A DNA stretch of 64,000 nt from Bacteroidales bacterium. Its GTDB lineage: Bacteria; Bacteroidota; Bacteroidia; Bacteroidales; UBA932. Location of the stretch: assembly GCA_017400135.1 (NCBI GenBank), contig JAFPVJ010000012.1:1-64000 (forward strand). The letters are read 5' to 3'. The translations under genes were made by a program, and so were the position numbers. The notes under the pieces were generated by a model, which was given only the letters and a program-made list of their open reading frames with translations, was not told the DNA's origin and ran no database searches. Of the stretch, positions 1 to 64,000 are shown piece by piece (positions within the stretch are counted from its first letter, which is position 1; each line of letters begins with the position of its first letter).

Positions 1-290
1 CAAATTCTATCGGACAAATCCTCTTCAAAAGAGGTGATATCCGTGAAATGTATAATCAACCTTCCTTCCCTGTTATTGTCCCGGAGGCACCGTATGGAAG
101 GCAACTTACGCTTTGGTAAAATTTCTCCGGACAGCTATGAGGGTTGGTTAAAACGAATCGTATCTCTCATGTGATCGAGGCTGTTTTAGAGAAAGTTGAG
201 AGAATGTTCTTTAAGACAAAAGCCGATAATGATCCACTTTATGATATGCACGTCAATAATGCAAAGGACTTTTTGAATAAAGCAAAATGA
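1..290 (+). pseudogene. Degenerate gene remnant at window edge
   Basis: No intact reading frame covers this stretch, but one protein can be followed by switching frames. Frame 3 reads well from the edge to about position 116 and stops at 117-119 and again at 138-140. Frame 1 carries a plausible continuation (ISPDSYEGWLKR) between about 118 and 160. Frame 3 then resumes from about 141 to a TGA at 288-290, ending in AKDFLNKAK. This looks like an originally continuous gene with two compensating indels, or a local sequence error. Its TGA overlaps the ATG of the next gene (ATGA), the usual operon arrangement. I do not recognise the family, and the 5' end lies outside the window. Confidence 0.35.
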
Positions 291-751
291 AAAAAAAGGG
301 GAATCAGGTATTAATTTTAGGAGGGACAATATTGGGTCTTAATATTGTGGCTCTGATTGTGGAATATCTTGTTCTTCCAGAAAAAAGGATACACCTCACT
401 TTCTCCTATTATCTTGATTACATTGGTTCTGCCTTTGTTTTCTCTCTATTGTTCGCTCTATTTCAGGTTTTTGCTATAGGATGGGATAAATGGTGGAAAA
501 TACTTATCCTTCCCACCATTATCCTGTCGTTCCAGTGCCTCCTTTCATTTCCACCAGACCCAATGGGAGATGGATTGGAGGCAGCATATACAGCAAGTGA
601 AATATGGGCAAAAGGATTTGATGTCGTCTTAAATCGATTTAATTTATGGGATTTAGTACGTCTATTCTGCACTGCGTTCCTTTGGTTATATCAAGTAGCC
701 CTATTATTTCTAATCAATAGAATCCATTCAATAGAGAATGATAGGTCTTAG
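287..751 (+). CDS. Small integral membrane protein, unknown function
   Basis: This 154-residue protein has about four hydrophobic segments (roughly residues 8-28, 43-67, 70-88 and 122-146) separated by short loops, and no signal-peptide cleavage motif. It is predicted to sit in the inner membrane. The ATG overlaps the stop codon of the broken gene upstream, so the two were probably co-transcribed. Base composition is clearly more AT-rich than the sugar-metabolism genes further right, which suggests an accessory or recently acquired origin. I do not recognise a family and assign no function. The hairpin at 872-905 lies about 120 nt downstream and could end its transcript. Confidence 0.6.
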   Translation: MKKKGNQVLILGGTILGLNIVALIVEYLVLPEKRIHLTFSYYLDYIGSAFVFSLLFALFQVFAIGWDKWWKILILPTIILSFQCLLSFPPDPMGDGLEAAYTASEIWAKGFDVVLNRFNLWDLVRLFCTAFLWLYQVALLFLINRIHSIENDRS

Positions 752-871
752 TGGGTCGATGATCTATAGCATTACACAATGGTGAAGCTGGAAGCATCCC
801 CGCCAGTACTCCTGGATAGGTATTGAAAAAGTTCCCAGGCGTTGACGTTGGCGACAGATTGCTTGAGGTAG

Positions 872-909
872 AACGGTTCGAAGTGCGCGGTATCTTCGAA
901 CCGTTTTTC
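872..909 (+). terminator. Rho-independent-type hairpin, rightward
   Basis: A 12-bp perfect inverted repeat (AACGGTTCGAAG at 872-883, complement at 894-905) encloses a 10-nt loop. A short T tract follows on the + strand. It is suited to ending transcription of the rightward membrane-protein gene. Confidence 0.6.
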
Positions 910-1152
910 TTTGGAAATGTGTCCGGGTTAGAATCCGTCATTGACGCGCACCACGATCGTGCTATGAGAGGGGTGGCAAACGGTTGTCTGTGCTTCAAAG
1001 CCTGTAATCAATGCCTCAGACACGGATATTGGGCTCTCGCGCGTATATAGGCCATTTCATCGTGCGCCGACTAGACGGGTAATCTGACCGAGTTTGTCGG
1101 AAAGGTTTGGAATTGAGCTGGGATGTCTTTAGTTTGACCGACGGTGCATAAC

Positions 1153-1185
1153 AAAAAGCCGGACGAAATTTCGTCCGGCTTTTTT
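1153..1185. terminator. Bidirectional terminator with perfect palindrome
   Basis: A perfect 22-bp palindrome at 1158-1179 (arm GCCGGACGAAA) is flanked by AAAAA on the left and TTTTTT on the right. It can therefore work as an intrinsic terminator on either strand. It lies about 20 nt beyond the stop codon of the leftward EF-G-like gene and most likely ends that transcript. Confidence 0.8.
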
Positions 1186-1205
1186 GTACTCCGTAAAAAG
1201 AGAAA

Positions 1206-3314
1206 TTAATCCTCTTCCTCCTGGGCGGCGTAGTCCGCGAGGAGCTTGGTCTGGACGTCTCCCGGGACGGGCTGGTAGTCGGCGAACTCCATCGTGAAGG
1301 TCGCGGAACCGGAGGTCAGCGAGCTCAGGGTGGTGGAGTAGCGGTACAGCTCGGCGAGCGGGACGCGGGCACGCAGGATGGAGAAGCCCTTGTCGGCACC
1401 CAGGTCGCCGAGGATGCCACGGCGGTTCTGGAGGTCGGACATGACGGCGCCCTGGTACTCGGCCGGGGTCATCACCTCGACGTTGTAGATAGGCTCGAGA
1501 ATCTTCGGACCCGCGTTGCGGAAGGCCTCACGGAAGGCGTTGCGGCCGGCGATGATGAAGGCGATTTCCTTGGAGTCGACCGGGTGCATCTTACCGTCGT
1601 AGACGAAGACGCGGATGTCACGGGCGTAGGAACCGGTCAGAGGTCCCTCGACCATGCGCTCCTTGATACCCTTCAGGATGGCGGGCATGAAGCTGAGGTC
1701 GATCGCACCACCGACGACGCAGTTGTAGAACTCCAGGCGTCCACCCCACTCGAGCTCGGTGATATCCTGGCTCTTGATGGGCAGCTGGGTGTCCTTGCCG
1801 TCGATCTTGAACTTGGTGTTGAGCTCGCCTTCGGCCGGGCAGACCAGGAGGTGGACTTCACCGAACTGGCCGGCGCCGCCGGACTGTTTCTTGTGGCGGT
1901 ACTGGGCCTGGGCGACCTTGGTGATGGTTTCGCGGTACGGCACCTTCGGGGCGAAGAGCTCGACCTCGACGCCGAACTCGTTGTTCAGACGCCACTTGGT
2001 GACGTTGATGTGCTGCTCACCGTTGCCGCTGAGGATGGTTTGGCGGAGTTCCTTGGAGTATTCCACGATGGTGGTGGGATCCTGGGACGCGATCTTCTTG
2101 AGGGCGTCGCCGAGCTTCTGGTCTTCCTGCTGGACCTTGGCCTTGATGGCGCAGCGGTACTTCGGAGCCGGATAGGCGATCTTGTCGTAGGCGATACCGG
2201 AACCGATGGCGGACAGCGTGGTGCTGGACTTGCCGTTCTTGAGCTTCACGACGCAGCCGAAGTCACCGGCCTTGAGGGCGGGGACGCTCTCTTTCTTGGA
2301 ACCGGCGACGGCGTAGATGGCGGAGAAACGCTCCTTGTTGCCGGTGGCGGGATCCTCGAGGTCGAGACCGGGAGTGATCGTGCCGCTCATCACCTTGAAG
2401 TAGGAGACTTCACCGAGGTGCTGCTCGACGTCGTTCTTGTAGATGAAGAGGGCGGGCTGGCCCTTCTCGTCCACCTTCGGGGCCGGGGCGACACCCTTGA
2501 TGAACTCCATGAGGCGCTTGACGCCGATGTCCTTCTTGCCGGAAACGCAGAAGACGGGATAGGCCTGGCCGGAAGTCACGCCGAGGTTGAGGCCGCTCAT
2601 GATCTCCTCCTCGGAGAGGGTGCCTTCCTCGAAGAACTTCTCCATCAGGGCATCGTCGTACTCGGCGGCCTTCTCGATCAGCTCGTTGCGGGCATCTTCG
2701 GCCTGGTCGGCGAACTGGGCGGGGATGTCGAGCACTTCGCAAGTGCCGTTGGCGTCCTTGAAGTGGTAGTACTTCATCGTGAGGACGTCGATGATGCCGT
2801 CAAAGTTGGCGCCGGTCGCGGTGGGGAACTGGACATAGACCAGCTTGCCGCCGAAGGCTTCCTTCATGGAAGCTTGGACGTTGTCCCAGTCGGCCTTGTC
2901 GGTGTCCAGCTGGTTGACCGCGATGAACATCGGGAGATGGTTCTCCTCGGCGCGGCGGACGAAGTTCTCGGTGCCGACCTCGACGCCCTGCTGGGCGTTG
3001 ATCACGAGGATGCCGCTCTCGCAGACGCGGAAAGCCGCGTAGGCGCCGCCGATGAAGTCGTCGGAACCCGGAGCATCGATGAAGTTGATCTTGGTGCCCT
3101 GGAACTCGGCATACAGCGGAGTCGCATAGATGGAGCGCTGGTTCAGTTTTTCAAGTTCGTCGTTGTCGGAGACAGTGTTCTTGTCCTCGACGGTGCCGCG
3201 GCGGTCGATGACCTTGCCTTCATACAGCATCGCTTCGGCAATCGTGGTCTTTCCGGATTTGGTGCTGCCAAGAAGGACCACGTTGCGGATGTCTTTGGTG
3301 GAGTAATCTTTCAT
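1206..3314 (-). CDS. fusA2: Elongation factor G paralogue (EF-G2 type)
   Basis: This 702-residue protein has the full EF-G layout: GTP-binding domain (about 1-270), domain II, then domains III-V, and so should act on the ribosome in translocation. The G1 loop is present (GSTKSGKTT, 16-24). The G3 motif reads DAPGSDDF (80-87), with Ser84 where canonical EF-G has the His needed for GTP hydrolysis. The switch I RGIT motif is replaced by RSIY (60-63), and G4 is NQLD (134-137) instead of NKxD. Bacteroides carries an EF-G paralogue (EF-G2) reported to support translation without GTPase activity during carbon limitation; this protein fits that type. It has its own promoter (3372-3401) and a terminator at 1153-1185, so it is probably monocistronic. 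The housekeeping fusA would be elsewhere. Confidence 0.85.
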   Translation of the reverse strand: MKDYSTKDIRNVVLLGSTKSGKTTIAEAMLYEGKVIDRRGTVEDKNTVSDNDELEKLNQRSIYATPLYAEFQGTKINFIDAPGSDDFIGGAYAAFRVCESGILVINAQQGVEVGTENFVRRAEENHLPMFIAVNQLDTDKADWDNVQASMKEAFGGKLVYVQFPTATGANFDGIIDVLTMKYYHFKDANGTCEVLDIPAQFADQAEDARNELIEKAAEYDDALMEKFFEEGTLSEEEIMSGLNLGVTSGQAYPVFCVSGKKDIGVKRLMEFIKGVAPAPKVDEKGQPALFIYKNDVEQHLGEVSYFKVMSGTITPGLDLEDPATGNKERFSAIYAVAGSKKESVPALKAGDFGCVVKLKNGKSSTTLSAIGSGIAYDKIAYPAPKYRCAIKAKVQQEDQKLGDALKKIASQDPTTIVEYSKELRQTILSGNGEQHINVTKWRLNNEFGVEVELFAPKVPYRETITKVAQAQYRHKKQSGGAGQFGEVHLLVCPAEGELNTKFKIDGKDTQLPIKSQDITELEWGGRLEFYNCVVGGAIDLSFMPAILKGIKERMVEGPLTGSYARDIRVFVYDGKMHPVDSKEIAFIIAGRNAFREAFRNAGPKILEPIYNVEVMTPAEYQGAVMSDLQNRRGILGDLGADKGFSILRARVPLAELYRYSTTLSSLTSGSATFTMEFADYQPVPGDVQTKLLADYAAQEEED

Positions 3315-3371
3315 GTTATCAGTATTTTTATGAGTTTGCGTCTTAAGGCCGGATCAGGGCATTCAAGTCTG

Positions 3372-3401
3372 CAAATCTAATAAAAAATATAGGAATAACA
3401 A
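3372..3401 (-). promoter_or_regulatory. Promoter of the EF-G2 gene
   Basis: On the minus strand a -33 TTG (3401-3399) and a -7 TAGATTTG (3379-3372) are separated by 19 nt, matching the Bacteroidota sigma-ABfr pattern. The ATG of the EF-G2 gene lies about 58 nt downstream. Confidence 0.65.
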
Positions 3402-3417
3402 TGAAATGGCCGCTGAC

Positions 3418-3627
3418 TCAGGCCTTTTTGTCGCCCGTCCGGCGATAAATGGCCAGAATTTCCTCGCCGCGGAAGCCCAGCTCCCCATAGAGGAAACGGT
3501 CGAAGCGCCGGAGCGGCACATCCAGGATCCGGCAGATGCAGGAGAAGTCGACGTCCGGATCCAGCCAGATCCGGTCGGTTTCCATCAGGCGTTCAAAGTT
3601 CGAATAAGCTCTGTCGAGTGTTAACAT
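3418..3627 (-). CDS. Small AraC-like helix-turn-helix remnant protein
   Basis: This 69-residue protein resembles the first half of an AraC-type DNA-binding region: a helix, then DPDVDFSCICRILDVPLRRF, a loop, then GELGF and IYR. No second helix-turn-helix and no sensor domain are present. It could be a stand-alone single-HTH protein or the relic of a larger regulator. It lies about 100 nt upstream of the EF-G2 gene in the same direction, but that gene has its own promoter. The start at 3627 is an ATG within a GTTAACATT sequence that recurs in front of the divergent XRE gene, so the two may share regulation. The physiological role is unknown. Confidence 0.5.
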   Translation of the reverse strand: MLTLDRAYSNFERLMETDRIWLDPDVDFSCICRILDVPLRRFDRFLYGELGFRGEEILAIYRRTGDKKA

Positions 3628-3718
3628 TTGGTTTACGTTTTTTACAAAAATGCCACACGAAATTCATTCTGACAAGGGTAGAAATCCTAATTATTGGCTT
3701 CTGGAAGAAGATTTTTAA

Positions 3719-3749
3719 GTTTTTTATAGAGATTAACTGTTTTTTATAG
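3719..3749. repeat. Direct repeat GTTTTTTATAG
   Basis: Two identical 11-nt copies (3719-3729 and 3739-3749) are spaced 20 nt apart in the AT-rich divergent intergenic region. They fall on the same helix face and may be regulator half-sites. Confidence 0.35.
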
Positions 3750-3772
3750 TCGTGCAAAAAGAAAGTTAACAT

Positions 3773-3791
3773 TGTAAACGGATGGTTTACA
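3773..3791. promoter_or_regulatory. Putative operator of the XRE regulator
   Basis: The inverted repeat TGTAAAC (3773-3779) / GTTTACA (3785-3791) has a 5-nt spacer and lies just upstream of the -7 box at 3813. A related sequence (GTTAACATT followed by GTTTAC, 3620-3636) overlaps the start of the divergent gene. Position and symmetry suit an autoregulatory site for the adjacent HTH protein; this is inference. Confidence 0.45.
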
Positions 3792-3812
3792 TAGATTACG
3801 TTTTCTCAACCT

Positions 3813-3820
3813 TACCTTTG
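3813..3820 (+). promoter_or_regulatory. -7 element TACCTTTG deciding the XRE start
   Basis: TACCTTTG matches the Bacteroidota -7 consensus TAnnTTTG exactly. It lies downstream of the most upstream ATG (3782) and 18 nt before the ATG at 3839. It therefore argues that translation starts at 3839 and that the palindrome is promoter DNA rather than coding sequence. Confidence 0.55.
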
Positions 3821-3838
3821 ACTGTCAAATTTCGGGTT

Positions 3839-4261
3839 ATGGTCAAATTGAAGGACTTGAGAGAACAAACCGGGCGGACGCAAGATGCTATCGCCTCGGA
3901 GCTTGGGATCAGCCGCACTTACCTGAGCCAACTCGAAACGGAAAAGCGGAAACCAGGACGTGAACTTGCCGAGAAAATGGGCGCTTATTTTCATGTGTCA
4001 CCAATCGCTTTGTTGGGCTATCAAATGGACGATACACAGCGTGAGCTAAGGGATGAGCGTGACTCTATCAAGGATCGTCTTGATCTCGAAAAGAGAGAGC
4101 ACGCCCGCGAGTTACAGGCTAAGCAGGCAGAGATTGACCGTCTTTCGGCAGAGGTCGCCCGGCTCCGCCATGACCTCGACTTTACCCAGACGGTGTGCAG
4201 GCAGATGATGAAGCAAAATAATCTGCAAGAGGACACCTTGTCTGACGGGGAAAATATGTAA
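3839..4261 (+). CDS. XRE-family helix-turn-helix regulator with coiled coil
   Basis: From the ATG at 3839 the protein has 140 residues. An HTH_3 domain (about 1-62, with TQDAIASELGISRTYLSQLE as the HTH core) is followed by a charged, heptad-rich helix (about 66-118) that should dimerise as a coiled coil. An upstream ATG at 3782 would add 19 residues but lies inside a palindrome and ahead of the -7 box, so I prefer 3839. It probably represses its own transcription through 3773-3791. The stop codon is 12 nt before rnhB. There is no phage or toxin neighbour, so targets beyond its own promoter are unknown. Confidence 0.7.
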   Translation: MVKLKDLREQTGRTQDAIASELGISRTYLSQLETEKRKPGRELAEKMGAYFHVSPIALLGYQMDDTQRELRDERDSIKDRLDLEKREHARELQAKQAEIDRLSAEVARLRHDLDFTQTVCRQMMKQNNLQEDTLSDGENM

Positions 4262-4273
4262 CTTTGCGACAGT

Positions 4274-4885
4274 ATGTCGCACGAAATCCATCTCCTCTGC
4301 CGTTTGAACGAAGGGCTTGTCGAGGCGGGCTGTGACGAGGCGGGCCGCGGTCCCCTCGCCGGGCCGGTCTTCGCTGCGGCCGTGATCCTGCCGGAGGGCT
4401 TCTCCCATCCGCAGCTCAACGACTCCAAGCAGATGAGTGAAAAGGCGCGGGAGCTGCTTCGGGAGGTCATTGAAAAAGAAGCGGTGTCCTGGGCGGTCGT
4501 GGCGGTATCTCCCGAAGAGATCGATACCGTCAACATCCTCAACGCTTCCATCCTGGGAATGCAGCGGGCCGTACGGCAACTGTCCCCCAAGCCTGAATTC
4601 CTCCTTGTCGACGGCAACCGCTTCAAGCCCTGCGACGGCATCCCGTACAAGACCGTGGTCCACGGGGATGCCACCTACTCCGCCATCGCGGCCGCCTCGG
4701 TCCTGGCCAAGACCCACCGGGATGCATATATGCGCCAAATCGCCGCGGAGTATCCACAATATGGCTGGGAACGCAACATGGGCTATCCCACAAAGGAACA
4801 CATCGAGGCGATCAAGCGGTACGGCTACACCCCCTATCACCGCAAGAGCTTCCACCCCAAGGAGCTGGAGCCCACCCTGTTTTAA
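4274..4885 (+). CDS. rnhB: Ribonuclease HII
   Basis: This 203-residue protein removes RNA from RNA/DNA hybrids and starts excision of misincorporated ribonucleotides in DNA. The RNase HII signature is intact: GCDEAGRGPLAGP places catalytic Asp21 and Glu22, NDSKQ follows, then LVDG supplies the third acidic residue, and HGDATYSAIAAASVLAK the fourth region. Length is normal for the family. A -7-like TAACTTTG at 4259-4266 overlaps the stop of the XRE gene and ends 7 nt before the ATG, so the gene may have its own, nearly leaderless transcript. The S46 peptidase gene follows after 26 nt. Confidence 0.93.
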   Translation: MSHEIHLLCRLNEGLVEAGCDEAGRGPLAGPVFAAAVILPEGFSHPQLNDSKQMSEKARELLREVIEKEAVSWAVVAVSPEEIDTVNILNASILGMQRAVRQLSPKPEFLLVDGNRFKPCDGIPYKTVVHGDATYSAIAAASVLAKTHRDAYMRQIAAEYPQYGWERNMGYPTKEHIEAIKRYGYTPYHRKSFHPKELEPTLF

Positions 4886-4911
4886 AAAACAATCAAAAAG
4901 GATAAAAAACA

Positions 4912-7056
4912 ATGAAAAAGATCGTTTCCATGGCCCTGGCGGCCCTATTGCTCTCCTTCTCCGCCTTTGCGGACGAGGGCATGTGGCTCCTGCCCCTGCT
5001 CCAGAAAATGAACGGCAAGGCGATGGCCTCCCTGGGCTGCCGCCTCACCCCCGAGCAGATCTACAGCGTCAACAACAGCTCCATCAAGGACGCCATCGTC
5101 CAGTTCGGTGGCGGCTGCACGGGCGAGATCATCTCCGACGAGGGTCTGCTCGTGACCAACCATCACTGCGGCTACGGATCCATCCAGTCCCTGTCCACCC
5201 CTGAGCACAACTACCTCGAAGACGGATTCTGGGCGATGAACCGCAGCGAAGAGATGCCCGTCCCGGGTCTCACGGTCAAGTTCCTCCAGCGGATGGATGA
5301 TGTCACGAAAGTGATCGAAAAGACCATCAAGGATGCCTCCAAGAAGACGAAAGATGAGGAGGAGGTCAAGAAGGCTGTCGCCGAGGCCGTCAAGGCTCTT
5401 GAGAAGAAGGCGGTGGAGGATTATCCCCACTGCACGGCCCGCGTGACCCCCTTCTACGACGAGAATGTCTATTATCTCATCATCTACAAGACCTACCGCG
5501 ACGTGCGTTTCGTCGGTGCCCCGCCGGCATCGATGGGCAAGTTCGGCGGTGAGACCGACAACTGGATGTGGCCCCGCCACACCTGCGACTTCTCCATGTT
5601 CCGGGTATATGCGGGCGCTGACAACGAGCCGGCCGACTATTCACCGGAGAACCTGCCCCTGCGTCCGAAACAGTCCCTGAAGATATCCCTGCGGGGCCTC
5701 GAAGACGGTGACTTCGCGATGATCATGGGCTATCCGGGCCGCACGCAGCGCTTCCAGACCGCCGCCCAGCTCAAGGAGATGCTCCGCACCCAGGACATTT
5801 CCATCGCTGCCCGTACCGTCCGTCAGGACCTGATGTGGGAGGCGCGCATGGCCGACCCCGTCGTCAACCTCCAGTACGCCAACAAATATGCCGGTTCCGC
5901 CAATGGCTGGAAGAAGTGGATTGGCATGAAGCAGGCTTTCGAGAAGCTGGACATCATCGGCCGAGAGGAGCAGTTCGAGGCGGATTTCATGAACTGGGTG
6001 AATGCCCGCAAGTCCCGCCAGGAAAAGTACGGCGACGCCCTGGAAAAGATTGAGAAGAGTGTGGAGGAGTCCGCTCCTTCGATCGAGGCCCTGACCCTGC
6101 TGAGCGAGAGCATCGGCCGCATCGAGGTGCTGGGCTTCGCCAATTCCTTCCTTCGTTCGATCGCCGCGATCAAGACGGATGACATCAGTTATGGGGAAGC
6201 GATGGCCAAGGCCGTCGAAGTGATGGGCGACCCCCTGTACAAGGATTACAACGAGGCGCTCGACCGCAAGGAGGCCGCCGCGCTGATCGCTTTCTACCGC
6301 GACAACGTCAAGGACGAAGACCGCATTCCGCTGCTGGGTCAGGACGTGCGCGAAATGGACATTCCCGCCTTTGTGGACGCCCTCTTCGACAGCACCGCCT
6401 TCACGTCGGCGGCCCGTGTCAAGGAGCGCATCAAGACCGAATCCGACCTGTCCAACGACCCGGCCGGCCGGATGTGCGCAGATATGATCCGGGGCATGAT
6501 GAAATTCCGCCAGAACTACATGGCCGGCCAGCAGGGCCTCGACGAGGGCGCCAGGGCTTTCACCGCCGGCCGCCTCGAGTGGAAGAAGGGCGAGCCGTCC
6601 TACCCGGATGCCAACAGCACCTGCCGCCTCACCTACGGCACGGTCAAGGCCTATTCGCCCCAGGACGGCGTGCTTTACAAACACTACACGACCCTCAAGG
6701 GCGTGATGGAGAAGGAAGACCCCGACAACTACGAATTCCGCGTTCCCGCCAAGCTGAAAGAGATCTATGCGGCGAAGGACTACGGCCAGTACGCCAACGC
6801 CAAGGGTGAACTCCCGACCTGTTTCCTGATCAACTGCGACATCACGGGCGGCAACTCCGGCTCGCCGGTCATGGACGCCGACGGCTGCCTCGTGGGCCTC
6901 GCCTTTGACGGCAACTGGGAGTCGATGTCCAGCGACGTGATGTTCGAGCCCGACCTCCAGCGCTGCATCTGCGTCGACATCCGCTACGTCCTCCTGCTGA
7001 TGGACAAATTCGGCGGCGCCGGCTACCTGTTGGATGAAATGAACCTGATAAAATAA
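4912..7056 (+). CDS. S46 dipeptidyl-peptidase, DPP7-type
   Basis: This 714-residue exopeptidase is predicted to be exported (signal peptide about 1-20, ending SAFA) and to release dipeptides from peptide N termini in the periplasm, typical of amino-acid-using Bacteroidota. The S46 catalytic triad is visible: His85 in NHHCGYG, Asp226 in HTCDFS and Ser649 in GGNSGSP. In this family the residue 18 positions after the Ser sets specificity: Arg gives DPP11 (acidic P1), Gly gives DPP7 (hydrophobic/aliphatic P1). Here it is Gly667 (FDGNWE), so DPP7-type is inferred. Spacing to the next gene is only 2 nt, so the following lipoprotein is probably co-transcribed. Confidence 0.92.
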   Translation: MKKIVSMALAALLLSFSAFADEGMWLLPLLQKMNGKAMASLGCRLTPEQIYSVNNSSIKDAIVQFGGGCTGEIISDEGLLVTNHHCGYGSIQSLSTPEHNYLEDGFWAMNRSEEMPVPGLTVKFLQRMDDVTKVIEKTIKDASKKTKDEEEVKKAVAEAVKALEKKAVEDYPHCTARVTPFYDENVYYLIIYKTYRDVRFVGAPPASMGKFGGETDNWMWPRHTCDFSMFRVYAGADNEPADYSPENLPLRPKQSLKISLRGLEDGDFAMIMGYPGRTQRFQTAAQLKEMLRTQDISIAARTVRQDLMWEARMADPVVNLQYANKYAGSANGWKKWIGMKQAFEKLDIIGREEQFEADFMNWVNARKSRQEKYGDALEKIEKSVEESAPSIEALTLLSESIGRIEVLGFANSFLRSIAAIKTDDISYGEAMAKAVEVMGDPLYKDYNEALDRKEAAALIAFYRDNVKDEDRIPLLGQDVREMDIPAFVDALFDSTAFTSAARVKERIKTESDLSNDPAGRMCADMIRGMMKFRQNYMAGQQGLDEGARAFTAGRLEWKKGEPSYPDANSTCRLTYGTVKAYSPQDGVLYKHYTTLKGVMEKEDPDNYEFRVPAKLKEIYAAKDYGQYANAKGELPTCFLINCDITGGNSGSPVMDADGCLVGLAFDGNWESMSSDVMFEPDLQRCICVDIRYVLLLMDKFGGAGYLLDEMNLIK

Positions 7057-7058
7057 TC

Positions 7059-8021
7059 ATGAAAAAGTATCGTGTCCTCTTCATGGTCGCAGCAATTCTG
7101 TTTGTCGCATGCGGAGAAAAAAAGCCGATTGATGAACCGGAACCGGAGCATGAACTGACGCCGGAAGAGTATTACGGTTTCGATACGTTTTCGGGAGATT
7201 CGGAAAACTATGCCGAAGGTAAATATGCAAGCTATGTCAGGACCCGCAAATCATACGAAGGCGGTGAATGTACCGTTTTGGAGGATCACGCGTTGTACAA
7301 GTATGATGGGGAAGGTCGGCTGACCCGCCTGGAGTTTTCCACCGGAGAACAGCCCGACCGCCGCGAAATAGATACATACGAATACTCAGACCGGCATAAA
7401 AAGGAATTGGTATATTTTGAAAGTAACGGTTCTACCCAACTTCGGTGGGAAACGGAATATGATTATCTGGATGAGGAGTTAACGATGTGTTTCCATAGTC
7501 TGGAAACGTCGGCGGTGGTCGATGAGTCTCGCAGAACGGAGCAAGAGTGGGAGAATGGGCGCATGATAAGGCAAAGGGTGTATTGGACTCCCCGAGGAGG
7601 TACCGAAAGAATCACCGCAATGACAACGTATTCTTATTCGGACACGGATTATGCCATTGTCACAAACAGGCACAGCGAATCATATCGTGCATCCGGAATG
7701 GTTTTTTCTACTTCTGACCAAAAGATAACCGTCACTTATAAGGACAAAGAAAAAAAATATCCGCTGCTGGAAGACGATCTCCGGGAATATGGCCATTACA
7801 GGAGGGAATACGCGTACAACGAAGATCATCTTTTGGTCTCAGTCATAAGATATTTGGACGATGTTCCTTTCCATACCATCAGATACTCTTACTCCGGCGA
7901 TACAAAAACGGAGTACAGTGTTACGAAGAGCTTATTGGACAATACCATTACCCAGGAGGTAACCCAAGTTTTTAAATACCGCGCACCCGCAATCGAATAC
8001 GAGTATATTTCTGATTTTTGA
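7059..8021 (+). CDS. Surface/periplasmic lipoprotein, unknown function
   Basis: This 320-residue protein has a lipoprotein signal (hydrophobic stretch then FVACG, lipidated Cys about residue 19) and an acidic, proline-rich linker. The body is rich in Tyr, Asp, Glu and Arg, with repeating strand-like units (YEYSD, YDYLDEE, TYSYSDTD, YAYNED, IRYSYSGD) reminiscent of YD-repeat or DUF4595-like beta proteins. The gene is more AT-rich than its neighbours on both sides, suggesting a different origin or faster evolution. It starts 2 nt after the peptidase stop and ends 10 nt before mrp. I assign no function. Confidence 0.65.
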   Translation: MKKYRVLFMVAAILFVACGEKKPIDEPEPEHELTPEEYYGFDTFSGDSENYAEGKYASYVRTRKSYEGGECTVLEDHALYKYDGEGRLTRLEFSTGEQPDRREIDTYEYSDRHKKELVYFESNGSTQLRWETEYDYLDEELTMCFHSLETSAVVDESRRTEQEWENGRMIRQRVYWTPRGGTERITAMTTYSYSDTDYAIVTNRHSESYRASGMVFSTSDQKITVTYKDKEKKYPLLEDDLREYGHYRREYAYNEDHLLVSVIRYLDDVPFHTIRYSYSGDTKTEYSVTKSLLDNTITQEVTQVFKYRAPAIEYEYISDF

Positions 8022-8031
8022 GTAAAAGCGT

Positions 8032-9093
<1,062 letters not shown>

Positions 9094-9103
9094 TATTAAT
9101 TGC

Positions 9104-9118
9104 TATATTTGTACAAAT
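9104..9118 (+). promoter_or_regulatory. -7 box overlapping a 12-bp palindrome
   Basis: TATATTTG (9104-9111) matches TAnnTTTG and overlaps the perfect palindrome ATTTGTACAAAT (9107-9118), 10 nt before the ATG of the SDR gene. A repressor bound here would block the transcription start. I see no -33 box. Operators of this shape are used by GntR/LacI-type sugar regulators; which protein binds is unknown. Confidence 0.4.
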
Positions 9119-9127
9119 ACATAAAAA

Positions 9128-9949
9128 ATGGCACAGAATCTTTTTGACATCAACGGCAAGGTCACCGTCATGACCGGCGCGTGCGGCGTGCTTGGCGCCA
9201 CCATCGTGAAATATTTCGCCGCCCAGGGCAGCAAGGTGGTCCTCCTGGACCTCGAGCGTGCCCGTGAGATCGGTGAAAGGATCGTCGCGGAGATCAAGGC
9301 CGATGGCGGCGAGGCGATGTTCCTCCCGACCAACGTCCTCGACGAAGCGGTCGTGGAGCAGAACTGCAAGGACATCGTCGCCAAATATGGCACGGTCGAC
9401 ATCCTGCTCAACGGCGCAGGCGGCAACATGGGTCCGGCCAACGTCGCTCCCGATCAGACCATCTTTGACATGGACCTGGACGCGACCCGCAAGGTGTTCG
9501 AACTCAACATTATCGGTGCGATCATCCCGACCAAGGTGTTCGCCAAGGTGATGGTGGCCAACAAGAAGGGCTCCATCGTGAACTTCTGCTCGATGTCTTC
9601 CTTCCGTCCGCTGACCCGCGTCGCGGGTTACGGCATGGCCAAGTCGGCCCTCGCCAGTTGGACGCAGTGGCTCGCCGGTGAGCTGGCGACCAAGTTCGGC
9701 CCCGGCCTGCGGGTCAACGCCATCGCCCCCGGCTTCCTTCTGACCAACCAGAACCGCACCCTGCTGACCAACCCCGACGGGTCGCTGACCGACCGCTCCC
9801 ACAAGATCATCGGCCACACCCCGTTCGGCCGTTTCCTGGAGCCCGACGAGCTCGTCGGCGCCCTGCATTACCTCGCTTCCGACGCGTCCAAGGGCGTGAC
9901 CGGCACCATCGAGGTGGTGGACGGCGGCTTCAACAGCTTCAGCATCTAG
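9128..9949 (+). CDS. SDR oxidoreductase, D-mannonate oxidoreductase type
   Basis: This 273-residue short-chain dehydrogenase has the cofactor loop TGACGVLG (16-23), LLNGAGGN in the NNAG position, and catalytic Tyr168/Lys172 (YGMAK). The long PGFLLTNQNRTLL segment and the C terminus VVDGGFNSFSI are typical of SDR-type D-mannonate oxidoreductases (fructuronate reductases), which interconvert D-fructuronate and D-mannonate in hexuronate catabolism. That assignment agrees with a KDG kinase ten kilobases away but is not proven by adjacency; other sugar-acid substrates are possible. It likely starts its own transcript and is followed after 21 nt by the FAD/Fe-S oxidoreductase. Confidence 0.75.
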   Translation: MAQNLFDINGKVTVMTGACGVLGATIVKYFAAQGSKVVLLDLERAREIGERIVAEIKADGGEAMFLPTNVLDEAVVEQNCKDIVAKYGTVDILLNGAGGNMGPANVAPDQTIFDMDLDATRKVFELNIIGAIIPTKVFAKVMVANKKGSIVNFCSMSSFRPLTRVAGYGMAKSALASWTQWLAGELATKFGPGLRVNAIAPGFLLTNQNRTLLTNPDGSLTDRSHKIIGHTPFGRFLEPDELVGALHYLASDASKGVTGTIEVVDGGFNSFSI

Positions 9950-9970
9950 CATCCGGAATCCATTCCACGG

Positions 9971-12900
9971 ATGAAGATCTTCTCTGACAGCCTTCACAAG
10001 ATCGCGTATGCGACGGATGCGAGCGCCTACCGGGAGATCCCGAAAGGTGTCGCGTATCCCGAGTCTGTGCAGGATATCCAGGAACTGATCGCGCTGGCGG
10101 CGCGGAAAGGGACGCACCTGATTCCGCGCGCCGGCGGGACGTCCATCGCCGGACAGGTGGTGGGCGACGGCATTGTCGTGGATGTCACGCGCCATTTCAA
10201 CCAAATCCTGGAGATCAATGCGGAGGAGAAATGGGTCCGCACGCAGCCCGGCGTCATCCGGGATGTGCTCAATGCCGCCCTCAAGCCGTACGGGCTGTTT
10301 TTCAGTCCGGAGACTTCGACGACGAGCCGCTGCTGCGTGGGCGGCATGTTCGGCAACAACTCCTGCGGCTCGCATTCGCTGATTTACGGGAGTACGCGGG
10401 ACCACGTGCTGGAAGCTACCGCCGTGCTGTCGGACGGCAGCGTGGAGGTGTTCAAGGAATACACGCTCTCGGAGCTGGAGGCGCGTTTCGGCGCCCGGTT
10501 CTGGGAGGGGGAGCCTCCGTCGCTGGCGGGGCGCATTTACGCGCAGCTGATCCGTTGGGCGGAGGACCCCGGGACTCGGCAGCTGATCGAAGAGCGTTTT
10601 CCGGACCGCAGCCTGCGGCGTCGGAACTGCGGCTATGCTATCGATGAAGCAATCGAAGAACCGATCAACCTCTGTAAGTTGCTGGCAGGGTCCGAGGGGA
10701 CGCTGGCGTTCATCACGGAGATCAAGCTGTCGCTGGATCCTCTGCCGCCGGCGGGAAAGATGGTGCTGTGTGCACACTGCGATACGCTGGAAAAGAGTTA
10801 TGAGGCGAATCTGGTGGCACTGCGACACAGTCCGGCGGCGGTCGAACTGATCGACGGCAAGATCCTGGATCTGGCACGGGCCAACCCGGGCGTGAGCCGC
10901 CTGATGAAGGTCGTCCAGGGGACGCCGGCGGCGTTGCTGGTGACCGAACTTTATGGCGATGACCTGGATGCGCGAGCCGACAAATTGGAGGCCGACTTGC
11001 GCGAGGCGGGTCTCGCGTATGCCTGCACCCGGGCCTACGGGGCCGAGGTCGGCACGGTATGGGAGCTGCGAAAGGCCGGCCTGGGCGTGCTGGGTGGCAT
11101 GAAGGGAGACGCGCGCCCGATGGGTGTGATCGAAGATACGGCCGTCGCGCCGGAGCGCCTGCCCGCGTATCTGCGGGACTTCGGCATAATCCTGGACGAA
11201 CTGGGCCTGGATTGCGTCTATTACGGCCACATCAGCACGGGCGAGCTGCACCTGCGCCCGATTCTCAACCTCAAGACCGTCGAGGGACGGCGCCTGTTCC
11301 GCGCGATTGCGGAGCGTACGGCCCTGCTGGTCCGCGACCACAAGGGAAGTCTGAGCGGGGAGCACGGTGACGGGCGCCTGCGGGGCGAATTCATTCCCCT
11401 GATGTATGGGGAGGAGGTGTATGAGATGATGCGCGCGCTGAAGCGCTGCTGGGATCCGGCGGGCGTGTTCAACATGCACAAGATCGTGGATACGCCGCCG
11501 ATGGACGAATTCCTGCGCGGAAGTGGGGTGGAAATCAATGCCGTGGAGGCGGAGCTTGCGTCCGACAAGACGTATTATAACTGGCGCGCCGTCTTCGACG
11601 AGTGCCATACGCCGGGGGTAAGTGGGGTACGGTCGAACGCCCACGCCCTGCTGTGCTCGGTGGAGCAGTGCAACGGCAGCGGCGACTGCCGCAAGTCGAA
11701 CGTGTCCGGAGGCACGATCTGTCCGGCGTACCGGGTCTCGGGGGACGAATTGCGCACGACCCGCGCTCGTTCGAACGTCATTCGGGAAATCTTGACCTGG
11801 GGATGGAACAGCCCTGTCTTCCGGGCCTCGGAGGCTTCGGGCGCTCGTTCGAGTGTCTTCGAGGCGCCCGAACTGGCGGAGGTCCTGGACAGCTGCCTGT
11901 CGTGCAAGGGCTGCCTCGGCGAATGTCCTTCGGGCGTCGATATGACGCGCCTGAAGGCGGAACTCCTGCAACAGAAATATGCCCGTCACGGGATGCCGCT
12001 GCGCTCCTGGGCAGTCGCGCGGATGGCCGACGTCGAGCGCCTGGGCTCCTGGGTGGCGCCGCTGTACAACTATTTCGCTTCTGCGAAATGGTCCTCCGCC
12101 CTGCTGAAATCAATCCTGAAATTCGCTCCCGCCCGCTCCATCCCGGCCCTTAGTCAAAAGACCATGAGTTCTTTGGTCCGACAGGAAGGCCGTCAGGCTT
12201 GCAAGCACGGGGGCGCCCTCAGCCGCAGCAGACAAGTTATCCGCGCAGCGGATGACGCAGGATGCGAGGATGGACGAAGCCCCCTGCTGCAAGCTGCGGC
12301 CGCCCGTCCTTCTCAGATAGTCTGGCTGTTTGCCGACGAGTTTACCAACTACCAGGAGGCCGAACTCGGCCTCACCTTCGCCCGCCTGCTGCGGGCATTG
12401 GGCTATGAAGTCGAGATTCCGCGCCATCGCGAAAGCGGCCGCGCCGCCATCTCCAAGGGCGACCTAAAACGCGCCCGCCGCATCGCCAAGGCCAACGTGG
12501 ACCTGCTCGCCGGCCTCGTCACGGAAGAAACGCCCCTGGTCGGCATCGAGCCCTCCTGCATCCTGAGCTTCCGCGACGAGTACCCCGATCTCGTTCTGCC
12601 CGAGATGCGCGACAAGGCCCGCGACCTGGGCCGCAACTGTCTGCTTTTCGATGAATTCCTGGCCCGCGAAATCGAAGCCGGGCGCATTTCATCTGAGGCG
12701 TTCCAAAGCGCTCAGGACGAAATCTGGCTCCACGGCCATTGTCATCAGAAGGCGCTGGTCGGCATCGACAAGTGCGCATCTGTCTTACGCACACTCCTGC
12801 CGGAGGCGGACCTGCACGTCATCCCGAGCGGCTGCTGCGGCATGGCCGGATCGTTCGGTTACGAGAAGGAGCATTACGAGACCTCTCTCGCTATCGGTGA

Positions 12901-13045
12901 GATGGTTCTATTCCCCGCCGTCCGCAAAGCAAAAGATGCGATTGTGCTCGCGCCCGGTACGTCTTGCCGGCAGCAGATCCTGGACGGCACCGGCGTCCGG
13001 GCCCTCCACCCCATCGAACTTCTTTACCGCCGTCTCAAGGCCTAA
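9971..13045 (+). CDS. Fused FAD-linked oxidase / Fe-S oxidoreductase
   Basis: This 1024-residue protein joins a GlcD/D-lactate-dehydrogenase-like half to a GlpC-like half. Residues about 15-220 form the FAD-binding PCMH domain, followed by the FAD-oxidase C-terminal domain with GEHGDGR (463-469). A Cys-rich stretch (CSVEQCNGSGDCRK onward) and CLSCKGCLGEC (Cys642, 645, 648, 652) bind 4Fe-4S clusters. The end carries a CCG domain (GCCG, 954-957). It probably oxidises a 2-hydroxy acid such as D-lactate or glycolate and passes electrons to the quinone pool at the membrane. Residues about 740-777, between the Fe-S and CCG parts, are an atypical insert encoded by an inverted-repeat element (12188-12301). 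The end overlaps the convergent aldehyde dehydrogenase gene by 11 nt. Confidence 0.85.
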   Translation: MKIFSDSLHKIAYATDASAYREIPKGVAYPESVQDIQELIALAARKGTHLIPRAGGTSIAGQVVGDGIVVDVTRHFNQILEINAEEKWVRTQPGVIRDVLNAALKPYGLFFSPETSTTSRCCVGGMFGNNSCGSHSLIYGSTRDHVLEATAVLSDGSVEVFKEYTLSELEARFGARFWEGEPPSLAGRIYAQLIRWAEDPGTRQLIEERFPDRSLRRRNCGYAIDEAIEEPINLCKLLAGSEGTLAFITEIKLSLDPLPPAGKMVLCAHCDTLEKSYEANLVALRHSPAAVELIDGKILDLARANPGVSRLMKVVQGTPAALLVTELYGDDLDARADKLEADLREAGLAYACTRAYGAEVGTVWELRKAGLGVLGGMKGDARPMGVIEDTAVAPERLPAYLRDFGIILDELGLDCVYYGHISTGELHLRPILNLKTVEGRRLFRAIAERTALLVRDHKGSLSGEHGDGRLRGEFIPLMYGEEVYEMMRALKRCWDPAGVFNMHKIVDTPPMDEFLRGSGVEINAVEAELASDKTYYNWRAVFDECHTPGVSGVRSNAHALLCSVEQCNGSGDCRKSNVSGGTICPAYRVSGDELRTTRARSNVIREILTWGWNSPVFRASEASGARSSVFEAPELAEVLDSCLSCKGCLGECPSGVDMTRLKAELLQQKYARHGMPLRSWAVARMADVERLGSWVAPLYNYFASAKWSSALLKSILKFAPARSIPALSQKTMSSLVRQEGRQACKHGGALSRSRQVIRAADDAGCEDGRSPLLQAAAARPSQIVWLFADEFTNYQEAELGLTFARLLRALGYEVEIPRHRESGRAAISKGDLKRARRIAKANVDLLAGLVTEETPLVGIEPSCILSFRDEYPDLVLPEMRDKARDLGRNCLLFDEFLAREIEAGRISSEAFQSAQDEIWLHGHCHQKALVGIDKCASVLRTLLPEADLHVIPSGCCGMAGSFGYEKEHYETSLAIGEMVLFPAVRKAKDAIVLAPGTSCRQQILDGTGVRALHPIELLYRRLKA
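12188..12301 (+). repeat. In-frame palindromic insert B4 (divergent)
   Basis: An imperfect inverted repeat (left arm from GGCCGTCAGGCTTGCAAG; right arm ending AAGCTGCGGCC) surrounds a second small hairpin (ATCCGC-GCA-GCGGAT). The internal string GCGAGGATGGACG is shared with the family B copies near 50.4 kb. It is read through in frame by the FAD/Fe-S oxidoreductase gene in a linker. The relation to family B is weaker than among the other copies. Confidence 0.5.
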
Positions 13046-14423
13046 GCATCCGCTGAACCAGCGAGAAGAACTTGTAGGGCATGTAGCGGAACTTCGGGTC
13101 AAGGCGGGTCGGGGTATTCAAGACCGCGCGCTCGTGGGTGAAAGCCAGGAAGCTGCGCTCTGAATGATAGGAACCCATCCCGGAATTCCCCACGCCGCCG
13201 AAAGGCAGCCGGGAATTGGCGACATGCATGATCGTGTCGTTGATGCAGGCGCCCCCAGACGTGGTGCGACCGATCAGCCGCCAGGCCTCCTTCGCCTTTC
13301 CGAAATAATAGAACGCGAGCGGCTTCTCGCGGGATGTCACGAAGGCCTGCACTTCATCCAAGTCCTTGAAAGTCAGCACCGGGAAGATGGGCCCGAAAAT
13401 TTCCTCCTGCATCACCGGTGCATCCGGAGACACGCTGTCCAGTAGCGTGGGCTCGATCCAGCGCCGCTCCCGGTCGCTGCGGCCGCCGCACAACACCACG
13501 CCGTCTTTCAGATAACTCAGGACCCGGTCGAAGGCCTTGTCGCGCACGAGGTGGACAAAGTGGGTGGAATGCTCGGTCCCGTCGGGGTAGAGGCCCGCAA
13601 GCTCCTGTTTGAAGGCTTCGACGAACGCATCCTTGATCTCCTCATGGAGGAACAGATAGTCCGGCGCGATGCAGGTCTGTCCGGCGTTGAGGCACTTGCC
13701 CCAGGCGATGCGCCGGGCAGCGATCCGCAGGTCGGCATCCTTGTCCACGATGCAGGGACTCTTGCCGCCGAGCTCCAGCACCAGGGGCGTCAGATACTGG
13801 GCCTGGGCCGCCATCACGACCTTCGCGAGCGCCGGGCTCCCGGTGAAGAAGACCAGGTCGAAACGCGTGTCGAAGAGATGCGCGTTGACGGTCCGGTCGC
13901 CCTGGACCACGGCGACATATTCCTCCGGGAAGGTGTCGGTGACCATCCGTTCCAGCGCCAGCGAGACGTGGGGGACGTAGGGCGAGGGTTTCAGCAGGGC
14001 CGTGCAGCCGGCGGCGATCGCACCGACCAGCGGACTGAGCAGCAGCTGGACGGGATAGTTCCACGGGGAAACGATGAGCGTGCAGCCCAGAGGCTCGCGC
14101 ACGACGTAGCTGGAAGAAGGCATCCCGGTCATCGGCGTCCGGACCCGGCGCTTCCGGGCCCAACGCCCGACATGCTTCAGGGCATCGGCGATTTCGCCGT
14201 AGATCAGGCCCATTTCGGTCATGAACGCTTCCTCGCGGGACTTGTGAAGATCCTCCCAGAGCGCATCGCAGAGCGGTTTCTCCCATTTTTTCAGACCGTC
14301 GCGGAAAGCTGTGAGCTGCCGTTTGCGCCAGGCGACGTCACGGGTGGCGCCACTCGCGAAAAAGGCCCGCTGCGCCTGTACGAGCGCCGTGATTCTGTCG
14401 GAAGGAGTATTCGTGATCTGCAT
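13035..14423 (-). CDS. Aldehyde dehydrogenase, class 3-like
   Basis: This 462-residue NAD(P)-dependent enzyme oxidises aldehydes to acids. The family core is complete: SPWNYP, LLKPSPY, FFTGSPALAK (cofactor loop), catalytic Glu in LELGGKSP and catalytic Cys in NAGQTCIAPDY, plus EEIFGPIFPV. Its length and C-terminal LPFGGVGNSGMGSYHSERSF match the class 3 (fatty/aromatic aldehyde) group that lacks an extra N-terminal extension. It converges on the FAD/Fe-S oxidoreductase gene with an 11-nt overlap, so it is not in that operon. Substrate cannot be told from the sequence. Confidence 0.9.
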   Translation of the reverse strand: MQITNTPSDRITALVQAQRAFFASGATRDVAWRKRQLTAFRDGLKKWEKPLCDALWEDLHKSREEAFMTEMGLIYGEIADALKHVGRWARKRRVRTPMTGMPSSSYVVREPLGCTLIVSPWNYPVQLLLSPLVGAIAAGCTALLKPSPYVPHVSLALERMVTDTFPEEYVAVVQGDRTVNAHLFDTRFDLVFFTGSPALAKVVMAAQAQYLTPLVLELGGKSPCIVDKDADLRIAARRIAWGKCLNAGQTCIAPDYLFLHEEIKDAFVEAFKQELAGLYPDGTEHSTHFVHLVRDKAFDRVLSYLKDGVVLCGGRSDRERRWIEPTLLDSVSPDAPVMQEEIFGPIFPVLTFKDLDEVQAFVTSREKPLAFYYFGKAKEAWRLIGRTTSGGACINDTIMHVANSRLPFGGVGNSGMGSYHSERSFLAFTHERAVLNTPTRLDPKFRYMPYKFFSLVQRMLRP

Positions 14424-14447
14424 GATTCAGGCGAGTGGCTTCTAAGT

Positions 14448-15353
14448 CTAGCCGTTGCACGAAAGTGAGTGGATCTCCTCTGCCGTCAGTCCGGTGTACT
14501 TGCTGATGAGCGAAACCTCCATCCCGTCCGCCAGCATCCGCCGGGCGGTCTCGAGACGCTCTTCGGAACGTCCCTCGGCTCTTCCTTCGGCAACCCCCTT
14601 GTTGTGCGCCGTGCGAAGGAAACTCTTCTGGTCGGTCTCGAACATGAAACGAGCCAAGTATTCTTCTTGAGTCAATTCGTCCATGGCAGCGAATTTAGAC
14701 AATTCGAAGAATTTCTCCAAATAGCTGCCCCGGTACTCTCCCGGCATCCGTTTCATCGCTCCGATGTGCTTGATGGTGTAGAGGATCCACTCTTCGGTAT
14801 CCTTGACTTCAGAGAGCGTCTTGGTCAGTTTCGGCAGTTCGACGGTGATATAATGGACGCTGTCGGTCAGCGGAACACCGCTCTTGTCGTTGAGGATCAT
14901 GTAGTGGTTGATCAGATGATCGTTCTCCTTGATGTTAGGAATGATGAAATCGGTGATCCCGATGACGTAGAGGGGTGTCAGCTTGTAACCGCTTTCCCCG
15001 ATCTGGAGGCGGTTGATGATGGGGAAGGAGGAGTAGAAGACCATCCGGTCGGTGAAGTCCTCCTGTTCTTTGATCTGCATCTCGATGATCAGGTCGCTCC
15101 CGTCATCGGTCTTGCATTTGACATCGATGACGGATCGCCGGGCATCGGGCCGGGGGCCGACCTGCTCCTGGGCAGTAAGTTCGACGGCGGCGATGTGTTT
15201 CTCGGGCAGGATAGCCTGCACGAGCCGGAGGAGGAGATCCTCGTTGCCGGGCGTGCCGAAAAGAAGTTTGAAAGCGTAATCGATCCGGGGGTCGACATAC
15301 ACGATGCCCTTTGAGCGGGCCAGCCGGAGGAGTTCGGAAGAAGTCTGTACCAT
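14448..15353 (-). CDS. Rpn/PD-(D/E)XK nuclease family transposase-like protein
   Basis: From the ATG at 15353 the protein has 301 residues. The N-terminal half carries the PDDEXK_2 core: PRIDYAFKLLFG, then Asp77, Glu91 and Gln93 in VIDVK...IIEMQ, which would bind metal for DNA cleavage. The C-terminal third holds the EGRAEGR linker and a small helical domain (MLADGMEVSLISKYTGLTAEEI) usual in this family. Members promote recA-independent recombination (Rpn) and occur in many scattered copies in Bacteroidota. A TTG at 15380 would add nine residues but falls inside the -7 box. No terminal inverted repeats are visible around it. Confidence 0.82.
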   Translation of the reverse strand: MVQTSSELLRLARSKGIVYVDPRIDYAFKLLFGTPGNEDLLLRLVQAILPEKHIAAVELTAQEQVGPRPDARRSVIDVKCKTDDGSDLIIEMQIKEQEDFTDRMVFYSSFPIINRLQIGESGYKLTPLYVIGITDFIIPNIKENDHLINHYMILNDKSGVPLTDSVHYITVELPKLTKTLSEVKDTEEWILYTIKHIGAMKRMPGEYRGSYLEKFFELSKFAAMDELTQEEYLARFMFETDQKSFLRTAHNKGVAEGRAEGRSEERLETARRMLADGMEVSLISKYTGLTAEEIHSLSCNG

Positions 15354-15377
15354 AGTTTTGACAGTTTTGTTTTGCGG

Positions 15378-15408
15378 CAAAACTAGGCGGAAACGACCGC
15401 TCCGTCAA
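15378..15408 (-). promoter_or_regulatory. Promoter of the Rpn gene
   Basis: On the minus strand a -33 TTG (15408-15406) and a -7 TAGTTTTG (15385-15378) are 20 nt apart. The ATG at 15353 is 24 nt further on, which settles the start codon. Confidence 0.65.
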
Positions 15409-15491
15409 GAGGGCAAGTGCAGGTTTTTATGTTTCTTTTGAAGAAATATAAGTTTCTTATAGAAATGTCGTGTTTTTTCTCTTGACCATAA

Positions 15492-15529
15492 AATAGTCCG
15501 GATAAGAGTGTCTTCCTATCCGGACTATT
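15492..15529. terminator. 13-bp perfect hairpin between genes
   Basis: AATAGTCCGGATA (15492-15504) and its exact complement (15517-15529) flank a 12-nt loop, about 25 nt after the stop of the leftward lipoprotein gene. The T tract is short, so termination is likely but may be incomplete. Confidence 0.6.
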
Positions 15530-15553
15530 ATTACTATTGGGTGCGGGATTGTT

Positions 15554-15928
15554 CTACTTGCTTTGGTAAACTTCACAACCTGCAGCACAGCCTCTCATTC
15601 CCAATGCCGAAATAGAAATGCTCCGTTCTGAACCGGAGAGATTCTCTTTAAGCTCCAGCTCTACTTGTTGGGGGTGATCCTGTGAAACGGATACTGTATA
15701 CCATGAGCCCGAAATTGAAATGGGTTTTCCTTCTGGAGGAAATTCATTGCCCACAGTTTTTTCATTCTCATAAATTGTGATAGTATAGATATCGTCTTTG
15801 GTGTTTAGGACGACTTTCTGCGCTTGATTATCAAAGCGATAAGTTGTTTTCTCAAAATAGGGGATACGATTGTCGCAACTTGTAATCAACAAAATTCCGA
15901 GCAGTAAGGAAAGCATTTTTGTTTTCAT
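15554..15928 (-). CDS. Small lipoprotein, predicted LytTR target
   Basis: This protein has about 124 residues from the ATG at 15928, with a lipoprotein signal ending ITSCDN. The rest is beta-rich (YTITIYENEKTVG, WYTVSVSQD, QVELELKE) and ends in a short Cys-containing tail (GCAAGCEVYQSK). The fold may be a small immunoglobulin-like or BACON-like domain; no confident family. A TTG 24 nt upstream is rejected because ATG gives a normal signal peptide. Upstream lies the double repeat at 16027-16062 at exactly the same distance from a -7 box as in front of the lipoprotein gene at 18365. It is therefore probably controlled by the neighbouring two-component system. Confidence 0.7.
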   Translation of the reverse strand: MKTKMLSLLLGILLITSCDNRIPYFEKTTYRFDNQAQKVVLNTKDDIYTITIYENEKTVGNEFPPEGKPISISGSWYTVSVSQDHPQQVELELKENLSGSERSISISALGMRGCAAGCEVYQSK

Positions 15929-16249
15929 GGTAGATTGAATTAAATAACTCAAAAAAACTCACATTTGTGAATATAAATCACGTGTTGCAAATAAAGGGCA
16001 AGGGCAATGAATTACAAAAAAAAACACCGCGAACCCGACATTTTTGACCGCGAACCTGACATGGGGAGACAATCCCGTCATGGAGGCGCACAGGAGTCTG
16101 CGTTTTATGGCCGTCTGTGGCTTTGTCGCGTGTCTGGTGGGCCGAAATCGGGGCGATGAGCACGGCAAGGCATCGCAAGAGACTTTCCTTGACCGTTCCC
16201 GGTGCGCCGTTCTGACGGAATCCCGTCTGGCGAGAGGGGAGGGCAGTCC
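15929..16249. other. Intergenic region with LytTR-type site
   Basis: This interval separates the small lipoprotein gene from the LytTR regulator gene. It contains the -7-like TTTATTTG (15995-15988, minus strand) and the double repeat at 16027-16062. I see nothing recognisable in 16063-16249 and no intrinsic terminator for a transcript passing through. Confidence 0.5.
16027..16062 (-). promoter_or_regulatory. Double-repeat operator, copy 1
   Basis: On the minus strand ATGTCAGGTTCGCGG (16062-16048) and ATGTCGGGTTCGCGG (16041-16027) repeat with a 21-nt period, two helical turns. The second repeat ends exactly 31 nt before TTTATTTG (15995-15988). The same layout is found at 18251-18325. Tandem sites on one helix face are what LytTR response regulators bind. 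Confidence 0.7.
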
Positions 16250-17071
16250 CTACACGATGAGTTGGAGGCGGCCGAGGAGACGTTTCTTGCTGTCGGCGGT
16301 GATGGTGAAGGAGACGGTGCCGTAGGGGGCCTTCAGATGGACCAAAGTATCGCGGCCGGGGCCCGGGGTGAGATGATCTACCTGGTCCAGGCGGAGGATC
16401 ACCTGGCGGCTGATCCGTTGGAAACGGTCCGGGTCAAGGCTTTCGGACAAGGCGCCCAGCGATCCCGGGTAGTCCGCCCATTCGCCGTTGCAGAAATACA
16501 CGCGCACGCCGCCCTCGTCCAATTCGGCGTAGCAGAGATCCTTCGTTTCCCGGACCACCTCGTCCTGCCCTTTGTGCAGCAGGATCCGGCTGCGGTATAC
16601 CGGCCGGCCTGCGCCCAGATCGGCATACACGCCGCCAAGAGCCGCAGTGACTTGGGAACCCGGCCATTCTGACAAAGGCTCCTGTGCCGACGCCGGATCC
16701 GAAGCCGCCCGCCGCCCCAGGATGCGCTCGCACTTCTCGAGCGCCCGGGTCAGAGCCTCCTCGCGATAGGGCTTGAGCAGATAGTCGATGCAGTTGTAGT
16801 CGAAGGCTTTCAAGGCATATTCGTCGTAGGCCGTCGTGAAGACAACCAGGGCCTCCGTGCGCACCCGCTCGAAGATGGCGAACGAGAGCCCGTCTTCCAG
16901 CCGGATGTCCGCAAAGATGAGGTCCAGTTCCGGATGGGCCTCCAGGGCCGGGAGGGATTCCACGATACTGCCCGTCCGGCCGAGGACGTCCCAGTCCGGG
17001 CGCAGGCGGGTCAGCAGCCGCTCCAGGGAACGGGCGGCCGACGCTTCATCTTCAATGATCCAGATCTTCAT
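16250..17071 (-). CDS. LytTR-family response regulator
   Basis: This 273-residue protein has a receiver domain (about 1-125) with acidic residues at 7-8, phospho-acceptor Asp55 in FADIRLEDG, and the TTAYDEYALKAFDYN segment typical of LytR/AlgR regulators. A linker leads to a LytTR DNA-binding domain (about 160-270: SRILLHKGQDEVV, YFCNGEWADYPGSL, FQRISRQVILRLDQVDHL). It is the partner of the kinase gene upstream, whose end it overlaps by 20 nt. LytTR proteins bind pairs of short direct repeats, and two such pairs flank this cassette (16027-16062 and 18251-18286). The expected targets are the two flanking lipoprotein units. Confidence 0.9.
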   Translation of the reverse strand: MKIWIIEDEASAARSLERLLTRLRPDWDVLGRTGSIVESLPALEAHPELDLIFADIRLEDGLSFAIFERVRTEALVVFTTAYDEYALKAFDYNCIDYLLKPYREEALTRALEKCERILGRRAASDPASAQEPLSEWPGSQVTAALGGVYADLGAGRPVYRSRILLHKGQDEVVRETKDLCYAELDEGGVRVYFCNGEWADYPGSLGALSESLDPDRFQRISRQVILRLDQVDHLTPGPGRDTLVHLKAPYGTVSFTITADSKKRLLGRLQLIV

Positions 17072-18161
17072 GGCTTTCGCTCTTTAGGAGGGGAAGGCTG
17101 ACGCAGAATTCCGTCCCGTCATCCACGACCTCAATGTCGCGGCCAGAGACGAGGCGATAACGGTCCCTCAGGGTCCGGAGGCCCGTGCCGGCCGAGGGGA
17201 CGGGAGAGACGAGGGGCAGGATGTTGTTGGACACCACGATCCGGTCGCCGTCGAGCCGGAGGCGGATCCGGAGGGCGTCTGCACGGCCGTGGCGGTTGTG
17301 CTTGAGGGCATTCGCGACCAGCGACTGAACGGCGACGGGACAAACCCAGCCGTCGGATGCGTCCAGCACCGGATCGATCTCGACGCTGACGCCGCCGTAG
17401 CGCTGACTCAGGTTGCGGGCGTAGTCCCGCACGAAGCACAATTCGTCCCGGAGCGGGACGAGCTCTTTGTCGGCATACAGGAGCAGATAACGGTAAGCGT
17501 CGGTCAGGTCCCCGAGAAAACGCCGCGCCTGGTCCGGGTCCTCTTCGATCAAGGAGTCGAGGGTGTTGAAACTGTTGAATACAAAATGGTTGTCGGTGCG
17601 CAGGGCCTGGTTCTGCACGCGAGAGCGCAGCAAAGACAATTCTTTCTCCTGTGCCTCCGATTCGGCCCTTAAGCGGGACTCTTCCTCATCGCGATAGCGG
17701 TTGATCAGGAAGGAGACAAGATACGCGGTAGTGAGGACGGACAAATCCACGTAATCCGTGAAAAGGATACGGAAGAACAGGCCTTCGTTCTCCGGGAAAA
17801 TGGCCTGGTACGCAGCAGCCATGCCCGTGGAAGCCAAGCCGTTGAGCACAGCCAGAATCATGACCTGCAAGATCAGCTTGCCCATCGTCTTTTCCGCATC
17901 CCAGAAAGCGGCCACGACCAGCCGGCTGTACAGCAGGGATATTTCCAGCAGCAGCGTGATCTCGACCACATGTTCCAGCAAATCCTGCCCGATCTCCAGC
18001 CACAGGGCCCGCCCGCTCAGCGAGCGGTACTCCGGCCAGTTGACCAGCGTCCACAGCACCCAGCTGAACAGAATGGCAATGAGCAGCAGCATCCCGTGCC
18101 GGAGCCGCTGCTCCCGCCGGGCTGTCTGGTATGTATCGAAGAGATGTACTTTGCGGACCAT
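17052..18161 (-). CDS. LytS/YehU-type sensor histidine kinase
   Basis: Starting at the ATG at 18161 the protein has 369 residues. About four membrane segments in the first 140 residues form the sensor. A short coiled coil follows, then the His_kinase domain with phospho-acceptor His192 in NHFVFNSFNTLDSL (the usual form is NPHFLFNSLN) and an HATPase_c region with VQSLVANALKHN and GTGLRTLRDRY. An upstream in-frame extension to 18284 runs through a -7 box and the repeat site, so it is not used. It phosphorylates the LytTR regulator encoded directly downstream. The signal is unknown. Confidence 0.85.
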   Translation of the reverse strand: MVRKVHLFDTYQTARREQRLRHGMLLLIAILFSWVLWTLVNWPEYRSLSGRALWLEIGQDLLEHVVEITLLLEISLLYSRLVVAAFWDAEKTMGKLILQVMILAVLNGLASTGMAAAYQAIFPENEGLFFRILFTDYVDLSVLTTAYLVSFLINRYRDEEESRLRAESEAQEKELSLLRSRVQNQALRTDNHFVFNSFNTLDSLIEEDPDQARRFLGDLTDAYRYLLLYADKELVPLRDELCFVRDYARNLSQRYGGVSVEIDPVLDASDGWVCPVAVQSLVANALKHNRHGRADALRIRLRLDGDRIVVSNNILPLVSPVPSAGTGLRTLRDRYRLVSGRDIEVVDDGTEFCVSLPLLKSESHEDLDH

Positions 18162-18185
18162 AAGCCTTCCATAGTCTCTGTGCCA

Positions 18186-18193
18186 CAAAGATA
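18186..18193 (-). promoter_or_regulatory. -7 element TATCTTTG of the two-component operon
   Basis: TATCTTTG on the minus strand (18193-18186) matches TAnnTTTG and ends 24 nt before the kinase ATG at 18161. I do not see a convincing -33 box. Confidence 0.5.
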
Positions 18194-18250
18194 CGAAAAA
18201 TAAACCATCGAAGGCTTTGAATGACTCTGCCATCTCCAAAGAAACGGCAA

Positions 18251-18286
18251 ATGTCAGGTTCACGGTCAAAAATGTCGGGTTCACGG
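18251..18286 (+). promoter_or_regulatory. Double-repeat operator, copy 2
   Basis: ATGTCAGGTTCACGG (18251-18265) and ATGTCGGGTTCACGG (18272-18286) repeat with a 21-nt period. The -7 box TATTTTTG (18318-18325) begins after exactly 31 nt, and the lipoprotein ATG is at 18365. The site also lies upstream of the divergent kinase promoter, so autoregulation is possible. Confidence 0.7.
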
Positions 18287-18317
18287 AAACAAAATTGCTC
18301 TGGTCACAGATCGGAGT

Positions 18318-18325
18318 TATTTTTG
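18318..18325 (+). promoter_or_regulatory. -7 element of the lipoprotein operon
   Basis: TATTTTTG matches TAnnTTTG. No -33 TTTG is seen at the usual distance, as expected for an activator-dependent promoter served by the double repeat upstream. Confidence 0.5.
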
Positions 18326-18364
18326 TTGCCCAAAAACAACTCTAGAAACTAATTGATAAATACA

Positions 18365-19021
18365 ATGAATAACAAACGAGGATTAGTGTTCTTGGCCTGC
18401 TTGATAAATGTCGTTGCATGCACGCAGTCAAATCTTGAGGTGGAACATTTCAACGATGATAATGCAGGGGAGTATGCATTGGCGTCTGCACAATTAAAGA
18501 GCATGCAATTGGACTTGAATGGTGATGGTCTTTGCAGCTCAAATCTCCTGGACGAACTGACACTAAAAGGTAGTGGCAATGGCAATCTTGGCAGGATAAG
18601 CAGTATCTACGGGCAGGCGGGAAGTATCCAAAAGGCGGACTACCCTGATATGCCGTATAAGATTGTTCTGGCCTTTCCGATGCAACATGTCGATAAATAT
18701 GTTGAAACTCAGGAGGTCACTATGCGAGATGCCGATCATCGAGATTTCATATTCGAATATGTTATTTCCCAAGATGGCAGCTACAAGATCAACCTTACTC
18801 CCGAGGTGGACTGGAGTATTTTCCCACAGCCTTATATGGCAGGTGGTACGCAATGGGATTTCAATTATCTGAACTATACTGGCCCTCAGGTTTATAATAT
18901 AGATATTGATAACGGCTGGATCAAGGCGACGGTAGATCTTCCCTTCTATGATTTTGCAACCGACAAGTGCTTTATTCTACCTGTAAGATTGGAATACAAG
19001 CGTGTCGCTTGGCCTGTTTAA
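18365..19021 (+). CDS. Lipoprotein of the two-component regulon, unknown
   Basis: From the ATG at 18365 the protein has 218 residues, with a lipoprotein signal ending NVVACTQ. A short acidic segment follows, then a soluble domain with several aromatic-rich strands (IVLAFPM, FIFEYVIS, WSIFPQPY, WDFNYLNYTG). No known family is evident. It heads an operon with a small outer-membrane-type protein 18 nt downstream and is preceded by the double-repeat operator. The composition is more AT-rich than the kinase gene next door. Envelope location and regulation by LytTR are inferred. Confidence 0.65.
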   Translation: MNNKRGLVFLACLINVVACTQSNLEVEHFNDDNAGEYALASAQLKSMQLDLNGDGLCSSNLLDELTLKGSGNGNLGRISSIYGQAGSIQKADYPDMPYKIVLAFPMQHVDKYVETQEVTMRDADHRDFIFEYVISQDGSYKINLTPEVDWSIFPQPYMAGGTQWDFNYLNYTGPQVYNIDIDNGWIKATVDLPFYDFATDKCFILPVRLEYKRVAWPV

Positions 19022-19039
19022 TGCTTATTCAAATAAACC

Positions 19040-19552
19040 ATGAAAAAACAGTTTTTGATCATCCTGTCACTTTTTGTTTTGACTGTCAGTTTGAATGCCC
19101 AGAATGAAATTCCGGCTTACCGGGCTACGGGATATAAAGGCAGCGTGTCAGTGACCGATATGGGTCTCCTTTGGAACGGTGTGGAGACTTCACAGGGATA
19201 TATGCTCAACGACCGGTTCTATCTGGGTGGCGGGGCAGGTATGCTCATCGGAGCCGTAGGGAAGGTCGCCTATGCGGGCCGCGTCTTTGCGGATGTCCAG
19301 TCATACTGGTTCCCCCACAAAAGCACGCTGACTTCCGGAATCCGTGTGGGATATCTGCGGAATTTTTCCGGAGAAACCGATAATCTGGAAGCGGACATCA
19401 CCGTCGGTTGGAGTTGGGGGCTTGCCTCGGGACACGGACTCTCTGTGAATGCCGGCCTGTGTGCCGTATTTCCGGCAGGCATTTCATACGTGGCCATCAA
19501 TTTGCCCCACGTGAGTCTGGCTCCGGTTCTCTCAGTTGCATTTGAATTCTAG
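19040..19552 (+). CDS. Small outer-membrane beta-barrel-like protein
   Basis: This 170-residue protein has a signal peptide cleaved after about residue 20 (SLNAQ). Alternating amphipathic strands rich in Gly and aromatics follow, ending in SVAFEF, the Phe-terminal strand typical of outer-membrane barrels. It would span the outer membrane with about eight strands. It follows the lipoprotein gene closely and probably shares its LytTR-controlled transcript. A weak hairpin follows the stop. Function unknown. Confidence 0.65.
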   Translation: MKKQFLIILSLFVLTVSLNAQNEIPAYRATGYKGSVSVTDMGLLWNGVETSQGYMLNDRFYLGGGAGMLIGAVGKVAYAGRVFADVQSYWFPHKSTLTSGIRVGYLRNFSGETDNLEADITVGWSWGLASGHGLSVNAGLCAVFPAGISYVAINLPHVSLAPVLSVAFEF

Positions 19553-19611
19553 ACTTCGGTAAAAACCTGAAAAGAGAATACAGACCAGATTCTCTCCCGT
19601 CTGGGTCGGGG

Positions 19612-19642
19612 TTTGAATAATAGCGGAAATTTGCTACCTTTA
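19612..19642 (+). promoter_or_regulatory. Promoter of the kdgK operon
   Basis: A -33 TTTG (19612-19615) and a -7-like TACCTTTA (19635-19642) are spaced 19 nt. A 10-bp palindrome TGTGCGCACA (19656-19665) lies just past the expected start point and could be an operator. Confidence 0.55.
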
Positions 19643-19699
19643 CAAATTGAGCGCATGTGCGCACAAAAAAAGTAAAGAAAGTAACAAAACCGCAATATC

Positions 19700-20779
19700 A
19701 TGAACATTCCCCTTAAACCCAATTGCAAATACGCGCTGCTGGTCCCCACCAGCATCGGTCTGCGCGTGACGCCCGAGGCCGGCCAGCCGGTCCACAGCAG
19801 CGACCTGTTCCACCTCCAGGCGACCAGCGCCGAGACCAACGTCGCGAGCATTTCGTCCTACCTCGGCCTGCCCGTCAAGGTCCTCACGACCTTCGTCAAG
19901 GGCAGCCCGTTCGCCCATTTCATCAAGGCCAACCTCCGCAGCCGCGGAATGGATTTCGAAGGTCCTGAAGTGGAGCAGGGAGGCCCCTGGGGCTACCGCC
20001 ACCAGATCAACGTCGCCGACAGCGGCTACGGCAGCCGCGGACCCCGTGTCTGGAACGACCGCGCCGGGGAAGTGGGCCGCACCCTGGATGTCAAGGACTT
20101 CGACCTGGACCGCATCTTCGGCCAGGAAGGCGTGCAGATCATCCATCTGTCCGGCCTGATCGGCGCCTTGAGCCCGCAGACCAGCCGTTTCTGCCTGGAG
20201 CTGGCCCGCGCCGCCAAGAAGTATGGTACGCGCATCAGCTTCGACCTGAACTATCGCGCCTCCTTCTGGAAGGGCCGGGAGCAGGAGCTTCACGACATCT
20301 TCTCCGAGATCGCGAGCTACGCCGACATCCTGATCGGCAACGAGGAGGACTTCCAACTCTGCCTAGGCATCGAAGGCCCGGAGGCCGGCGGCAAGGACAT
20401 TGCGGCCAAGATCGACAGCTTCAAGGAGATGATCCGCCGCGTCCGGGAGCACTATCCCAACGCCAAGGTTTATGGCACGACGCTGCGCCAGGTCAACCAT
20501 ACCAACAGCCACAACTGGGGCGCCATCCTGCTCGCCGGGGAAGACTGGACCGTCATTCCGCCGCGCGAGATCCACGTCCTGGACCGCATCGGCGGCGGCG
20601 ACGGCTTCGTGGGTGGCTTGCTGTACGGCATCCTGAAGGGCTGGGAAGGCGAAAAGTGCGCCCAGTTCGGATGGGCCAGCGGCGCGCTGGCGACCACCTT
20701 CCTCACCGACTACGCCCAGCCGGCCGACGAGGAGCAGATCTGGAGCATCTGGCAGGGCAACGCACGCGTAAAGAGATAG
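19700..20779 (+). CDS. kdgK: 2-dehydro-3-deoxygluconate (KDG) kinase, PfkB family
   Basis: This 359-residue sugar kinase should phosphorylate 2-keto-3-deoxy-D-gluconate to KDPG in hexuronate/gluconate breakdown. PfkB features are visible: an N-terminal substrate-lid region (SAETNVASISSYLGLPVKVLTTF), ISFDLNYRASFW, ILIGNEEDF, and the C-terminal anion-hole/catalytic motif IGGGDGFVGGLLYG with the base Asp. The FDLNYR...NEEDF spacing is characteristic of KDG kinases among PfkB proteins. It begins an operon with a LarA-family enzyme 4 nt downstream, then pdxB and gnd. Confidence 0.85.
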   Translation: MNIPLKPNCKYALLVPTSIGLRVTPEAGQPVHSSDLFHLQATSAETNVASISSYLGLPVKVLTTFVKGSPFAHFIKANLRSRGMDFEGPEVEQGGPWGYRHQINVADSGYGSRGPRVWNDRAGEVGRTLDVKDFDLDRIFGQEGVQIIHLSGLIGALSPQTSRFCLELARAAKKYGTRISFDLNYRASFWKGREQELHDIFSEIASYADILIGNEEDFQLCLGIEGPEAGGKDIAAKIDSFKEMIRRVREHYPNAKVYGTTLRQVNHTNSHNWGAILLAGEDWTVIPPREIHVLDRIGGGDGFVGGLLYGILKGWEGEKCAQFGWASGALATTFLTDYAQPADEEQIWSIWQGNARVKR

Positions 20780-20783
20780 AGCC

Positions 20784-22064
20784 ATGATGTATTTTGAAAG
20801 GGGGTCCAAGACGGATGTCATCACAGCCGCGGATACCCGGGCGATCCTGAAGCAGGTGTTCGACGCGATGGGCCCCAAGAAACGGGTGATGGCCATCCCG
20901 CCGGATTTCACGCGTTTCAATTCCTACGCCGGTCCCATCACCGAGATGATCTATGATTATTACGGGGACACGCTGACGGACGTGATGCCCGCCCTCGGCA
21001 CCCATTCGCCGATGACGCCGGAGCAGATCAAGGCCATGTTCGGCCATCTCCCGGCGGACAAGGTGCGGGTCCACGACTGGCGCAACGATGTCGTCACCAT
21101 CGGCACCGTGCCCGGTTCCTACGTCAAGGAGGTTTCCGAGGGCAAGCTCGACTATGAGATGAACGTCCAGGTCAACAAACTGCTCCTGGACCCGTCCTTC
21201 GACCTGATCCTGTCCGTCGGCCAGGTCGTGCCCCACGAGGTGATCGGCATGGCCAATTATACCAAGAACATTTTCGTCGGCGTCGGCGGCTCGGATTTCA
21301 TCAACAAGAGCCATTTCATCGGGGCCAGTTACGGCATGGAGCGCATCATGGGGCGCGCGAAGAGTCCGGTGCGCGACGTGTTCGAGTATGCGAAGGTGCA
21401 TTACCTGAGCCAGGTTCCCATCGTGTATGTGCTGACGGTGCGGGCCAAGGATGACGCCACGGGCGAAATGGTTACCCGCGGCCTGTTCATCGGGGACGAT
21501 TTCGAATGCTTCCGCAAGGCGGCCGAGCTCTCGCTGGAGACCAACTTCATCATGGTGGACCACGAGATGAAAAAGTGCATCGTCTATCTCGATCCCGAGG
21601 AATTCAAGAGCACCTGGCTGGGCAATAAGGCGGTGTACCGCACCCGGATGGCGCTCGCCGACGACGGCGACCTGATCGTACTCGCACCGGCGCTGAAAGA
21701 ATTCGGAGAAGACAAGACCATCGACGGCCTGATCCGCAAATATGGCTACAAGGGCACGCCGCACACCCTCGAGTGCACGGCGGCCAACCAGGACCTGCAG
21801 GACAACCTGGGCGCTTCCGCACACCTGATTCACGGTTCATCCGAAGGCCGTTTCCGCATCACCTATTGCCCCGGCCCCGACATGTCGAAAGAGGAAATCG
21901 AGGGCGTGGGCTTCCAGTATTGCCCTTACGAGGAGATGGTTGCCCGTTATCCCGTCGAGACCTTCAAGGACGGCTGGAACACGATGCCGGACGGCGAAGA
22001 GATCTATTATATTTCCAATCCGGCGCTGGGCCTCTGGGCCTATCCGGACCGTTTCAAGGATTAG
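20784..22064 (+). CDS. LarA-family (DUF2088) nickel-pincer racemase/epimerase
   Basis: This 426-residue protein belongs to the lactate racemase (LarA) superfamily, which uses a lysine-linked nickel-pincer nucleotide to racemise or epimerise hydroxy acids. All cofactor residues can be placed: His74 in GTHSPMT, His151 in PHEVIGM, Lys161 exactly 10 residues later and His177 a further 16 on, the same spacing as His174/Lys184/His200 of Lactobacillus LarA. Its place directly after KDG kinase and before gnd suggests a sugar-acid epimerase (for example of gluconate-type acids) rather than lactate racemase. It depends on LarB/C/E maturation genes, none of which are in this window. Confidence 0.8.
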   Translation: MMYFERGSKTDVITAADTRAILKQVFDAMGPKKRVMAIPPDFTRFNSYAGPITEMIYDYYGDTLTDVMPALGTHSPMTPEQIKAMFGHLPADKVRVHDWRNDVVTIGTVPGSYVKEVSEGKLDYEMNVQVNKLLLDPSFDLILSVGQVVPHEVIGMANYTKNIFVGVGGSDFINKSHFIGASYGMERIMGRAKSPVRDVFEYAKVHYLSQVPIVYVLTVRAKDDATGEMVTRGLFIGDDFECFRKAAELSLETNFIMVDHEMKKCIVYLDPEEFKSTWLGNKAVYRTRMALADDGDLIVLAPALKEFGEDKTIDGLIRKYGYKGTPHTLECTAANQDLQDNLGASAHLIHGSSEGRFRITYCPGPDMSKEEIEGVGFQYCPYEEMVARYPVETFKDGWNTMPDGEEIYYISNPALGLWAYPDRFKD

Positions 22065-23198
22065 ATGAAAATCGTCTGCGACAATAAGATTCCCTTTCTG
22101 AAAGGGGTCCTGGAGCCCTTTGCGGAAGTCGTATATCTGCCGGGCAAGGAGACGACCCCGGAGGTCGTGCGGGACGCCGATGCGCTGATTACCCGCACGC
22201 GGACGATCTGCAACGAAGCGCTCCTGAAGGACTCGAAAGTCAAGGTCATCGCGACCGCGACCATCGGCTTCGACCACATCGACACGGCCTGGTGCGAGGC
22301 GAACGGGATCGTCTGGAAGAATGCCCCCGGCTGTAATTCCTGGTCGGTGGAGCAGTACATCGCTTCCGTGCTGGTGACCCTGGCGCGGAACTACGGATTC
22401 GACCTGGCGGAAAAGACGCTGGGCGTCGTGGGCGTGGGCAATGTCGGCAGCAAGGTGGCCCGGGTGGCCTCCCTGCTGGGGATGAAGGTCCTGCTCAACG
22501 ATCCGCCCCGGGCGCGCCGGGAGGGCCCCGATGCCTTCGTCAGCCTGGATGAGGTCTGCGCGGAGAGCGACATCATAACGGTCCATGTTCCCCTGCAAAA
22601 GGAGGATCCCGATGCGACCTGGCACCTTTTCGACCGGGCGCGGCTGGCGTCTCTCCGGCCGGACCAGATTCTGATCAACTCGTCCCGCGGTCCCGTGGTG
22701 GACAACCGGGCGCTGAAGGATACGCTGCAGGGCGGCGGCCTGCTGACCGCGGTGCTGGACGTGTGGGAAGGGGAACCGCAACTCGATCCCGAGCTGGTCT
22801 GGGCCCTGGCGATCTCCACGCCCCACATCGCCGGCTATTCCGCCGACGGCAAGGCCAACGGGACGACCATGAGCGTGCAGACGGTGGCCCGCGAGCTGGG
22901 ATTGCCCCTGACCGACTGGGTCGCTAGCGGCATCCCCGCACCGGCACAGGCGCTGACATTCACCCTTGACGCGACGGGCAAGTCGCTGCAGGAGGTCCTG
23001 ACGGAGGCCATCCTCCATACATACGACGTCTCGCAGGATAGCAATGCCTTGCGCGGCGCCCTGGACCAGTTCGAGAAGCTGCGCGGCGACTATCCGGTGC
23101 GCCGCGAATTCACCGCCTTCACCCTGCGGCTGCAGGGCGGCACGCCGGAGATGGCCGAGCGCCTGGCGAAGATCGGCTTTAAAGTGGAAATCATTTAA
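22065..23198 (+). CDS. pdxB: 4-phosphoerythronate dehydrogenase
   Basis: This 377-residue enzyme oxidises 4-phospho-D-erythronate in de novo pyridoxal-phosphate synthesis. The N-terminal MKIVCDNKIPF, the NAD loop GVVGVGNVGSKV, the TATIGFDHID segment and the C-terminal dimerisation domain characteristic of PdxB (after SADGKANGTT) are all present. Catalytic Arg (NSSRGP), Glu (VWEGEP) and His (PHIAGYS) match the 2-hydroxyacid dehydrogenase family. It begins immediately after the LarA stop codon without spacing, so it is translationally coupled to a sugar-acid operon. Confidence 0.92.
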   Translation: MKIVCDNKIPFLKGVLEPFAEVVYLPGKETTPEVVRDADALITRTRTICNEALLKDSKVKVIATATIGFDHIDTAWCEANGIVWKNAPGCNSWSVEQYIASVLVTLARNYGFDLAEKTLGVVGVGNVGSKVARVASLLGMKVLLNDPPRARREGPDAFVSLDEVCAESDIITVHVPLQKEDPDATWHLFDRARLASLRPDQILINSSRGPVVDNRALKDTLQGGGLLTAVLDVWEGEPQLDPELVWALAISTPHIAGYSADGKANGTTMSVQTVARELGLPLTDWVASGIPAPAQALTFTLDATGKSLQEVLTEAILHTYDVSQDSNALRGALDQFEKLRGDYPVRREFTAFTLRLQGGTPEMAERLAKIGFKVEII

Positions 23199-23210
23199 AA
23201 TCAATTCTAT

Positions 23211-24668
23211 ATGAAAGCAAAATCGGATATCGGCCTGGTCGGTCTCGCCGTGATGGGCGAGAACCTCGTGCTCAATATGGAGAGCAAGGGATTCCAGGTC
23301 AGCGTGTTCAACCGCACGGTTGAGAAGGTGGACAAGTTCGTGACCGGTCGCGGCGCCGGCAAGAACATCGTCGGTACGCATTCGCTCGAAGAGCTGGTCG
23401 CCTCGTTGGAGAAGCCCCGCCGGGTGTTCCTGATGGTCAAGGCCGGCCAGCCGGTCGACGACTTCATCGACAAGCTCATTCCCCTGATGGAGCCGGGCGA
23501 CATCATCATCGATGGCGGTAATTCCCATTTCCCGGACACTGCACGCCGCACGGCGTATGTCGAGAGCAAGGGCCTGCTGTACATCGGCACCGGCGTTTCC
23601 GGCGGTGAGGAAGGCGCCCTGAAGGGCCCTTCGATGATGCCCGGCGGATCGCCCGCGGCCTGGCCGGCCGTGAAACCCATTTTCCAGGGCATCTGCGCCA
23701 AGGTGGCCGACGGCTCGCCCTGCTGCGACTGGGTGGGTGAAGGCGGCGCCGGCCATTTCGTAAAAATGGTCCACAACGGCATCGAGTACGGCGACATCCA
23801 GCTGATCTGCGAGTGCTATCAGATCATGAAGGACTACCTCGGCATGACCAACGAGGAAATGCACGAGACCTTCGCCGAATGGAACCGGGGCGACCTGGAC
23901 AGCTATCTGATCGAGATCACCCGCGACATCCTCGCGAAGAAGGATGAGGACGGCAAATATGTGCTGGACTACATCCTCGACACCGCCGGCCAGAAGGGTA
24001 CCGGCAAGTGGACGGCGATCGCATCCCTGGACCAGGGCGTGCCGCTCACGCTGATCGGCGAGTCGGTATTCGCCCGCTGCCTGTCGGCCCAGAAGGAGGA
24101 GCGCGTGGCCGCTTCCAAGGTGCTGGAAGGCCCGAAGGGCGTGAAGTTCACGGGCGACCGGGCCGCGTTCCTGGAGGACCTGCGCAAGGCGCTCTTCGCC
24201 GCGAAGGTGGTCTCCTACGCGCAGGGCTACACCCTGATGCGTTCGGCCGCGAAGGAGTACGGCTGGAACCTCAACTACGGCGGCATCGCCCTGATGTGGC
24301 GTGGCGGCTGCATCATCCGCAGCGTCTTCCTGGGCAAGATCAAGGAGGCCTTCGACAAGGATCCGAACCTGGCGAACCTTCTGCTGGACAGCTACTTCCA
24401 GGGGAAGATGGCCGAGTCCCAGCAGAGCTGGCGCAACGTCGTCGCGGCGGCCGTCGTGAGCGGCATTCCCGCCCCGTCGCTCTCAGCCGCGCTCGAATAT
24501 TATGACGGCTATCGCTGCGAGCGCCTGCCGGCGAACCTGCTGCAGGCCCAGCGCGACTATTTCGGCGCGCACACTTACGAGCGCACCGACAAGCCGCGCG
24601 GCGAGTTCTTCCACACCAACTGGACGGGCCACGGCGGAGATACCGTTGCCGGCACCTACATCGCCTAG
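23211..24668 (+). CDS. gnd: 6-phosphogluconate dehydrogenase, decarboxylating
   Basis: This 485-residue enzyme converts 6-phosphogluconate and NADP+ to ribulose 5-phosphate, CO2 and NADPH. The cofactor motif GLAVMGENLVLNM at the N terminus, IIDGGNS, the substrate motif GVSGGEEGALKGPSMMPGG with catalytic Lys/Glu downstream (FVKMVHNGIEYGDIQ), and the C-terminal tail TNWTGHGG are all present, at normal length. It closes the kdgK-larA-pdxB-gnd run and overlaps the convergent GntR gene by 4 nt. No terminator fits between them. Confidence 0.95.
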   Translation: MKAKSDIGLVGLAVMGENLVLNMESKGFQVSVFNRTVEKVDKFVTGRGAGKNIVGTHSLEELVASLEKPRRVFLMVKAGQPVDDFIDKLIPLMEPGDIIIDGGNSHFPDTARRTAYVESKGLLYIGTGVSGGEEGALKGPSMMPGGSPAAWPAVKPIFQGICAKVADGSPCCDWVGEGGAGHFVKMVHNGIEYGDIQLICECYQIMKDYLGMTNEEMHETFAEWNRGDLDSYLIEITRDILAKKDEDGKYVLDYILDTAGQKGTGKWTAIASLDQGVPLTLIGESVFARCLSAQKEERVAASKVLEGPKGVKFTGDRAAFLEDLRKALFAAKVVSYAQGYTLMRSAAKEYGWNLNYGGIALMWRGGCIIRSVFLGKIKEAFDKDPNLANLLLDSYFQGKMAESQQSWRNVVAAAVVSGIPAPSLSAALEYYDGYRCERLPANLLQAQRDYFGAHTYERTDKPRGEFFHTNWTGHGGDTVAGTYIA

Positions 24669-25696
24669 AACGTGCTGCGGCGGGTGAGGTGGAAGTCGCA
24701 GTGGATCTTGGAGGGCTTTTTCTCGAGGATCATTTCACCGGCGAGGCGACCCATCTGGCGGAAATCGGCAGAAATGGTCGTCAATCCGCCGAGCACGATC
24801 TCATAAAGGTCGAACTCGTTGTAGGAAATGATGCGCACGTCCTTGCCGATGGCGAGGTTCTGTGACTTGATCTGCCGTGCCAGACCCGCCAGGCCGGAAT
24901 CCAATTGTGAATTCAGAATCAGGAAGGTGTCGCCCCTGCAAATGTGCGGGGGCGTCTCCGTCATATATTCGACCGGGATGCCGTGTTCCGCGCAGAAACG
25001 GTCGATGCCCTTCCGGATGCAGGACCCGTACAGGCTGCTGGGCATCGTGATGACTTTCAGCGGACGGGATGGCCTCAGACGGTCCAGACCCTGGGTCAGC
25101 CCATAATAGATGTCATTCTCGAAATCCTGATAAACGGCGCCGTAGTTGCCGGCATAGCCCGGAAGCAGACGGTCCAGCATGATCAGCTTGCGGTTGGGAA
25201 TGCGGGCCACCAGACGTCTCGCACGGGCCTGGGAGTCCTCATCCAGGGGGAAATGCGGCGTCACGACATAGTAGTCGTAGCGGTCCAGGTAGTTGTCCAG
25301 ATAGTATTCCAGCAACTCCAGGCTTTGATTATGGGTCAGAATCGTCAGTTCCGCCTTGTCGCCAAGGGTGTCCGCCAGAGAGTTGAAGAGGGTCTGCTTG
25401 TAGACGCTGATCTTGTCGAAAAGCACCAGAACGGACAGTTTGGCGTCGGGGTTGTCGTTGGCCACATAGAATCCTTTCCCCTGCTTCGGGACGATGAGTC
25501 CCTTCTCGCACAGGATGCCATAGACTTTCTTGACGGTTTCCTTGGAGATGCCCGTCCGGGCCGACAGGTCGTTCATCGAAGACAATTGCTCACCAGCAAC
25601 GAGGACGCCACCATGAATGGCGTCCTCGAACTGAGCGAGCAACTGTTTGTATAACGGTGTCTTGCTAGTTGGGTCTACTTGGATGTTGAGACTCAT
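24665..25696 (-). CDS. GntR regulator with LacI-like sensor domain
   Basis: Starting at the ATG at 25696 the protein has 343 residues. The N-terminal winged HTH (about 1-75: PLYKQLLAQFEDAIHGG, LSARTGISKETVKKVYGIL, GLIVPKQGKGFYV) is GntR type. The rest resembles a periplasmic-binding-protein fold as in LacI regulators and should bind a sugar ligand. The ATG overlaps the TGA of the lipoprotein gene upstream, so it is the last gene of that operon. It is the natural candidate to bind the shared 21-bp sequence at 29683-29703 and 47385-47405 and so link both operons of the locus. A TTG two codons upstream is less likely as start. Confidence 0.85.
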   Translation of the reverse strand: MSLNIQVDPTSKTPLYKQLLAQFEDAIHGGVLVAGEQLSSMNDLSARTGISKETVKKVYGILCEKGLIVPKQGKGFYVANDNPDAKLSVLVLFDKISVYKQTLFNSLADTLGDKAELTILTHNQSLELLEYYLDNYLDRYDYYVVTPHFPLDEDSQARARRLVARIPNRKLIMLDRLLPGYAGNYGAVYQDFENDIYYGLTQGLDRLRPSRPLKVITMPSSLYGSCIRKGIDRFCAEHGIPVEYMTETPPHICRGDTFLILNSQLDSGLAGLARQIKSQNLAIGKDVRIISYNEFDLYEIVLGGLTTISADFRQMGRLAGEMILEKKPSKIHCDFHLTRRSTF

Positions 25697-27564
25697 TCCC
25701 AAGCCATCTTGAAGAGGGAGAGGCCCACATTGTGGTGGTGCCCCATGATGTAGGCGCCGTCTTCCTTGACGATGACCGTGCAGTTGCCGGAGGTCTGGTC
25801 GGAATAGGTGGCTCCGGACACGACATTGGTGGACGGACCGTCTTCTTCGATCTGGACCGCCGCCTGATAGACGATGTTGGCGCCCGTCTTGACGAAGGTC
25901 TCAAGGTCTGCCTTGAAGTCGCCGCTGTCCTCGATGACCGTCACCCAGGAACGGGCTGCGTTATACATCTTCAGGAAAGCGATATACTTCTTGCCGGCAT
26001 ATTCGAACGGGGTGAAGCCGAAGAGGTTCTTCATCGCTTCGTTGGCGATGTTGTCCCAGGCGACGCCCTCGGCCGAATTCAGGTCGTAGAACATGCCGAT
26101 ATTGTTGGTGACCAGCAAGGCGGTCTTGGCATTCATGTCATACTGATAGAAGGAACCCTTGCCCTGTGAGGCGCCGTAGCCATAGTTGAAGCCGTCCGGA
26201 GTCTGACTCTTGAGCTTGCCGTCCACGATGGCCCAGCGGGCCGTCGTAGAAGCGCCCTGGGTGTTGGTGCGGAACCAGACAAAGCCCTTGCTCCAGTCGC
26301 CAACGACTGTGAAGAAGTCGCCGAAACGGCGCTCCGCCCAGGTCGGAAGGGTGTAGTCGGAGAGCAGCTTGGTCGGAGCGGCGTCGATGCCATTCTCGTA
26401 GGCATAGAGATAGAGGTGGGTGCCGCCGTCGAGCGCCAGGTTGCAGAGCAGCAGGATGTGCTTCTTGGTGGTGGGATTGTAGATCGTGCGGACGCAGGAA
26501 GTGTAGTGCGTACCCTCGCTCTCGACACCGTCCATGCATACCTGCTTGGCCTGGTCGATCGTGCCGTCGAGCGGGATGGCCCATACACCCTTTGCGCCGG
26601 TGCCCTGCTGGGCGACATAGATGTAATTTTCATCCATGGTGGCGCAGCGGTCCAGGTTCTTGGTGAAAGTGGGCCAGCCGGTGTTGGGATACTTGCCCCA
26701 GAGGCGCTGGACCGAGAACACGGGCTCGTGGATGGTCAGGGAGGCCATGCGGGTGATCTCACTCCGCTTGATGGCAAGGCTCTTCTCGCCGGAACCGACC
26801 TCGAGGGTCTGTCCGTCTCCGTAGTGGACGATCATCTTCAGGCCCATGGTGAACTGGGTCGGAGGGAGGACGACCCAGAACTCGGTATCCTCCTTCTCGT
26901 TGAGCTGCACGGGCTCCGGGCAGACGAGGGTCACGACCGTTGCGGCATCCTTGTCCAGGGTGACGACGGGATCTTCCTTTTCGTATACGACGACCGCCTT
27001 ACCGGCGAGCGGGGTATCTTCGCCGCCCATCACTTCGATGGAACTGACGGCCACGTTACCCTTGAGGTTGATCAGCAGGAAACCGCCGACATTCTTGAAC
27101 GGAAGGTAGCCGTTGTCGGAGAGGGATACCATCGTGTTGGCGCCGGGACCGAAGGTCTTTTCCGCGTAGGTCTGCTCGGCGGGCAGGGTGAGCGTGATCT
27201 CGCCCTTCGAAGTGATGGTCACGTCTTCGGCGTAGGGATAGACGCCCGCATAGCCGGGCAGCGCCTTGCCGGTGAGGAGACCGGAGACCTTGCCGAACTT
27301 GCCGTAGGTCTTGCCGGGCTCGCTCTTGAGCACGTACTTGCTGTTGGCAGTGGTCTTGGGGAATACGGTGATGCAATCCCCTTCCGCCCACACGACGTTC
27401 AGTTCGTCGGCATAGGTTCTCGTGCCGGGAACGGACTGTACGATGCCGGCTTCGATCTCATCCCCTTCGGGAAGAGCCACCTGGACGGATTCCGCCTGCT
27501 CTTTGACGCAGGACAGGGCGATAACCGCCATCAGGCCCATCAGGAAAAATCTTTTCATTTTCAT
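25693..27564 (-). CDS. Surface lipoprotein: fimbrillin-like N domain, DUF4623-like C domain
   Basis: This 623-residue protein has a lipoprotein signal (VIALSCVKE). Residues about 40-290 show the fimbrillin-like pattern TRTY...WAEGDCITVF...GVYPYA. From about 300 a beta-propeller-like domain begins (FSVQRLWGKYPNTGWPTF...MDENYIYVAQQG...TWAERRFGDFFTV) and runs to the end (NVGLSLFKMAWE). The same C-terminal domain is found in the proteins encoded at 27595 and 34572, fused to different N-terminal parts. It is likely exposed on the cell surface and may bind glycan or assist its capture. It follows its paralogue after 30 nt and precedes the GntR regulator. Confidence 0.75.
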   Translation of the reverse strand: MKMKRFFLMGLMAVIALSCVKEQAESVQVALPEGDEIEAGIVQSVPGTRTYADELNVVWAEGDCITVFPKTTANSKYVLKSEPGKTYGKFGKVSGLLTGKALPGYAGVYPYAEDVTITSKGEITLTLPAEQTYAEKTFGPGANTMVSLSDNGYLPFKNVGGFLLINLKGNVAVSSIEVMGGEDTPLAGKAVVVYEKEDPVVTLDKDAATVVTLVCPEPVQLNEKEDTEFWVVLPPTQFTMGLKMIVHYGDGQTLEVGSGEKSLAIKRSEITRMASLTIHEPVFSVQRLWGKYPNTGWPTFTKNLDRCATMDENYIYVAQQGTGAKGVWAIPLDGTIDQAKQVCMDGVESEGTHYTSCVRTIYNPTTKKHILLLCNLALDGGTHLYLYAYENGIDAAPTKLLSDYTLPTWAERRFGDFFTVVGDWSKGFVWFRTNTQGASTTARWAIVDGKLKSQTPDGFNYGYGASQGKGSFYQYDMNAKTALLVTNNIGMFYDLNSAEGVAWDNIANEAMKNLFGFTPFEYAGKKYIAFLKMYNAARSWVTVIEDSGDFKADLETFVKTGANIVYQAAVQIEEDGPSTNVVSGATYSDQTSGNCTVIVKEDGAYIMGHHHNVGLSLFKMAWE

Positions 27565-27594
27565 GCTACTAGTTTTTATGTGTTTGGTTAAAGT

Positions 27595-29496
27595 TTATTC
27601 AAGGGTCATCTTGAAGAGGGACAGGCCCACGTTCTGCTTGATGGCGGCGATGTAAAGGGCGCCGTCGATCTCGCGGACGGCCAGGTCCATGCCGCTGTGG
27701 CCGGAGGCCTTGGGGGACTCCACGTCCATTTCCTGGTGCCAGTCTCCGTCGTAGAAAGCGACATCGTTCTGGATGGACGCCTGATAAACGACCTTGTGGG
27801 CGTCGATCAGGGTCTGCCAGTCGTCGGTAGCGGCGCCTTCCATGATGAGAACGCGGCCATCCGTCGAGGAGACCTGCCGGGTGTAGGCGACATAGCGCTT
27901 GCCACCCCATTCGATGTATTGGAAGGACGGTACGTTCTTGTAGTAACCCGATTCCATTTGTGTGAGCGCGCAGTCGTTCCCGCCCGTGGCGGTCATCGGG
28001 TCAGTCAGGGTGGTGACCCACCAGGCTTTCCGGTCGTCCCGGGATACATAGATACCTTTTTTGATGTTTTCCGGATACGGGAAATAAGAACCGGCGCCAG
28101 AGCCATCTGCCATAACGAAACGTGCCTGCAGTGCATTGGATCCCGAAACTTTGCCTTCCAGGCGGAAGGTCATCACGGCCGTGGCATTGTCAAAGTCCTT
28201 GAAGAACAGCATTCCGTCCTGCAACGTGCCCCAGACAGTGAAGGTGTCGCCCAGGCGGCGCTCGGCCCATGTCGGCATCTCCACTACAGAAGGGTCAGTA
28301 TCAATACCACTGGCATAGAAATACATCTTGGGATCGCCCCAGGTCATGTTACAGACGGCCAGGACATCCTTCCCTCCATTGACGGAGGCATCCGAATTCT
28401 TGATGACGCGCGGGCAGGCCACATAGAAGGTCCCTTCCTCCGCCACGGTCCCGACGGGCAGTTTCTTCACTACAGACGGGTCTGCAAGACTGATTGCCCA
28501 GAGGTTCTTGGACTTGTCGGTCTCTGCGACATAGATGTATTCGTCGTCCATCGCGACGTTGCGGTCGGTGTTCGGCGTGCCACCGTAATACTCGTTCCAG
28601 GAGGCTGCTGCCGTGGAGAACTTGCCCCACACGCGCTGAATTTTGAGTTCCGGTTTCCTGGGGACGATACCCTTCATGTCGACCGTGATCCTGGCTACCT
28701 TGCCGGAACTCAGGTCGTGCCCGGCGGGGATGTCGATTTCCTTGACGCAGTCGCCGGCGTCCGTAAGGACCTTGACCGTCAGCTTGGTATCGGAGAGGTC
28801 TACCGGCGCGCAGGCGAACCAGATGCCGCTCGTGGAAGCGGTGTTGATGCGGATCGTATTGTCGCCATCGATGACGGTGGACTCGCCGCTGTCAATATCG
28901 TATTGCCAAAAGCCGGTCAGTGGCTTCCCGGACGTCAGTTCAACGCCCGTGACCTTGGCGGAACTCAGCTCCAGATTCTCGAACGACAGGAGTCCGTAGG
29001 CCGTCCAGTGCTTCAGCGAGAAATCGACCTTCTTGGGCATTTCGCCGAATTCCTCGGACTTGGCAACCAAGATCTGGGCTTTTTCATCGACGGACAGGGC
29101 CGTCGGGCTCTGCTCCGAAGGAACCTTAATGACCCAGGCCGCGCCGGACGCACGGTCGCAGACCGATGCGGGACTCAGCAGGGCAAACCAATACTTGGAT
29201 TCATTCACTTCTTCGAAAGAGGCCGTAAAGACGGCGGATTTGCCGTTCGGGGCCGGCGACACGTCCGCATCCTTGATGGACAGCATGTTGAGGGTAATCT
29301 TGACCCGGCTGTCATTCGCCGTCCACAAAACGGGGTAACTGTCCCCCTCGGGCGCGGTAAATGCCGTACGGGTCTCGGGTACTCCGGCCGTGAACCGGAC
29401 GGTCGCCGAGGCTCCGGAGGGCTCTTCGGGCTGCGTCCGGACACAGGAACAGACGGCCATCGCAAAAGCGAACAGGAAGAATAGGGTTTTTCTCAT
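27595..29496 (-). CDS. Surface lipoprotein with shared DUF4623-like C domain
   Basis: This 633-residue protein has a lipoprotein signal (AVCSCVRT). The N-terminal half has fimbrillin-like features (ETRTAFTAPEGDSYPVLWTANDSRVKI), and the C-terminal ~340 residues are the shared domain (IQRVWGKFSTAAASWNEYYGG, VAMDDEYIYVAETDKSKNLWAIS, QNVGLSLFKMTLE). This domain is closer to that of the 34572 protein than to the 25693 protein, sharing whole blocks such as CPR..KNSDAS.NGGKDVLAV. It is the second gene of the operon led by the small 49-residue peptide. Function unknown; surface binding is inferred from context. Confidence 0.75.
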   Translation of the reverse strand: MRKTLFFLFAFAMAVCSCVRTQPEEPSGASATVRFTAGVPETRTAFTAPEGDSYPVLWTANDSRVKITLNMLSIKDADVSPAPNGKSAVFTASFEEVNESKYWFALLSPASVCDRASGAAWVIKVPSEQSPTALSVDEKAQILVAKSEEFGEMPKKVDFSLKHWTAYGLLSFENLELSSAKVTGVELTSGKPLTGFWQYDIDSGESTVIDGDNTIRINTASTSGIWFACAPVDLSDTKLTVKVLTDAGDCVKEIDIPAGHDLSSGKVARITVDMKGIVPRKPELKIQRVWGKFSTAAASWNEYYGGTPNTDRNVAMDDEYIYVAETDKSKNLWAISLADPSVVKKLPVGTVAEEGTFYVACPRVIKNSDASVNGGKDVLAVCNMTWGDPKMYFYASGIDTDPSVVEMPTWAERRLGDTFTVWGTLQDGMLFFKDFDNATAVMTFRLEGKVSGSNALQARFVMADGSGAGSYFPYPENIKKGIYVSRDDRKAWWVTTLTDPMTATGGNDCALTQMESGYYKNVPSFQYIEWGGKRYVAYTRQVSSTDGRVLIMEGAATDDWQTLIDAHKVVYQASIQNDVAFYDGDWHQEMDVESPKASGHSGMDLAVREIDGALYIAAIKQNVGLSLFKMTLE

Positions 29497-29508
29497 GGCA
29501 GCGTCGGA

Positions 29509-29658
29509 TTAAAAGGTTCCCCAGTTCTCGCCGGTACCGGGCTGGATTTCACCGCCGGTCAGGCTGGTCTGGCAAAGCGCCTGTCCCTCGAAGGACAATA
29601 CGCAACATTCGGGAGCCAAATATGCCTCCGGAAGAAGAATCTTTTCGTTATGGATCAT
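29509..29658 (-). CDS. 49-residue leader-position peptide
   Basis: Starting at the ATG at 29658 the product is 49 residues: MIHNEKILLPEAYLAPECCVL and onward, ending NWGTF, with no signal peptide. Small acidic Cys/Gly-rich peptides of this kind are common at the head of surface-protein operons in Prevotella-like bacteria; their role is not known. The ATG lies 24 nt downstream of the 21-bp repeat, and the next gene starts 12 nt after its stop. A longer upstream frame to 29925 exists but runs through the promoter and antisense to the neighbouring gene's end, so I reject it. Confidence 0.55.
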   Translation of the reverse strand: MIHNEKILLPEAYLAPECCVLSFEGQALCQTSLTGGEIQPGTGENWGTF

Positions 29659-29682
29659 GGGCGTCAAACCGTTGCTTTTCGT

Positions 29683-29703
29683 GTGTGGTGTACTGTGGTG
29701 CAA
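29683..29703 (-). promoter_or_regulatory. 21-bp shared operator, copy 1
   Basis: An exact 21-bp match to 47385-47405. It contains the direct repeat TGTGGTG-TAC-TGTGGTG (10-nt period). On the minus strand it overlaps the end of a -7-like TACCTTGC, which has a TTG 20 nt upstream, so it covers the expected transcription start of the small-peptide/lipoprotein/GntR operon. Confidence 0.7.
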
Positions 29704-29719
29704 GGTACTGCAAAAATCG

Positions 29720-32700
29720 CTAAAAAACAACATTCTGGCTATCTTTTTCAAAGAGCAGGACGGCCAGGGCGTACTGGCGCAGATTGATGCGTCCGGAGGT
29801 GAAGGCCGTGGCCTGGCCGATGGTGCGCGTGTCCGTGATGTGCCAGCCTGGGATGCGGACGGTGCCGCCGCGGCTGCCGGAGGCCGTCGTGCTGACGACG
29901 ACCGCGATGCGATCCTCTCCCGCAAAGCCCCGCACGATCAGGTCCTTATCCGAACACTCGATGCCGTCGGTGCAGATGAAACGGCCCATGAGCAGCTCCG
30001 GGAAGGCGTGACGGACGTCATTGACCTCGCGCAGGAACTGCTGATACACCGGCGTCTCATCGATCAGCCCCCGGCAGCGGTAGACCTCGATGTCGTTGCG
30101 CAGTCCCTTCAGCAGCGTATTGCCAACCCGCCGGGGAATGTCGCTGTCGTCCCGCACGCAGCGGTCGGACCAGATCACCTCCGGGAAGGCGTAGCGGAAC
30201 CATTCCGGGAAACTCTCCGGCAGGGCGGTGAATTCCACGATGTGGACGAAGTCGCAATACTGCGCCGTACAGTCACTCAGCCATTCCGTTCCCAGGCCGA
30301 ATTCCGGGCTGCGGGCCTTGACATAGTCGCGGATCTCCTTGAGCGATTCGGCCTTGTAGCGGCCCGTATACAGGTCTTGGACCGGATATTCTCCGCTCAG
30401 GTCCCAGTCCGGGAATTCCTCGGCGACGCCGAGCTGGTCGTAAAAGACCGCATCGGCTCCCGCCGCCAGGGCGCGGTCCGCCATCCGCAGCAGACGGTCG
30501 CGCCAGGCCCGCTGGCTCATGTCGGCGATGACGAAGGTCCGGGAGTCGTAGTAGCCCAGGGCCGTGCCTTCGCCCGTAAACTTGTAATGCTCCGTAAATT
30601 CGCGGCCGGTATTGTCGTGATTGGTGACCCGGGAGGCCTCTCCGCTGCGGTAATACTTGCTTTCCACATCGATCAGGCGCCCGTTGAAATACTGGATCAG
30701 GCGCCCGCCCTTGGCCCTGTAGGCCGCGACGGCCCTCGCCCAGCCCTCGTCGCCGCCTTGGGAGGCATCCGGGGAATAGTCGGGATAGCCGTTGTCCATT
30801 CCCTCATCCCACCAGCCGAAGGCGAGCACGGCGTTGCAGCCGACGCTCTCCCCGGCCTCGAAGATGCGGCCTGGCAGGTCCTCGTAGCGACGCAGGTATT
30901 CGCCGTACTGATGCTTGAAGATGATGCGCTGCCAGCCCGTCATGGTCGGGACCCAGGAGGCCGGCTCCTGTTTTTCCCACCAGGAATCGGCCCAGGCGCG
31001 GTAGAGTCGGGCGGTTTCGGTCCAGGCGCCGCAATAGGGTACAAGAACCGAGCAGTCATTGGTCCAGACTTGCCCGCAGGTGGCGTTGGGATAGCGGTAG
31101 AAGCCCGCTTCCAGGTGCCCGAAATCCTGCCAGCGTCCCGAGGAACATTCATTCCCCTTGCTCGGATAGGCTCTCAATCCGTGCCAGGTCTGCTGCAGGG
31201 AAGCGTCGTGGCTGCCGAAATACAGGCCTTCCGTTTCCCCCACGAAGGCGAAACAGTCGGCGGCTGCGTTGCGGGGATATTGCAGGTCGTACTGGCGGAA
31301 CTTCTGCGCCGGCGTCATATAGACGGCACGGGTGGGGATGTCGGCGATGGTTTTCTGCGGATTGTCGAAGAGCTGGCCGCCGGTGTGGGTGGTCAGCAGT
31401 TTGTAGCCTTCCGGCAGCGCCAGGTCACCCATCAGCGGGTATTGAAGTTCGCGCACGATGGTGTGGGGCTCATTGTTTTCCAGTCGGGCGACGAACCGCA
31501 CCTTCCCGTCTTCCAACGTGAGAACAAGGCTCAGGCTGATATCCAGCGTCTCTCCATCGGCGACCAGTTGTTCGTATTCAATTCGGATGGCGCCGTCTGT
31601 GAGTTTCACCCGCGGCCTCTGGTCGGTGGCCCGCACCTCGATTTCCTTGCGTTCCGGGGTGTTGTAGTACAGCCGCCAGAGTCCCGCTCCGCCGGCATAT
31701 TCGGTGCCTGTCGCCAGGTTGCGCAGGCTCCGCAGGGCCCCGTCCCTGCCGACCACGACGGATGTCTTTTCATCCTGGAGGGAGACTTCCCCGTTTCTGA
31801 GCGGGGAATCGGCGATGAAGGTGCAGAACTCCTGGTACAGGGCGATGTCTTCCGGGCAGGGAGAGGTCGCCAGCTGGGTGAGGGCATTGGAGCCCGTGTA
31901 GCTGGCGATGGGCGCCACCCCGTACAGACCGACCTCCTTGAAACGGCGCATGTATTCGCGGAACTGCTCCTTGAGCGCCGGCACGTCGGCCTCGCTGAAA
32001 ACCATCTTTCCGGCCGCATCGGGCCCTTGCTTCACTTCCGCCATCACGGAAGAGACCAGCGAGTATTCGAATTCGGTCTCCATCCCCATCCCATACTCCT
32101 GGATGGCCTCGAGGGTCTTGTCGAAGGGATGGACGCCGGGTTTGTGCAGGTCCCAGTAATGATTGGGCTGCATCCAGGCTTGGTCGAAGCCCAGGCGTTT
32201 CCAGTATTTATAGCCAGCCGCCAGGTGGTAGGGGATCCAGTAGAGGCCCTGGCCGGCATCGTGGCAATACGACGAGAGTGCAGGAATGATGGTCTCCCAG
32301 CGCTTGTACTGACAATTGTGTCGCTCGGCTTCGGTCTCCCCGAAAGCGACGGGCAGGTCCTCGGACACGACGTAAAAGCCGGCCAGGTCTAGATATTTGC
32401 AGTCCAGGGCCTCAAAACGCGCCCGCGCCTCGTCGATATACCAATATAAAGCCGCCAGCTGGTCTTTCACATCGGCGAAATCCAACTCCCTGCCGCCGAT
32501 CGCGCCCCAGTACTTCGTGGAAGAAGCCTTGTCGGCGAAATGTTCCAGCATGATGGCATCCGGCACGGCAAATACCACATGGCGCTTGGAAGGCGGATCG
32601 CCGATGCGTGCGGCCGCTGCTGCGACGGCCTTATCCAACTGTGCCACACTGCCTTCCGGCCCCAGCCAGAGCATGAGCTGGTCCTCCCAGGAATCCTTCC

Positions 32701-32989
32701 CGGCGGAATGCCCGGCGGGCGAGACGCATAGCGTCTGGTTGCGCACCGGATCGTTCGCCTCGATGAAAAGGAACGCTCCGAACAGCCAGCGCTCGACGCC
32801 CGTGGAATCGACAAAACTCACGTGCGGGGCCAGGCGGGCGGCATCCCAGACGCGGGGTTCGCGGTGGTAGTAGCCGACCAGGTCCAGGTCCGCGAGGAAG
32901 GGCGGGGCGGGCGTCGGTGGCGTCGTCGTCGGTGCGTTGCAGCCGAAAAGCACAAATAAACCAAACAGGACAGACAGTATCTTTCTCAT
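29720..32989 (-). CDS. Lipoprotein: DUF4855 fused to DUF6259-like glycosidase
   Basis: This 1089-residue protein has a lipoprotein signal (VLFGCNAP). Residues about 30-400 form a DUF4855 domain (GYYHREPRVWDAARLAPHVSFVD, WLFGAFLFIE, GLYWIPYHLAAGYKYWKRLGFD). From about 405 follows a DUF6259-like unit: a beta-sandwich (LQDEKTSVVVGRDGALRSLRN) and a TIM-barrel-like part with VLAFGWWDEG, AGADAVFYDQLG and LGTEWLSD, where the Asp and Glu are candidate catalytic residues. Both domains are typical of uncharacterised carbohydrate-active proteins. As the last gene of the SusCD operon it is a good candidate for the surface depolymerising enzyme. Its ATG overlaps the preceding stop. Confidence 0.7.
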   Translation of the reverse strand: MRKILSVLFGLFVLFGCNAPTTTPPTPAPPFLADLDLVGYYHREPRVWDAARLAPHVSFVDSTGVERWLFGAFLFIEANDPVRNQTLCVSPAGHSAGKDSWEDQLMLWLGPEGSVAQLDKAVAAAAARIGDPPSKRHVVFAVPDAIMLEHFADKASSTKYWGAIGGRELDFADVKDQLAALYWYIDEARARFEALDCKYLDLAGFYVVSEDLPVAFGETEAERHNCQYKRWETIIPALSSYCHDAGQGLYWIPYHLAAGYKYWKRLGFDQAWMQPNHYWDLHKPGVHPFDKTLEAIQEYGMGMETEFEYSLVSSVMAEVKQGPDAAGKMVFSEADVPALKEQFREYMRRFKEVGLYGVAPIASYTGSNALTQLATSPCPEDIALYQEFCTFIADSPLRNGEVSLQDEKTSVVVGRDGALRSLRNLATGTEYAGGAGLWRLYYNTPERKEIEVRATDQRPRVKLTDGAIRIEYEQLVADGETLDISLSLVLTLEDGKVRFVARLENNEPHTIVRELQYPLMGDLALPEGYKLLTTHTGGQLFDNPQKTIADIPTRAVYMTPAQKFRQYDLQYPRNAAADCFAFVGETEGLYFGSHDASLQQTWHGLRAYPSKGNECSSGRWQDFGHLEAGFYRYPNATCGQVWTNDCSVLVPYCGAWTETARLYRAWADSWWEKQEPASWVPTMTGWQRIIFKHQYGEYLRRYEDLPGRIFEAGESVGCNAVLAFGWWDEGMDNGYPDYSPDASQGGDEGWARAVAAYRAKGGRLIQYFNGRLIDVESKYYRSGEASRVTNHDNTGREFTEHYKFTGEGTALGYYDSRTFVIADMSQRAWRDRLLRMADRALAAGADAVFYDQLGVAEEFPDWDLSGEYPVQDLYTGRYKAESLKEIRDYVKARSPEFGLGTEWLSDCTAQYCDFVHIVEFTALPESFPEWFRYAFPEVIWSDRCVRDDSDIPRRVGNTLLKGLRNDIEVYRCRGLIDETPVYQQFLREVNDVRHAFPELLMGRFICTDGIECSDKDLIVRGFAGEDRIAVVVSTTASGSRGGTVRIPGWHITDTRTIGQATAFTSGRINLRQYALAVLLFEKDSQNVVF

Positions 32990-34575
32990 TTTTTCAAGGG
33001 CGATTCGATGATGAAATGACAGAGTTTATGGTAGGTGGTCCGGTCATCCGGAAGTGTGGAATTCGCCAGTTGGTGCAGGGCGTCGGTGCCGGAATACAGG
33101 GCGATTGGACGCGTGCCGTAGACGCCACTCTCCCGCGCCCAGCGCAGATAGTCGTCGAAACGGGCGCGGTACTTGGCCGCGGAGGCGGCCCCGTTCACGG
33201 CCTCGACCATCGAATACTCGAATTCCAGTTCCAGCCCCATCCCATAGCGGTTGATTTCCCGGAAAGTGACGTCCATCGGGTTCTTGCCGGTCTCGTCCCA
33301 ATAGTAATTGGGCTGCATGCAGGCGATGTCGATGCCGAAATCCTGCCAGGTCTTGTAGCCGGGCGCCAGGTTGTAGGGGATCCAGTAAAGCCCCTCGTTG
33401 CATGCGTGCAGGTAAGCCGCCACGTCGGGGAGTACCACGTCGTACTTCTTGTATTCGGCCCGCCACTGCGTGTCCAGGGTCTCCGGCAGGATGTAGAAGC
33501 CGAGCAGCTCAATGTATTCATAGTGCTTGCGGGCAAAGGCCGCGCGCACCTCGTCAATGAACCACAGACAGGCGCGGACGCGGTCCTCCACCTTCGAGAA
33601 ATCCATTGCCCGTCCGTTCAGACTTCCCCAATAGGTCGTATTGCCTGAAACGGGGTTTGCGGTGACGGAAGCGATATAGTTCTCAAAGTAAATGGGCTCC
33701 GGCATCGACACGACGACATAGCGCTTGGAAGGCGGGGTCCCGATGCGTGCAGCCGTCTCACGGATGCAGTCCTCCAGCGCGTCCAGCTGTCCCGTCGGGA
33801 AATGCGGGGAAGGCGAGACCATGCGGCCCGTATACCAGCGGCCGAACGTATCGACTCCGTTGCCCCAGTAGCTCTCCTGCCAGGGGAACGTGCCGCCGGT
33901 GAACCAGAAATCCATCGCCTGCTGCCACAACTCCTTGGTCGCGGAAGGCGTGGAGGCCTCGGTCAGGACGTAGGTATGGCCGGGCGTGCCGTAGGTGCCG
34001 GTCTGCTGCCCCTCGATGAGCAGGAACCCATCGAAAAGCCAGTGCTCAGCGCCCTGCTCGTCCACGTAGGAGACGTGGCTGCCCCAGCGTTCCTTGTCCC
34101 AGGCGAGCGGACTGCGGTGCGAACTGTGCCCCGGAATCAGGGTCAAGTCGGCCGGGACGGGAAGCGTGCTGCGGGCCGTTTCCCAGGCATAGAGTTCGCC
34201 TGGCCCGGCTCCCGTCGCGAAGGAGAGTTCCTGCAGCGAGCCCTCTTCTCCCCCGGGACCGATGCCGCGGGCGGCAAACTTATATTCCGTGCCGGGCTTG
34301 AGCCCGTCCAGGGAGAGTTCCAGCCGGCAGGGGCCGGTCGAATCCGTCTCCAGCTGCTGATCCAGGGTTGGGTCTGCGGGAGCGGCCACCCAGCCGTAGC
34401 GGACCGTGACCGCCTCAACGGTGTTGAAGACCAGGGAGACCCCGAAGGCGCTTGTCTCCTGCAGGGTCACCCGGACGGCCGGATGGGCCGGCTGTGGCTC
34501 CGGTTCCTTCTCTCCGCAGGCGGCGAGGAGAAGGAACAGGGGCAGGCAGAAGGCGATCCGGCGGGTCTTCATCAT
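32986..34575 (-). CDS. Lipoprotein: Fn3-like domain plus DUF4855
   Basis: This 529-residue protein has a lipoprotein signal (LLLAACGEK). A fibronectin type III-like domain (about 30-125) is followed by a DUF4855 domain (about 140-525: DLTLIPGHSSHRSPLAWDKE, WLFDGFLLIEG, SKRYVVVSMPEPIYFENY, GLYWIPYNLAPGYKTW). The DUF4855 part is paralogous to the N-terminal half of the next gene's product, which suggests duplication followed by fusion with DUF6259. Start and stop overlap the neighbouring genes as ATGA, so expression is tightly coupled to SusC/SusD. Carbohydrate binding or hydrolysis is inferred from position. Confidence 0.72.
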   Translation of the reverse strand: MMKTRRIAFCLPLFLLLAACGEKEPEPQPAHPAVRVTLQETSAFGVSLVFNTVEAVTVRYGWVAAPADPTLDQQLETDSTGPCRLELSLDGLKPGTEYKFAARGIGPGGEEGSLQELSFATGAGPGELYAWETARSTLPVPADLTLIPGHSSHRSPLAWDKERWGSHVSYVDEQGAEHWLFDGFLLIEGQQTGTYGTPGHTYVLTEASTPSATKELWQQAMDFWFTGGTFPWQESYWGNGVDTFGRWYTGRMVSPSPHFPTGQLDALEDCIRETAARIGTPPSKRYVVVSMPEPIYFENYIASVTANPVSGNTTYWGSLNGRAMDFSKVEDRVRACLWFIDEVRAAFARKHYEYIELLGFYILPETLDTQWRAEYKKYDVVLPDVAAYLHACNEGLYWIPYNLAPGYKTWQDFGIDIACMQPNYYWDETGKNPMDVTFREINRYGMGLELEFEYSMVEAVNGAASAAKYRARFDDYLRWARESGVYGTRPIALYSGTDALHQLANSTLPDDRTTYHKLCHFIIESPLKK

Positions 34576-36572
34576 TCAACAGTTATCTTAAATAAGGACA
34601 GACCCACGTTCTGTTTGACCACGGCGATGTATACGTCGCCGCCGACCTGGCGGGCGTCGAGATCCATGCCGCTGTTACCGGACGAGCAGGGGCTCTCGTT
34701 GTAGTCCTCCTGCATTTCGGCATTCTCCTGGATGGCGGCCTGGTAGACGACGGAGCGCCGTTCCAGGATGGATTCCCAGGACTCTCCGGCCTGGCCTTCG
34801 ATGACGATCAGGCGCCCGTCTGTCGAGCTCACCTGGCGCGAGTAGGCGATATAGCGCTTGCCGTTGAACTCGATGAAGCGGAAGGCCGCATCGGTATAGT
34901 ATCCGCTCAGCGGGTTCAGCGTCGGATTGTTGTCCGCGCCTTCCAGGCTGTACAGGTCCTTGGACGCGTAGCACATCCAGCTGTCCTTGCCGCCGCGGGT
35001 GGTGCAGGGGCCTGCGTTGACATTCTCCGGGAATGGGAAATAAGCCCCGGCGCCAGTGGCGGGCGGAGCGACGACGCGGCCCCGCAGATACAGGGTGCCG
35101 GAGGTCTTCCCGCTCAGCAGGAAGGTGACGGTGCCCTGGGCGGAATTGAAGTCCTTGAAGAAGAGCGTCCCCTCCTGGAGACTGCCCCAGGCGGTGAAGG
35201 TGTCGCCGAGACGCCGGCTGGCCCAGGTGGTCATGTTGAGCACGGAGGGGTCCTCATACGTGCCCCGGTCATAGACATACAGCGTCGGGTCGCCTTCCGC
35301 CATGTTGGAAACGGCCAGGACATCCTTGCCACCATTGATGGAGGCGTCGCTGTTCTTGAGCATGCGGGGACAGCTGAGGTAGAAGATGCCGTCATCCTTG
35401 ACCGTGCCGACGGGCACTTTGCGGACTTGGGAAGGGTTCGTCACACTGATGGCCCAGAGATTCTTGGTCTTGTTGGTTTCGGCGACATAGATGTAATCGT
35501 CATCGATCGCAACGTTGCGGTCGGAGCCGGCCGTGCCCCCGAAATAGGCGTTCCACGAGGCATCCGCGGTGGAGAACTTGCCCCATTCGCGCGTGATTAC
35601 CACGCTCCCCGTGGACTTCTTGTAATGGATGCCGATGTAGGTGACCAGGTTGCCGAAATCCAGGCCCCGGAGGGCAAAATCCTCGCCCTTGCGGCTTGCC
35701 CTGACTCCGTCTTTGTCCACGCGGACGGGCGCGACATAGTCGGGGAACTCTTTCAGTTTGCCGTCCGGACCCAGCAGGACGGATTTGTCGATCTCCACCT
35801 TGAAAGTCGCGCTCTTGCCCGATTCGGGGATGGAGACAACGGGGGTCAGGATCTTGACCAGACCTTCCGGCGCGGCCTGCGCCGGTTTTTCTGCCGTCTC
35901 GTTATAGGCAGGAATCAGCGCATTGTCGATGAGGACCGGAAACTCTATCCCCACGTTCTTGATGGCGTTGTTGCTCTCCAGGTCCAGGGTGACGGTCTCC
36001 TGCAGCACGGGCTGATGCCCCTGGGGATCGGGCTCCACGTTCTTGCTGGTCACGGTGCGCTCCAGTCCCGTCTGGGTAACGGAGAGAGAGGAGCGGAGCA
36101 CCTGGATGAGGACGAAGTTCTTTTCGGGATTGACCGTCAGGTCCGAAGACTGGACCAGGACGGGAATGACATAATCCGGACTGTCCCCGATCTGCTCCGC
36201 AAGGGCGGCGGGATCCCAGCTGACGGTGAGGTCCTTGACGACCTCTTCGACGTCGTAGGCGATCCGGGTGTCGGAGAGGGTATAGGCGGATTCGGGCAGC
36301 GCCGAGAAAGCGGTGCCGTTCTCCTCATTGTATTTCGCGAGGGCTTCCACGCAGGCCGTGCCGGACGTCGTGAGCGTCACCGCGGCGGCCGTCTGCCCCT
36401 TTCCGTTCTTGGCGATGCCCACCGGACAGGATCCGGTGTGAACGGAGGTCTGCAACAGAGTCTGCCGGGCCGTGAAGGAGAACGAGTCGTCCACCATCTG
36501 GTAGTTGCGGTCATCCCGGATGCAGCCGGAGAGGACCAGAAGGCTCAGAATGTAAAAGAATGTCTTTTTCAT
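34572..36572 (-). CDS. DUF1735-type lipoprotein with shared C-terminal domain
   Basis: This 666-residue protein sits in the SusE/SusF position directly after SusD. It has a lipoprotein signal (VLSGCIRD), a DUF1735/BT_3987-like region with two beta domains (about 30-300: TLTTSGTACVEALAKYNEENGTAF, ALPESAYTLSD), and the DUF4623-like domain (about 320-665: EWGKFSTADASWNAYFGG, VAIDDDYIYVAETNK, QNVGLSLFKITVE). It should lie on the cell surface and help bind the glycan. Its C-terminal domain links it to the lipoproteins of the other operon carrying the same operator. Confidence 0.78.
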   Translation of the reverse strand: MKKTFFYILSLLVLSGCIRDDRNYQMVDDSFSFTARQTLLQTSVHTGSCPVGIAKNGKGQTAAAVTLTTSGTACVEALAKYNEENGTAFSALPESAYTLSDTRIAYDVEEVVKDLTVSWDPAALAEQIGDSPDYVIPVLVQSSDLTVNPEKNFVLIQVLRSSLSVTQTGLERTVTSKNVEPDPQGHQPVLQETVTLDLESNNAIKNVGIEFPVLIDNALIPAYNETAEKPAQAAPEGLVKILTPVVSIPESGKSATFKVEIDKSVLLGPDGKLKEFPDYVAPVRVDKDGVRASRKGEDFALRGLDFGNLVTYIGIHYKKSTGSVVITREWGKFSTADASWNAYFGGTAGSDRNVAIDDDYIYVAETNKTKNLWAISVTNPSQVRKVPVGTVKDDGIFYLSCPRMLKNSDASINGGKDVLAVSNMAEGDPTLYVYDRGTYEDPSVLNMTTWASRRLGDTFTAWGSLQEGTLFFKDFNSAQGTVTFLLSGKTSGTLYLRGRVVAPPATGAGAYFPFPENVNAGPCTTRGGKDSWMCYASKDLYSLEGADNNPTLNPLSGYYTDAAFRFIEFNGKRYIAYSRQVSSTDGRLIVIEGQAGESWESILERRSVVYQAAIQENAEMQEDYNESPCSSGNSGMDLDARQVGGDVYIAVVKQNVGLSLFKITVE

Positions 36573-36591
36573 GGCTGTGTCTGTTTTGGGG

Positions 36592-38622
36592 CTACCAGCC
36601 CGGATTCTGGGTGAAATTGGTCATTTCGGCGCGCTGCGCGCTTCCCAGCGGGAAGAGATAGTCGCGCTTGGCGAAGACGGAACGGCCGCCGATGTAGTCG
36701 TCGCTGACTCGGCGGTAGGAGTCCTCGTAGTTCTCGGCCGTGACGTGCAGGGTCCAGTTTTCCGTGTTGTACTCGTCCAGGGCGAGCATCCAGCGCATGG
36801 CGTCGTAGTGCCGCTGGCCTTCGAAGGCGAATTCGCACATCCTTTCCTGGAGGATGAACCAGCGGAGCCATTCCTTGCCAGTCCGGCTGATCTCGCCGAC
36901 CTGGGAGATGCCGTCCGCACTGTCGAAATCGATGTCCGGATAGGCCTCGCGCAAGCCGCACAGGCCGACGCGGGCACGCACCAGGTCGATATAACGGATG
37001 GCTTCGCCCGCCAGGCGGGCCGTCTTTTCATTACAGGCTTCCGCATAGTTCAGGTAGACTTCGGCCAGCCGGAATGCCGGATAGATGTAGCGCACGCTCT
37101 GGTAGTCGGCGGTCAGGTCCTTGAGCGGATTGTTGGCCTTGTAGAGCCGGCGCCAGACATAACCCACGCGGTTGCAGGCGTCCGTCGGCGAATAGGGCGA
37201 GGTCGCTTCCGCGGAATTGTAGCAGGTGAAACGCACCGGTCCGCCGCCGTTGGTCGTCGACGAAGGCCACCAGAAGCCGTTCGGGACGAAGTTGGCATAG
37301 AAGCGGGCATCGCGTCCGACCGTCGTGGCGTGGGCCTTGAAAGGCTTGGCCCAGGACGGGTCCACGTCGATGGTCTGCTGGTAATTCTCCACCCAGCCGT
37401 TCACCTCATAGCCCGCATCCTTGCACGCCGGATCCACGATGGGACGGGAATAGTCTGGCATGCCCGCGGTCCGTTCGTAGCCCAGGACCGGATAGCGGCC
37501 GTTCTCCCATAAAGGATAGGCGTCCACGAGCTTCAGGGACGGGGAATTGAGGGAGTAGCCGGCCAGGGCGATCTTGCCGCCGGCGGGCGCCGCGTAGGCG
37601 ATGTCACAGCCGCCGCCCAGGGATTCGTCACCCCAGGCACGGTACCACCAGCCCCAGATGATCTCGTTGTTGGTGTCCCAGAACTTGAACCAGGTATCCT
37701 GGTAGGAAGCGGCCGCGTTCTGGAAGTCGGTCTTGGCCGGATCGTTCTCGGTGGCGAGCTGGTAGCGGTTGAGGTCTATGACGGCCTTGGCTGCCGTGGC
37801 GGCATCGTCCCATTTGGAGGCGTCGTAAGCCGGGAACAACTGTTCGCCCCGGTGGTTGACAAAGCCGGAATACAGGCCGGTGCCGTTCTGGCCGTTGTAG
37901 AGGGGCGAGGCGGCAAAGAGCAGCACGCGGGCCTTCAGGGCCATCGCGGCGCCCTTCGTGGCGCGTCCCTTGTTGGCCGCCAGGCTCAGGCCCAGGCCTT
38001 CTTCGTTGACTTCATAGTGCAGGTCGGCGATGGCCTTGTCCAGTTCGCTGACGATGAAGGAGAAGTTCTCCTCCAGGGTGTTGCGGTCCAACTCGTCGGC
38101 CTTGACGTTCTGGTCGGCGGCCTGGTCGCCCCAGATGATGACGGGGCCGTACTGGCGCAACAGCACGAAATAGAAATAGGCACGCAGGAAACGGGCTTCT
38201 CCCTTCATCTGGGTGATCAGTTCCTGCGAGTCTTCCTTGTCCAGGTCGACGTTGTCCAGGAAGGTGGTGCACTCGTTGATGGCGACGTAGTAGCGCTTCC
38301 AGAAGTTGGCGCTGCTCTCATCGGTGGTATTGTCGGAACCGTATTCACCGCGGCGCACCTTGTACCAGTAGGTCTCGTATTGCGACTTGGCGTTGAGGCT
38401 CTCGTCGCTGCGCAGGACCGTGCCGCCTTCGTAGTTGCGGGTGTTCTCATCCCGCGGGATATAGGCATACAGGTGGGCAAGGTAGCGTTTGACGGTCGAA
38501 GACCGGCTCATCGTATCCTCGAGGGTGGCCTGGTCCTTCAGGTTGATGTCGAAGAAGGAGTCGCAGGAAACGGTGGCGCCGCACAGGACCAGGACGGAAA
38601 GCATCTGATAGATCTTTTTCAT
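36592..38622 (-). CDS. susD: SusD/RagB-family surface glycan-binding lipoprotein
   Basis: This 676-residue lipoprotein (signal ending ATVSCDS) has the SusD layout: an N-terminal SusD-like region with helical TPR-like repeats (FWKRYYVAINECTTFLDNV, EARFLRAYFYFVLLRQYGPV) and a C-terminal RagB/SusD region (AFRLAEVYLNYAEACNEK, ICEFAFEGQRHYDAMRW-like FAFEGQRHYDAMRW). SusD caps the SusC barrel and binds the glycan before import. The gene starts 12 nt after the SusC stop. The length is above the usual 500-600 residues, with extra surface loops in the middle. Confidence 0.93.
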   Translation of the reverse strand: MKKIYQMLSVLVLCGATVSCDSFFDINLKDQATLEDTMSRSSTVKRYLAHLYAYIPRDENTRNYEGGTVLRSDESLNAKSQYETYWYKVRRGEYGSDNTTDESSANFWKRYYVAINECTTFLDNVDLDKEDSQELITQMKGEARFLRAYFYFVLLRQYGPVIIWGDQAADQNVKADELDRNTLEENFSFIVSELDKAIADLHYEVNEEGLGLSLAANKGRATKGAAMALKARVLLFAASPLYNGQNGTGLYSGFVNHRGEQLFPAYDASKWDDAATAAKAVIDLNRYQLATENDPAKTDFQNAAASYQDTWFKFWDTNNEIIWGWWYRAWGDESLGGGCDIAYAAPAGGKIALAGYSLNSPSLKLVDAYPLWENGRYPVLGYERTAGMPDYSRPIVDPACKDAGYEVNGWVENYQQTIDVDPSWAKPFKAHATTVGRDARFYANFVPNGFWWPSSTTNGGGPVRFTCYNSAEATSPYSPTDACNRVGYVWRRLYKANNPLKDLTADYQSVRYIYPAFRLAEVYLNYAEACNEKTARLAGEAIRYIDLVRARVGLCGLREAYPDIDFDSADGISQVGEISRTGKEWLRWFILQERMCEFAFEGQRHYDAMRWMLALDEYNTENWTLHVTAENYEDSYRRVSDDYIGGRSVFAKRDYLFPLGSAQRAEMTNFTQNPGW

Positions 38623-38634
38623 AAGGCGTCGTCT

Positions 38635-41600
38635 TTAGAAGTTCAGGTTGAGACCGAGGCTGACGTTGCGGGTCAGCGGATAGACGTTGCCGTAGGAGGA
38701 CTCCAGTTCGGGGTCCCACAGCTTGAACTTGGAGAACGTCAGGAGGTTGACTCCTTGGAGGTAGATGCGGGCCGTGGAGATGCCGGCCTTCTTGGTGAGT
38801 TTCTTCGGCAGGGTGTAGCCCAGTTCGGCGTTCTTCAGGCGCAGGAAACTCATGTCCTTCTGCCAGAAGGTCGAGGCAATCTGGTTGTTGGCCGGGGTCT
38901 CGACGGAAAAGCGGGGATATTCCGCGTGCGGGTCGTGCGTGACGGACCAGCTCTTTTCCGCCACGTCGGCGAAGATCTGGCCCTGGATCAGGACGTTGGT
39001 CGCGGCGCCGCCGTAGAGGTTGTAGCCGCCGATGATGCGCGTGACGTGGGACATTCCGCTGAAGAAGACGCTGGCGTCGATGCCTTTCCAGCCCAGGCTG
39101 AGGCCGAATCCGTAGTTGATTTCCGGAATGACGGTGTAACCGATGGCGACTTTGTCGAAATCGTTGACGATGCCGTCGCCGTTGATGTCGCGGTATTTGA
39201 TGTCGCCGGGGACCAGGGTGCGCCCGTACTGGCTGGGCCAACTGTCGATTTCCTCCTGCGTCATGAACAGACCTTCGGCGATCAGGCCGCGCTGCTGGTT
39301 GTTGGCGAAGCCTGCCGTGTTCTGGTAGGGCCAGATCTGGTCGGGCCGGTCGTCATAGACGCGACGGTTGCGGTTGAAGGTGAAGTTGCCCCTCGCAGAA
39401 AGCGAAAGCCCGCCGGGGAACAGGTACTCGAACTGGCCCGAGAGGTCGAAGCCGGCGTTCTGCATCTGTCCGATGTTGGTGTACTGGGTCTTGCGCAGGC
39501 CCACGGCGCTCGGCAGGGACTGGCGCTCGATGAAGATGCCGCTGCGGAAGTCGTTGAAGTAGTCGAACTGGAACTTGAGGTGGTCCTTCCAGAAATTGAC
39601 TTCCACGCCGGCGTTGCGCTTGAGGGCCTCTTCCCAGACGATGTCGGGGTTGCCGATCTCGCCGGTGGCGACGCCCGTCACGTAGGCGGGCTGCTTCTCA
39701 CCCCAGGAGAAGCCGGTGATGCCGGTGATGTCCATCGTCGTGTTGTAGCCGAAGCGCCGGCCGCCGCCGATCTGGTCGTTGCCGACCTTGCCGATGGAAG
39801 CCTTGACTTTCAGCAGGCTGACGGCATCGTGAAGGGGCTCCCAGAAGTTCTCGTTGGAGATGATCCAGCCGAGCGCCGCCGAGGGGAAGAAGCCGAAACG
39901 GTGGCCCGGGGAGAAGTTTTCGGAGCCGTTGTAACCGAAGTTGAATTCCGCGAAATAACGGTCCTTGTAAGCGTAGGTGGCACGGCCGGCGATACCCATG
40001 CTCTTGCGCGGGAAAGTCTCCCAGTACTCGTAGCCGGGGTGGGTGTTGTCACGGCTGCGCAGATAATAGAGGAACATGGCGCCTACTCGGTGCTTGCTGG
40101 CGAAGGTCCGCTCATAGTTGGAGGAAGCCTCCACGTTGAGGACGGTGTAGCCGCTCTGCGCGGAACTGCTGACGTCGATGTAGCCGGCGGTGTTGTTCTG
40201 CGCGACATAGACATAGTCCTGTACCTCGTCATCCCAGGCCTTGTAGTAGACGCGCGGCAGGATGCCGTTGGTGACGGACGAGGCCGTGCGGGCGTCCCAG
40301 GAAATCTGCACCTTCGCCGTGAGACCTTCGGTGAGTATTTCCGAGAAGTCCTGCGTCAGGGCGACGGTGGACTGGGCGTTCTGCGTGTTGATCGTCGCAT
40401 AGCCCATGTTGTTGATCATGTTGTAGGGGTTGGACCCCACCTCCGGATTGGAGAGCGTGCCGTCGGAGAATACCTTCGGGAAGCCGATCGGCGTGATCTG
40501 CATCACGTTGTTGTAGATGTTGGACAGACCCGTGCCCGGCTGGTTCTTCTTGGTGAACTGGGTGCTGAGGTCCATGCCCAGGGTGGTGGACGGCGTGATG
40601 TTGATGTCCACGTTGGTGCGGAAGTTGAAACGCCGGTAGTTCATCTGGGAGTTGTAGCGGTCGTTCTCTTCCACGTTGAAGATACCGTCTTCGAAATAGT
40701 AGGAGCCGCCGGCGTAGTAGCGCACGTTCTTGGTGCCGCCCGTGACGTTGACGTTGGCCTTGCGGGTCGAGGCGTGCTGCTTGAAGATCTCATGGATCCA
40801 GTCCACGTTGGGATAGAGGTCCGGATCGGCGCCGCTCAAGTACATTTGCCGGGCATAGTCGTCGATGGCGCCGGGCTGCATCGCGTTGAGGTAGTCGATG
40901 AACTGTTCGGCGGTGGCCATCTTCGGCAGCTGGGTCGGGGAGGTGATGCCGGACTCGATCTTCACGTTGACCTTGGGCTTCGATTCCGAGCCGCGCCGGG
41001 TGGTGATCAGCACGATGCCGTTCGCGCCACGCACGCCGTAGAGGGCCGTCGCTGTCGCGTCCTTCAGGATGGAGAAGGAGGCGATGTCTTCGACGTCAAC
41101 CAGGTCCATCGAGCGCTCGACGCCGTCCACCAGGATCAGTGGATAGGCGTTGGCGCCGAAGGTGTTGACGCCACGGATCCAGAACTCGGCGCTGGAGCCT
41201 GGCTCACCCGTATGCTGCACGGCCACGACGCCCGCCAGTTTGCCGGCGAGGCCGGTGGAAAGCTGGCCGATGGGGGCCTGGAGCTGCTCGGTGCCGATGG
41301 TGGAGATGGAACCGATGACAGAGGCCTTGCGCTGTGCGCCGTAGGCGACCATCACGACTTCGTCCAGCTGGTTGGCCTGCGGGGAGAGCTTGAAAGTCAG
41401 GTCCGTCTGCGCTCCGACCGGGAGTTCCAGGTCGTCGTAGCCGAGGAAGCTGGCGACCAGTCGGTCGGAGGGCTTCACTTCCAGCGTGAAACGGCCGTCG
41501 TTGTCGGTCATCGCGCCGCGGGTCTCGCCCTTGACGGTGACGAAGGCGCCGGGGATCGGGGCTCCCGTCTCGTCCAGCACGACGCCGGTCACTTCCTTGT

Positions 41601-41688
41601 TCTGCCCGAACGCCAGCACGGCGACGAGCAGACCCAGGAAGACGGCCAGGGCGCGGGTTAGTTTTTGGAAGGGTGTCAATGGAGACAT
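38635..41688 (-). CDS. susC: SusC/RagA-family TonB-dependent transporter
   Basis: This 1017-residue outer-membrane importer has a signal peptide (ending LAFGQ), a carboxypeptidase-D regulatory-like domain (about 30-105: VTGVVLDETGAPIPGAFVTVKG), a TonB-box region DEVVMVAYG, a plug domain (ASVIGSISTIG...PLILVDGVERSMDLVDVEDIASFSILKDATATALYGVRGANGVI-like) and a 22-strand barrel ending NVSLGLNLNF. It imports oligosaccharides with energy from TonB. It is the fifth gene of the operon that starts at 47376, 27 nt after the ROK kinase gene. Confidence 0.95.
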   Translation of the reverse strand: MSPLTPFQKLTRALAVFLGLLVAVLAFGQNKEVTGVVLDETGAPIPGAFVTVKGETRGAMTDNDGRFTLEVKPSDRLVASFLGYDDLELPVGAQTDLTFKLSPQANQLDEVVMVAYGAQRKASVIGSISTIGTEQLQAPIGQLSTGLAGKLAGVVAVQHTGEPGSSAEFWIRGVNTFGANAYPLILVDGVERSMDLVDVEDIASFSILKDATATALYGVRGANGIVLITTRRGSESKPKVNVKIESGITSPTQLPKMATAEQFIDYLNAMQPGAIDDYARQMYLSGADPDLYPNVDWIHEIFKQHASTRKANVNVTGGTKNVRYYAGGSYYFEDGIFNVEENDRYNSQMNYRRFNFRTNVDINITPSTTLGMDLSTQFTKKNQPGTGLSNIYNNVMQITPIGFPKVFSDGTLSNPEVGSNPYNMINNMGYATINTQNAQSTVALTQDFSEILTEGLTAKVQISWDARTASSVTNGILPRVYYKAWDDEVQDYVYVAQNNTAGYIDVSSSAQSGYTVLNVEASSNYERTFASKHRVGAMFLYYLRSRDNTHPGYEYWETFPRKSMGIAGRATYAYKDRYFAEFNFGYNGSENFSPGHRFGFFPSAALGWIISNENFWEPLHDAVSLLKVKASIGKVGNDQIGGGRRFGYNTTMDITGITGFSWGEKQPAYVTGVATGEIGNPDIVWEEALKRNAGVEVNFWKDHLKFQFDYFNDFRSGIFIERQSLPSAVGLRKTQYTNIGQMQNAGFDLSGQFEYLFPGGLSLSARGNFTFNRNRRVYDDRPDQIWPYQNTAGFANNQQRGLIAEGLFMTQEEIDSWPSQYGRTLVPGDIKYRDINGDGIVNDFDKVAIGYTVIPEINYGFGLSLGWKGIDASVFFSGMSHVTRIIGGYNLYGGAATNVLIQGQIFADVAEKSWSVTHDPHAEYPRFSVETPANNQIASTFWQKDMSFLRLKNAELGYTLPKKLTKKAGISTARIYLQGVNLLTFSKFKLWDPELESSYGNVYPLTRNVSLGLNLNF

Positions 41689-41715
41689 AGTTTCGAGGTA
41701 TTCTTCAAATATACT

Positions 41716-42612
41716 TTATCTTTCAAGGGTATCAAAACGGGGTTTGGCAGCGTCTGCCAGGCGTCCGAGGCCGGTGAAAACGGCGCCTTCCGGGGCGAGA
41801 GTCACTTCGATGCCGTCGAGGGCGTTGCGCAGGGGGCGCTCGAAGAGAGGCAGGGATTTGCTGATCTGGCCGGCGAGGAGGAGGGTGCCGATGTGGAGTT
41901 CTTCCAGGATCGGGGCCAGGGCTTCGCCAAAGGTTTCGCCGAGGTCGCTGAAGACCTGCAGGGCAGCTTCGTCGTCGTTTTGGGCGAGGTGGGCGATCTG
42001 GGCGGCGGAGAGGTCGCCGCGGCCGGTGAGGCGTGTGTAGGCGGTGCGGAGGCCGCGGGCGGAGACAACGTCTTCGAGGATGCCGTCGCCCCAGGGCAGG
42101 TTGTAGATGGGCCGCGCGGGCGATCCCGTCGGCCCGACCTGCACACGCCCATTCTCTTTATGTGCGAACCCCAAACCCGTACCAATCGTTACCAGAGCCA
42201 CATTTTCACCTTCGCAGCCAAGAAGAGCGGCAATCACGTCGTGACAGAAGAATATGTCGGCATCTTCGGGAAGGCCCGCCAAGGCGCGGAAAGATTCGCC
42301 GTACACGGCGGCGAATTTGTGCCGCATCAGGAAGATGCCCTTCTCGTAATCGAACGGTCCGGGAATCGCGACGGCAAGCGCCGGCGACTGCGGGGTGGCA
42401 GGGGAGTTCGGGCAGCATTCCCCCGAAGGGGTTAAACTTTCTGCTGCCCGAACTCCCCTGCCACCCGGCACCAAGCCGGCGACAGCAAGCCGGAGGGCGG
42501 TGGCGATCTCATCGCGCGAACCGGCGGACGGCATCGGAATGCACCGCCCGTCGGAACACTTGATGAAAGTGCCCCCCACATCCAAAAGCAGCCTGTCGCT
42601 ATGCCGGATCAT
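41716..42612 (-). CDS. ROK-family sugar kinase carrying insert A1
   Basis: This 298-residue protein has the ROK ATP-binding loop LLLDVGGTFIK (8-18), VAIPGPFDY, the catalytic-region FFCHDVIAALLG and ALVTIGTGLGFA. It should phosphorylate a hexose imported by the locus. The classic Cys-rich zinc motif of ROK proteins is not evident. Residues about 44-79 (AGLVPGG...PQSPA) are not part of the ROK fold; they are encoded by the perfect 25-bp inverted repeat of element A1. They lie between the first helical segment and the strand LAVAIPG, where a loop can be expected. The gene overlaps the preceding one by 14 nt. Confidence 0.82.
   Translation of the reverse strand: MIRHSDRLLLDVGGTFIKCSDGRCIPMPSAGSRDEIATALRLAVAGLVPGGRGVRAAESLTPSGECCPNSPATPQSPALAVAIPGPFDYEKGIFLMRHKFAAVYGESFRALAGLPEDADIFFCHDVIAALLGCEGENVALVTIGTGLGFAHKENGRVQVGPTGSPARPIYNLPWGDGILEDVVSARGLRTAYTRLTGRGDLSAAQIAHLAQNDDEAALQVFSDLGETFGEALAPILEELHIGTLLLAGQISKSLPLFERPLRNALDGIEVTLAPEGAVFTGLGRLADAAKPRFDTLER
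42378..42483 (+). repeat. In-frame palindromic insert A1
   Basis: The 106-nt element begins GCGCCGGCGACTGCGGG and ends GCACCAAGCCGGCG. It contains a perfect 25-bp inverted repeat (42393-42417 and 42442-42466) with a 24-nt loop that itself pairs CCCC/GGGG. It shares its outer ends with A2 and A3. In the ROK gene it is read from the opposite strand and stays open. Confidence 0.8.
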
Positions 42613-44581
42613 ACTGATAACCGTCCCTCAGGCAAGTCTTGTGGACGCGGATCGGCTCCACGCCCAGATTCTCAATCACATACCGCTCCATCGAAGCCGG
42701 CACGCAAGCGATTTCCATGAACTCCAGGTCGAAGAACCGCTCCGGATGAGCCACGCTCCGGATCCGCACCTTCTCCCCGTCCACCAGCGTCAGCACGTGG
42801 AACTTCTCGCCCTCCGTATCCTGCTCGCAAGCGCGTTCGAACTCCAGCCGCCGCAGCGAAATGTACATCTGCGGATTCTCCCCCAGGATGTACTCCTGCC
42901 AGCCCGGGCCCTCGCAGTCGAGCCGAGGCTCCTGCACGATGTATTCCGTGCTCTGCGGATCGTGGATGACGCTCTTGCGTCGGTCCTGGCGCACGTTCAG
43001 CTCGCCCAGGCGCGTGTGGATGGGCCGCTGCTTGCCGTCGAAGTCCAGGCGCAGGTAGTCATACATCTTGTACGTGTACGATCCGATCGTCAGCGAACCG
43101 ATCTCCAGGATGACCTGGTTGCGCCCCGAGGAATGGATGGTCCCCGCCGGCAGCATCACCTGCAGGCCGGGGCGCGACTCCTCGTAACTGACGTATTTCA
43201 TATAGTCGCAGGGCCTGTGCTCCGTGTCCGCCGCCTCGATTTCGCGGAAGAACGCCGGAATGTCGGCGTCGTCCCGGAAGCCGATGAAGGTCTTGGCCTC
43301 GTGGCCGGTGATGACGACGTAATAACTCTCGTCCTGACGGCCGAATTCGTCATAGTTCTCGACATTGAAGGCGCCGCCGCTGTGGCACTGGATGGACATG
43401 TTGCCCGTCGAGTGGTAGGAGTCGTCCCAGTTGAAGCGGATGGGGAAATATCCCTTGTACTTGCGAACGCAGTCCTCACCCATTAGGCTAACACCTTCCT
43501 TGTGGACGAAGGAGCAGTAGTTGATGTCCAGCATCTCTTTCCCAGCCTCGACCAGCACGCTGACTTCCATCGGAATGAAGTCGAATACCCAGGCGGCGTT
43601 GCGCATTTCCCGGGGCAGGCCGCGGAGTTTCTTCATATAGGTGCCGCCCCAGACGCCCTCCAGGTAGCAGGGCTTGGCGCGGAAGGGGTATTTGACCAGT
43701 TGGGCGCAGACGTCGGCGAAGGCGGCGAAGGGCATCATCTGGAGATGGCGGCGGTCGTTGTCAAGGAAGAACCAGTCAATTTCGCCGGTCTGGAGGAGTT
43801 CCTTTCGGATCTGGACAGCGTTTTCGAAGTCGCAGTAGTAGCAGCGGCGGATGGTGCGGTTGATGATGCCGGTGCGCTCTTTGCCGAGGTTGGCGTATTC
43901 GCCGGCGCGGATGCGGAGCATGGCGTTCTTAGGGGTGATGTCGAACCAGCACCGCACGTCATAGAGGTCCCGCAATTGCTTGCACAGGCACCCGTAGCCG
44001 TAGACGGCGATAATTCTGTCGCCGGAAGGGGCCTGCCGGCTCTCGAGGGCTTCCCGAAATGCTTGGACCTTTTCGGGGTCCATCAGGCCCTCGTAACCGC
44101 CGTGCCAGATTTTTCCGTAGAGCAGCGTCGGATCGATCTTTTTGTCCCAAATCAGCAGGGGATCAATGATATCGTCGATCTCCTTGCCGCTCTTGTAAAT
44201 GGCCGCGGCGGCATCAACCGTCTCGAACGGAATGCCGAGGATCTCGAACTCGCGGTTCAGCAGATTGAGCAGCAAATCCCACTGCGCCGTCGTATAACCG
44301 TCGAACGCTACCACTAACGTTCGCGCCGGCGACTGCGGGTCCGGCGATGGGTTGAGGGGAGCATTCCCCGGCAGGGTTTTTCCCTGCTCCCCGATGCCCG
44401 CGCCGGACCGCACCAAGCCAGCGGGTACGGCTTTCAGGCGTTCGGCGAGCGCCAGCGCAAGCCTTTTTGCGACGGCAGGTGTCCCGCCACCAACAATGCT
44501 ATCGATAGTCCCCTCGGCGAGCGCCGGCCGGTTCACCGGCTTCGGATCGTCATACGGGAACGGATTATACATGAAACTCAT
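42599..44581 (-). CDS. Class I mannose-6-phosphate isomerase-like protein, insert A2
   Basis: This 660-residue protein has an N-terminal nucleoside/sugar-kinase-like domain (about 20-290: IVGGGTPAVAKRLALALAERL, LVVAFDGYTTAQWD, IIAVYGYGC) and a C-terminal cupin-type phosphomannose isomerase domain (about 310-640: GVWGGTYMKKL, NIQCHSGG-like MSIQCHSGGAFNVENY, LPAGTIHSSG with metal-binding His). The C-terminal part would interconvert mannose 6-phosphate and fructose 6-phosphate; the role of the N-terminal part is unknown. Residues about 54-87 (AGLVRSG...PDPQSPA) are encoded by element A2 and interrupt the N-terminal domain at a loop after AERLKAVP. With GH130 nearby this points to mannose use. 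Confidence 0.75.
   Translation of the reverse strand: MSFMYNPFPYDDPKPVNRPALAEGTIDSIVGGGTPAVAKRLALALAERLKAVPAGLVRSGAGIGEQGKTLPGNAPLNPSPDPQSPARTLVVAFDGYTTAQWDLLLNLLNREFEILGIPFETVDAAAAIYKSGKEIDDIIDPLLIWDKKIDPTLLYGKIWHGGYEGLMDPEKVQAFREALESRQAPSGDRIIAVYGYGCLCKQLRDLYDVRCWFDITPKNAMLRIRAGEYANLGKERTGIINRTIRRCYYCDFENAVQIRKELLQTGEIDWFFLDNDRRHLQMMPFAAFADVCAQLVKYPFRAKPCYLEGVWGGTYMKKLRGLPREMRNAAWVFDFIPMEVSVLVEAGKEMLDINYCSFVHKEGVSLMGEDCVRKYKGYFPIRFNWDDSYHSTGNMSIQCHSGGAFNVENYDEFGRQDESYYVVITGHEAKTFIGFRDDADIPAFFREIEAADTEHRPCDYMKYVSYEESRPGLQVMLPAGTIHSSGRNQVILEIGSLTIGSYTYKMYDYLRLDFDGKQRPIHTRLGELNVRQDRRKSVIHDPQSTEYIVQEPRLDCEGPGWQEYILGENPQMYISLRRLEFERACEQDTEGEKFHVLTLVDGEKVRIRSVAHPERFFDLEFMEIACVPASMERYVIENLGVEPIRVHKTCLRDGYQYDPA
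44323..44423 (+). repeat. In-frame palindromic insert A2
   Basis: The 101-nt element begins with the same 17 nt as A1 and ends GCACCAAGCCAGCG. The 37-nt core hairpin at 44356-44392 (arm GGGGAGCA, centre CCCCGGCAGGG) is nearly identical to the core of A4, and outer arms GGTCCGGCG/CGCCGGACC pair. It is open in the antisense frame used by the host gene. Confidence 0.8.
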
Positions 44582-44587
44582 AAGCCT

Positions 44588-46051
44588 CTACCTTATATCG
44601 TAAAACTCCATGCCGCACAGCGCCGCGAAATCCGCCAGCTCAGCTCGCCAATCCCCGTCCACGATCGCATAATGCTGCGTCGCCCCGATGCGCAAGACCC
44701 GCTCCCACAATTCCTTCACCGGCACTTCCGGCCGGAAAATCGTATGGCTGTAGGTCGCCAGCAGGTGCTTGACGGAACTCTGCGGCGTCTGAGCCGCATC
44801 CAGCGACTCCGCCAGGAACGTAATCAGCTTATACTTGCCACCCTCCTCGTACAGACCCGCCACCGTCTTCATCCCCGGACTGATGCGATACCAGGCGAAC
44901 GGCGCTCCGGCATACTTCCACGAAGTCTTCGCGAAACGCACGTCCCGCGCGATCACCACGTTCTGCTGCCACGCCGGGTCGTTGTGGTCGTTTGGCCCCG
45001 CGTGCCCGCCGGCGAACGTACCGAAATCGTCCTCGATGTGGAAAGGCTCGATGAAATTGACATTCCGGCCGCTCAACAGCTTCAGGACGTAGGTCGCCAG
45101 CCCCGCGCCGATGTCGGCCTCCGGCACCAGCACGCTCACGTTCTCGTTGAACCACTGCGGATAGAACCCCGCCCGACATCCGGCCGTGCGGAAGGTCGCC
45201 TGGTCGATGTCGTTGTAGACATAGCAGTCGATATCGTTCTTCTCGGCCATCTTTTTGATAGCCAGAGAGGCCTTGACACAGCCGATGAACTTGTCGTATT
45301 CGACATCCTCCATCATCTTGTATTTGCCCGTGAGTTCGTCGGCGTACGCCTTGACTTCTTCGTCGGTAAGCGCCTCGATTTCAGTGCCATAGTCGCTGTA
45401 GGGCAGGTAATGGATCTCCGGGCCGAGCTTCGTGAAGAGGTCATAATTGTCGAGATACGTGCTCCACATCGCCTCGTTCATGTTGGCCATCAGGCCCACG
45501 CTGGACTGGCGCAGGATAGCCCGGGTCCGGGCGGCGTTGGCGTAGGTCTTCAGGCGTGCGGTCACTTCTTCCCGCGTCCCCAGGACGGTGGTCACGCCCT
45601 CCCGGGGCACACGCTTGACGCTCCCGGAAGCTTCCAGGGAGCCCACGAGCGTGCCCGCGCAGAGGTAATCGACGAAATCATCCTCGTCCAGGGTCGTCTC
45701 AAACGTCATCCGCGGCTTGGCCACGTTGGCGAAAAGGATGGGGATGTCCGGGCAGTCGCGCAGGAAGCGGATCCAGGCGAAATCTTCGCTCCAGGAGAGG
45801 AATTCGGCATAGATGAAATCGACTTTCTCGTCGAAGAAAAGGCGGATGGCGCGCTCGGCGTCTTCGCGCTCGTAGACGATGCCGGGGTCGACCAGGTCGA
45901 GGAAGTCCATCGTGGCCTTGATATCGCGCACGGCCACTTCCTTTCGCTCCCCGTAGGTGCCGCGCTTGGGGCCGGAGAGGTTCTTGAAGCGCGGGGAAGC
46001 CACGAGCAGCAGTCCTGCCTTGGACTTCCGTTGTTTCAGCGTTTTATTCAT
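44588..46051 (-). CDS. L-fucose/L-arabinose isomerase-family protein
   Basis: This 487-residue cytosolic protein belongs to the FucI/AraA isomerase superfamily, which interconverts aldoses and ketoses with a divalent metal. Visible blocks include GLLLVASPRFKNL, RRDCPDIPILFANVAKP-like PDIPILFANVAKPR, GLMANMNEAMWSTYLDN, GPEIHYLPYSDY, ADIGAGLATYVLKLLSGR (metal-site region) and GTFAGGHAGPNDH near the C terminus. The exact sugar cannot be decided. It overlaps the MFS stop by 4 nt and is followed after 6 nt by the M6P-isomerase-like gene, consistent with a sugar imported by the MFS and routed into glycolysis. Confidence 0.7.
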   Translation of the reverse strand: MNKTLKQRKSKAGLLLVASPRFKNLSGPKRGTYGERKEVAVRDIKATMDFLDLVDPGIVYEREDAERAIRLFFDEKVDFIYAEFLSWSEDFAWIRFLRDCPDIPILFANVAKPRMTFETTLDEDDFVDYLCAGTLVGSLEASGSVKRVPREGVTTVLGTREEVTARLKTYANAARTRAILRQSSVGLMANMNEAMWSTYLDNYDLFTKLGPEIHYLPYSDYGTEIEALTDEEVKAYADELTGKYKMMEDVEYDKFIGCVKASLAIKKMAEKNDIDCYVYNDIDQATFRTAGCRAGFYPQWFNENVSVLVPEADIGAGLATYVLKLLSGRNVNFIEPFHIEDDFGTFAGGHAGPNDHNDPAWQQNVVIARDVRFAKTSWKYAGAPFAWYRISPGMKTVAGLYEEGGKYKLITFLAESLDAAQTPQSSVKHLLATYSHTIFRPEVPVKELWERVLRIGATQHYAIVDGDWRAELADFAALCGMEFYDIR

Positions 46052-47376
46052 TGTATGTGGATTTTGTCATAATCTTTCTGGTAGCACAGGCGCCCGATGA
46101 TCAGGAGCGCCACGCCCGTGACGGCCCAGATCACGCCGAGCAGGGGGAAGGTGGCGCTGAGGCTGCCCATGCTTTCTTTCATGGCGCCGAGGATGACCGG
46201 GGCGAGGGCGCCGACGGCGAATCCGGTGGTGATCATGGCGCTGGAGCAGGAGGCGTGCAGGCGGGCGGGGGTGACGTCGTAGAGGACGGTGTAGATGTTG
46301 GCGTCGAAGAAGGCGCGGAAGAAGCCCCAGCCGGCGAAGCAGGCGTAGAGGATCCAGAGGACGCGGTTGCCGCCCATGAGGAAGAGGAATACGGCGCCGA
46401 GGAGGAGGCCGGCGCCTTGGATGTACATGCGGAGTTTGTGGTCGCGGGCGCCGATCTTGTCGGAGAGGGTGCCGGCGAGGAGGACGCCGACAAAGGCGGC
46501 GACGTAGGTCCAGAGCATGGAGTGGAGGCCGGCCATTTCCTGGTTTTGGCCGAATTCTTCCTGGAGGTAAGCAGGGACCCAGGTCATGTAGCCGGTGATG
46601 ACGAAGATGAAGGCACTGAAGCCGAGGGTCAGCATTAGGGCCGTTGGCGTCGTGAAGACGGTCTTGAAGCCATCTAAGATACCGGGCTTGGATTCGCCGG
46701 CCGGTTTGGTGCGGGCCGGCGCGTGCTTCGGAGAGCCGGAAAGGGACCCTTCGGGGAAGGCTCCCCTCAACCCGTCGCCGGCCCCGCAGTCACCGGCCTG
46801 TGTGGGCTCTTCGAAATCCTTTAGTCTCAATATCATAATGATTCCCCAAACGATGCCGGCGGCGCCGAAGAGGATGAAAGAGTATTGCCAGCCGAGGGAG
46901 TCGGCGATTTTGCCGGCGAGCCAGCCGGCGAGGATCACGCCGACATAGTAGGCGGTCTGGTGAATGGACATGGCTCGTGCCCGGGTGTCGGTGTGGTACT
47001 GTCCCAGGAGGGAATAATTGGCGGGACCGAAGAAGGCTTCTCCGCCGCCGGTGGCGATCGAACGCATCAGGACCAGCATCACCACACCGTTTGCCAGGCC
47101 CGTGAACATCGTCGCGACGCTCCAGAACAGGATGCTGATCGTCGTGACCCACTTACGGCTGAATCGGTCGCCCGCCCAGCCTCCGAGCGGCACCATGATG
47201 GCGTAGAAGAGGTTGAAAACCGTTGCGATCAGACCGACGGAGGTGTCCGTCAGGCCCAGGCTGTCCCGGATGGCGGGCAGCACGGTATTGAAGACCTGCC
47301 GGTCCGCCTGGTTGAGCAGAAAGGCCATCCAGAGCAGGGCCAGAACTTCCCATTTATATAATTTGTGGTTTCTCAT
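46048..47376 (-). CDS. MFS sugar/sugar-acid transporter carrying insert A3
   Basis: This 442-residue inner-membrane transporter has twelve predicted segments in two six-helix halves and the MFS loop motif GGWAGDRFSRKW after TM2. It resembles hexuronate/sialic-acid type MFS carriers and should import the mono- or disaccharide released by the locus. Residues about 193-227 (AGDCGAGDG...ARTKPAG), in the central cytoplasmic loop between TM6 and TM7, are encoded by palindromic element A3. It heads the nine-gene operon, with a -33/-7 promoter and the shared 21-bp operator directly upstream. Confidence 0.83.
   Translation of the reverse strand: MRNHKLYKWEVLALLWMAFLLNQADRQVFNTVLPAIRDSLGLTDTSVGLIATVFNLFYAIMVPLGGWAGDRFSRKWVTTISILFWSVATMFTGLANGVVMLVLMRSIATGGGEAFFGPANYSLLGQYHTDTRARAMSIHQTAYYVGVILAGWLAGKIADSLGWQYSFILFGAAGIVWGIIMILRLKDFEEPTQAGDCGAGDGLRGAFPEGSLSGSPKHAPARTKPAGESKPGILDGFKTVFTTPTALMLTLGFSAFIFVITGYMTWVPAYLQEEFGQNQEMAGLHSMLWTYVAAFVGVLLAGTLSDKIGARDHKLRMYIQGAGLLLGAVFLFLMGGNRVLWILYACFAGWGFFRAFFDANIYTVLYDVTPARLHASCSSAMITTGFAVGALAPVILGAMKESMGSLSATFPLLGVIWAVTGVALLIIGRLCYQKDYDKIHIQ
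46696..46799 (-). repeat. In-frame palindromic insert A3 (inverted)
   Basis: On the minus strand the element reads CCGGTGACTGCGGGGCCGG and continues as A2 does (GGGTTGAGGGGAGC, TTCCCCG, AGGGT, CGCGCCGG, CCGCACCAA), so it is homologous but inserted in the opposite orientation relative to its host gene. Its frame is open although it is translated from the other strand than in A1 and A2. Confidence 0.78.
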
Positions 47377-47384
47377 CGGTGCAA

Positions 47385-47405
47385 GTGTGGTGTACTGTGG
47401 TGCAA
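47385..47405 (-). promoter_or_regulatory. 21-bp shared operator, copy 2
   Basis: Identical over 21 bp to 29683-29703. On the minus strand it overlaps the last three bases of a -7 box TAAATTTG (47410-47403), which has a TTG 20 nt further upstream, so it spans the transcription start of the MFS-to-DUF6259 operon. It ends 8 nt before the MFS ATG. The divergent promoter at 47444 faces the other way. Confidence 0.75.
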
Positions 47406-47433
47406 ATTTATGAAAAAAACGTGCATTCTACAA
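47403..47433 (-). promoter_or_regulatory. Promoter of the SusCD-containing operon
   Basis: A -33 TTG and a -7 TAAATTTG (47410-47403) on the minus strand are separated by 20 nt, a good Bacteroidota match, 26 nt upstream of the MFS start codon. Confidence 0.65.
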
Positions 47434-47443
47434 GTCATTTTAT

Positions 47444-47451
47444 TATTTTTG
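47444..47451 (+). promoter_or_regulatory. -7 element of the phosphodiester-glycosidase operon
   Basis: TATTTTTG matches TAnnTTTG and ends 22 nt before the ATG at 47474. It excludes the in-frame TTG at 47468 as the better start only weakly, but the ATG gives the normal lipoprotein signal. Confidence 0.5.
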
Positions 47452-47473
47452 TGGTGGACTGAGCGTTTTGTTT

Positions 47474-49042
47474 ATGCGATTGTTACGTTTCTTCGCCCTT
47501 TGGACGATGTTGAGCCTGGTTGCCTGTGGGGAGAAGCCCGCACCGCCCGAGGCGCCACCCGCGGATCCGACGGGCCTGGCCGTTGAGCAGCTGACATCGA
47601 GTTCAGCGAGGCTAAGCTGGACGGCGGCGAGGGATGCGGCTTCGTATTATGTGTTCGCCCGGGGGGCCGGGGATGCGTATTACACGACGCCGACGGCCGA
47701 GCTTCCGGCTGGAAGTTCCAGCTATGAATTCACCGGCCTGACGCCGGGGGCGAGCTATTACTTCGGGGTGCAGGCGGTCGGCAAGGAGGGGAAGACGCTC
47801 TCGAAGATTTCCTATTCCGAACTGACAAAGATCATTGATTATGAGAATCTTCCGCGGGCGGTCGTGACGGCGTGCGAAGCCGGATATGCCTGCCTGGCAG
47901 TGCGCTATCAGCTGGAGAAGGTGCCGGAATCGGCGCCGGAGCATGGAATCTGCCTCAGCGCGTCGGGCGCTCCGACGGTGAGCGACATCTGCCTGAGAGG
48001 GCCGGCGCTTCCCGATTCCAGGGAAGTGTATCAAGTCGTGCCGGGGGCCGTCCTGGAGGCGGGTCGCGACTACCGGATGAGCGCCTACGTGAAATCGGGC
48101 GGCGAGTATTGGTACAGTGAGCCTGCTACGGTTCGGCTGGCAGACCAGCCCGCACCCATTCATCTGGACTGGACACGGGTTTCCTCGCCGACGCTGCCTT
48201 CTGCGATCGAAGTCTATGAGACGGCGTCGCAACTGAACGGGCGCGCATTCCACGCCTGGTATGCGGTCGCAGACTGCACGGGAGAGGTGGAATTCCGCGT
48301 GCAGAACCCTTCCGCCGTGGCGACTGTCGATGCGCAGGCGGGAGCGGACTGCTGGGTTCTGATCAACGGTGGCATCTATGGCACCAAGCATATCGGGGTG
48401 ATCATCGCCGACGGGGTGAAACAGGCTTGGCGGGACGAGGTGGACGGCAGTTATTGGGCGTATGATTCGAAGTTGTACAACATCACGCGGGCGGCGTTCG
48501 GAACGGATGCGGCCGGGAAGCCGGCGACGTATTGGGTGAGCGCGCCTTCCGCTACCGAACTGTACTGGTACGACAGGCCGCTGCCTTCCGTGGTGGGAGA
48601 GGCGCTTTACGGTCTCGCGACTTCGACCTTCCCGGGACCGGCGGTATCTTGGAGTCCCCGGCAGGCGATCAGCACGGGGCCGATGCTGCTGTACAAGGGG
48701 CAGTGCTGCGTGGACCGGGTTTCGACGGCAGCCGGGCACTATCGGACGAATTACGAAGTCTGGGCGAAGGACATTTTCCCGCCGCATCCCGACCGCACGG
48801 CGGTAGGATATACGGCGGACGGACGCATCGTACTGTTTATTTGCGATGGCCGGATCGCTTCGAGCGACGGGGCGTATGTGGATGAGGTGGCGCTGATTCT
48901 GAAAGACATCGGCTGCGTCGGGGCGATCAACCTGGACGGCGGCGGTTCGACGGGCATGGTCGTGGCCGGGGAGCATCTGAATGATCAGACCGGTGGCAAC
49001 CGCGCCGTGCTTTCAACATTGGGATTTTTCAAGAAGAAATAG
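47474..49042 (+). CDS. Lipoprotein with Fn3 and phosphodiester glycosidase (NAGPA) domain
   Basis: From the ATG at 47474 the protein has 522 residues. A lipoprotein signal (LSLVACGEK) and a fibronectin type III domain (about 30-115: PTGLAVEQLTSSSARLSW, GLTPGASYYFGVQAVG) come first, then a second beta region. The C-terminal domain (about 270-520) ends in GYTADGRIVLFICDGR and VGAINLDGGGSTGM, the signature of the NAGPA/DUF2233 family. This family hydrolyses sugar-1-phosphodiesters such as GlcNAc-1-phospho-6-mannose. Outward-facing hydrolysis of a phosphodiester in the target glycan is inferred. It is followed after 3 nt by the GH130 gene. Confidence 0.8.
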   Translation: MRLLRFFALWTMLSLVACGEKPAPPEAPPADPTGLAVEQLTSSSARLSWTAARDAASYYVFARGAGDAYYTTPTAELPAGSSSYEFTGLTPGASYYFGVQAVGKEGKTLSKISYSELTKIIDYENLPRAVVTACEAGYACLAVRYQLEKVPESAPEHGICLSASGAPTVSDICLRGPALPDSREVYQVVPGAVLEAGRDYRMSAYVKSGGEYWYSEPATVRLADQPAPIHLDWTRVSSPTLPSAIEVYETASQLNGRAFHAWYAVADCTGEVEFRVQNPSAVATVDAQAGADCWVLINGGIYGTKHIGVIIADGVKQAWRDEVDGSYWAYDSKLYNITRAAFGTDAAGKPATYWVSAPSATELYWYDRPLPSVVGEALYGLATSTFPGPAVSWSPRQAISTGPMLLYKGQCCVDRVSTAAGHYRTNYEVWAKDIFPPHPDRTAVGYTADGRIVLFICDGRIASSDGAYVDEVALILKDIGCVGAINLDGGGSTGMVVAGEHLNDQTGGNRAVLSTLGFFKKK

Positions 49043-49045
49043 TTT

Positions 49046-50185
49046 ATGAGATTCAGGGTTTTTGTCGTGCTGGCTGCTGCCTGGGCGTTTGTGTCTTGCC
49101 AGAAAGGAGTTCCTTCCTCCGATCTTCCGGATTGGGCGATCGGACCCTTTTCGCGGCCGGTTTCCGGTCCGGTCATCGCTCCGGATGCGGGTCTGTGTTT
49201 CGATTGCCCGATGTTGGGAATGCCGGTGAAATGGGCTGAGGGCGCTGCCTTCAATCCGGCCGCAACGCTCCGTGACGGCCGCATTGCCGTCCTGTTCCGA
49301 AGTGAAGACGACCTTAACCAGGGCATCGGCACGCGCACGTCCCGATTGGGCCTGGCCTGGACCGATGACGGTTCTTCCATGCAGATCGAGCCTTCGCCTG
49401 TCCTGTTCCCGGATGAAGATTCGCAGAAGGAATATGAATGGCCCGGCGGCTGCGAGGATCCTAGGGTCGCGGTAACGGGGGACGGGCTCTATGTGTGCCT
49501 GTATACCCAGTGGAACCGGGAATGCCCCCGGCTCGCCGTCGCCACTTCCCGGGATCTGCACACCTGGACCAAGTACGGGCCGGCTTTCGCCCAGGCTTGG
49601 GAAGGACGTTTCCGCGACATCCCGACCAAGTCGGCGTCGATCGTGACGGAACTTCGCGACGGGGCGTTGGTCATCCATCGTTTCGATGGAGAAGGGCCCT
49701 TCGCCGGCAAGTATGTGATGTACTGGGGCGAGGCATTCGTGAACGTGGCGGTGTCTGACAACCTGACGGACTGGACCCCGTTGCTCGCGGAGGACGGCTC
49801 CCTGCTTCGGGTGCTGGAGCCGAGGGACGGGTATTTTGACAGCATGCTGACGGAATGCGGGCCGCCCGCAGTCTTGACGCCTGCCGGTATCATATTGATA
49901 TACAACGGAAAGAACGCCCGGGAAGAGGGTCAGCGGGATCCTTTGGTGGGGGCGGAAGCGTATTGTCCCGGAGAGGCTTTGTTTGACGCTTCGGATCCCG
50001 TCCGGCTCTTGGACCGGCTCGATGCTCCGGTGTTGAAACCGGAAGCGGAGTTCGAGCGCACGGGCCAGTATGCCGCCGGAACCATTTTCTCCGAAGGTCT
50101 GGTCTACCGCGACGGGCGCTGGTACCTGTACTACGGCTGCGCCGACTCCCGCGTCGGTGTGGCGGTCTGTGACCGGGCTTTGTGA
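49046..50185 (+). CDS. GH130-family beta-mannoside phosphorylase/hydrolase
   Basis: This 379-residue five-bladed beta-propeller enzyme has a signal peptide with a possible lipobox (AFVSCQK). GH130 motifs are clear: GAAFNPAATLRDGRIAVLFRSED, GCEDPRVAV with general-acid Asp138, KSASIVTE and the C-terminal AGTIFSEGLVYRDGRWYLYYGCADSRVGVA. Members cleave beta-linked mannosides by phosphorolysis or hydrolysis. An exported form makes hydrolysis more likely, since phosphorylases are normally cytoplasmic. The M6P-isomerase-like gene of the divergent operon fits mannose as the product. The next gene begins 24 nt downstream. Confidence 0.85.
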   Translation: MRFRVFVVLAAAWAFVSCQKGVPSSDLPDWAIGPFSRPVSGPVIAPDAGLCFDCPMLGMPVKWAEGAAFNPAATLRDGRIAVLFRSEDDLNQGIGTRTSRLGLAWTDDGSSMQIEPSPVLFPDEDSQKEYEWPGGCEDPRVAVTGDGLYVCLYTQWNRECPRLAVATSRDLHTWTKYGPAFAQAWEGRFRDIPTKSASIVTELRDGALVIHRFDGEGPFAGKYVMYWGEAFVNVAVSDNLTDWTPLLAEDGSLLRVLEPRDGYFDSMLTECGPPAVLTPAGIILIYNGKNAREEGQRDPLVGAEAYCPGEALFDASDPVRLLDRLDAPVLKPEAEFERTGQYAAGTIFSEGLVYRDGRWYLYYGCADSRVGVAVCDRAL

Positions 50186-50209
50186 CCGGCGGCCAGTCGA
50201 ATGATATAG

Positions 50210-51469
50210 ATGGAGGGAATTGTTTTAAAGAATGGATCGACGTGGCTGCGGATGGCGGATCCGCGGGCGGCGGAGCCGTACTACCGCGGCACCCGCTTCG
50301 ACCGTACCGGCATCATCCTCGACCTGGAATCCGGCGGCCACCGCTACATCCAGCCCTGGCAACGCCACTACGACCCCTTCTCCCACGACGCCGTTAGCGG
50401 TCCCGCCGAAGAATTCTTCCTGGACGAGATTGGACAGTCCGGCGAGTCAGGTCCGACCGACGGCGTCACTCAGCCGCAGCGAAGCGAGGATGGACGTAGC
50501 CGAGGTCGGAGCCTGCTCGCCGGCAATAGCTTCGTCAAAATCGGCGTGGGCTTGCTGCGCCGGGAAGACCGCCCCTACGACCGCTTCCATCTCTACGATA
50601 TCCTCAATCCCGGCCGCCTGACGGTCACTTTCGATCAGGCCCTCGAGACCGGCGCGGCAGGTCCGATTTTCGGCGTTACTCAGCCGCAGCGAAGCGAGAA
50701 TGGACGTAGCCGAAGTCGGAGCCTGCCCGCCGGTCCGGAGCTGACCTCAGCTACTTTCTGTCATGTTTTGGATGGATATTACGATTATGTAAAGACAGTG
50801 GAGATCCCCGCAGAAGGCCGCCTGCGCCTTTCTCACGCGCTGACCAACACCGGCCCCACACCCCTCACCGGCCACGTCTACTGCCACAACTTCTTCATCC
50901 TCGACGGCGCCCCCACCGGCCGCGCCACCCGCTTCACCTTCCCCTGGCGCCCCACCGGAGACTGGCGCGCCCCCTACGACTCCGTTCACCTCACCGACGA
51001 CGGCATCGTCTTCACCCGCGACCTCGCCCCCGAAGAAACCGTCTTCATGGGAAACATCCGCCCGGTAAGAGAAGCTTTGGGCGGTGTGGCAGGTCCGACC
51101 TTCGGCGTTGAGTCGAATGCCGTGGAGCCTGCAAAGCAAGCGATGGCGCGTCTCAACGCGCCCGGCGGAGGGCGGGACGGAGCCGAAGGCGATGTCGGTA
51201 GCCCGGGAGCCGCGGGGGATAGTAGGGAGCAGAGCCCCCTCAAAGTTGGACGTAGCCGAGGTCGGAGCCTGCCCACTGCCGGAGAAGGCTACCGCTTCAA
51301 AATGCAAAACCTGGACAACGACCTAACCGTCGAAGTCTCCTGCGACCGCCCCATGGACTACGCCGTCTTCTGGTCCAACGCCGACGTCTCCTGCCTCGAA
51401 CCCTACATCCCCTTCCACATCACCCCCGGCCAGACCTTCCGCTGGACCCTCGACTACCGCTTCCAGTAA
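50210..51469 (+). CDS. Aldose-1-epimerase-like protein with three family B inserts
   Basis: This 419-residue protein without signal peptide resembles the galactose-mutarotase-like beta-sandwich superfamily: VLKNGSTWLRM at the start, SHALTNTGPTPLTGHVYCHNFF with a His in the catalytic position, and a C-terminal ISITPGQTF-like FHITPGQTFRWTLDY. Homologous folds need only about 290 residues. Three segments do not belong to it: about 77-105, 147-175 and 291-358, each encoded by a family B palindrome and each containing GRSRxRSL. They fall between strands. It may epimerise the sugar handled by the locus. Its last 16 nt overlap the convergent sugar-porter gene. Whether the inserted protein still folds is uncertain. 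Confidence 0.65.
   Translation: MEGIVLKNGSTWLRMADPRAAEPYYRGTRFDRTGIILDLESGGHRYIQPWQRHYDPFSHDAVSGPAEEFFLDEIGQSGESGPTDGVTQPQRSEDGRSRGRSLLAGNSFVKIGVGLLRREDRPYDRFHLYDILNPGRLTVTFDQALETGAAGPIFGVTQPQRSENGRSRSRSLPAGPELTSATFCHVLDGYYDYVKTVEIPAEGRLRLSHALTNTGPTPLTGHVYCHNFFILDGAPTGRATRFTFPWRPTGDWRAPYDSVHLTDDGIVFTRDLAPEETVFMGNIRPVREALGGVAGPTFGVESNAVEPAKQAMARLNAPGGGRDGAEGDVGSPGAAGDSREQSPLKVGRSRGRSLPTAGEGYRFKMQNLDNDLTVEVSCDRPMDYAVFWSNADVSCLEPYIPFHITPGQTFRWTLDYRFQ
50439..50523 (+). repeat. In-frame palindromic insert B1
   Basis: The 85-nt element has imperfect inverted ends CCGGCGAGTCAGGTCCGACC / GGTCGGAGCCTGCTCGCCGG. The centre holds CAGCCGCAGCGAAGCGAG and GATGGACGTAGCCGA. It encodes GVTQPQRSEDGRSRGRSLLAG-type sequence in frame. 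Confidence 0.8.
50649..50733 (+). repeat. In-frame palindromic insert B2
   Basis: This 85-nt copy is exactly the same length as B1, with the same centre (CAGCCGCAGCGAAGCGAGAA) and arms CCGGCG...CGCCGG. It is in the same orientation and reading frame as B1, 210 nt downstream. Confidence 0.8.
51081..51282 (+). repeat. In-frame palindromic insert B3 (expanded)
   Basis: This copy keeps the left end (GGCAGGTCCGACCTTCGGCG) and the right end (GGACGTAGCCGAGGTCGGAG, then CCTGCC) but carries about 117 extra bases, 39 codons, in the middle, still without a stop. The extra part may be a second insertion into the element. Confidence 0.7.
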
Positions 51470-52866
51470 GCCTCAATCTCCTCCAGTGTCTTCCCCGTGG
51501 TCTCCGGGATGCGCCGCCACATGATCCACAGGTACGGCAGACACATGAAAGCGAAAAGGAAGAATGTCCCTGCCGGCGTCAGGTGAGACAGCATCCAGGG
51601 CGTCAACTGCCCGATCAGATATGTTCCCACCCAGAGCGCGAATCCGGCGATGGACATCGCCAGGCCCCGCACCCGGTTCGGGTACATTTCGCCCAGCAGC
51701 ACGAAGATGACCGCGCAGATCGAAATCGCCGTGCAGAACACGTACAGCAGGAAGAAAGTCAGCATGAACCAGGTCGGCAGATGCGTCGAAGGCAGGAAAT
51801 ACAGCGCGATCATCAGCAGGCACACGATCATCCCGCTGACTCCCCAGTAAACCAGTTGTTTACGCCCGACCTTGTCGATGATCAGCAGCGCGATTACCGT
51901 CGTCAGCATGTTGACCACCCCCACCAGCACGGTGGAGAACAGCGGATCCTCGAACCCCGCGTCCTTGAAAAACTCCGGACCGTAATACAGGACCGCATTG
52001 ACCCCCATGAACTGCCCCAGGATGGCGATCGCCGAGCCCAGTAGCACCGCCGTGCGGATGCCCGGCTCTAGCAGCGCCTTCCATTCCGACTTGACCTCTC
52101 CCGCAATGGACGCCTTCGTCAGCGCCAGCTGCGCGGAAACGTCCTCCGGGGCCGGATAGATGCGCGACAGTACGCCCCGGGCCTTCTCGTCCCGCCCCTT
52201 CACGATCAGCCAGCGCGGGCTCTCCGGAATGAAGAAAATGACCAGCAGGAACAGCAGGTCCGGAATGGTCTCATAGCCCAGCATGCCCCGCCAGTATTCG
52301 CTGTTGAACATCCGTACGCCCAGGGGCTGGATGCTGCGGATAGAGGCGCTTGTCGTGCACAGGGATGTGTCCGCGCTCTTCAGGACCAGATAATTGACCA
52401 GGTACGCGAGCAGGAAGCCCACCGTGATCGCCAGCTGGTACAGGGACACCAGCATCCCGCGCTTCTCCGGGACCGCAATCTCCGAAATGTAAGCCGGGGA
52501 GACGACCGACACCACGCCGATGCCGAAGCCGCCGATCATGCGGAAGACCACCAATTGCGTCATGCCGGAGCAGACGGCGCAGCCGATTGCCGATATGCTG
52601 AACATCAAGGCGGAAATGAGCATGGTCTTCTTGCGTCCGAGGAAATCGCTCAGCATCCCCGCCACCAGCACGCCGATGATGGATCCGATCAGCGCGCAGC
52701 CGACATACCAGCCCTTGGCCAGGTCGTCCAGGGAGAATTGCCCGGCGACGATGTCCGTCGTGCCGGAAATGACGGCCGTGTCATAGCCGAAAAGAATACC
52801 CCCCAGGGCGGCGACCACCGACAGGAACACCACATAGCCCATGCGGACATTTTTCGCAGTACCCAT
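51454..52866 (-). CDS. Sugar porter family MFS transporter (xylose/hexose:H+)
   Basis: This 470-residue inner-membrane carrier has twelve predicted helices. Sugar-porter signatures are GGILFGYDTAVISG in TM1, GMLSDFLGRKKTM after TM2, PESPRWLIVKGR after TM6, and INAVLYYGP-like VNAVLYYGPEFF in TM7, followed by DKVGRKQLVYWG and PETTGKTLEEIE at the end. It resembles XylE/GLUT-type proton symporters. Unlike most homologues it has a long TM5-TM6 loop. It is the last gene of the leftward GH116-GH127-DUF4434 operon and should take up the monosaccharide those enzymes release. Confidence 0.92.
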   Translation of the reverse strand: MGTAKNVRMGYVVFLSVVAALGGILFGYDTAVISGTTDIVAGQFSLDDLAKGWYVGCALIGSIIGVLVAGMLSDFLGRKKTMLISALMFSISAIGCAVCSGMTQLVVFRMIGGFGIGVVSVVSPAYISEIAVPEKRGMLVSLYQLAITVGFLLAYLVNYLVLKSADTSLCTTSASIRSIQPLGVRMFNSEYWRGMLGYETIPDLLFLLVIFFIPESPRWLIVKGRDEKARGVLSRIYPAPEDVSAQLALTKASIAGEVKSEWKALLEPGIRTAVLLGSAIAILGQFMGVNAVLYYGPEFFKDAGFEDPLFSTVLVGVVNMLTTVIALLIIDKVGRKQLVYWGVSGMIVCLLMIALYFLPSTHLPTWFMLTFFLLYVFCTAISICAVIFVLLGEMYPNRVRGLAMSIAGFALWVGTYLIGQLTPWMLSHLTPAGTFFLFAFMCLPYLWIMWRRIPETTGKTLEEIEAYWKR

Positions 52867-52884
52867 ACAGAAAACAATAATTAT

Positions 52885-54015
52885 TTATCGTATACCAAAA
52901 TATTCTTTATATCTATCATAAAGATGGCCGGCCTGCAGATAGGCGGACTGCGGGCTCATGAAATGCGAGAACTCGAAGGTGATCGCCTTGTCGTAACCGC
53001 AGCGGGCCGCCGCTTCCAGCTTGAGCCGGAGTTTGTCGAACTTGATAGGGAAGAACTTGATCGGCATGTCGCGGTCGAAGCTCTCCGCATTGGTCCAGCA
53101 CTGCATCCCGTACTTGTCTGCCAGCTTTTTGTTGACTGTAAAGAAGGCGTCCAGTTCATCGTAGTCGATGTGTCCGTCCTGGAAGGCGCAGGCGTCCACA
53201 TAGTCGTGGATGCCGTCGAAGATTTCGTCCCATTCCTTTTCGTGCTGGGCGACGGAGACGGCGTCATCCCGGGTCAGGGCGCCTCCGGCTGCGGCGACTG
53301 CTTTCTTGCCGTCGATCCAAGGGGAGATGAAGGTCGGCAGGCCGCCGGAAACCTCTTTGCACTGGCGTCCCATCGTACGGAAACTCTCGATCGCGCCCTT
53401 GGTGGCGCGGGAAATCTCGCCGCTGATGTACCAGCCGCCGAAGCTGTCGTACTTGCGCCCGTAGCGTTCCCAGACCTCGTCGATGACGAAACGGTTGGAT
53501 TCGACCTCGTAGCTCATGTCGCCGGTGTCCCAGTAGCGGCCGGAGTCGTAGAGGCCGAGGTAGAACTTCATCCCGTGCTTCTGGGCGAGGCGGCAGAAGA
53601 GGTCGATGAGGTCGACGGAGGGCATGTAGCAGCCCTTTTTGAGCAAGTAGGGGGAGGGGTAGGTGATGAATTTGCGGTAGCCGCAGCGGATGTCGATGAC
53701 GGTGTCGATGCCGATGGCTTTCATGTAGGCGAAGTCGGCGTCCCATTCGCGTTCGCCCCAGTTCTGGTGGGGGATGTCGTGGGAGATTTCGTCCAGAAAG
53801 GTGCCCGTAATGGGTAATCCGATTCCTGGTTCGCAGCATAGTCCGGCAGCACCCCCGCCCCCGGGGAGCAGGGAGGAACCCTTCGGGGAATGCTCCCCGG
53901 GGGTGGGGGTACCACCGGACTTCGGGGAGCCGCAGGAGGTTAGGACGGAGGGGGCGGCGATGGCTGCGGCGGCGGCCAGGGCGCTTTTCTTCAGAAAGGA
54001 TCGTCTGTCTTCCAT
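52885..54015 (-). CDS. DUF4434-like lipoprotein (TIM-barrel), insert A4
   Basis: This 376-residue protein has a Tat-like signal (RRSFLKKSALAAAAAIAAPS) combined with a lipobox Cys28 (LTSCGS). The mature domain (about 66-376: GTFLDEISHDIPHQNWGEREWDADFAYMKAIGIDTVID, YLGLYDSGRYWD, FGGWYISGEIS, CAFQDGHIDYDE) looks like a DUF4434-type TIM barrel related to glycoside hydrolases. Residues 32-58, directly after the lipid anchor, are encoded by element A4 and lengthen the tether. The gene follows the GH127 gene by 24 nt. A hydrolase role is inferred. Confidence 0.72.
   Translation of the reverse strand: MEDRRSFLKKSALAAAAAIAAPSVLTSCGSPKSGGTPTPGEHSPKGSSLLPGGGGAAGLCCEPGIGLPITGTFLDEISHDIPHQNWGEREWDADFAYMKAIGIDTVIDIRCGYRKFITYPSPYLLKKGCYMPSVDLIDLFCRLAQKHGMKFYLGLYDSGRYWDTGDMSYEVESNRFVIDEVWERYGRKYDSFGGWYISGEISRATKGAIESFRTMGRQCKEVSGGLPTFISPWIDGKKAVAAAGGALTRDDAVSVAQHEKEWDEIFDGIHDYVDACAFQDGHIDYDELDAFFTVNKKLADKYGMQCWTNAESFDRDMPIKFFPIKFDKLRLKLEAAARCGYDKAITFEFSHFMSPQSAYLQAGHLYDRYKEYFGIR
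53841..53920 (+). repeat. In-frame palindromic insert A4
   Basis: The 80-nt element has 30-nt imperfect inverted arms (53841-53870 and 53891-53920, both with ACCCCC/CCCCCGGGGAGCA pairing). The 36-nt core at 53863-53898 (GGGGAGCAGGGA...TGCTCCCC) matches the A2 core almost base for base. The outer ends differ from A1-A3. Confidence 0.75.
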
Positions 54016-54039
54016 AGTGATTTGTCTTTGTTTTTGCCG

Positions 54040-56085
54040 TTAGAAGCGGAGGGGGAATTCGCAGATGCGGAGGGTGGTGCAGCCGTAGGGGATGAGTTCG
54101 ATTTCGGCGGGGCCTTCCACATCGGACTGGGATTGGCTGAAGTATTGGATGGCGCCGGCAGAGCCGCGGTCCTCGTGCCAGTCGCGGAGGGTGACGGCTT
54201 TGGCCCGGATGGTAACCGGGGCGCCGGCGAGGTTCCAGGGGTATTCGCCTTCGCGGAGGGGACGCGCTTCGACTTGGAAGGTATCCGGATTGCCGAGCTC
54301 ACGGGCTATGAATCCGTAGTTCCAGGGGCTGTCGGAGGTCACTTCGTAGTACCAGGGGCCGTATTGGGCGGCGTCGGGGCCTTCGAAGGCCTTCTTCGTC
54401 CAGGTTTCATTCATCTTGAGGGCATAGAGCAGGGGGCCGCGCGTGACCGTCGTGCCCCAGCTGTACCAGCGCTCGGTCCGGACACGCATGGGGAAATGCA
54501 GGACGACCGTGTCCCCGTCGTGCCAGGTGCGCTCGACTTTCACGGTCTCGCCCGCCGCGGGATGCAGTTTCCCGTCGCGGGTCGTGACCGTGGCGCCCTC
54601 GCACCAGGCCGGGATGCGGAAATGCAGGGGGAAGGTGGCCGTGGGCATGGCGCGTTTGCGGTGCTTGCCGGGGAAGTGGACTTTTACTGTTACAGTCCCG
54701 TCGAAGGGATAGGCGGTCTCTTCGGTGATGTTCACCCAGTGGTTATCCAAGGCGACGGTGACGCTCGAAGGCGCATAGACTAGGGCTGCGAGTCCCCCGT
54801 CGCGGCTGGCGTACCAGAGGTTCTGGACCAGTTTGGGCCAGCCCTGGTGCCAGTTGCAGGTGCAGCAGGGATAGCCGCCGAGCAGGCTGAAGACTACGTC
54901 CGTGCCGTCGTGCTCGGTGGAGAAATTGCGCACCTGGCGCGTGCAGGCGATCTGGTTCGTCTGCTGGAAATACTGGCGCGCGTCGCAGTCGTCCGTGGCC
55001 TGCGTGGGCAGGGCGTTGTAGGCGATGCGCTCGAGTTGTTCGGCCCAGCGCAGGTCGCCCGTGACACGTAGCATCCCTTCCAGGGAATACATCATTTCGA
55101 CCGCCGTGCAGAATTCGGAGCCGCGGGTGGGTTCGCCGAACTGAGTCAGTTCGTCCCCGGCCCAAAGGCCCGTGGGAAGGCCGATGGTCTCGCGGATCGT
55201 CTCCATGCCTTTGATGGGCGCCTGCAGGTCCGCTTCATTGTGGGAGCGCTGCCACCAGACCACGGGCTCCTTGAAGCCCTGGCCCAGGTTGACGCAGTGG
55301 AGGGTGTTCTGCCGCGCGAGGATGTCCTGGCCGGAAAGGATGGAGGTCCAGGGATGCGTCTGACTGTGGATCAAGTCGCCCAGTTCCAGCAGGAAAGGCT
55401 CCCCGGTGCGGTTGTACAGCCACCAGACCATCTCCAGGTTGTCACCGCCGCGCCATTTGCCCCAGTCGGTCCAATGCTCCAGCGGATGCTCCGGGAGCTC
55501 CTTCAACTGGTAGCGGAAATAATTCGTCATGACGGTGATGACCCGCTCGTCGCCGGTCGCCATATAGTACTGCTTCAGGATTTTGAGCGCCACCATCTTG
55601 GGCCACCAGTCCTCGGCCTTCCCGCGCTGGAAACCCTCAATGTAGGGCCGCGAGATGGCGTTGCCGAAATAGCCGTCATCGCGGGCGGAGGTCAGCATCG
55701 CTTCAGTCCATTTGAGGGATTTCCGGATCAGGACCTCGTCGTCCAGCAAGTACGCCAGCGGCAGCAGTCCGTCAATCCAATAAGGTCCCCGTTCCCAGGT
55801 ATCTCCCTCGCCCCCGATCCAGGCATTGTCATCCCCCACGACAGGCGCATACAGCGAATCCAGATGCCCCGTCATCCCGTCCCGCTGCCGCTCCAACTGG
55901 TCCAGCAGCCAGCCCTGCGGCCGTATCGCGCCCAGGGGCAGTTCGGCGTAGGCGTCGTCCGCCAGCGGCGCGCGATTGAACACGATGTCCGGATAATTAT
56001 GTGGAGGAGCTAGCCAAGGAAAAGAAAAAGCATGGACGGGCAAGAAGCTGGCGAGCAAAAGGATGATAGGCAGCAGTTTTTTCAT
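54040..56085 (-). CDS. GH127-family beta-L-arabinofuranosidase-like enzyme
   Basis: From the ATG at 56085 the protein has 681 residues, with a signal peptide (ending PVHA). The (alpha/alpha)6 barrel of GH127 is recognisable: PLGAIRPQGWLLDQLERQ, GRGEYWLDGLLPLAYLL-like GPYWIDGLLPLAYLL, and the zinc/nucleophile residues Glu324 and Cys326 in SEFCTA with Cys407/Cys408 in YPCCTCN. In HypBA1-type enzymes one of the paired Cys is the nucleophile. It should act in the periplasm on arabinofuranoside-type or related linkages; related families (GH146) cannot be excluded. It lies 12 nt after the GH116 gene. Confidence 0.82.
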   Translation of the reverse strand: MKKLLPIILLLASFLPVHAFSFPWLAPPHNYPDIVFNRAPLADDAYAELPLGAIRPQGWLLDQLERQRDGMTGHLDSLYAPVVGDDNAWIGGEGDTWERGPYWIDGLLPLAYLLDDEVLIRKSLKWTEAMLTSARDDGYFGNAISRPYIEGFQRGKAEDWWPKMVALKILKQYYMATGDERVITVMTNYFRYQLKELPEHPLEHWTDWGKWRGGDNLEMVWWLYNRTGEPFLLELGDLIHSQTHPWTSILSGQDILARQNTLHCVNLGQGFKEPVVWWQRSHNEADLQAPIKGMETIRETIGLPTGLWAGDELTQFGEPTRGSEFCTAVEMMYSLEGMLRVTGDLRWAEQLERIAYNALPTQATDDCDARQYFQQTNQIACTRQVRNFSTEHDGTDVVFSLLGGYPCCTCNWHQGWPKLVQNLWYASRDGGLAALVYAPSSVTVALDNHWVNITEETAYPFDGTVTVKVHFPGKHRKRAMPTATFPLHFRIPAWCEGATVTTRDGKLHPAAGETVKVERTWHDGDTVVLHFPMRVRTERWYSWGTTVTRGPLLYALKMNETWTKKAFEGPDAAQYGPWYYEVTSDSPWNYGFIARELGNPDTFQVEARPLREGEYPWNLAGAPVTIRAKAVTLRDWHEDRGSAGAIQYFSQSQSDVEGPAEIELIPYGCTTLRICEFPLRF

Positions 56086-56097
56086 AGAAGTCAAATC

Positions 56098-58605
56098 TTA
56101 CAGTTTATAATCAGCACTTTGCCCTTCCGAAAGCGCAATCCGCGTGGCGACGGGCTTCTTGCGGCCGCTGAGGGTCAGGGACTTAAGCTCGAGGGAGCCT
56201 TTCAGGATTTCGAGCTTCACGGCGTCCTCCGAGACTTCGCAGATCCCATACGCATAGCCGTTGCTCCAGAAATAGCGGCCGGGGGCGGAGGTGAAATTCA
56301 TCGTCTGGTCCACGCCGGAATAATGGAAGTCGCTCAGGGCCAGCACTGCGGCCCAACTGGCCATCGAACGGGCGTAGTGGTAGCCGCACTCGGGCTCGTT
56401 GAAGGGGCTGCGGCGGGCGCCGTCGAAGCGTTCGCGGATGGCGCGGATGCATTTCAGGCCGTTCTCCTTCTGGCCTTCGTAGAGCATGCCCACCGCGGCG
56501 GCGTACTCGAAGCCGGTCATGCATTCCCCGAAATAGGGGAAGGGCACTTCGAGGCGGCCGTGGGGCCAGGAGGCCATCAGCAGGGCGCATTCGTCGCCGA
56601 AGACGAAAGAGCGCATGTTGTTGAAACGGCGGCCGATGCCTTCCACGTAGTTGTATTTCATGATGCTTTCGAGCGTCGTCCGGATATGCTCCGGGTCCCC
56701 AAGATAGCCCAGGCCGCAGATGTGCGCCATATACTGGCCCACGAGCTGGTCCACGAGGCAGCCGCGGCCGAGCTGGTAGTCCGGGATCTTGACGGCCGGG
56801 TCGTCCATGTCCAGGAATTCGAAGGTCTCCGGGTCGGTGATCCGGTGCTCGTAGTATTCCCCGTTGAAGAGATGGGCGTCCGTCCAGGCGCTGCCCTTTT
56901 CGAACAGCTCCCGGCACTTGCGCGCGAAGGCCTTGTCCTTCATCGCGAGCGCCATCTTTTCGCCGGCCAGGAGGGCCCCCATGTACCAGAACTGCATCTG
57001 GGGGTTCGGGCCGAAGTAGTTGACGTCCATCGTGTTGTGCTGCGAGCCTTCCATGACGCCGTCCTGATTGCCGTCCCAGCCTTTCTCGACCCAGGCGAAG
57101 GCGAGGGCCTTCCGGATCTTGGGCCAGTATTCCGCGAGGAAGGCGGCGTCCCCGCTGAGCTGCCACTCGCGGTAGGCCTTCATGATGCAGCCCATCTGCC
57201 CGTCGGCGGCGGGCGCGTGCCGGTCGGCGGCCTTGGAAAGGGGCAGGTCCGCGCGGAAGTTCATGCAGCCGTCGTCGTCCCGGGTCGCGTAGGTGAATTC
57301 CACGTCGCGCATGCTGCGGGCCAGTTCCCCGAAGAGGAAGGGGGTGGCGACCTCATAGTTCCAGACGTGGGTGCAGGTCCCGTGGCAGGAGCCGGCGTGG
57401 TTGTTGACGCCTTCCCAGCCCATCAGGTGCCCGTCCGGGAGGCGGAAGACCGTCTGGGAACGCAGCACGGACAGGTTATAGAGCGCCGCTTCCTTGACGA
57501 CGTCGGGGTAGCTGGAAGACAGCAGGGCGTTCACGAACCGGAGCGTCTCCTCTTCCAGGGCCGGGATGCGGGGCACGATCTTTTCGGCCGCCGTCCAGGC
57601 GTCGTCGTATTCCCGGCAGTAATAGTTGCCCTCGATGCGCTCGGACCAGCCGAAGCGGTTCGGAAAACTCCAGGTGAAATAGAAGGTGAAGGCCTCTGTA
57701 TGCCCGGGCGCGAGCGTCTTTTTGACGGCGAGCGAGGCCATCGGGTCGTTTTCGCCGGAAGGCTCCTGTTCGCTCAAAATCCCGTCGGCGCTGAAATCGT
57801 CCCAGAAGTTGAGGAGGGCCCGGTTCCAGCTGTTGCGTTTAGAAGAGGTTCTGTAGCTGACCCCCTGATCCGCGGCCGTCACGAGGGCGATGGTGCCCCA
57901 GGCCTGATGGTCCCGCGGGACGCCTTTCGAATAAAGGTATATGCCGCTGAGGCCGCCGCGGCTGCGGAATTCATTGACATTCTCCTTGGCGTCATTCTTC
58001 TGGCCGTCGCGGCCGATGAAGTTGCGCAAGGACCCGCTGACCGAGACTTCGAGGGGGGCGCCGGAGACGTTCGTCACTTCGTAGGAAAGCACGGCGACGG
58101 GCAGGCCGCTCTTGTCGGCGTCGGTCGGCACAAGGGGGTTGAAGCCCTTGATGCGGACGCGGACCGGGATCTCCGGGTCCGAGAGGCTCACCTGGCCGAA
58201 GGGATAGGCGGCGTCGAAGGATGCGTCGCGGAAACGGGGCAGGCCGAAGTTGTCCACGGGGGAGCCGGAAGGGCTGTTGTATTCGTTGGGGTAGAGCGGA
58301 CCGGCGAGCATCGTGGTGGTGCTGCTTCCTTGCGCATCCTTGACGTAGATCGCGAAGAAGGGGGCGTTGCGCTCGGCGGTGCCGGTGTTGAAGTGCTTGG
58401 CCGGGACGTTCATGATCTCCCAGTCGCGCAGCTCCCCGCGGCCGCCGAGGGACACGGTGCCGGTGCCGATGCCGCCCAGCGGAAGGGCGATTTCCTGCAG
58501 GTGGGCCGCATCATAGTGCGTCAGGACGGGCCATTCGGCGGGGGTCCATTCCTGTGCGGAGAGGAAGAGGGGGAAAAAGAGGGGAATCAGCAACAGTCTT
58601 TTCAT
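56098..58605 (-). CDS. GH116-family beta-glycosidase (GBA2-like)
   Basis: This 835-residue exported enzyme (signal peptide ending LFLSAQ) has the GBA2 N-terminal beta-sandwich (about 30-330: ALPLGGIGTGTVSLGGRGELRDWEI) and a DUF608 (alpha/alpha)6 catalytic domain. Glu418 in THVWNYE is the expected nucleophile and Asp619 in VDQLVGQY the expected acid/base. MEGSQHNTMD and SASWAAVLAL-like SMASWAAVLAL are further family blocks. GH116 members hydrolyse beta-glucosides or beta-xylosides. It is the first gene of the leftward operon; a TATCTTTG box ends only 5 nt before its ATG, so the transcript would be nearly leaderless. Confidence 0.88.
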   Translation of the reverse strand: MKRLLLIPLFFPLFLSAQEWTPAEWPVLTHYDAAHLQEIALPLGGIGTGTVSLGGRGELRDWEIMNVPAKHFNTGTAERNAPFFAIYVKDAQGSSTTTMLAGPLYPNEYNSPSGSPVDNFGLPRFRDASFDAAYPFGQVSLSDPEIPVRVRIKGFNPLVPTDADKSGLPVAVLSYEVTNVSGAPLEVSVSGSLRNFIGRDGQKNDAKENVNEFRSRGGLSGIYLYSKGVPRDHQAWGTIALVTAADQGVSYRTSSKRNSWNRALLNFWDDFSADGILSEQEPSGENDPMASLAVKKTLAPGHTEAFTFYFTWSFPNRFGWSERIEGNYYCREYDDAWTAAEKIVPRIPALEEETLRFVNALLSSSYPDVVKEAALYNLSVLRSQTVFRLPDGHLMGWEGVNNHAGSCHGTCTHVWNYEVATPFLFGELARSMRDVEFTYATRDDDGCMNFRADLPLSKAADRHAPAADGQMGCIMKAYREWQLSGDAAFLAEYWPKIRKALAFAWVEKGWDGNQDGVMEGSQHNTMDVNYFGPNPQMQFWYMGALLAGEKMALAMKDKAFARKCRELFEKGSAWTDAHLFNGEYYEHRITDPETFEFLDMDDPAVKIPDYQLGRGCLVDQLVGQYMAHICGLGYLGDPEHIRTTLESIMKYNYVEGIGRRFNNMRSFVFGDECALLMASWPHGRLEVPFPYFGECMTGFEYAAAVGMLYEGQKENGLKCIRAIRERFDGARRSPFNEPECGYHYARSMASWAAVLALSDFHYSGVDQTMNFTSAPGRYFWSNGYAYGICEVSEDAVKLEILKGSLELKSLTLSGRKKPVATRIALSEGQSADYKL

Positions 58606-58610
58606 AATGT

Positions 58611-58650
58611 CAAAGATAGAAAATCTTCTGCGAGGATTTGCTTATCTTTG
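58611..58650. promoter_or_regulatory. Divergent -7 boxes
   Basis: TATCTTTG occurs on the minus strand (58618-58611) before the GH116 gene and on the plus strand (58643-58650) before the TPR-HTH gene. Each is a full match to TAnnTTTG; -33 boxes are not evident. Confidence 0.45.
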
Positions 58651-58667
58651 TGGAAATGGTAGGGGAT

Positions 58668-60251
58668 ATGAACCGATTTCTAACGATAATTCTTTGTAGC
58701 CTGGCGCTTCTGTCCTGCACCGGCGGCCGGAAAACGGCCGTGGAGACCCTCCGGGCCGCGCAGGCCGACGTCGAGGAATTCGGCTTCATCCCGGACGCGG
58801 ACGAAGGGCGACTGGAAGCTGCCGCGGACTGGTTCGAACGCCACAGTCCGGCAAAGGACCGCATCGCGGCCTGGTCCCTGCTGGCCGGCGTCCAGGAGCA
58901 GGAAGACGCCCTGCACAAGGCGGTGATCTCCTACGAAAAGGCGCTGAGAGCAGCCAGGGAAGCCCGGGACGATGCCGCACGGGGCCGCACGGGCCGCCGC
59001 TTGGCCCACGTCTACAACGCATCGCGCGAATATGTCCCCGCCGCCCGCGAACTCTACTCCGCCTGGGAAGCATACCGGCGCGCGGCATCCAACGAGACGG
59101 ACAGCCTGGCGGCCGCGGCGCTCCGGGCAGAGGAAAGGGCCACCCTGCTCGAATACGGTCAGGCCTGGTACAACCTTGAGGACCTCGCGCAGGCCGAAAA
59201 AGTCTATCAGGCCGTCCTCTCCGAGGCCCACGAAGCCTCCGACACCCTAACCGAAGTCGGGGCTCTGCGCAGTTATGCCGCGCTCCTGCTCCAGAAAGAC
59301 CCGCCGGACCCGGCATCGGCCGTGGAACTGCTTTCCCGCGTCGCGGACGACCTGCACCACCCCCTGTCCAGCGCCGACCAGGGCGTGCTGTCCTGGTCCT
59401 ATTCGCTTCTGGGGCAGGCTGCCGAAGCGCAGATGCGCCTGCGTAGAGCCTTTGCTCAGGCGGAAACCGCCTCCGACCGCAGCCAGGCCCGTTTCCGCGC
59501 TTATCAGATTGCGGCTCACGAAGGTCGCAGCGCAGATGCGCTCAAGGCCTTGGAAAAGGTGGTCGAAGCCGGCAACGATGCGGATAATACCGCCATGCGG
59601 GACGCCGTCTCCCTGGCGCGCGAGGATTATCTGGAGTCGCAGGGCGCCCTGGCGGCCGAGCGGCTGCGTTCGTCCCGGCTGGGAATCTGGGCGCTGCTCT
59701 TCCTGCTGATCGCCGTGGCCAGTACGGCCCTCTGGTACCTCCGGGCGCGCCGCGAGGAGATCCGGCGCCTGCGCGAGGAAGCCGAAGAAACCATCGCCAC
59801 GGCCGAGGAACTGCGCCAGCGCCTGGCGGAGTCCTCGCGGGTGCTGAAAGGCACCGTCGCCGGCAAGAACGAGATCCTGGAGCGCCTCTGCGAGCAGTAT
59901 TACATCTACGGCGAATCCTCCGACAAACTGCCTTCGCGCCTTTTGAAAGAGGTGAAAAACGCCATCAGCGGCCTGCGGGACGACCCCGGGACGCTTGAGA
60001 GTTTCGAGAAGGCGGTCAATACGGCCCACGACGGCGCGGTGGACAAGCTGCGCGCCCAGCTGCCGCGCTGCAAGGACGAGGACGTCAAGCTCTTCGTGCT
60101 GGCGGCCTCGGGCCTGAGCCGGACCGCGATGGCCACCATCCTGGAGAAGGAGAAGGGCGTGGTGAACAACCGCCTCTGGCGGCTCAAGGGCCGCATCGCG
60201 GATGCCCAGGCCCCGGACAAGGACCTGCTCCTGGCTTGCCTGGAAGGCTGA
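58668..60251 (+). CDS. Membrane-anchored TPR regulator with C-terminal HTH
   Basis: From the ATG at 58668 the protein has 527 residues. It has a lipoprotein-like signal (CSLALLSCTGG), a helical TPR array (about 20-340, with repeats such as AVISYEKALRAAREARDDAA and LAQAEKVYQAVLSEA), one membrane span near 345-366, a charged coiled coil (about 368-410) and a C-terminal winged/LuxR-like HTH (about 465-520: DEDVKLFVLAASGLSRTAMATIL, KGVVNNRLWRLKGRI). This architecture is common in Bacteroidota and suggests sensing outside and DNA binding inside. Location next to the GH operon makes that operon a possible target. A TTG at 58638 is excluded by the -7 box. Confidence 0.78.
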   Translation: MNRFLTIILCSLALLSCTGGRKTAVETLRAAQADVEEFGFIPDADEGRLEAAADWFERHSPAKDRIAAWSLLAGVQEQEDALHKAVISYEKALRAAREARDDAARGRTGRRLAHVYNASREYVPAARELYSAWEAYRRAASNETDSLAAAALRAEERATLLEYGQAWYNLEDLAQAEKVYQAVLSEAHEASDTLTEVGALRSYAALLLQKDPPDPASAVELLSRVADDLHHPLSSADQGVLSWSYSLLGQAAEAQMRLRRAFAQAETASDRSQARFRAYQIAAHEGRSADALKALEKVVEAGNDADNTAMRDAVSLAREDYLESQGALAAERLRSSRLGIWALLFLLIAVASTALWYLRARREEIRRLREEAEETIATAEELRQRLAESSRVLKGTVAGKNEILERLCEQYYIYGESSDKLPSRLLKEVKNAISGLRDDPGTLESFEKAVNTAHDGAVDKLRAQLPRCKDEDVKLFVLAASGLSRTAMATILEKEKGVVNNRLWRLKGRIADAQAPDKDLLLACLEG

Positions 60252-60266
60252 TAATCAATACAAACC

Positions 60267-61616
60267 ATGATATATTCCAAACTGATCTCTTGCGCGCTCG
60301 CCGCCCTGCTGACCCTGGGCGCTTGCCAGAACGTGAAATACGCCGACCGCTACGGTTTCCTGCCGGAGAATGACGCCCTGGCCAATTCCGAGGCCTTCCA
60401 GCGCTGCCTGGACGGCGGCGGCCGGATCAAGGTGCGCAAGAGGGGCGAATACAAGGTCTGCCGCACCCTGCTGATCGACGGCGGGACGGAGTTGACCTTC
60501 GCCGACGGCGTCGTGCTCTCCAAGGCTCTGGGCCCCGACAGCGTGGGCGCGCGTTTCGTCTTCCTCAACCGGGGCGCGCTGACGCGGGAATTCGACGAGG
60601 ACATCAGCGTCCGCGGCCTGCACATCCGCTGCAACGGCCTGGACCGCGGGCAGGACATCCCCACGATCGTGGGCATGCTCTGCCAGGTCGGATTCTTCTA
60701 TGTCAAGCATCTGCGGGTGGAAGATTTCACGATACTGGACCTGCCGCCGAAGGATTTCGCGCTGCAGATCTGCACCTTCGAGGACGCCGTGGTGGAGCGC
60801 GTGCACATCGAGGGGATGAAGGACGCCGTGCATTTCGGGCCGGGGCGCGGATTTGCCGTGCGGCACGGGGTCTTCAAGACCTACGACGACCCGATTGCGC
60901 TCAACGCCCACGACTATACGACCAGCAATCCCGAATTGGGCTGGATCGAGGACGGCGTGATCGAGGACTGCATCGACCTGGACGACCCGGAGCATGGCAC
61001 GACCGGCTTTTTCGCCCGCATCCTGGCGGGCGGCTGGCGCGACTGGGAGGAAGGGATGGACATCCAGTCGTCGGGCGACGCCGTCGTTTCGGAGGGCCGG
61101 ATCTACCGTTCCAACGGGCCGAAGGAGAAGGTGAATTATACTTCGACGGTCCGGCCGACGCATCTGTCGGGGACGCAAACCTATCCGGACGGGATCACCT
61201 GGACGATGTCGCAGGACCGGAACATCTGCCACAGCTGCGGCGTGCGCAACGTGGTCTTCCGGGATATTCGCCTGGCGAAGAAGCGCCACGTGGCCCTCTG
61301 CCTGCATTTCGACCACGACCAGTATTCGCGGAGTTACTATCCGTATGCGGAGATCCCGGTCCAGAGCAACATCGTCTTCGAACGGGTTTTTGTCGAGAAT
61401 GAGATTCCCTGCCTGATCCAGAGCCGCACGCCGGTGGACAGCATCATCGTCCGGGATTCGAAGATCGGCAGCAGCCAGATCCGCATGCTGAACGCCATCG
61501 ACGCCCCCGGGATGCAGTACGATACGACGCTGGTGCGCCTGGAGCGGGTCGAAGCCGACGACCCCGAGACCGTCGTCTATGCGGCGCAGGGCCGGCCGGT
61601 GAAGGTGGTGCGGTGA
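60267..61616 (+). CDS. Right-handed beta-helix lipoprotein (pectate-lyase-like)
   Basis: This 449-residue protein has a lipoprotein signal (LLTLGACQN). It follows the pectate-lyase/polygalacturonase-like pattern: an N-terminal fold with GGGRIKVRKRGEYKVCRTLLIDGGTELTFADG, then repeating short strands (ISVRGLHIRC, VEDFTILDLPPKDFALQIC, VERVHIEGMKDAVHFG, VFKTYDDPIALNAHD). No complete GH28 catalytic triplet is obvious, though the DDPIALN segment corresponds to the usual active-site turn. It probably binds or cleaves a polysaccharide at the cell surface. It starts 15 nt after the TPR-HTH gene and ends next to the convergent ligase gene. Confidence 0.68.
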   Translation: MIYSKLISCALAALLTLGACQNVKYADRYGFLPENDALANSEAFQRCLDGGGRIKVRKRGEYKVCRTLLIDGGTELTFADGVVLSKALGPDSVGARFVFLNRGALTREFDEDISVRGLHIRCNGLDRGQDIPTIVGMLCQVGFFYVKHLRVEDFTILDLPPKDFALQICTFEDAVVERVHIEGMKDAVHFGPGRGFAVRHGVFKTYDDPIALNAHDYTTSNPELGWIEDGVIEDCIDLDDPEHGTTGFFARILAGGWRDWEEGMDIQSSGDAVVSEGRIYRSNGPKEKVNYTSTVRPTHLSGTQTYPDGITWTMSQDRNICHSCGVRNVVFRDIRLAKKRHVALCLHFDHDQYSRSYYPYAEIPVQSNIVFERVFVENEIPCLIQSRTPVDSIIVRDSKIGSSQIRMLNAIDAPGMQYDTTLVRLERVEADDPETVVYAAQGRPVKVVR

Positions 61617-61617
61617 T

Positions 61618-63264
61618 TTATTGATCCTTCTTCGGCGCTTCCCCGTCCTCTTTCTTCTCCTTGTAGAGGAAGCGCTTGATCTTGAGGGTGGCGGTCTTGA
61701 TGAAAGGCTCTTTCTCCACCTCGACGTCGGAGATGCGGCTGCTGCGGTTGACGCGCTCGTTGACGAACTTCAGGATCTCTTCGCGGCGGCGCGCCATGTC
61801 CTCGATGAAGCGGTCCTGGTTCTCGTAGTTCCAGTCCAGGACGTTGTCGTTGAAATGGACGAGGGCGACGAGGCGGCCGTTCCGCTTGACGACCAGCGAC
61901 TCGCTGATGTCCTTGATGTTGTTGATCACGCTCTCGATCTCCTCGGGGTAGATATTCTCCCCGGAAGGGCCGATGATCACGCTGCCCATGCGCCCCTTGA
62001 TGGAATAGCGCCCGCGCTTGTCCACGCTGGCCAGGTCGCCGGTGCGGAACCAGCCGTCCTTGGTAAAGACAGACTGCGTGCGGTCGTAGTCCTTGTAGTA
62101 ACCACGCATCACGTTGTCGCCCTTGACGACGATTTCGCCCTCCCCTGTCTCGGGGTCCCTGTTTTCGAGCCGGACCTGAATGCCATAAGCCGCGATGCCG
62201 GTCGTTCCGATATGTGTCTGGCGCGGGTTGGCGTTGCAGATCAGGGGCGCCGTCTCCGTCAGGCCGTAACCGATGGCGTAAGGGAAATGCGCCTTCTTCA
62301 GGAACTTTTCGACTTCGATATCCAGCTTGGCACCGCCGATGCCGAAGAACTTGATCCGCCCGCCGAAGGTCTTCTTGAGCCGCATTCCCACCAGCCAGTA
62401 GAGCAGGGCGGGGAAGTATTTCTTCAGGTGGCTCAGGAAACGGCTCTTCTCCACCGTCGGCACGATGCTGGCGCGGTAGATCTTTTCGATGACCAGGGGC
62501 ACGGAGAGCATCACCGTCGGCCGTATCTTGGAGAAGGACGGAATCAGCACCGAAGGGGTCGGGGGCCGGTTGAGATAATAGGTCGCCGCGCCGTGCGAGA
62601 AGGCGTAGAGCATCCCGATGCTCATCTCATAGGTGTGCGCCAGGGGCAGGATGGACAGGAATACGTCCCGCTTGTACACGTGCTGGGCCTTCCAGGCTTC
62701 CAGGATATTGGTAACGAAGTTCCGATGGCTCAGCATCACGCCCTTCGCGGCGCCGGAGGTGCCGGAGGTGTAGATGATGCAGGCCAGGTTGTCGGGCGTC
62801 GGCGCAGAAATCGTCCCATTGCAAGTATAAGCTTCATCGCCCACGCGGGCGATGGACAGGTCGTCGGTATAGAAGACGATGCGCAGCTGCGCCAGGACGT
62901 GCTCCGGAATCTTGTCATAGAGGCGCTTCGACACGAAGGCCGCCTTCGCCTCAGAATGGGTGATGATGTTGCCGACTTCGTTGGGCGTGAGCTCGGTCAG
63001 CATCGGAACGGCGATGCGTCCGAACGCCACGGCGGAGAAATAGGCTACCGGCCAGTTGGGCATGTTCTGCGACAGGATGGCGATGCGGTCGCCGCTGTTG
63101 ACGCCGAAATTGGCCAGCTGCTCGGACAGATGCCGGCAGCGGTCTCCGAATTCCTGGTAAGTATATTGTTCGCTTCCGTCAGAAAAGCAGAAAGAAGTCC
63201 GCTTGGAAAACTTGGATATGGAATAGTTGAATACTTCGGTGAGAGTCTGAAACTTATGTCTCAT
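61618..63264 (-). CDS. Long-chain acyl-CoA/acyl-ACP ligase (AMP-forming)
   Basis: This 548-residue enzyme activates fatty acids through an acyl-adenylate. The ANL motifs are complete: IIYTSGTSGAAKGVMLSH (P-loop), YGLTETAPL, then GWFRTGDLASVDKRGRYSIKGR and the hinge, and the C-terminal region with FIKTATLKIKRFLY carrying the catalytic Lys. The N-terminal layout matches the FadD/AAS-like group common in Bacteroidota. The start overlaps the stop of the acyltransferase gene by 1 nt, so both are translationally coupled. Substrates may be exogenous fatty acids used for phospholipid synthesis. Confidence 0.9.
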   Translation of the reverse strand: MRHKFQTLTEVFNYSISKFSKRTSFCFSDGSEQYTYQEFGDRCRHLSEQLANFGVNSGDRIAILSQNMPNWPVAYFSAVAFGRIAVPMLTELTPNEVGNIITHSEAKAAFVSKRLYDKIPEHVLAQLRIVFYTDDLSIARVGDEAYTCNGTISAPTPDNLACIIYTSGTSGAAKGVMLSHRNFVTNILEAWKAQHVYKRDVFLSILPLAHTYEMSIGMLYAFSHGAATYYLNRPPTPSVLIPSFSKIRPTVMLSVPLVIEKIYRASIVPTVEKSRFLSHLKKYFPALLYWLVGMRLKKTFGGRIKFFGIGGAKLDIEVEKFLKKAHFPYAIGYGLTETAPLICNANPRQTHIGTTGIAAYGIQVRLENRDPETGEGEIVVKGDNVMRGYYKDYDRTQSVFTKDGWFRTGDLASVDKRGRYSIKGRMGSVIIGPSGENIYPEEIESVINNIKDISESLVVKRNGRLVALVHFNDNVLDWNYENQDRFIEDMARRREEILKFVNERVNRSSRISDVEVEKEPFIKTATLKIKRFLYKEKKEDGEAPKKDQ

Positions 63265-63815
63265 CAGTGCGTTATGTATTTTTCGGGATGTTTCCCGACG
63301 AGGTGCATGTCTTCGTACATCTGCTGGATGCGCTTCATGTCGGCGCGCGCGTCATCGGTCAGCTCGACTTTCTGGCCGCGGCCCACGCGCTTGGTCTTCC
63401 AGTCGAAATAGCCCAGATAGACGGGGATGTTCGCTTCCCGCGCGATCAGGTGGAAGCCCGTTTTCCAGTTCTTGACCGGTTTACGGGTGCCTTCCGGCGC
63501 CAGGGCCAGGTGGAAGGATCCGGGCTTCTCCATCTCCTCGATGACGCTCTTGAGCAGGGCGGTCGCATTGGACCGGTCCACGGGAATGGCGCCGAGCTTG
63601 CGCATCAGGGGGCCCAAAGGGAAAAAGAACATGCTCTTCTTGACCATGCAGCGGGCATAGCCGCCCACGGAGGTATAGTACAGGTAGGAAATGGCAAAGT
63701 CCCAGATCGAAGTGTGCGGGACGCCCAGGATGATACATTTCTCTTCTTCAACCGGCGGCTCTACGGCCGTCCATCCCAAGGCTTTCAGCAGCCATCCGCA
63801 GAATTTTCTCCACAT
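63264..63815 (-). CDS. 1-acylglycerol-3-phosphate-type acyltransferase
   Basis: From the ATG at 63815 the protein has 183 residues. The acyltransferase motif HTSIWD (HX4D) and the substrate motif LAPEGTRKP are present, plus GAIPVDRS between them, as in PlsC-like enzymes that transfer acyl chains to lysophosphatidate. The short length and lack of long membrane spans match the compact Bacteroidota group. A TTG at 63845 would add ten residues and is less likely. The neighbouring acyl-CoA ligases supply activated fatty acids, which supports a phospholipid or lipid-modification role. Confidence 0.85.
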   Translation of the reverse strand: MWRKFCGWLLKALGWTAVEPPVEEEKCIILGVPHTSIWDFAISYLYYTSVGGYARCMVKKSMFFFPLGPLMRKLGAIPVDRSNATALLKSVIEEMEKPGSFHLALAPEGTRKPVKNWKTGFHLIAREANIPVYLGYFDWKTKRVGRGQKVELTDDARADMKRIQQMYEDMHLVGKHPEKYITH

Positions 63816-63870
63816 AAGGTTTAAGTATAAGTGCGAGCGCTGCAAATATCATACCTGCCACCCCCTCCTG

Positions 63871-64000
63871 TCAGGCGTTCAAATCGGTGTACAAAGAGCG
63901 TTTGATGGAGTGTTTGGGCGTGTGGACGAAAGCCTCTTTCATCAGCTCCAGGCCGGACAATTGGCTGTATCCGGGCAGGGCGCTGTTGATCCGGCTCCGC
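63871..64000 (-). CDS. C-terminal end of a second AMP-forming acyl ligase
   Basis: Only the last ~42 residues lie in the window: SRINSALPGYSQLSGLELM and then AFVHTPKHSIKRSLYTDLNA before a TGA at 63873-63871. The TPKxSIKR block is the C-terminal catalytic-Lys region of acyl-CoA synthetases. It lies about 55 nt upstream of the acyltransferase gene in the same direction, so a lipid operon of at least three genes continues to the right. The start and most of the protein are outside the window. Confidence 0.65.
   Translation of the reverse strand, partial: RSRINSALPGYSQLSGLELMKEAFVHTPKHSIKRSLYTDLNA

Follow-up and report, generated by a model that had tools for sequence, protein, structure and literature searches.

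Dispersed palindromic elements with a conserved loop and co-changing stem arms in an uncultured Bacteroidales lineage

How do long palindromes come to lie in frame inside unrelated protein genes, and what keeps their two arms complementary? The question is raised by four hairpin elements (A1-A4) in the window, the whole 64,000-nucleotide stretch of Bacteroidales DNA analysed here. They lie where the initial annotation placed them, within limits that it had drawn too wide by a few bases, and all four host open reading frames (ORFs) remain open. A1 (42380..42480, + strand; model R1, E=9e-21) is antisense within a ROK-family gene (41716..42612, - strand; Pfam PF00480, E=2e-8). Its outer module, GCCGGCGACTGCGG / CACCAAGCCGGC, flanks a near-perfect 25-29 bp stem with the conserved loop ATTCCCCCGAAGGGGTTAAACTTTCT (42417..42442, +). 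The 29-nt arms (42389-42417/42442-42470) are 97% complementary, and the predicted fold contains 25 consecutive pairs, in agreement with the perfect 25-bp inverted repeat recognised earlier. A2 (44325..44422, +; R1 E=6e-10) has a bulged stem, an A1-type outer module and the loop ATTCCCCGGCAGGGTTTTTCCCT (44363..44385, +). It lies within a gene (42599..44581, -) that yielded no Pfam match at 1e-5 and whose label, mannose-6-phosphate (M6P)-isomerase-like, comes from the sequence-only initial annotation. A3 (46699..46798, -; R1 E=4e-7; loop 46737..46759, -) also carries the A1-type outer module and lies in the central linker of an MFS_1 transporter gene (46048..47376, -; Pfam PF07690, E=1.5e-53). 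Its orientation on the chromosome is opposite to that of A1 and A2, a point absent from the earlier account; A2 and A3 are both predicted to fold as bulged hairpins. A4 (53840..53921, -; R1 E=2e-17) comes directly after a lipobox-like start; its host gene (52885..54015, -; Pfam PF14488, E=1.6e-82) encodes a DUF4434 protein with a lipoprotein-like N-terminus. The 31-nt arms of A4 (53840-53870/53891-53921) are 87% complementary around a loop at 53871-53890. A1 and A4 head the 16 inverted repeats listed for the window, with hairpin scores of 26 and 19 against a best score of 13 in five windows shuffled in two-base blocks. The ends described as common to A1-A3 are indeed specific to them: GCCGGYGACTGCGG occurs exactly three times in the own genome, in A1, A2 and A3, while its seven further one-mismatch matches are not above the control (11 with at most one mismatch).

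A1-A4 are members of a lineage-restricted, dispersed palindromic family. The core GGGGAGCATTCCCCG, allowing two mismatches, has 32 matches in the own genome (G000, 2.31 Mb) and 6 in the control. A covariance model places the family at no fewer than 34 distinct sites at E<1e-3 (of 40 rows, five were second-strand matches and one had E=7.85), a lower bound because 150 of 890 candidates were scored. The repeated core of the initial annotation is thus found throughout the genome; it corresponds to the family loop, and the stems are a variable part that the annotation could not see. In the fetched loci of the sister genomes G171 and G180, 29 and 28 places were found (77 of 95 rows kept, 18 second-strand rows dropped); G074, G021 and G007 were also compared. 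A typical copy is ~80 nt long, with a conserved loop of 20-26 nt (GCATTCCCCGAAGGGTT...TGC) on a stem that measures 27-31 bp in 55 of 58 intergenic hairpins; elements overall span ~80-106 nt. One of the 34 own copies is partial and three are cut by a contig end, which would fit chimeric hairpins created by metagenome assembly. We regard such an artefact as highly improbable, as three genomes, each assembled separately and two of them from different sources, have the loop and the sites in common.

About a third of the own copies (12 of 34) lie within ORFs, with TruB, DnaX, PriA and phosphoglucomutase among the hosts. The in-gene setting seen in the window is therefore not the family norm; most copies sit at gene 3' ends instead. 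Specifically, intergenic copies lie mainly directly past the stop codons of convergent genes. Among own non-ORF copies with both neighbours called, 12 of 18 are between convergent genes, and the 56 such copies counted across genomes comprise 42 convergent (including ten from five double-copy junctions of G180), 13 tandem and 1 divergent. By hand count, 4 of 39 gene pairs in the window are convergent. No element of the window or of the ten element loci scanned has a curated Rfam match at gathering score, and sub-threshold matches on the hairpins are mostly to microRNA models. The same scan located a SAM-II riboswitch near the elements. An order-wide search, in which 14 candidates per genome were scored, recovered the family at E<=1e-6 from at least 2 genomes out of 393, the own genome included. 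In a collection of 84,980 species, which may not include the own genome, the exact loop 18-mer occurs in eight stretches, five of them in two sister MAGs; the other three have weak scores with model R3 (E 0.0017, 0.1 and 0.18).

Comparison with related genomes bears on which elements were inserted. For A2, the predicted in-frame insertion is confirmed: G171 and all 12 aligned orthologues from congeners lack 34-35 residues. Because both arms are missing at this empty site, derivation of the A2 arms from the target gene is ruled out. For A1, insertion is supported by the absence of the segment from 12 of 12 congeners, at a spot of variable length; the element is present at identical codons in G171. 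A3 sits in a linker whose length varies among the 11 congeners aligned, and in G171 its interior is missing and its right end looks recognisable. A4 is present at the equivalent place in G171 and G180, both of which have the gene; tblastn found no homologue of its host in 31 congener loci, all from the A2 neighbourhood. Judged from these alignments, A1 and A4 are probably older insertions, common to the sister genomes. Identical segments in homologues from distant genera, which would have told against insertion, were not encountered. Over the family, 14 of the 34 own copies are matched in G171 and/or G180 by a copy at identical codons or behind the corresponding gene.

In-frame palindromic insertion is itself already known, from Rickettsia and from tnpA-REP genes of a Bacteroidetes-rich subclass. 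The parallel drawn in the initial annotation to the palindromic elements of Rickettsia (RPEs) holds, while its view that none were known from Bacteroidota was too strong (PMC3733652). CGTC repeats occur in Bacteroidetes, and REPs are described inside ORFs, including TruB, in several other species (PMC3733652); in-frame REP insertions are described inside tnpA-REP genes of subclass 2.4 in Cyanobacteria and Bacteroidetes (PMC6006769). Like RPEs, the present elements are in-frame palindromes in many unrelated genes, as seen from the ORF copies and the A2 empty site, and TruB is also a host in R. conorii (PMC3733652). RPEs, however, are described as ~150 bp long with a conserved peptide (PMC10969869), whereas the elements here are shorter, belong to another phylum, lie mostly outside genes, and have a stem and encoded peptide that are unconserved except for the loop. 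Specifically, the copy-to-copy conservation typical of RPEs was not found: intergenic arms are ~40% alike (27% when shuffled), and in-gene peptides differ outside the loop, with the exception of A2, A3 and a third copy, L082.

The placement resembles that of GTAG/CGTC REPs and BIMEs, which lie after genes, between convergent or tandem genes and in some cases in ORFs (PMC3733652), in keeping with the convergent and tandem majority reported above. Inverted pairs are a further likeness, as is G-T pairing, which has been remarked for REPs (PMC3733652). Known REPs carry a terminal tag and are 20-40 bp long, their stems measuring 5-13 bp; this family, in contrast, has mostly 27-31 bp stems that differ individually among tens of copies, and neither a 5-13 bp stem nor a GTAG or CGTC at its foot was found. 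In the 12-nt flanks, CGTC and GACG occur 12 and 13 times, against ~5 in mononucleotide shuffles, and GTAG and CTAC occur 6 and 1 times, against 4.5 and 3.7. None has a fixed position, and a GTAG/CGTC terminal tag was ruled out in favour of a composition signal. With respect to the conserved terminal inverted repeats and target-site duplication of MITEs, stem ends are unconserved; the A1-A3 type shares ends, and its flanks look inverted, not clearly direct. Long perfect inverted repeats in working protein genes are also described from Nematomorpha mitochondria, with the difference that both arms there encode conserved regions and that the abstract mentions no dispersed element (PMC6649704). In our literature search we recognised no description of the family loop or of a repeat family with fixed loop and variable stem.

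The REP-like location (PMC3733652) raises the possibility that the family is of REP/REPIN type and mobilised by a Y1 (HUH) RAYT transposase. As in REPIN/RAYT (tnpA-REP) systems, palindromes flank Y1 genes, of which the genus has many. Y1-like ORFs, mostly of ~290-340 aa, are present in 29 of 35 genomes at E<=0.1 (in 22 of 35 above the curated cut-off, the own genome's three falling below it), and several (L051, L229, L316, L318, L319) are flanked by hairpin doublets with a centre resembling GG.AGC-(A/T-rich, CC)-GC..CC. Model R3 reaches E=0.003-0.005 at one doublet, next to the single Y1 gene that G171 yielded, and G180 contains inverted close pairs of the family element. However, 28 Y1 loci, which are a part of all Y1 matches, contain no clear copy of the family. 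The best other match there (L225, E=3e-4) is to a hairpin whose loop is 4 nt long, and many Y1 loci carry short palindromes of their own instead. The mean number of Y1 matches is 3.8 in the 26 genomes without R3 matches and 4.0 in the 9 with them. Single arms of the family do not self-fold (mean z 0.50, 0.29 and -0.12 in G000, G171 and G180), unlike six RAYT-side REPs (z -4 to -9); the element is therefore not a REP doublet in its present form. Together with the absence of a tag at a fixed place, these results make Y1 mobilisation unlikely for the family, and a Y1/HUH transposase acting as adjacent mobiliser is not supported.

The loop and the stem behave differently. In four in-gene comparisons (ROK, TruB, DnaX and lipoprotein G000-G171), 18 of 18 loop-core codons are identical. 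Because copies were found via the loop, this conservation is partly built in; other long hairpins are rare in the scanned loci, which lessens the circularity without removing it. The family is also asymmetric between strands: mismatches on one strand are more often G.T than A.C (61:19; 29 versus 7 elements, p=3e-4). Predicted apex stability was ruled out as the source of this bias, since the other strand comes out as the more stable in 53 of 58 hairpins with DNA parameters and in 43 of 58 with RNA parameters.

In the intergenic stems, arm identity within a copy is 0.93, 0.86 and 0.88 in G000, G171 and G180 (18, 19 and 21 copies), whereas between copies it is 0.41, 0.40 and 0.38, against 0.27 when shuffled; the pairing register was picked to favour pairing. 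Poorly paired copies (>6 mismatches) were left out of a separate set of averages. In the same order of genomes, stem mismatch is 6%, 11% and 10% in intergenic copies and 28%, 19% and 13% in in-gene copies. Intergenic hairpins of G074, G021 and G007 pair worse (19%, 35% and 20%), with shorter or bulged stems.

Changes between copies at shared sites are largely paired. When gaps are allowed in the pairing, 15 intergenic site pairs show 100 doubles of Watson-Crick type and 8 of other types, together with 34 singles and 23 both-arm indels. Six in-gene site pairs show 21, 7, 23 and 8, respectively; stems inside genes thus also co-change. Site pairs are not independent, some elements entering two or three times, and L074/L180 and L070/L200 supply 22 of the 34 intergenic singles. 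The G007/G021 site pairs do not enter these counts, nor does the M6P-isomerase-like pair, which is non-orthologous; two left-out G007/G021 pairs, ungapped, have 0 and 4 doubles versus 6 and 8 singles.

Such paired changes could reflect compensatory evolution, in which selection on independent point mutations preserves functional RNA hairpins, namely bidirectional terminators. The location of copies directly past the stops of convergent genes, the better pairing of intergenic than of in-gene copies in G000, G171 and G180, and the one-strand G.T excess are all consistent with it. However, under a two-site model that combines point mutation with selection for pairing (selection strengths 0 to 8), doubles at the observed divergence do not exceed 1.4 per 29 bp, and singles are the more frequent class wherever either is above zero. 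Measured against this model, the double changes are several-fold in excess. The coding copies co-change too, and mRNA-hairpin selection on in-gene stems is unlikely. T-tracts are rare, with four or more T in the 6 nt past the stem on the model strand in 5 of 58 intergenic hairpins and the other-strand A-run in 3 of 58; a GC-rich hairpin followed by a T-tract, as in an intrinsic terminator, is not what most of these 58 hairpins show. We consider compensatory evolution an improbable explanation for the stems.

Paired changes would also arise if whole hairpins were exchanged, with sites re-occupied or copies overwritten by other family members. The A2, A3 and L082 arms are 90-95% alike, indicating that copying between genes does occur. 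Within G000, the A1 and TruB arms are 81% alike, and their orthologues 67%. In addition, G171 carries an element elsewhere within its M6P-isomerase-like gene, at a non-orthologous site. Several shared-site pairs (arm identity 0.24-0.43) are as unlike as random copies; L060/L186, L075/L187 and L076/L185 resemble each other no more than unrelated copies do, and replacement or independent insertion is therefore possible there. Other results speak against turnover. Arm identity is clearly higher at 24 shared-site pairs than over 2382 other cross-genome pairs (0.546 versus 0.388). Copies of the same genome are no more alike than copies of different genomes (0.392 versus 0.388; 299 of 2000 permutations as large), and homogenisation within genomes is thus not seen overall. 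The double changes are not in blocks (108 runs versus 112.6 in permutations, sd 4.7), and the in-gene orthologues in ROK, TruB, DnaX and lipoprotein genes retain frame and flanks. A separate alignment of congener TruB loci left out 3 of 29, one of them with an internal stop. Hairpin turnover is accordingly doubtful as the general explanation.

The 4-fold-site identity of the neighbouring or host-region gene is 0.49-0.63, and the stems therefore drift about as fast as 4-fold sites. A fixed loop between co-changing stem sides suggests repeated copying of one side onto the opposite one. From this footprint, we think it probable that the elements form a REP/RPE-like family of palindromes in which template switching between the arms preserves their complementarity. 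A copy, once inserted, would be inherited; the hairpin would form during replication, where intrastrand template switching (quasipalindrome correction) would copy point mutations and small indels of one arm into the other. Because changes would be copied into the opposite arm, the stem could drift at about the neutral rate yet stay paired. The loop would escape arm correction and seems to be held by selection for a DNA- or RNA-level role. With less certainty, intergenic copies are candidate two-way 3'-end hairpins, serving in termination or mRNA protection, and in-gene copies may be tolerated passengers in loops and linkers. As expected for template switching, paired changes exceed independent mutation; the sparing of the loop counts for less, given the loop-based finding of copies. 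Template-switch RNA hairpins are similar in their multi-base compensatory changes and conserved loops, with side-to-side copying invoked (PMC8794818). They are RNA genes, whereas this is a dispersed repeat family that includes coding copies, and the authors rate even the strongest evidence for template-switch maintenance of RNA hairpins as circumstantial (PMC8794818). That DNA-level arm copying, and not pairing selection, maintains the nearly 30 bp stems during neutral-rate drift, including those inside genes of essential type such as truB and dnaX, is a more tentative proposition, which we hold at slightly less than even.

The family extends in-frame palindromic elements to an uncultured gut-type Bacteroidales lineage, and its shared-site hairpins in related genomes have co-changed in both arms beyond the expectation for independent mutation. 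In RNA evolution it is debated whether selection or template switching maintains long stems (PMC8794818), and this family would allow the two to be measured in nature, with the coding copies, in which a hairpin function is unlikely, as a built-in control. If arm copying is correct, the elements would document quasipalindrome correction in nature across a whole genome, and would supply in-frame peptides that change fast.

The main surprise of the analysis came from the sequence around the core matches, in which the common core is the loop of a hairpin. Stems around this loop are long, often nearly perfect, and differ from copy to copy. Covariance model R1 places copies at E < 1e-3 in at least 34 places of the own genome, G000 (2.31 Mb, 28 contigs, 88.6% complete). 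Among 30 full G000 copies, stem pairing reaches approximately position 29 and then ends (67% paired at 29, 33% at 30). Arm likeness is 90% inside an element, 40% between elements and 28% for shuffled arms, in 25 of the 30 copies, selected for having no more than 6 of 26 pairs mismatched. For intergenic arms with no mismatch filter, within-copy values are 0.93, 0.86 and 0.88 and between-copy values 0.41, 0.40 and 0.38 in G000 and the sister genomes G171 and G180, respectively, with 0.27 for shuffled arms. The copies are related, because a faint common consensus persists in the stems of intergenic copies. Three G000 contigs (C22, C24 and C16) stop within hairpins of the family, which would be expected if such hairpins break short-read assembly.

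The four window elements occupy the positions given in the initial annotation, namely A1 (42378–42483, ROK-family gene), A2 (44323–44423, M6P-isomerase-like gene), A3 (46696–46799, MFS_1 transporter gene) and A4 (53841–53920, DUF4434 gene), and none of the four host ORFs is interrupted. A1 and A4 rank first among the inverted repeats of the window, with scores of 26 and 19 versus a maximum of 13 in five block-shuffled windows. The end motif described as common to A1–A3 has exact matches in G000 only in those three elements, and the core is repeated in G000 more often than in a control (32 versus 6).

Genes were called by a simple codon-usage script made for this analysis, not a published caller; on these calls, the 34 G000 copies fall inside ORFs (12), across a called gene end (4) or between genes (18). 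Hosts in G000 include TruB, DnaX and PriA, which are presumably essential-type genes, as well as phosphoglucomutase, the four window genes, an FGE-sulfatase/BNR protein, an unassigned protein of 276 residues that holds two copies, and a fusion of an MFS_2 transporter with a GH5 cellulase domain. The last is a single ORF of 849 codons (L082:1048–3594; G000 C9:207458–210004) that carries the element in the linker between sugar transporter and cellulase. A Mur-ligase-like ORF of G171 (L178:1230–2744) apparently holds three family elements. Copies outside ORFs lie shortly downstream of stop codons. For 56 such copies with both neighbours called in G000, G171 and G180, the neighbours are convergent in 42 (ten of these being five double-copy junctions), tandem in 13 and divergent in 1; for comparison, a hand count of the 39 gene pairs of the window gives 4 convergent ones. 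Stem mismatch in G000, G171 and G180 is 6%, 11% and 10% between genes and 28%, 19% and 13% within genes, and intergenic stems elsewhere have 19% (G074), 35% (G021) and 20% (G007).

All 12 congener orthologues that were aligned lack the 34–35 residues of A2, and so does G171, whose M6P-isomerase-like gene has a different element at another place. A1 is present in G171 at identical codons, the interior of A3 is missing there, and A4 is common to G000, G171 and G180. In the element-bearing stretches of G171 and G180 that were compared, at least 14 of the 34 G000 copies have a counterpart in one or both genomes, either downstream of the corresponding gene or at identical codons. Taken with the empty A2 sites, this indicates that much of the family is inherited within the clade, and that insertions like A2 are newer.

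A TruB copy is common to G000 and G180 and was not found by the model in 29 congener TruB loci (26 of them aligned). In several aligned congeners, the TruB loop contains other repeat-like inserts. Across loci L287–L315, many congeners bear varied other inserts in this loop, where G000 and G180 have the element, so that it resembles a landing site for repeats inserted in frame. The window has a second in-gene repeat (ACTCAGCCGCAGCGAAGCGAGGATGG...) at 50436–50523, 50646–50733 and 51247–51274, the first two copies being 88% identical, and some congeners have peptides of similar appearance (TQPQRSEDG) in their TruB loop. The linker of the A3-host MFS protein in G006 (L120) has a different long insert (VIPSEAKSAP...), which may be another repeat family.

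R1 matches occur in 3 of 41 genomes, and the broader model R3, at E ≤ 1e-4, matches 21 of the 200 genomes searched in the genus, G000 counted in both; the searches scored part of the candidates, and the MAGs are incomplete. R3 matches are numerous in G000 (25), G171 (26) and G180 (26); variant loops occur in G007, G021, G074, G192 and others. An additional family copy lies at L269:1209–1265 (G171 C64; E = 1e-14), outside the matches listed for the genus, which makes the G171 and G180 counts lower bounds. Under R3, loci of G000 and its sister genomes reach E < 1e-11, and the best match among 70 loci of congeners, 413,870 bases in all, is E = 0.76; 29 of these loci surround the gene beside element L058, 29 surround TruB and 12 the A2 host gene. 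A hairpin scan found no long hairpin after the gene beside L058 in 24 of 29 congeners, those with correct gene ends; gene order there is often different. A SAM-II riboswitch (L089:1687–1745, G007; 62.7 bits, above gathering) lies close to a related hairpin.

Where a site is shared between genomes, both arms have changed in concert. Fifteen intergenic site pairs show 100 Watson-Crick doubles, 8 other doubles, 34 singles (22 from two site pairs) and 23 paired indels, with paired gaps allowed and the pairs not mutually independent. A two-site model of point mutation and pairing selection (selection strengths 0 to 8; neutral identity set at 0.57, against an observed 4-fold identity of 0.49–0.63 with one gene per pair) never exceeds 1.4 doubles per 29 bp and gives more singles than doubles. 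Because the observed doubles exceed this maximum, the stems change in lockstep at about a neutral pace. Double changes are scattered, with no blocks, and same-genome copies are no more alike than cross-genome copies, which argues for arm copying within one hairpin, a mutational idea of Monttinen and Loytynoja (PMC8794818), more than for hairpin swapping. Replacement is compatible with the changes at several individual site pairs, and two G007/G021 pairs outside the main count have mostly single changes (ungapped count). Six in-gene pairs show 21 Watson-Crick doubles, 7 other doubles, 23 singles and 8 paired indels; a mid-gene hairpin is unlikely to be wanted, yet the coding copies co-change as well. 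Loop codons of coding orthologues are identical even at synonymous positions (18 of 18 codons, four comparisons), suggesting nucleotide-level constraint on the loop, a comparison biased by the copies having been found through the loop.

On the GCATTCCCC strand of the loop, G.T mismatches exceed A.C mismatches in the 58 intergenic hairpins of G000, G171 and G180 (61 versus 19; elements 29 versus 7, p = 3e-4), in in-gene copies (46 versus 22; elements 17 versus 4, p = 0.007) and between genes in six genomes (76 versus 36; elements 34 versus 12, p = 0.0016). Thus, the hairpin of one strand seems constrained or more mutable. Predicted apex folding energies favour the opposite strand, and predicted stability does not account for the G.T excess.

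Close inverted element pairs, minus then plus with 40–55 nt between model ends, occur in G180 at L185, L187 and L194 (one element per gene end of a convergent pair) and at L192 (both within one ORF); the order differs at L186, where both elements are plus, and at L190:5086/5172, where plus precedes minus. At L051, L229, L316, L318 and L319, Y1/HUH transposase-like genes are flanked by hairpin pairs, the hairpins being 35–37 nt long with an A/T-CC-T spacer, and the pair centre resembles the family loop and inner stem (R3 E = 0.003 at L316).

The nearest systems are Rickettsia palindromic elements (RPE), GTAG/CGTC REPs and REPIN/RAYT (PMC3733652, PMC10969869, PMC6006769). As these sources portray them, the family resembles this group in genomic place, in-frame copies and close inverted pairs, but lacks its short tagged stems, conserved sequence and self-folding halves and, with no clear family copy at 28 Y1 loci, a nearby cognate transposase. 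The family is therefore filed as a kind of dispersed palindromic repeat, neither RPE nor REP.
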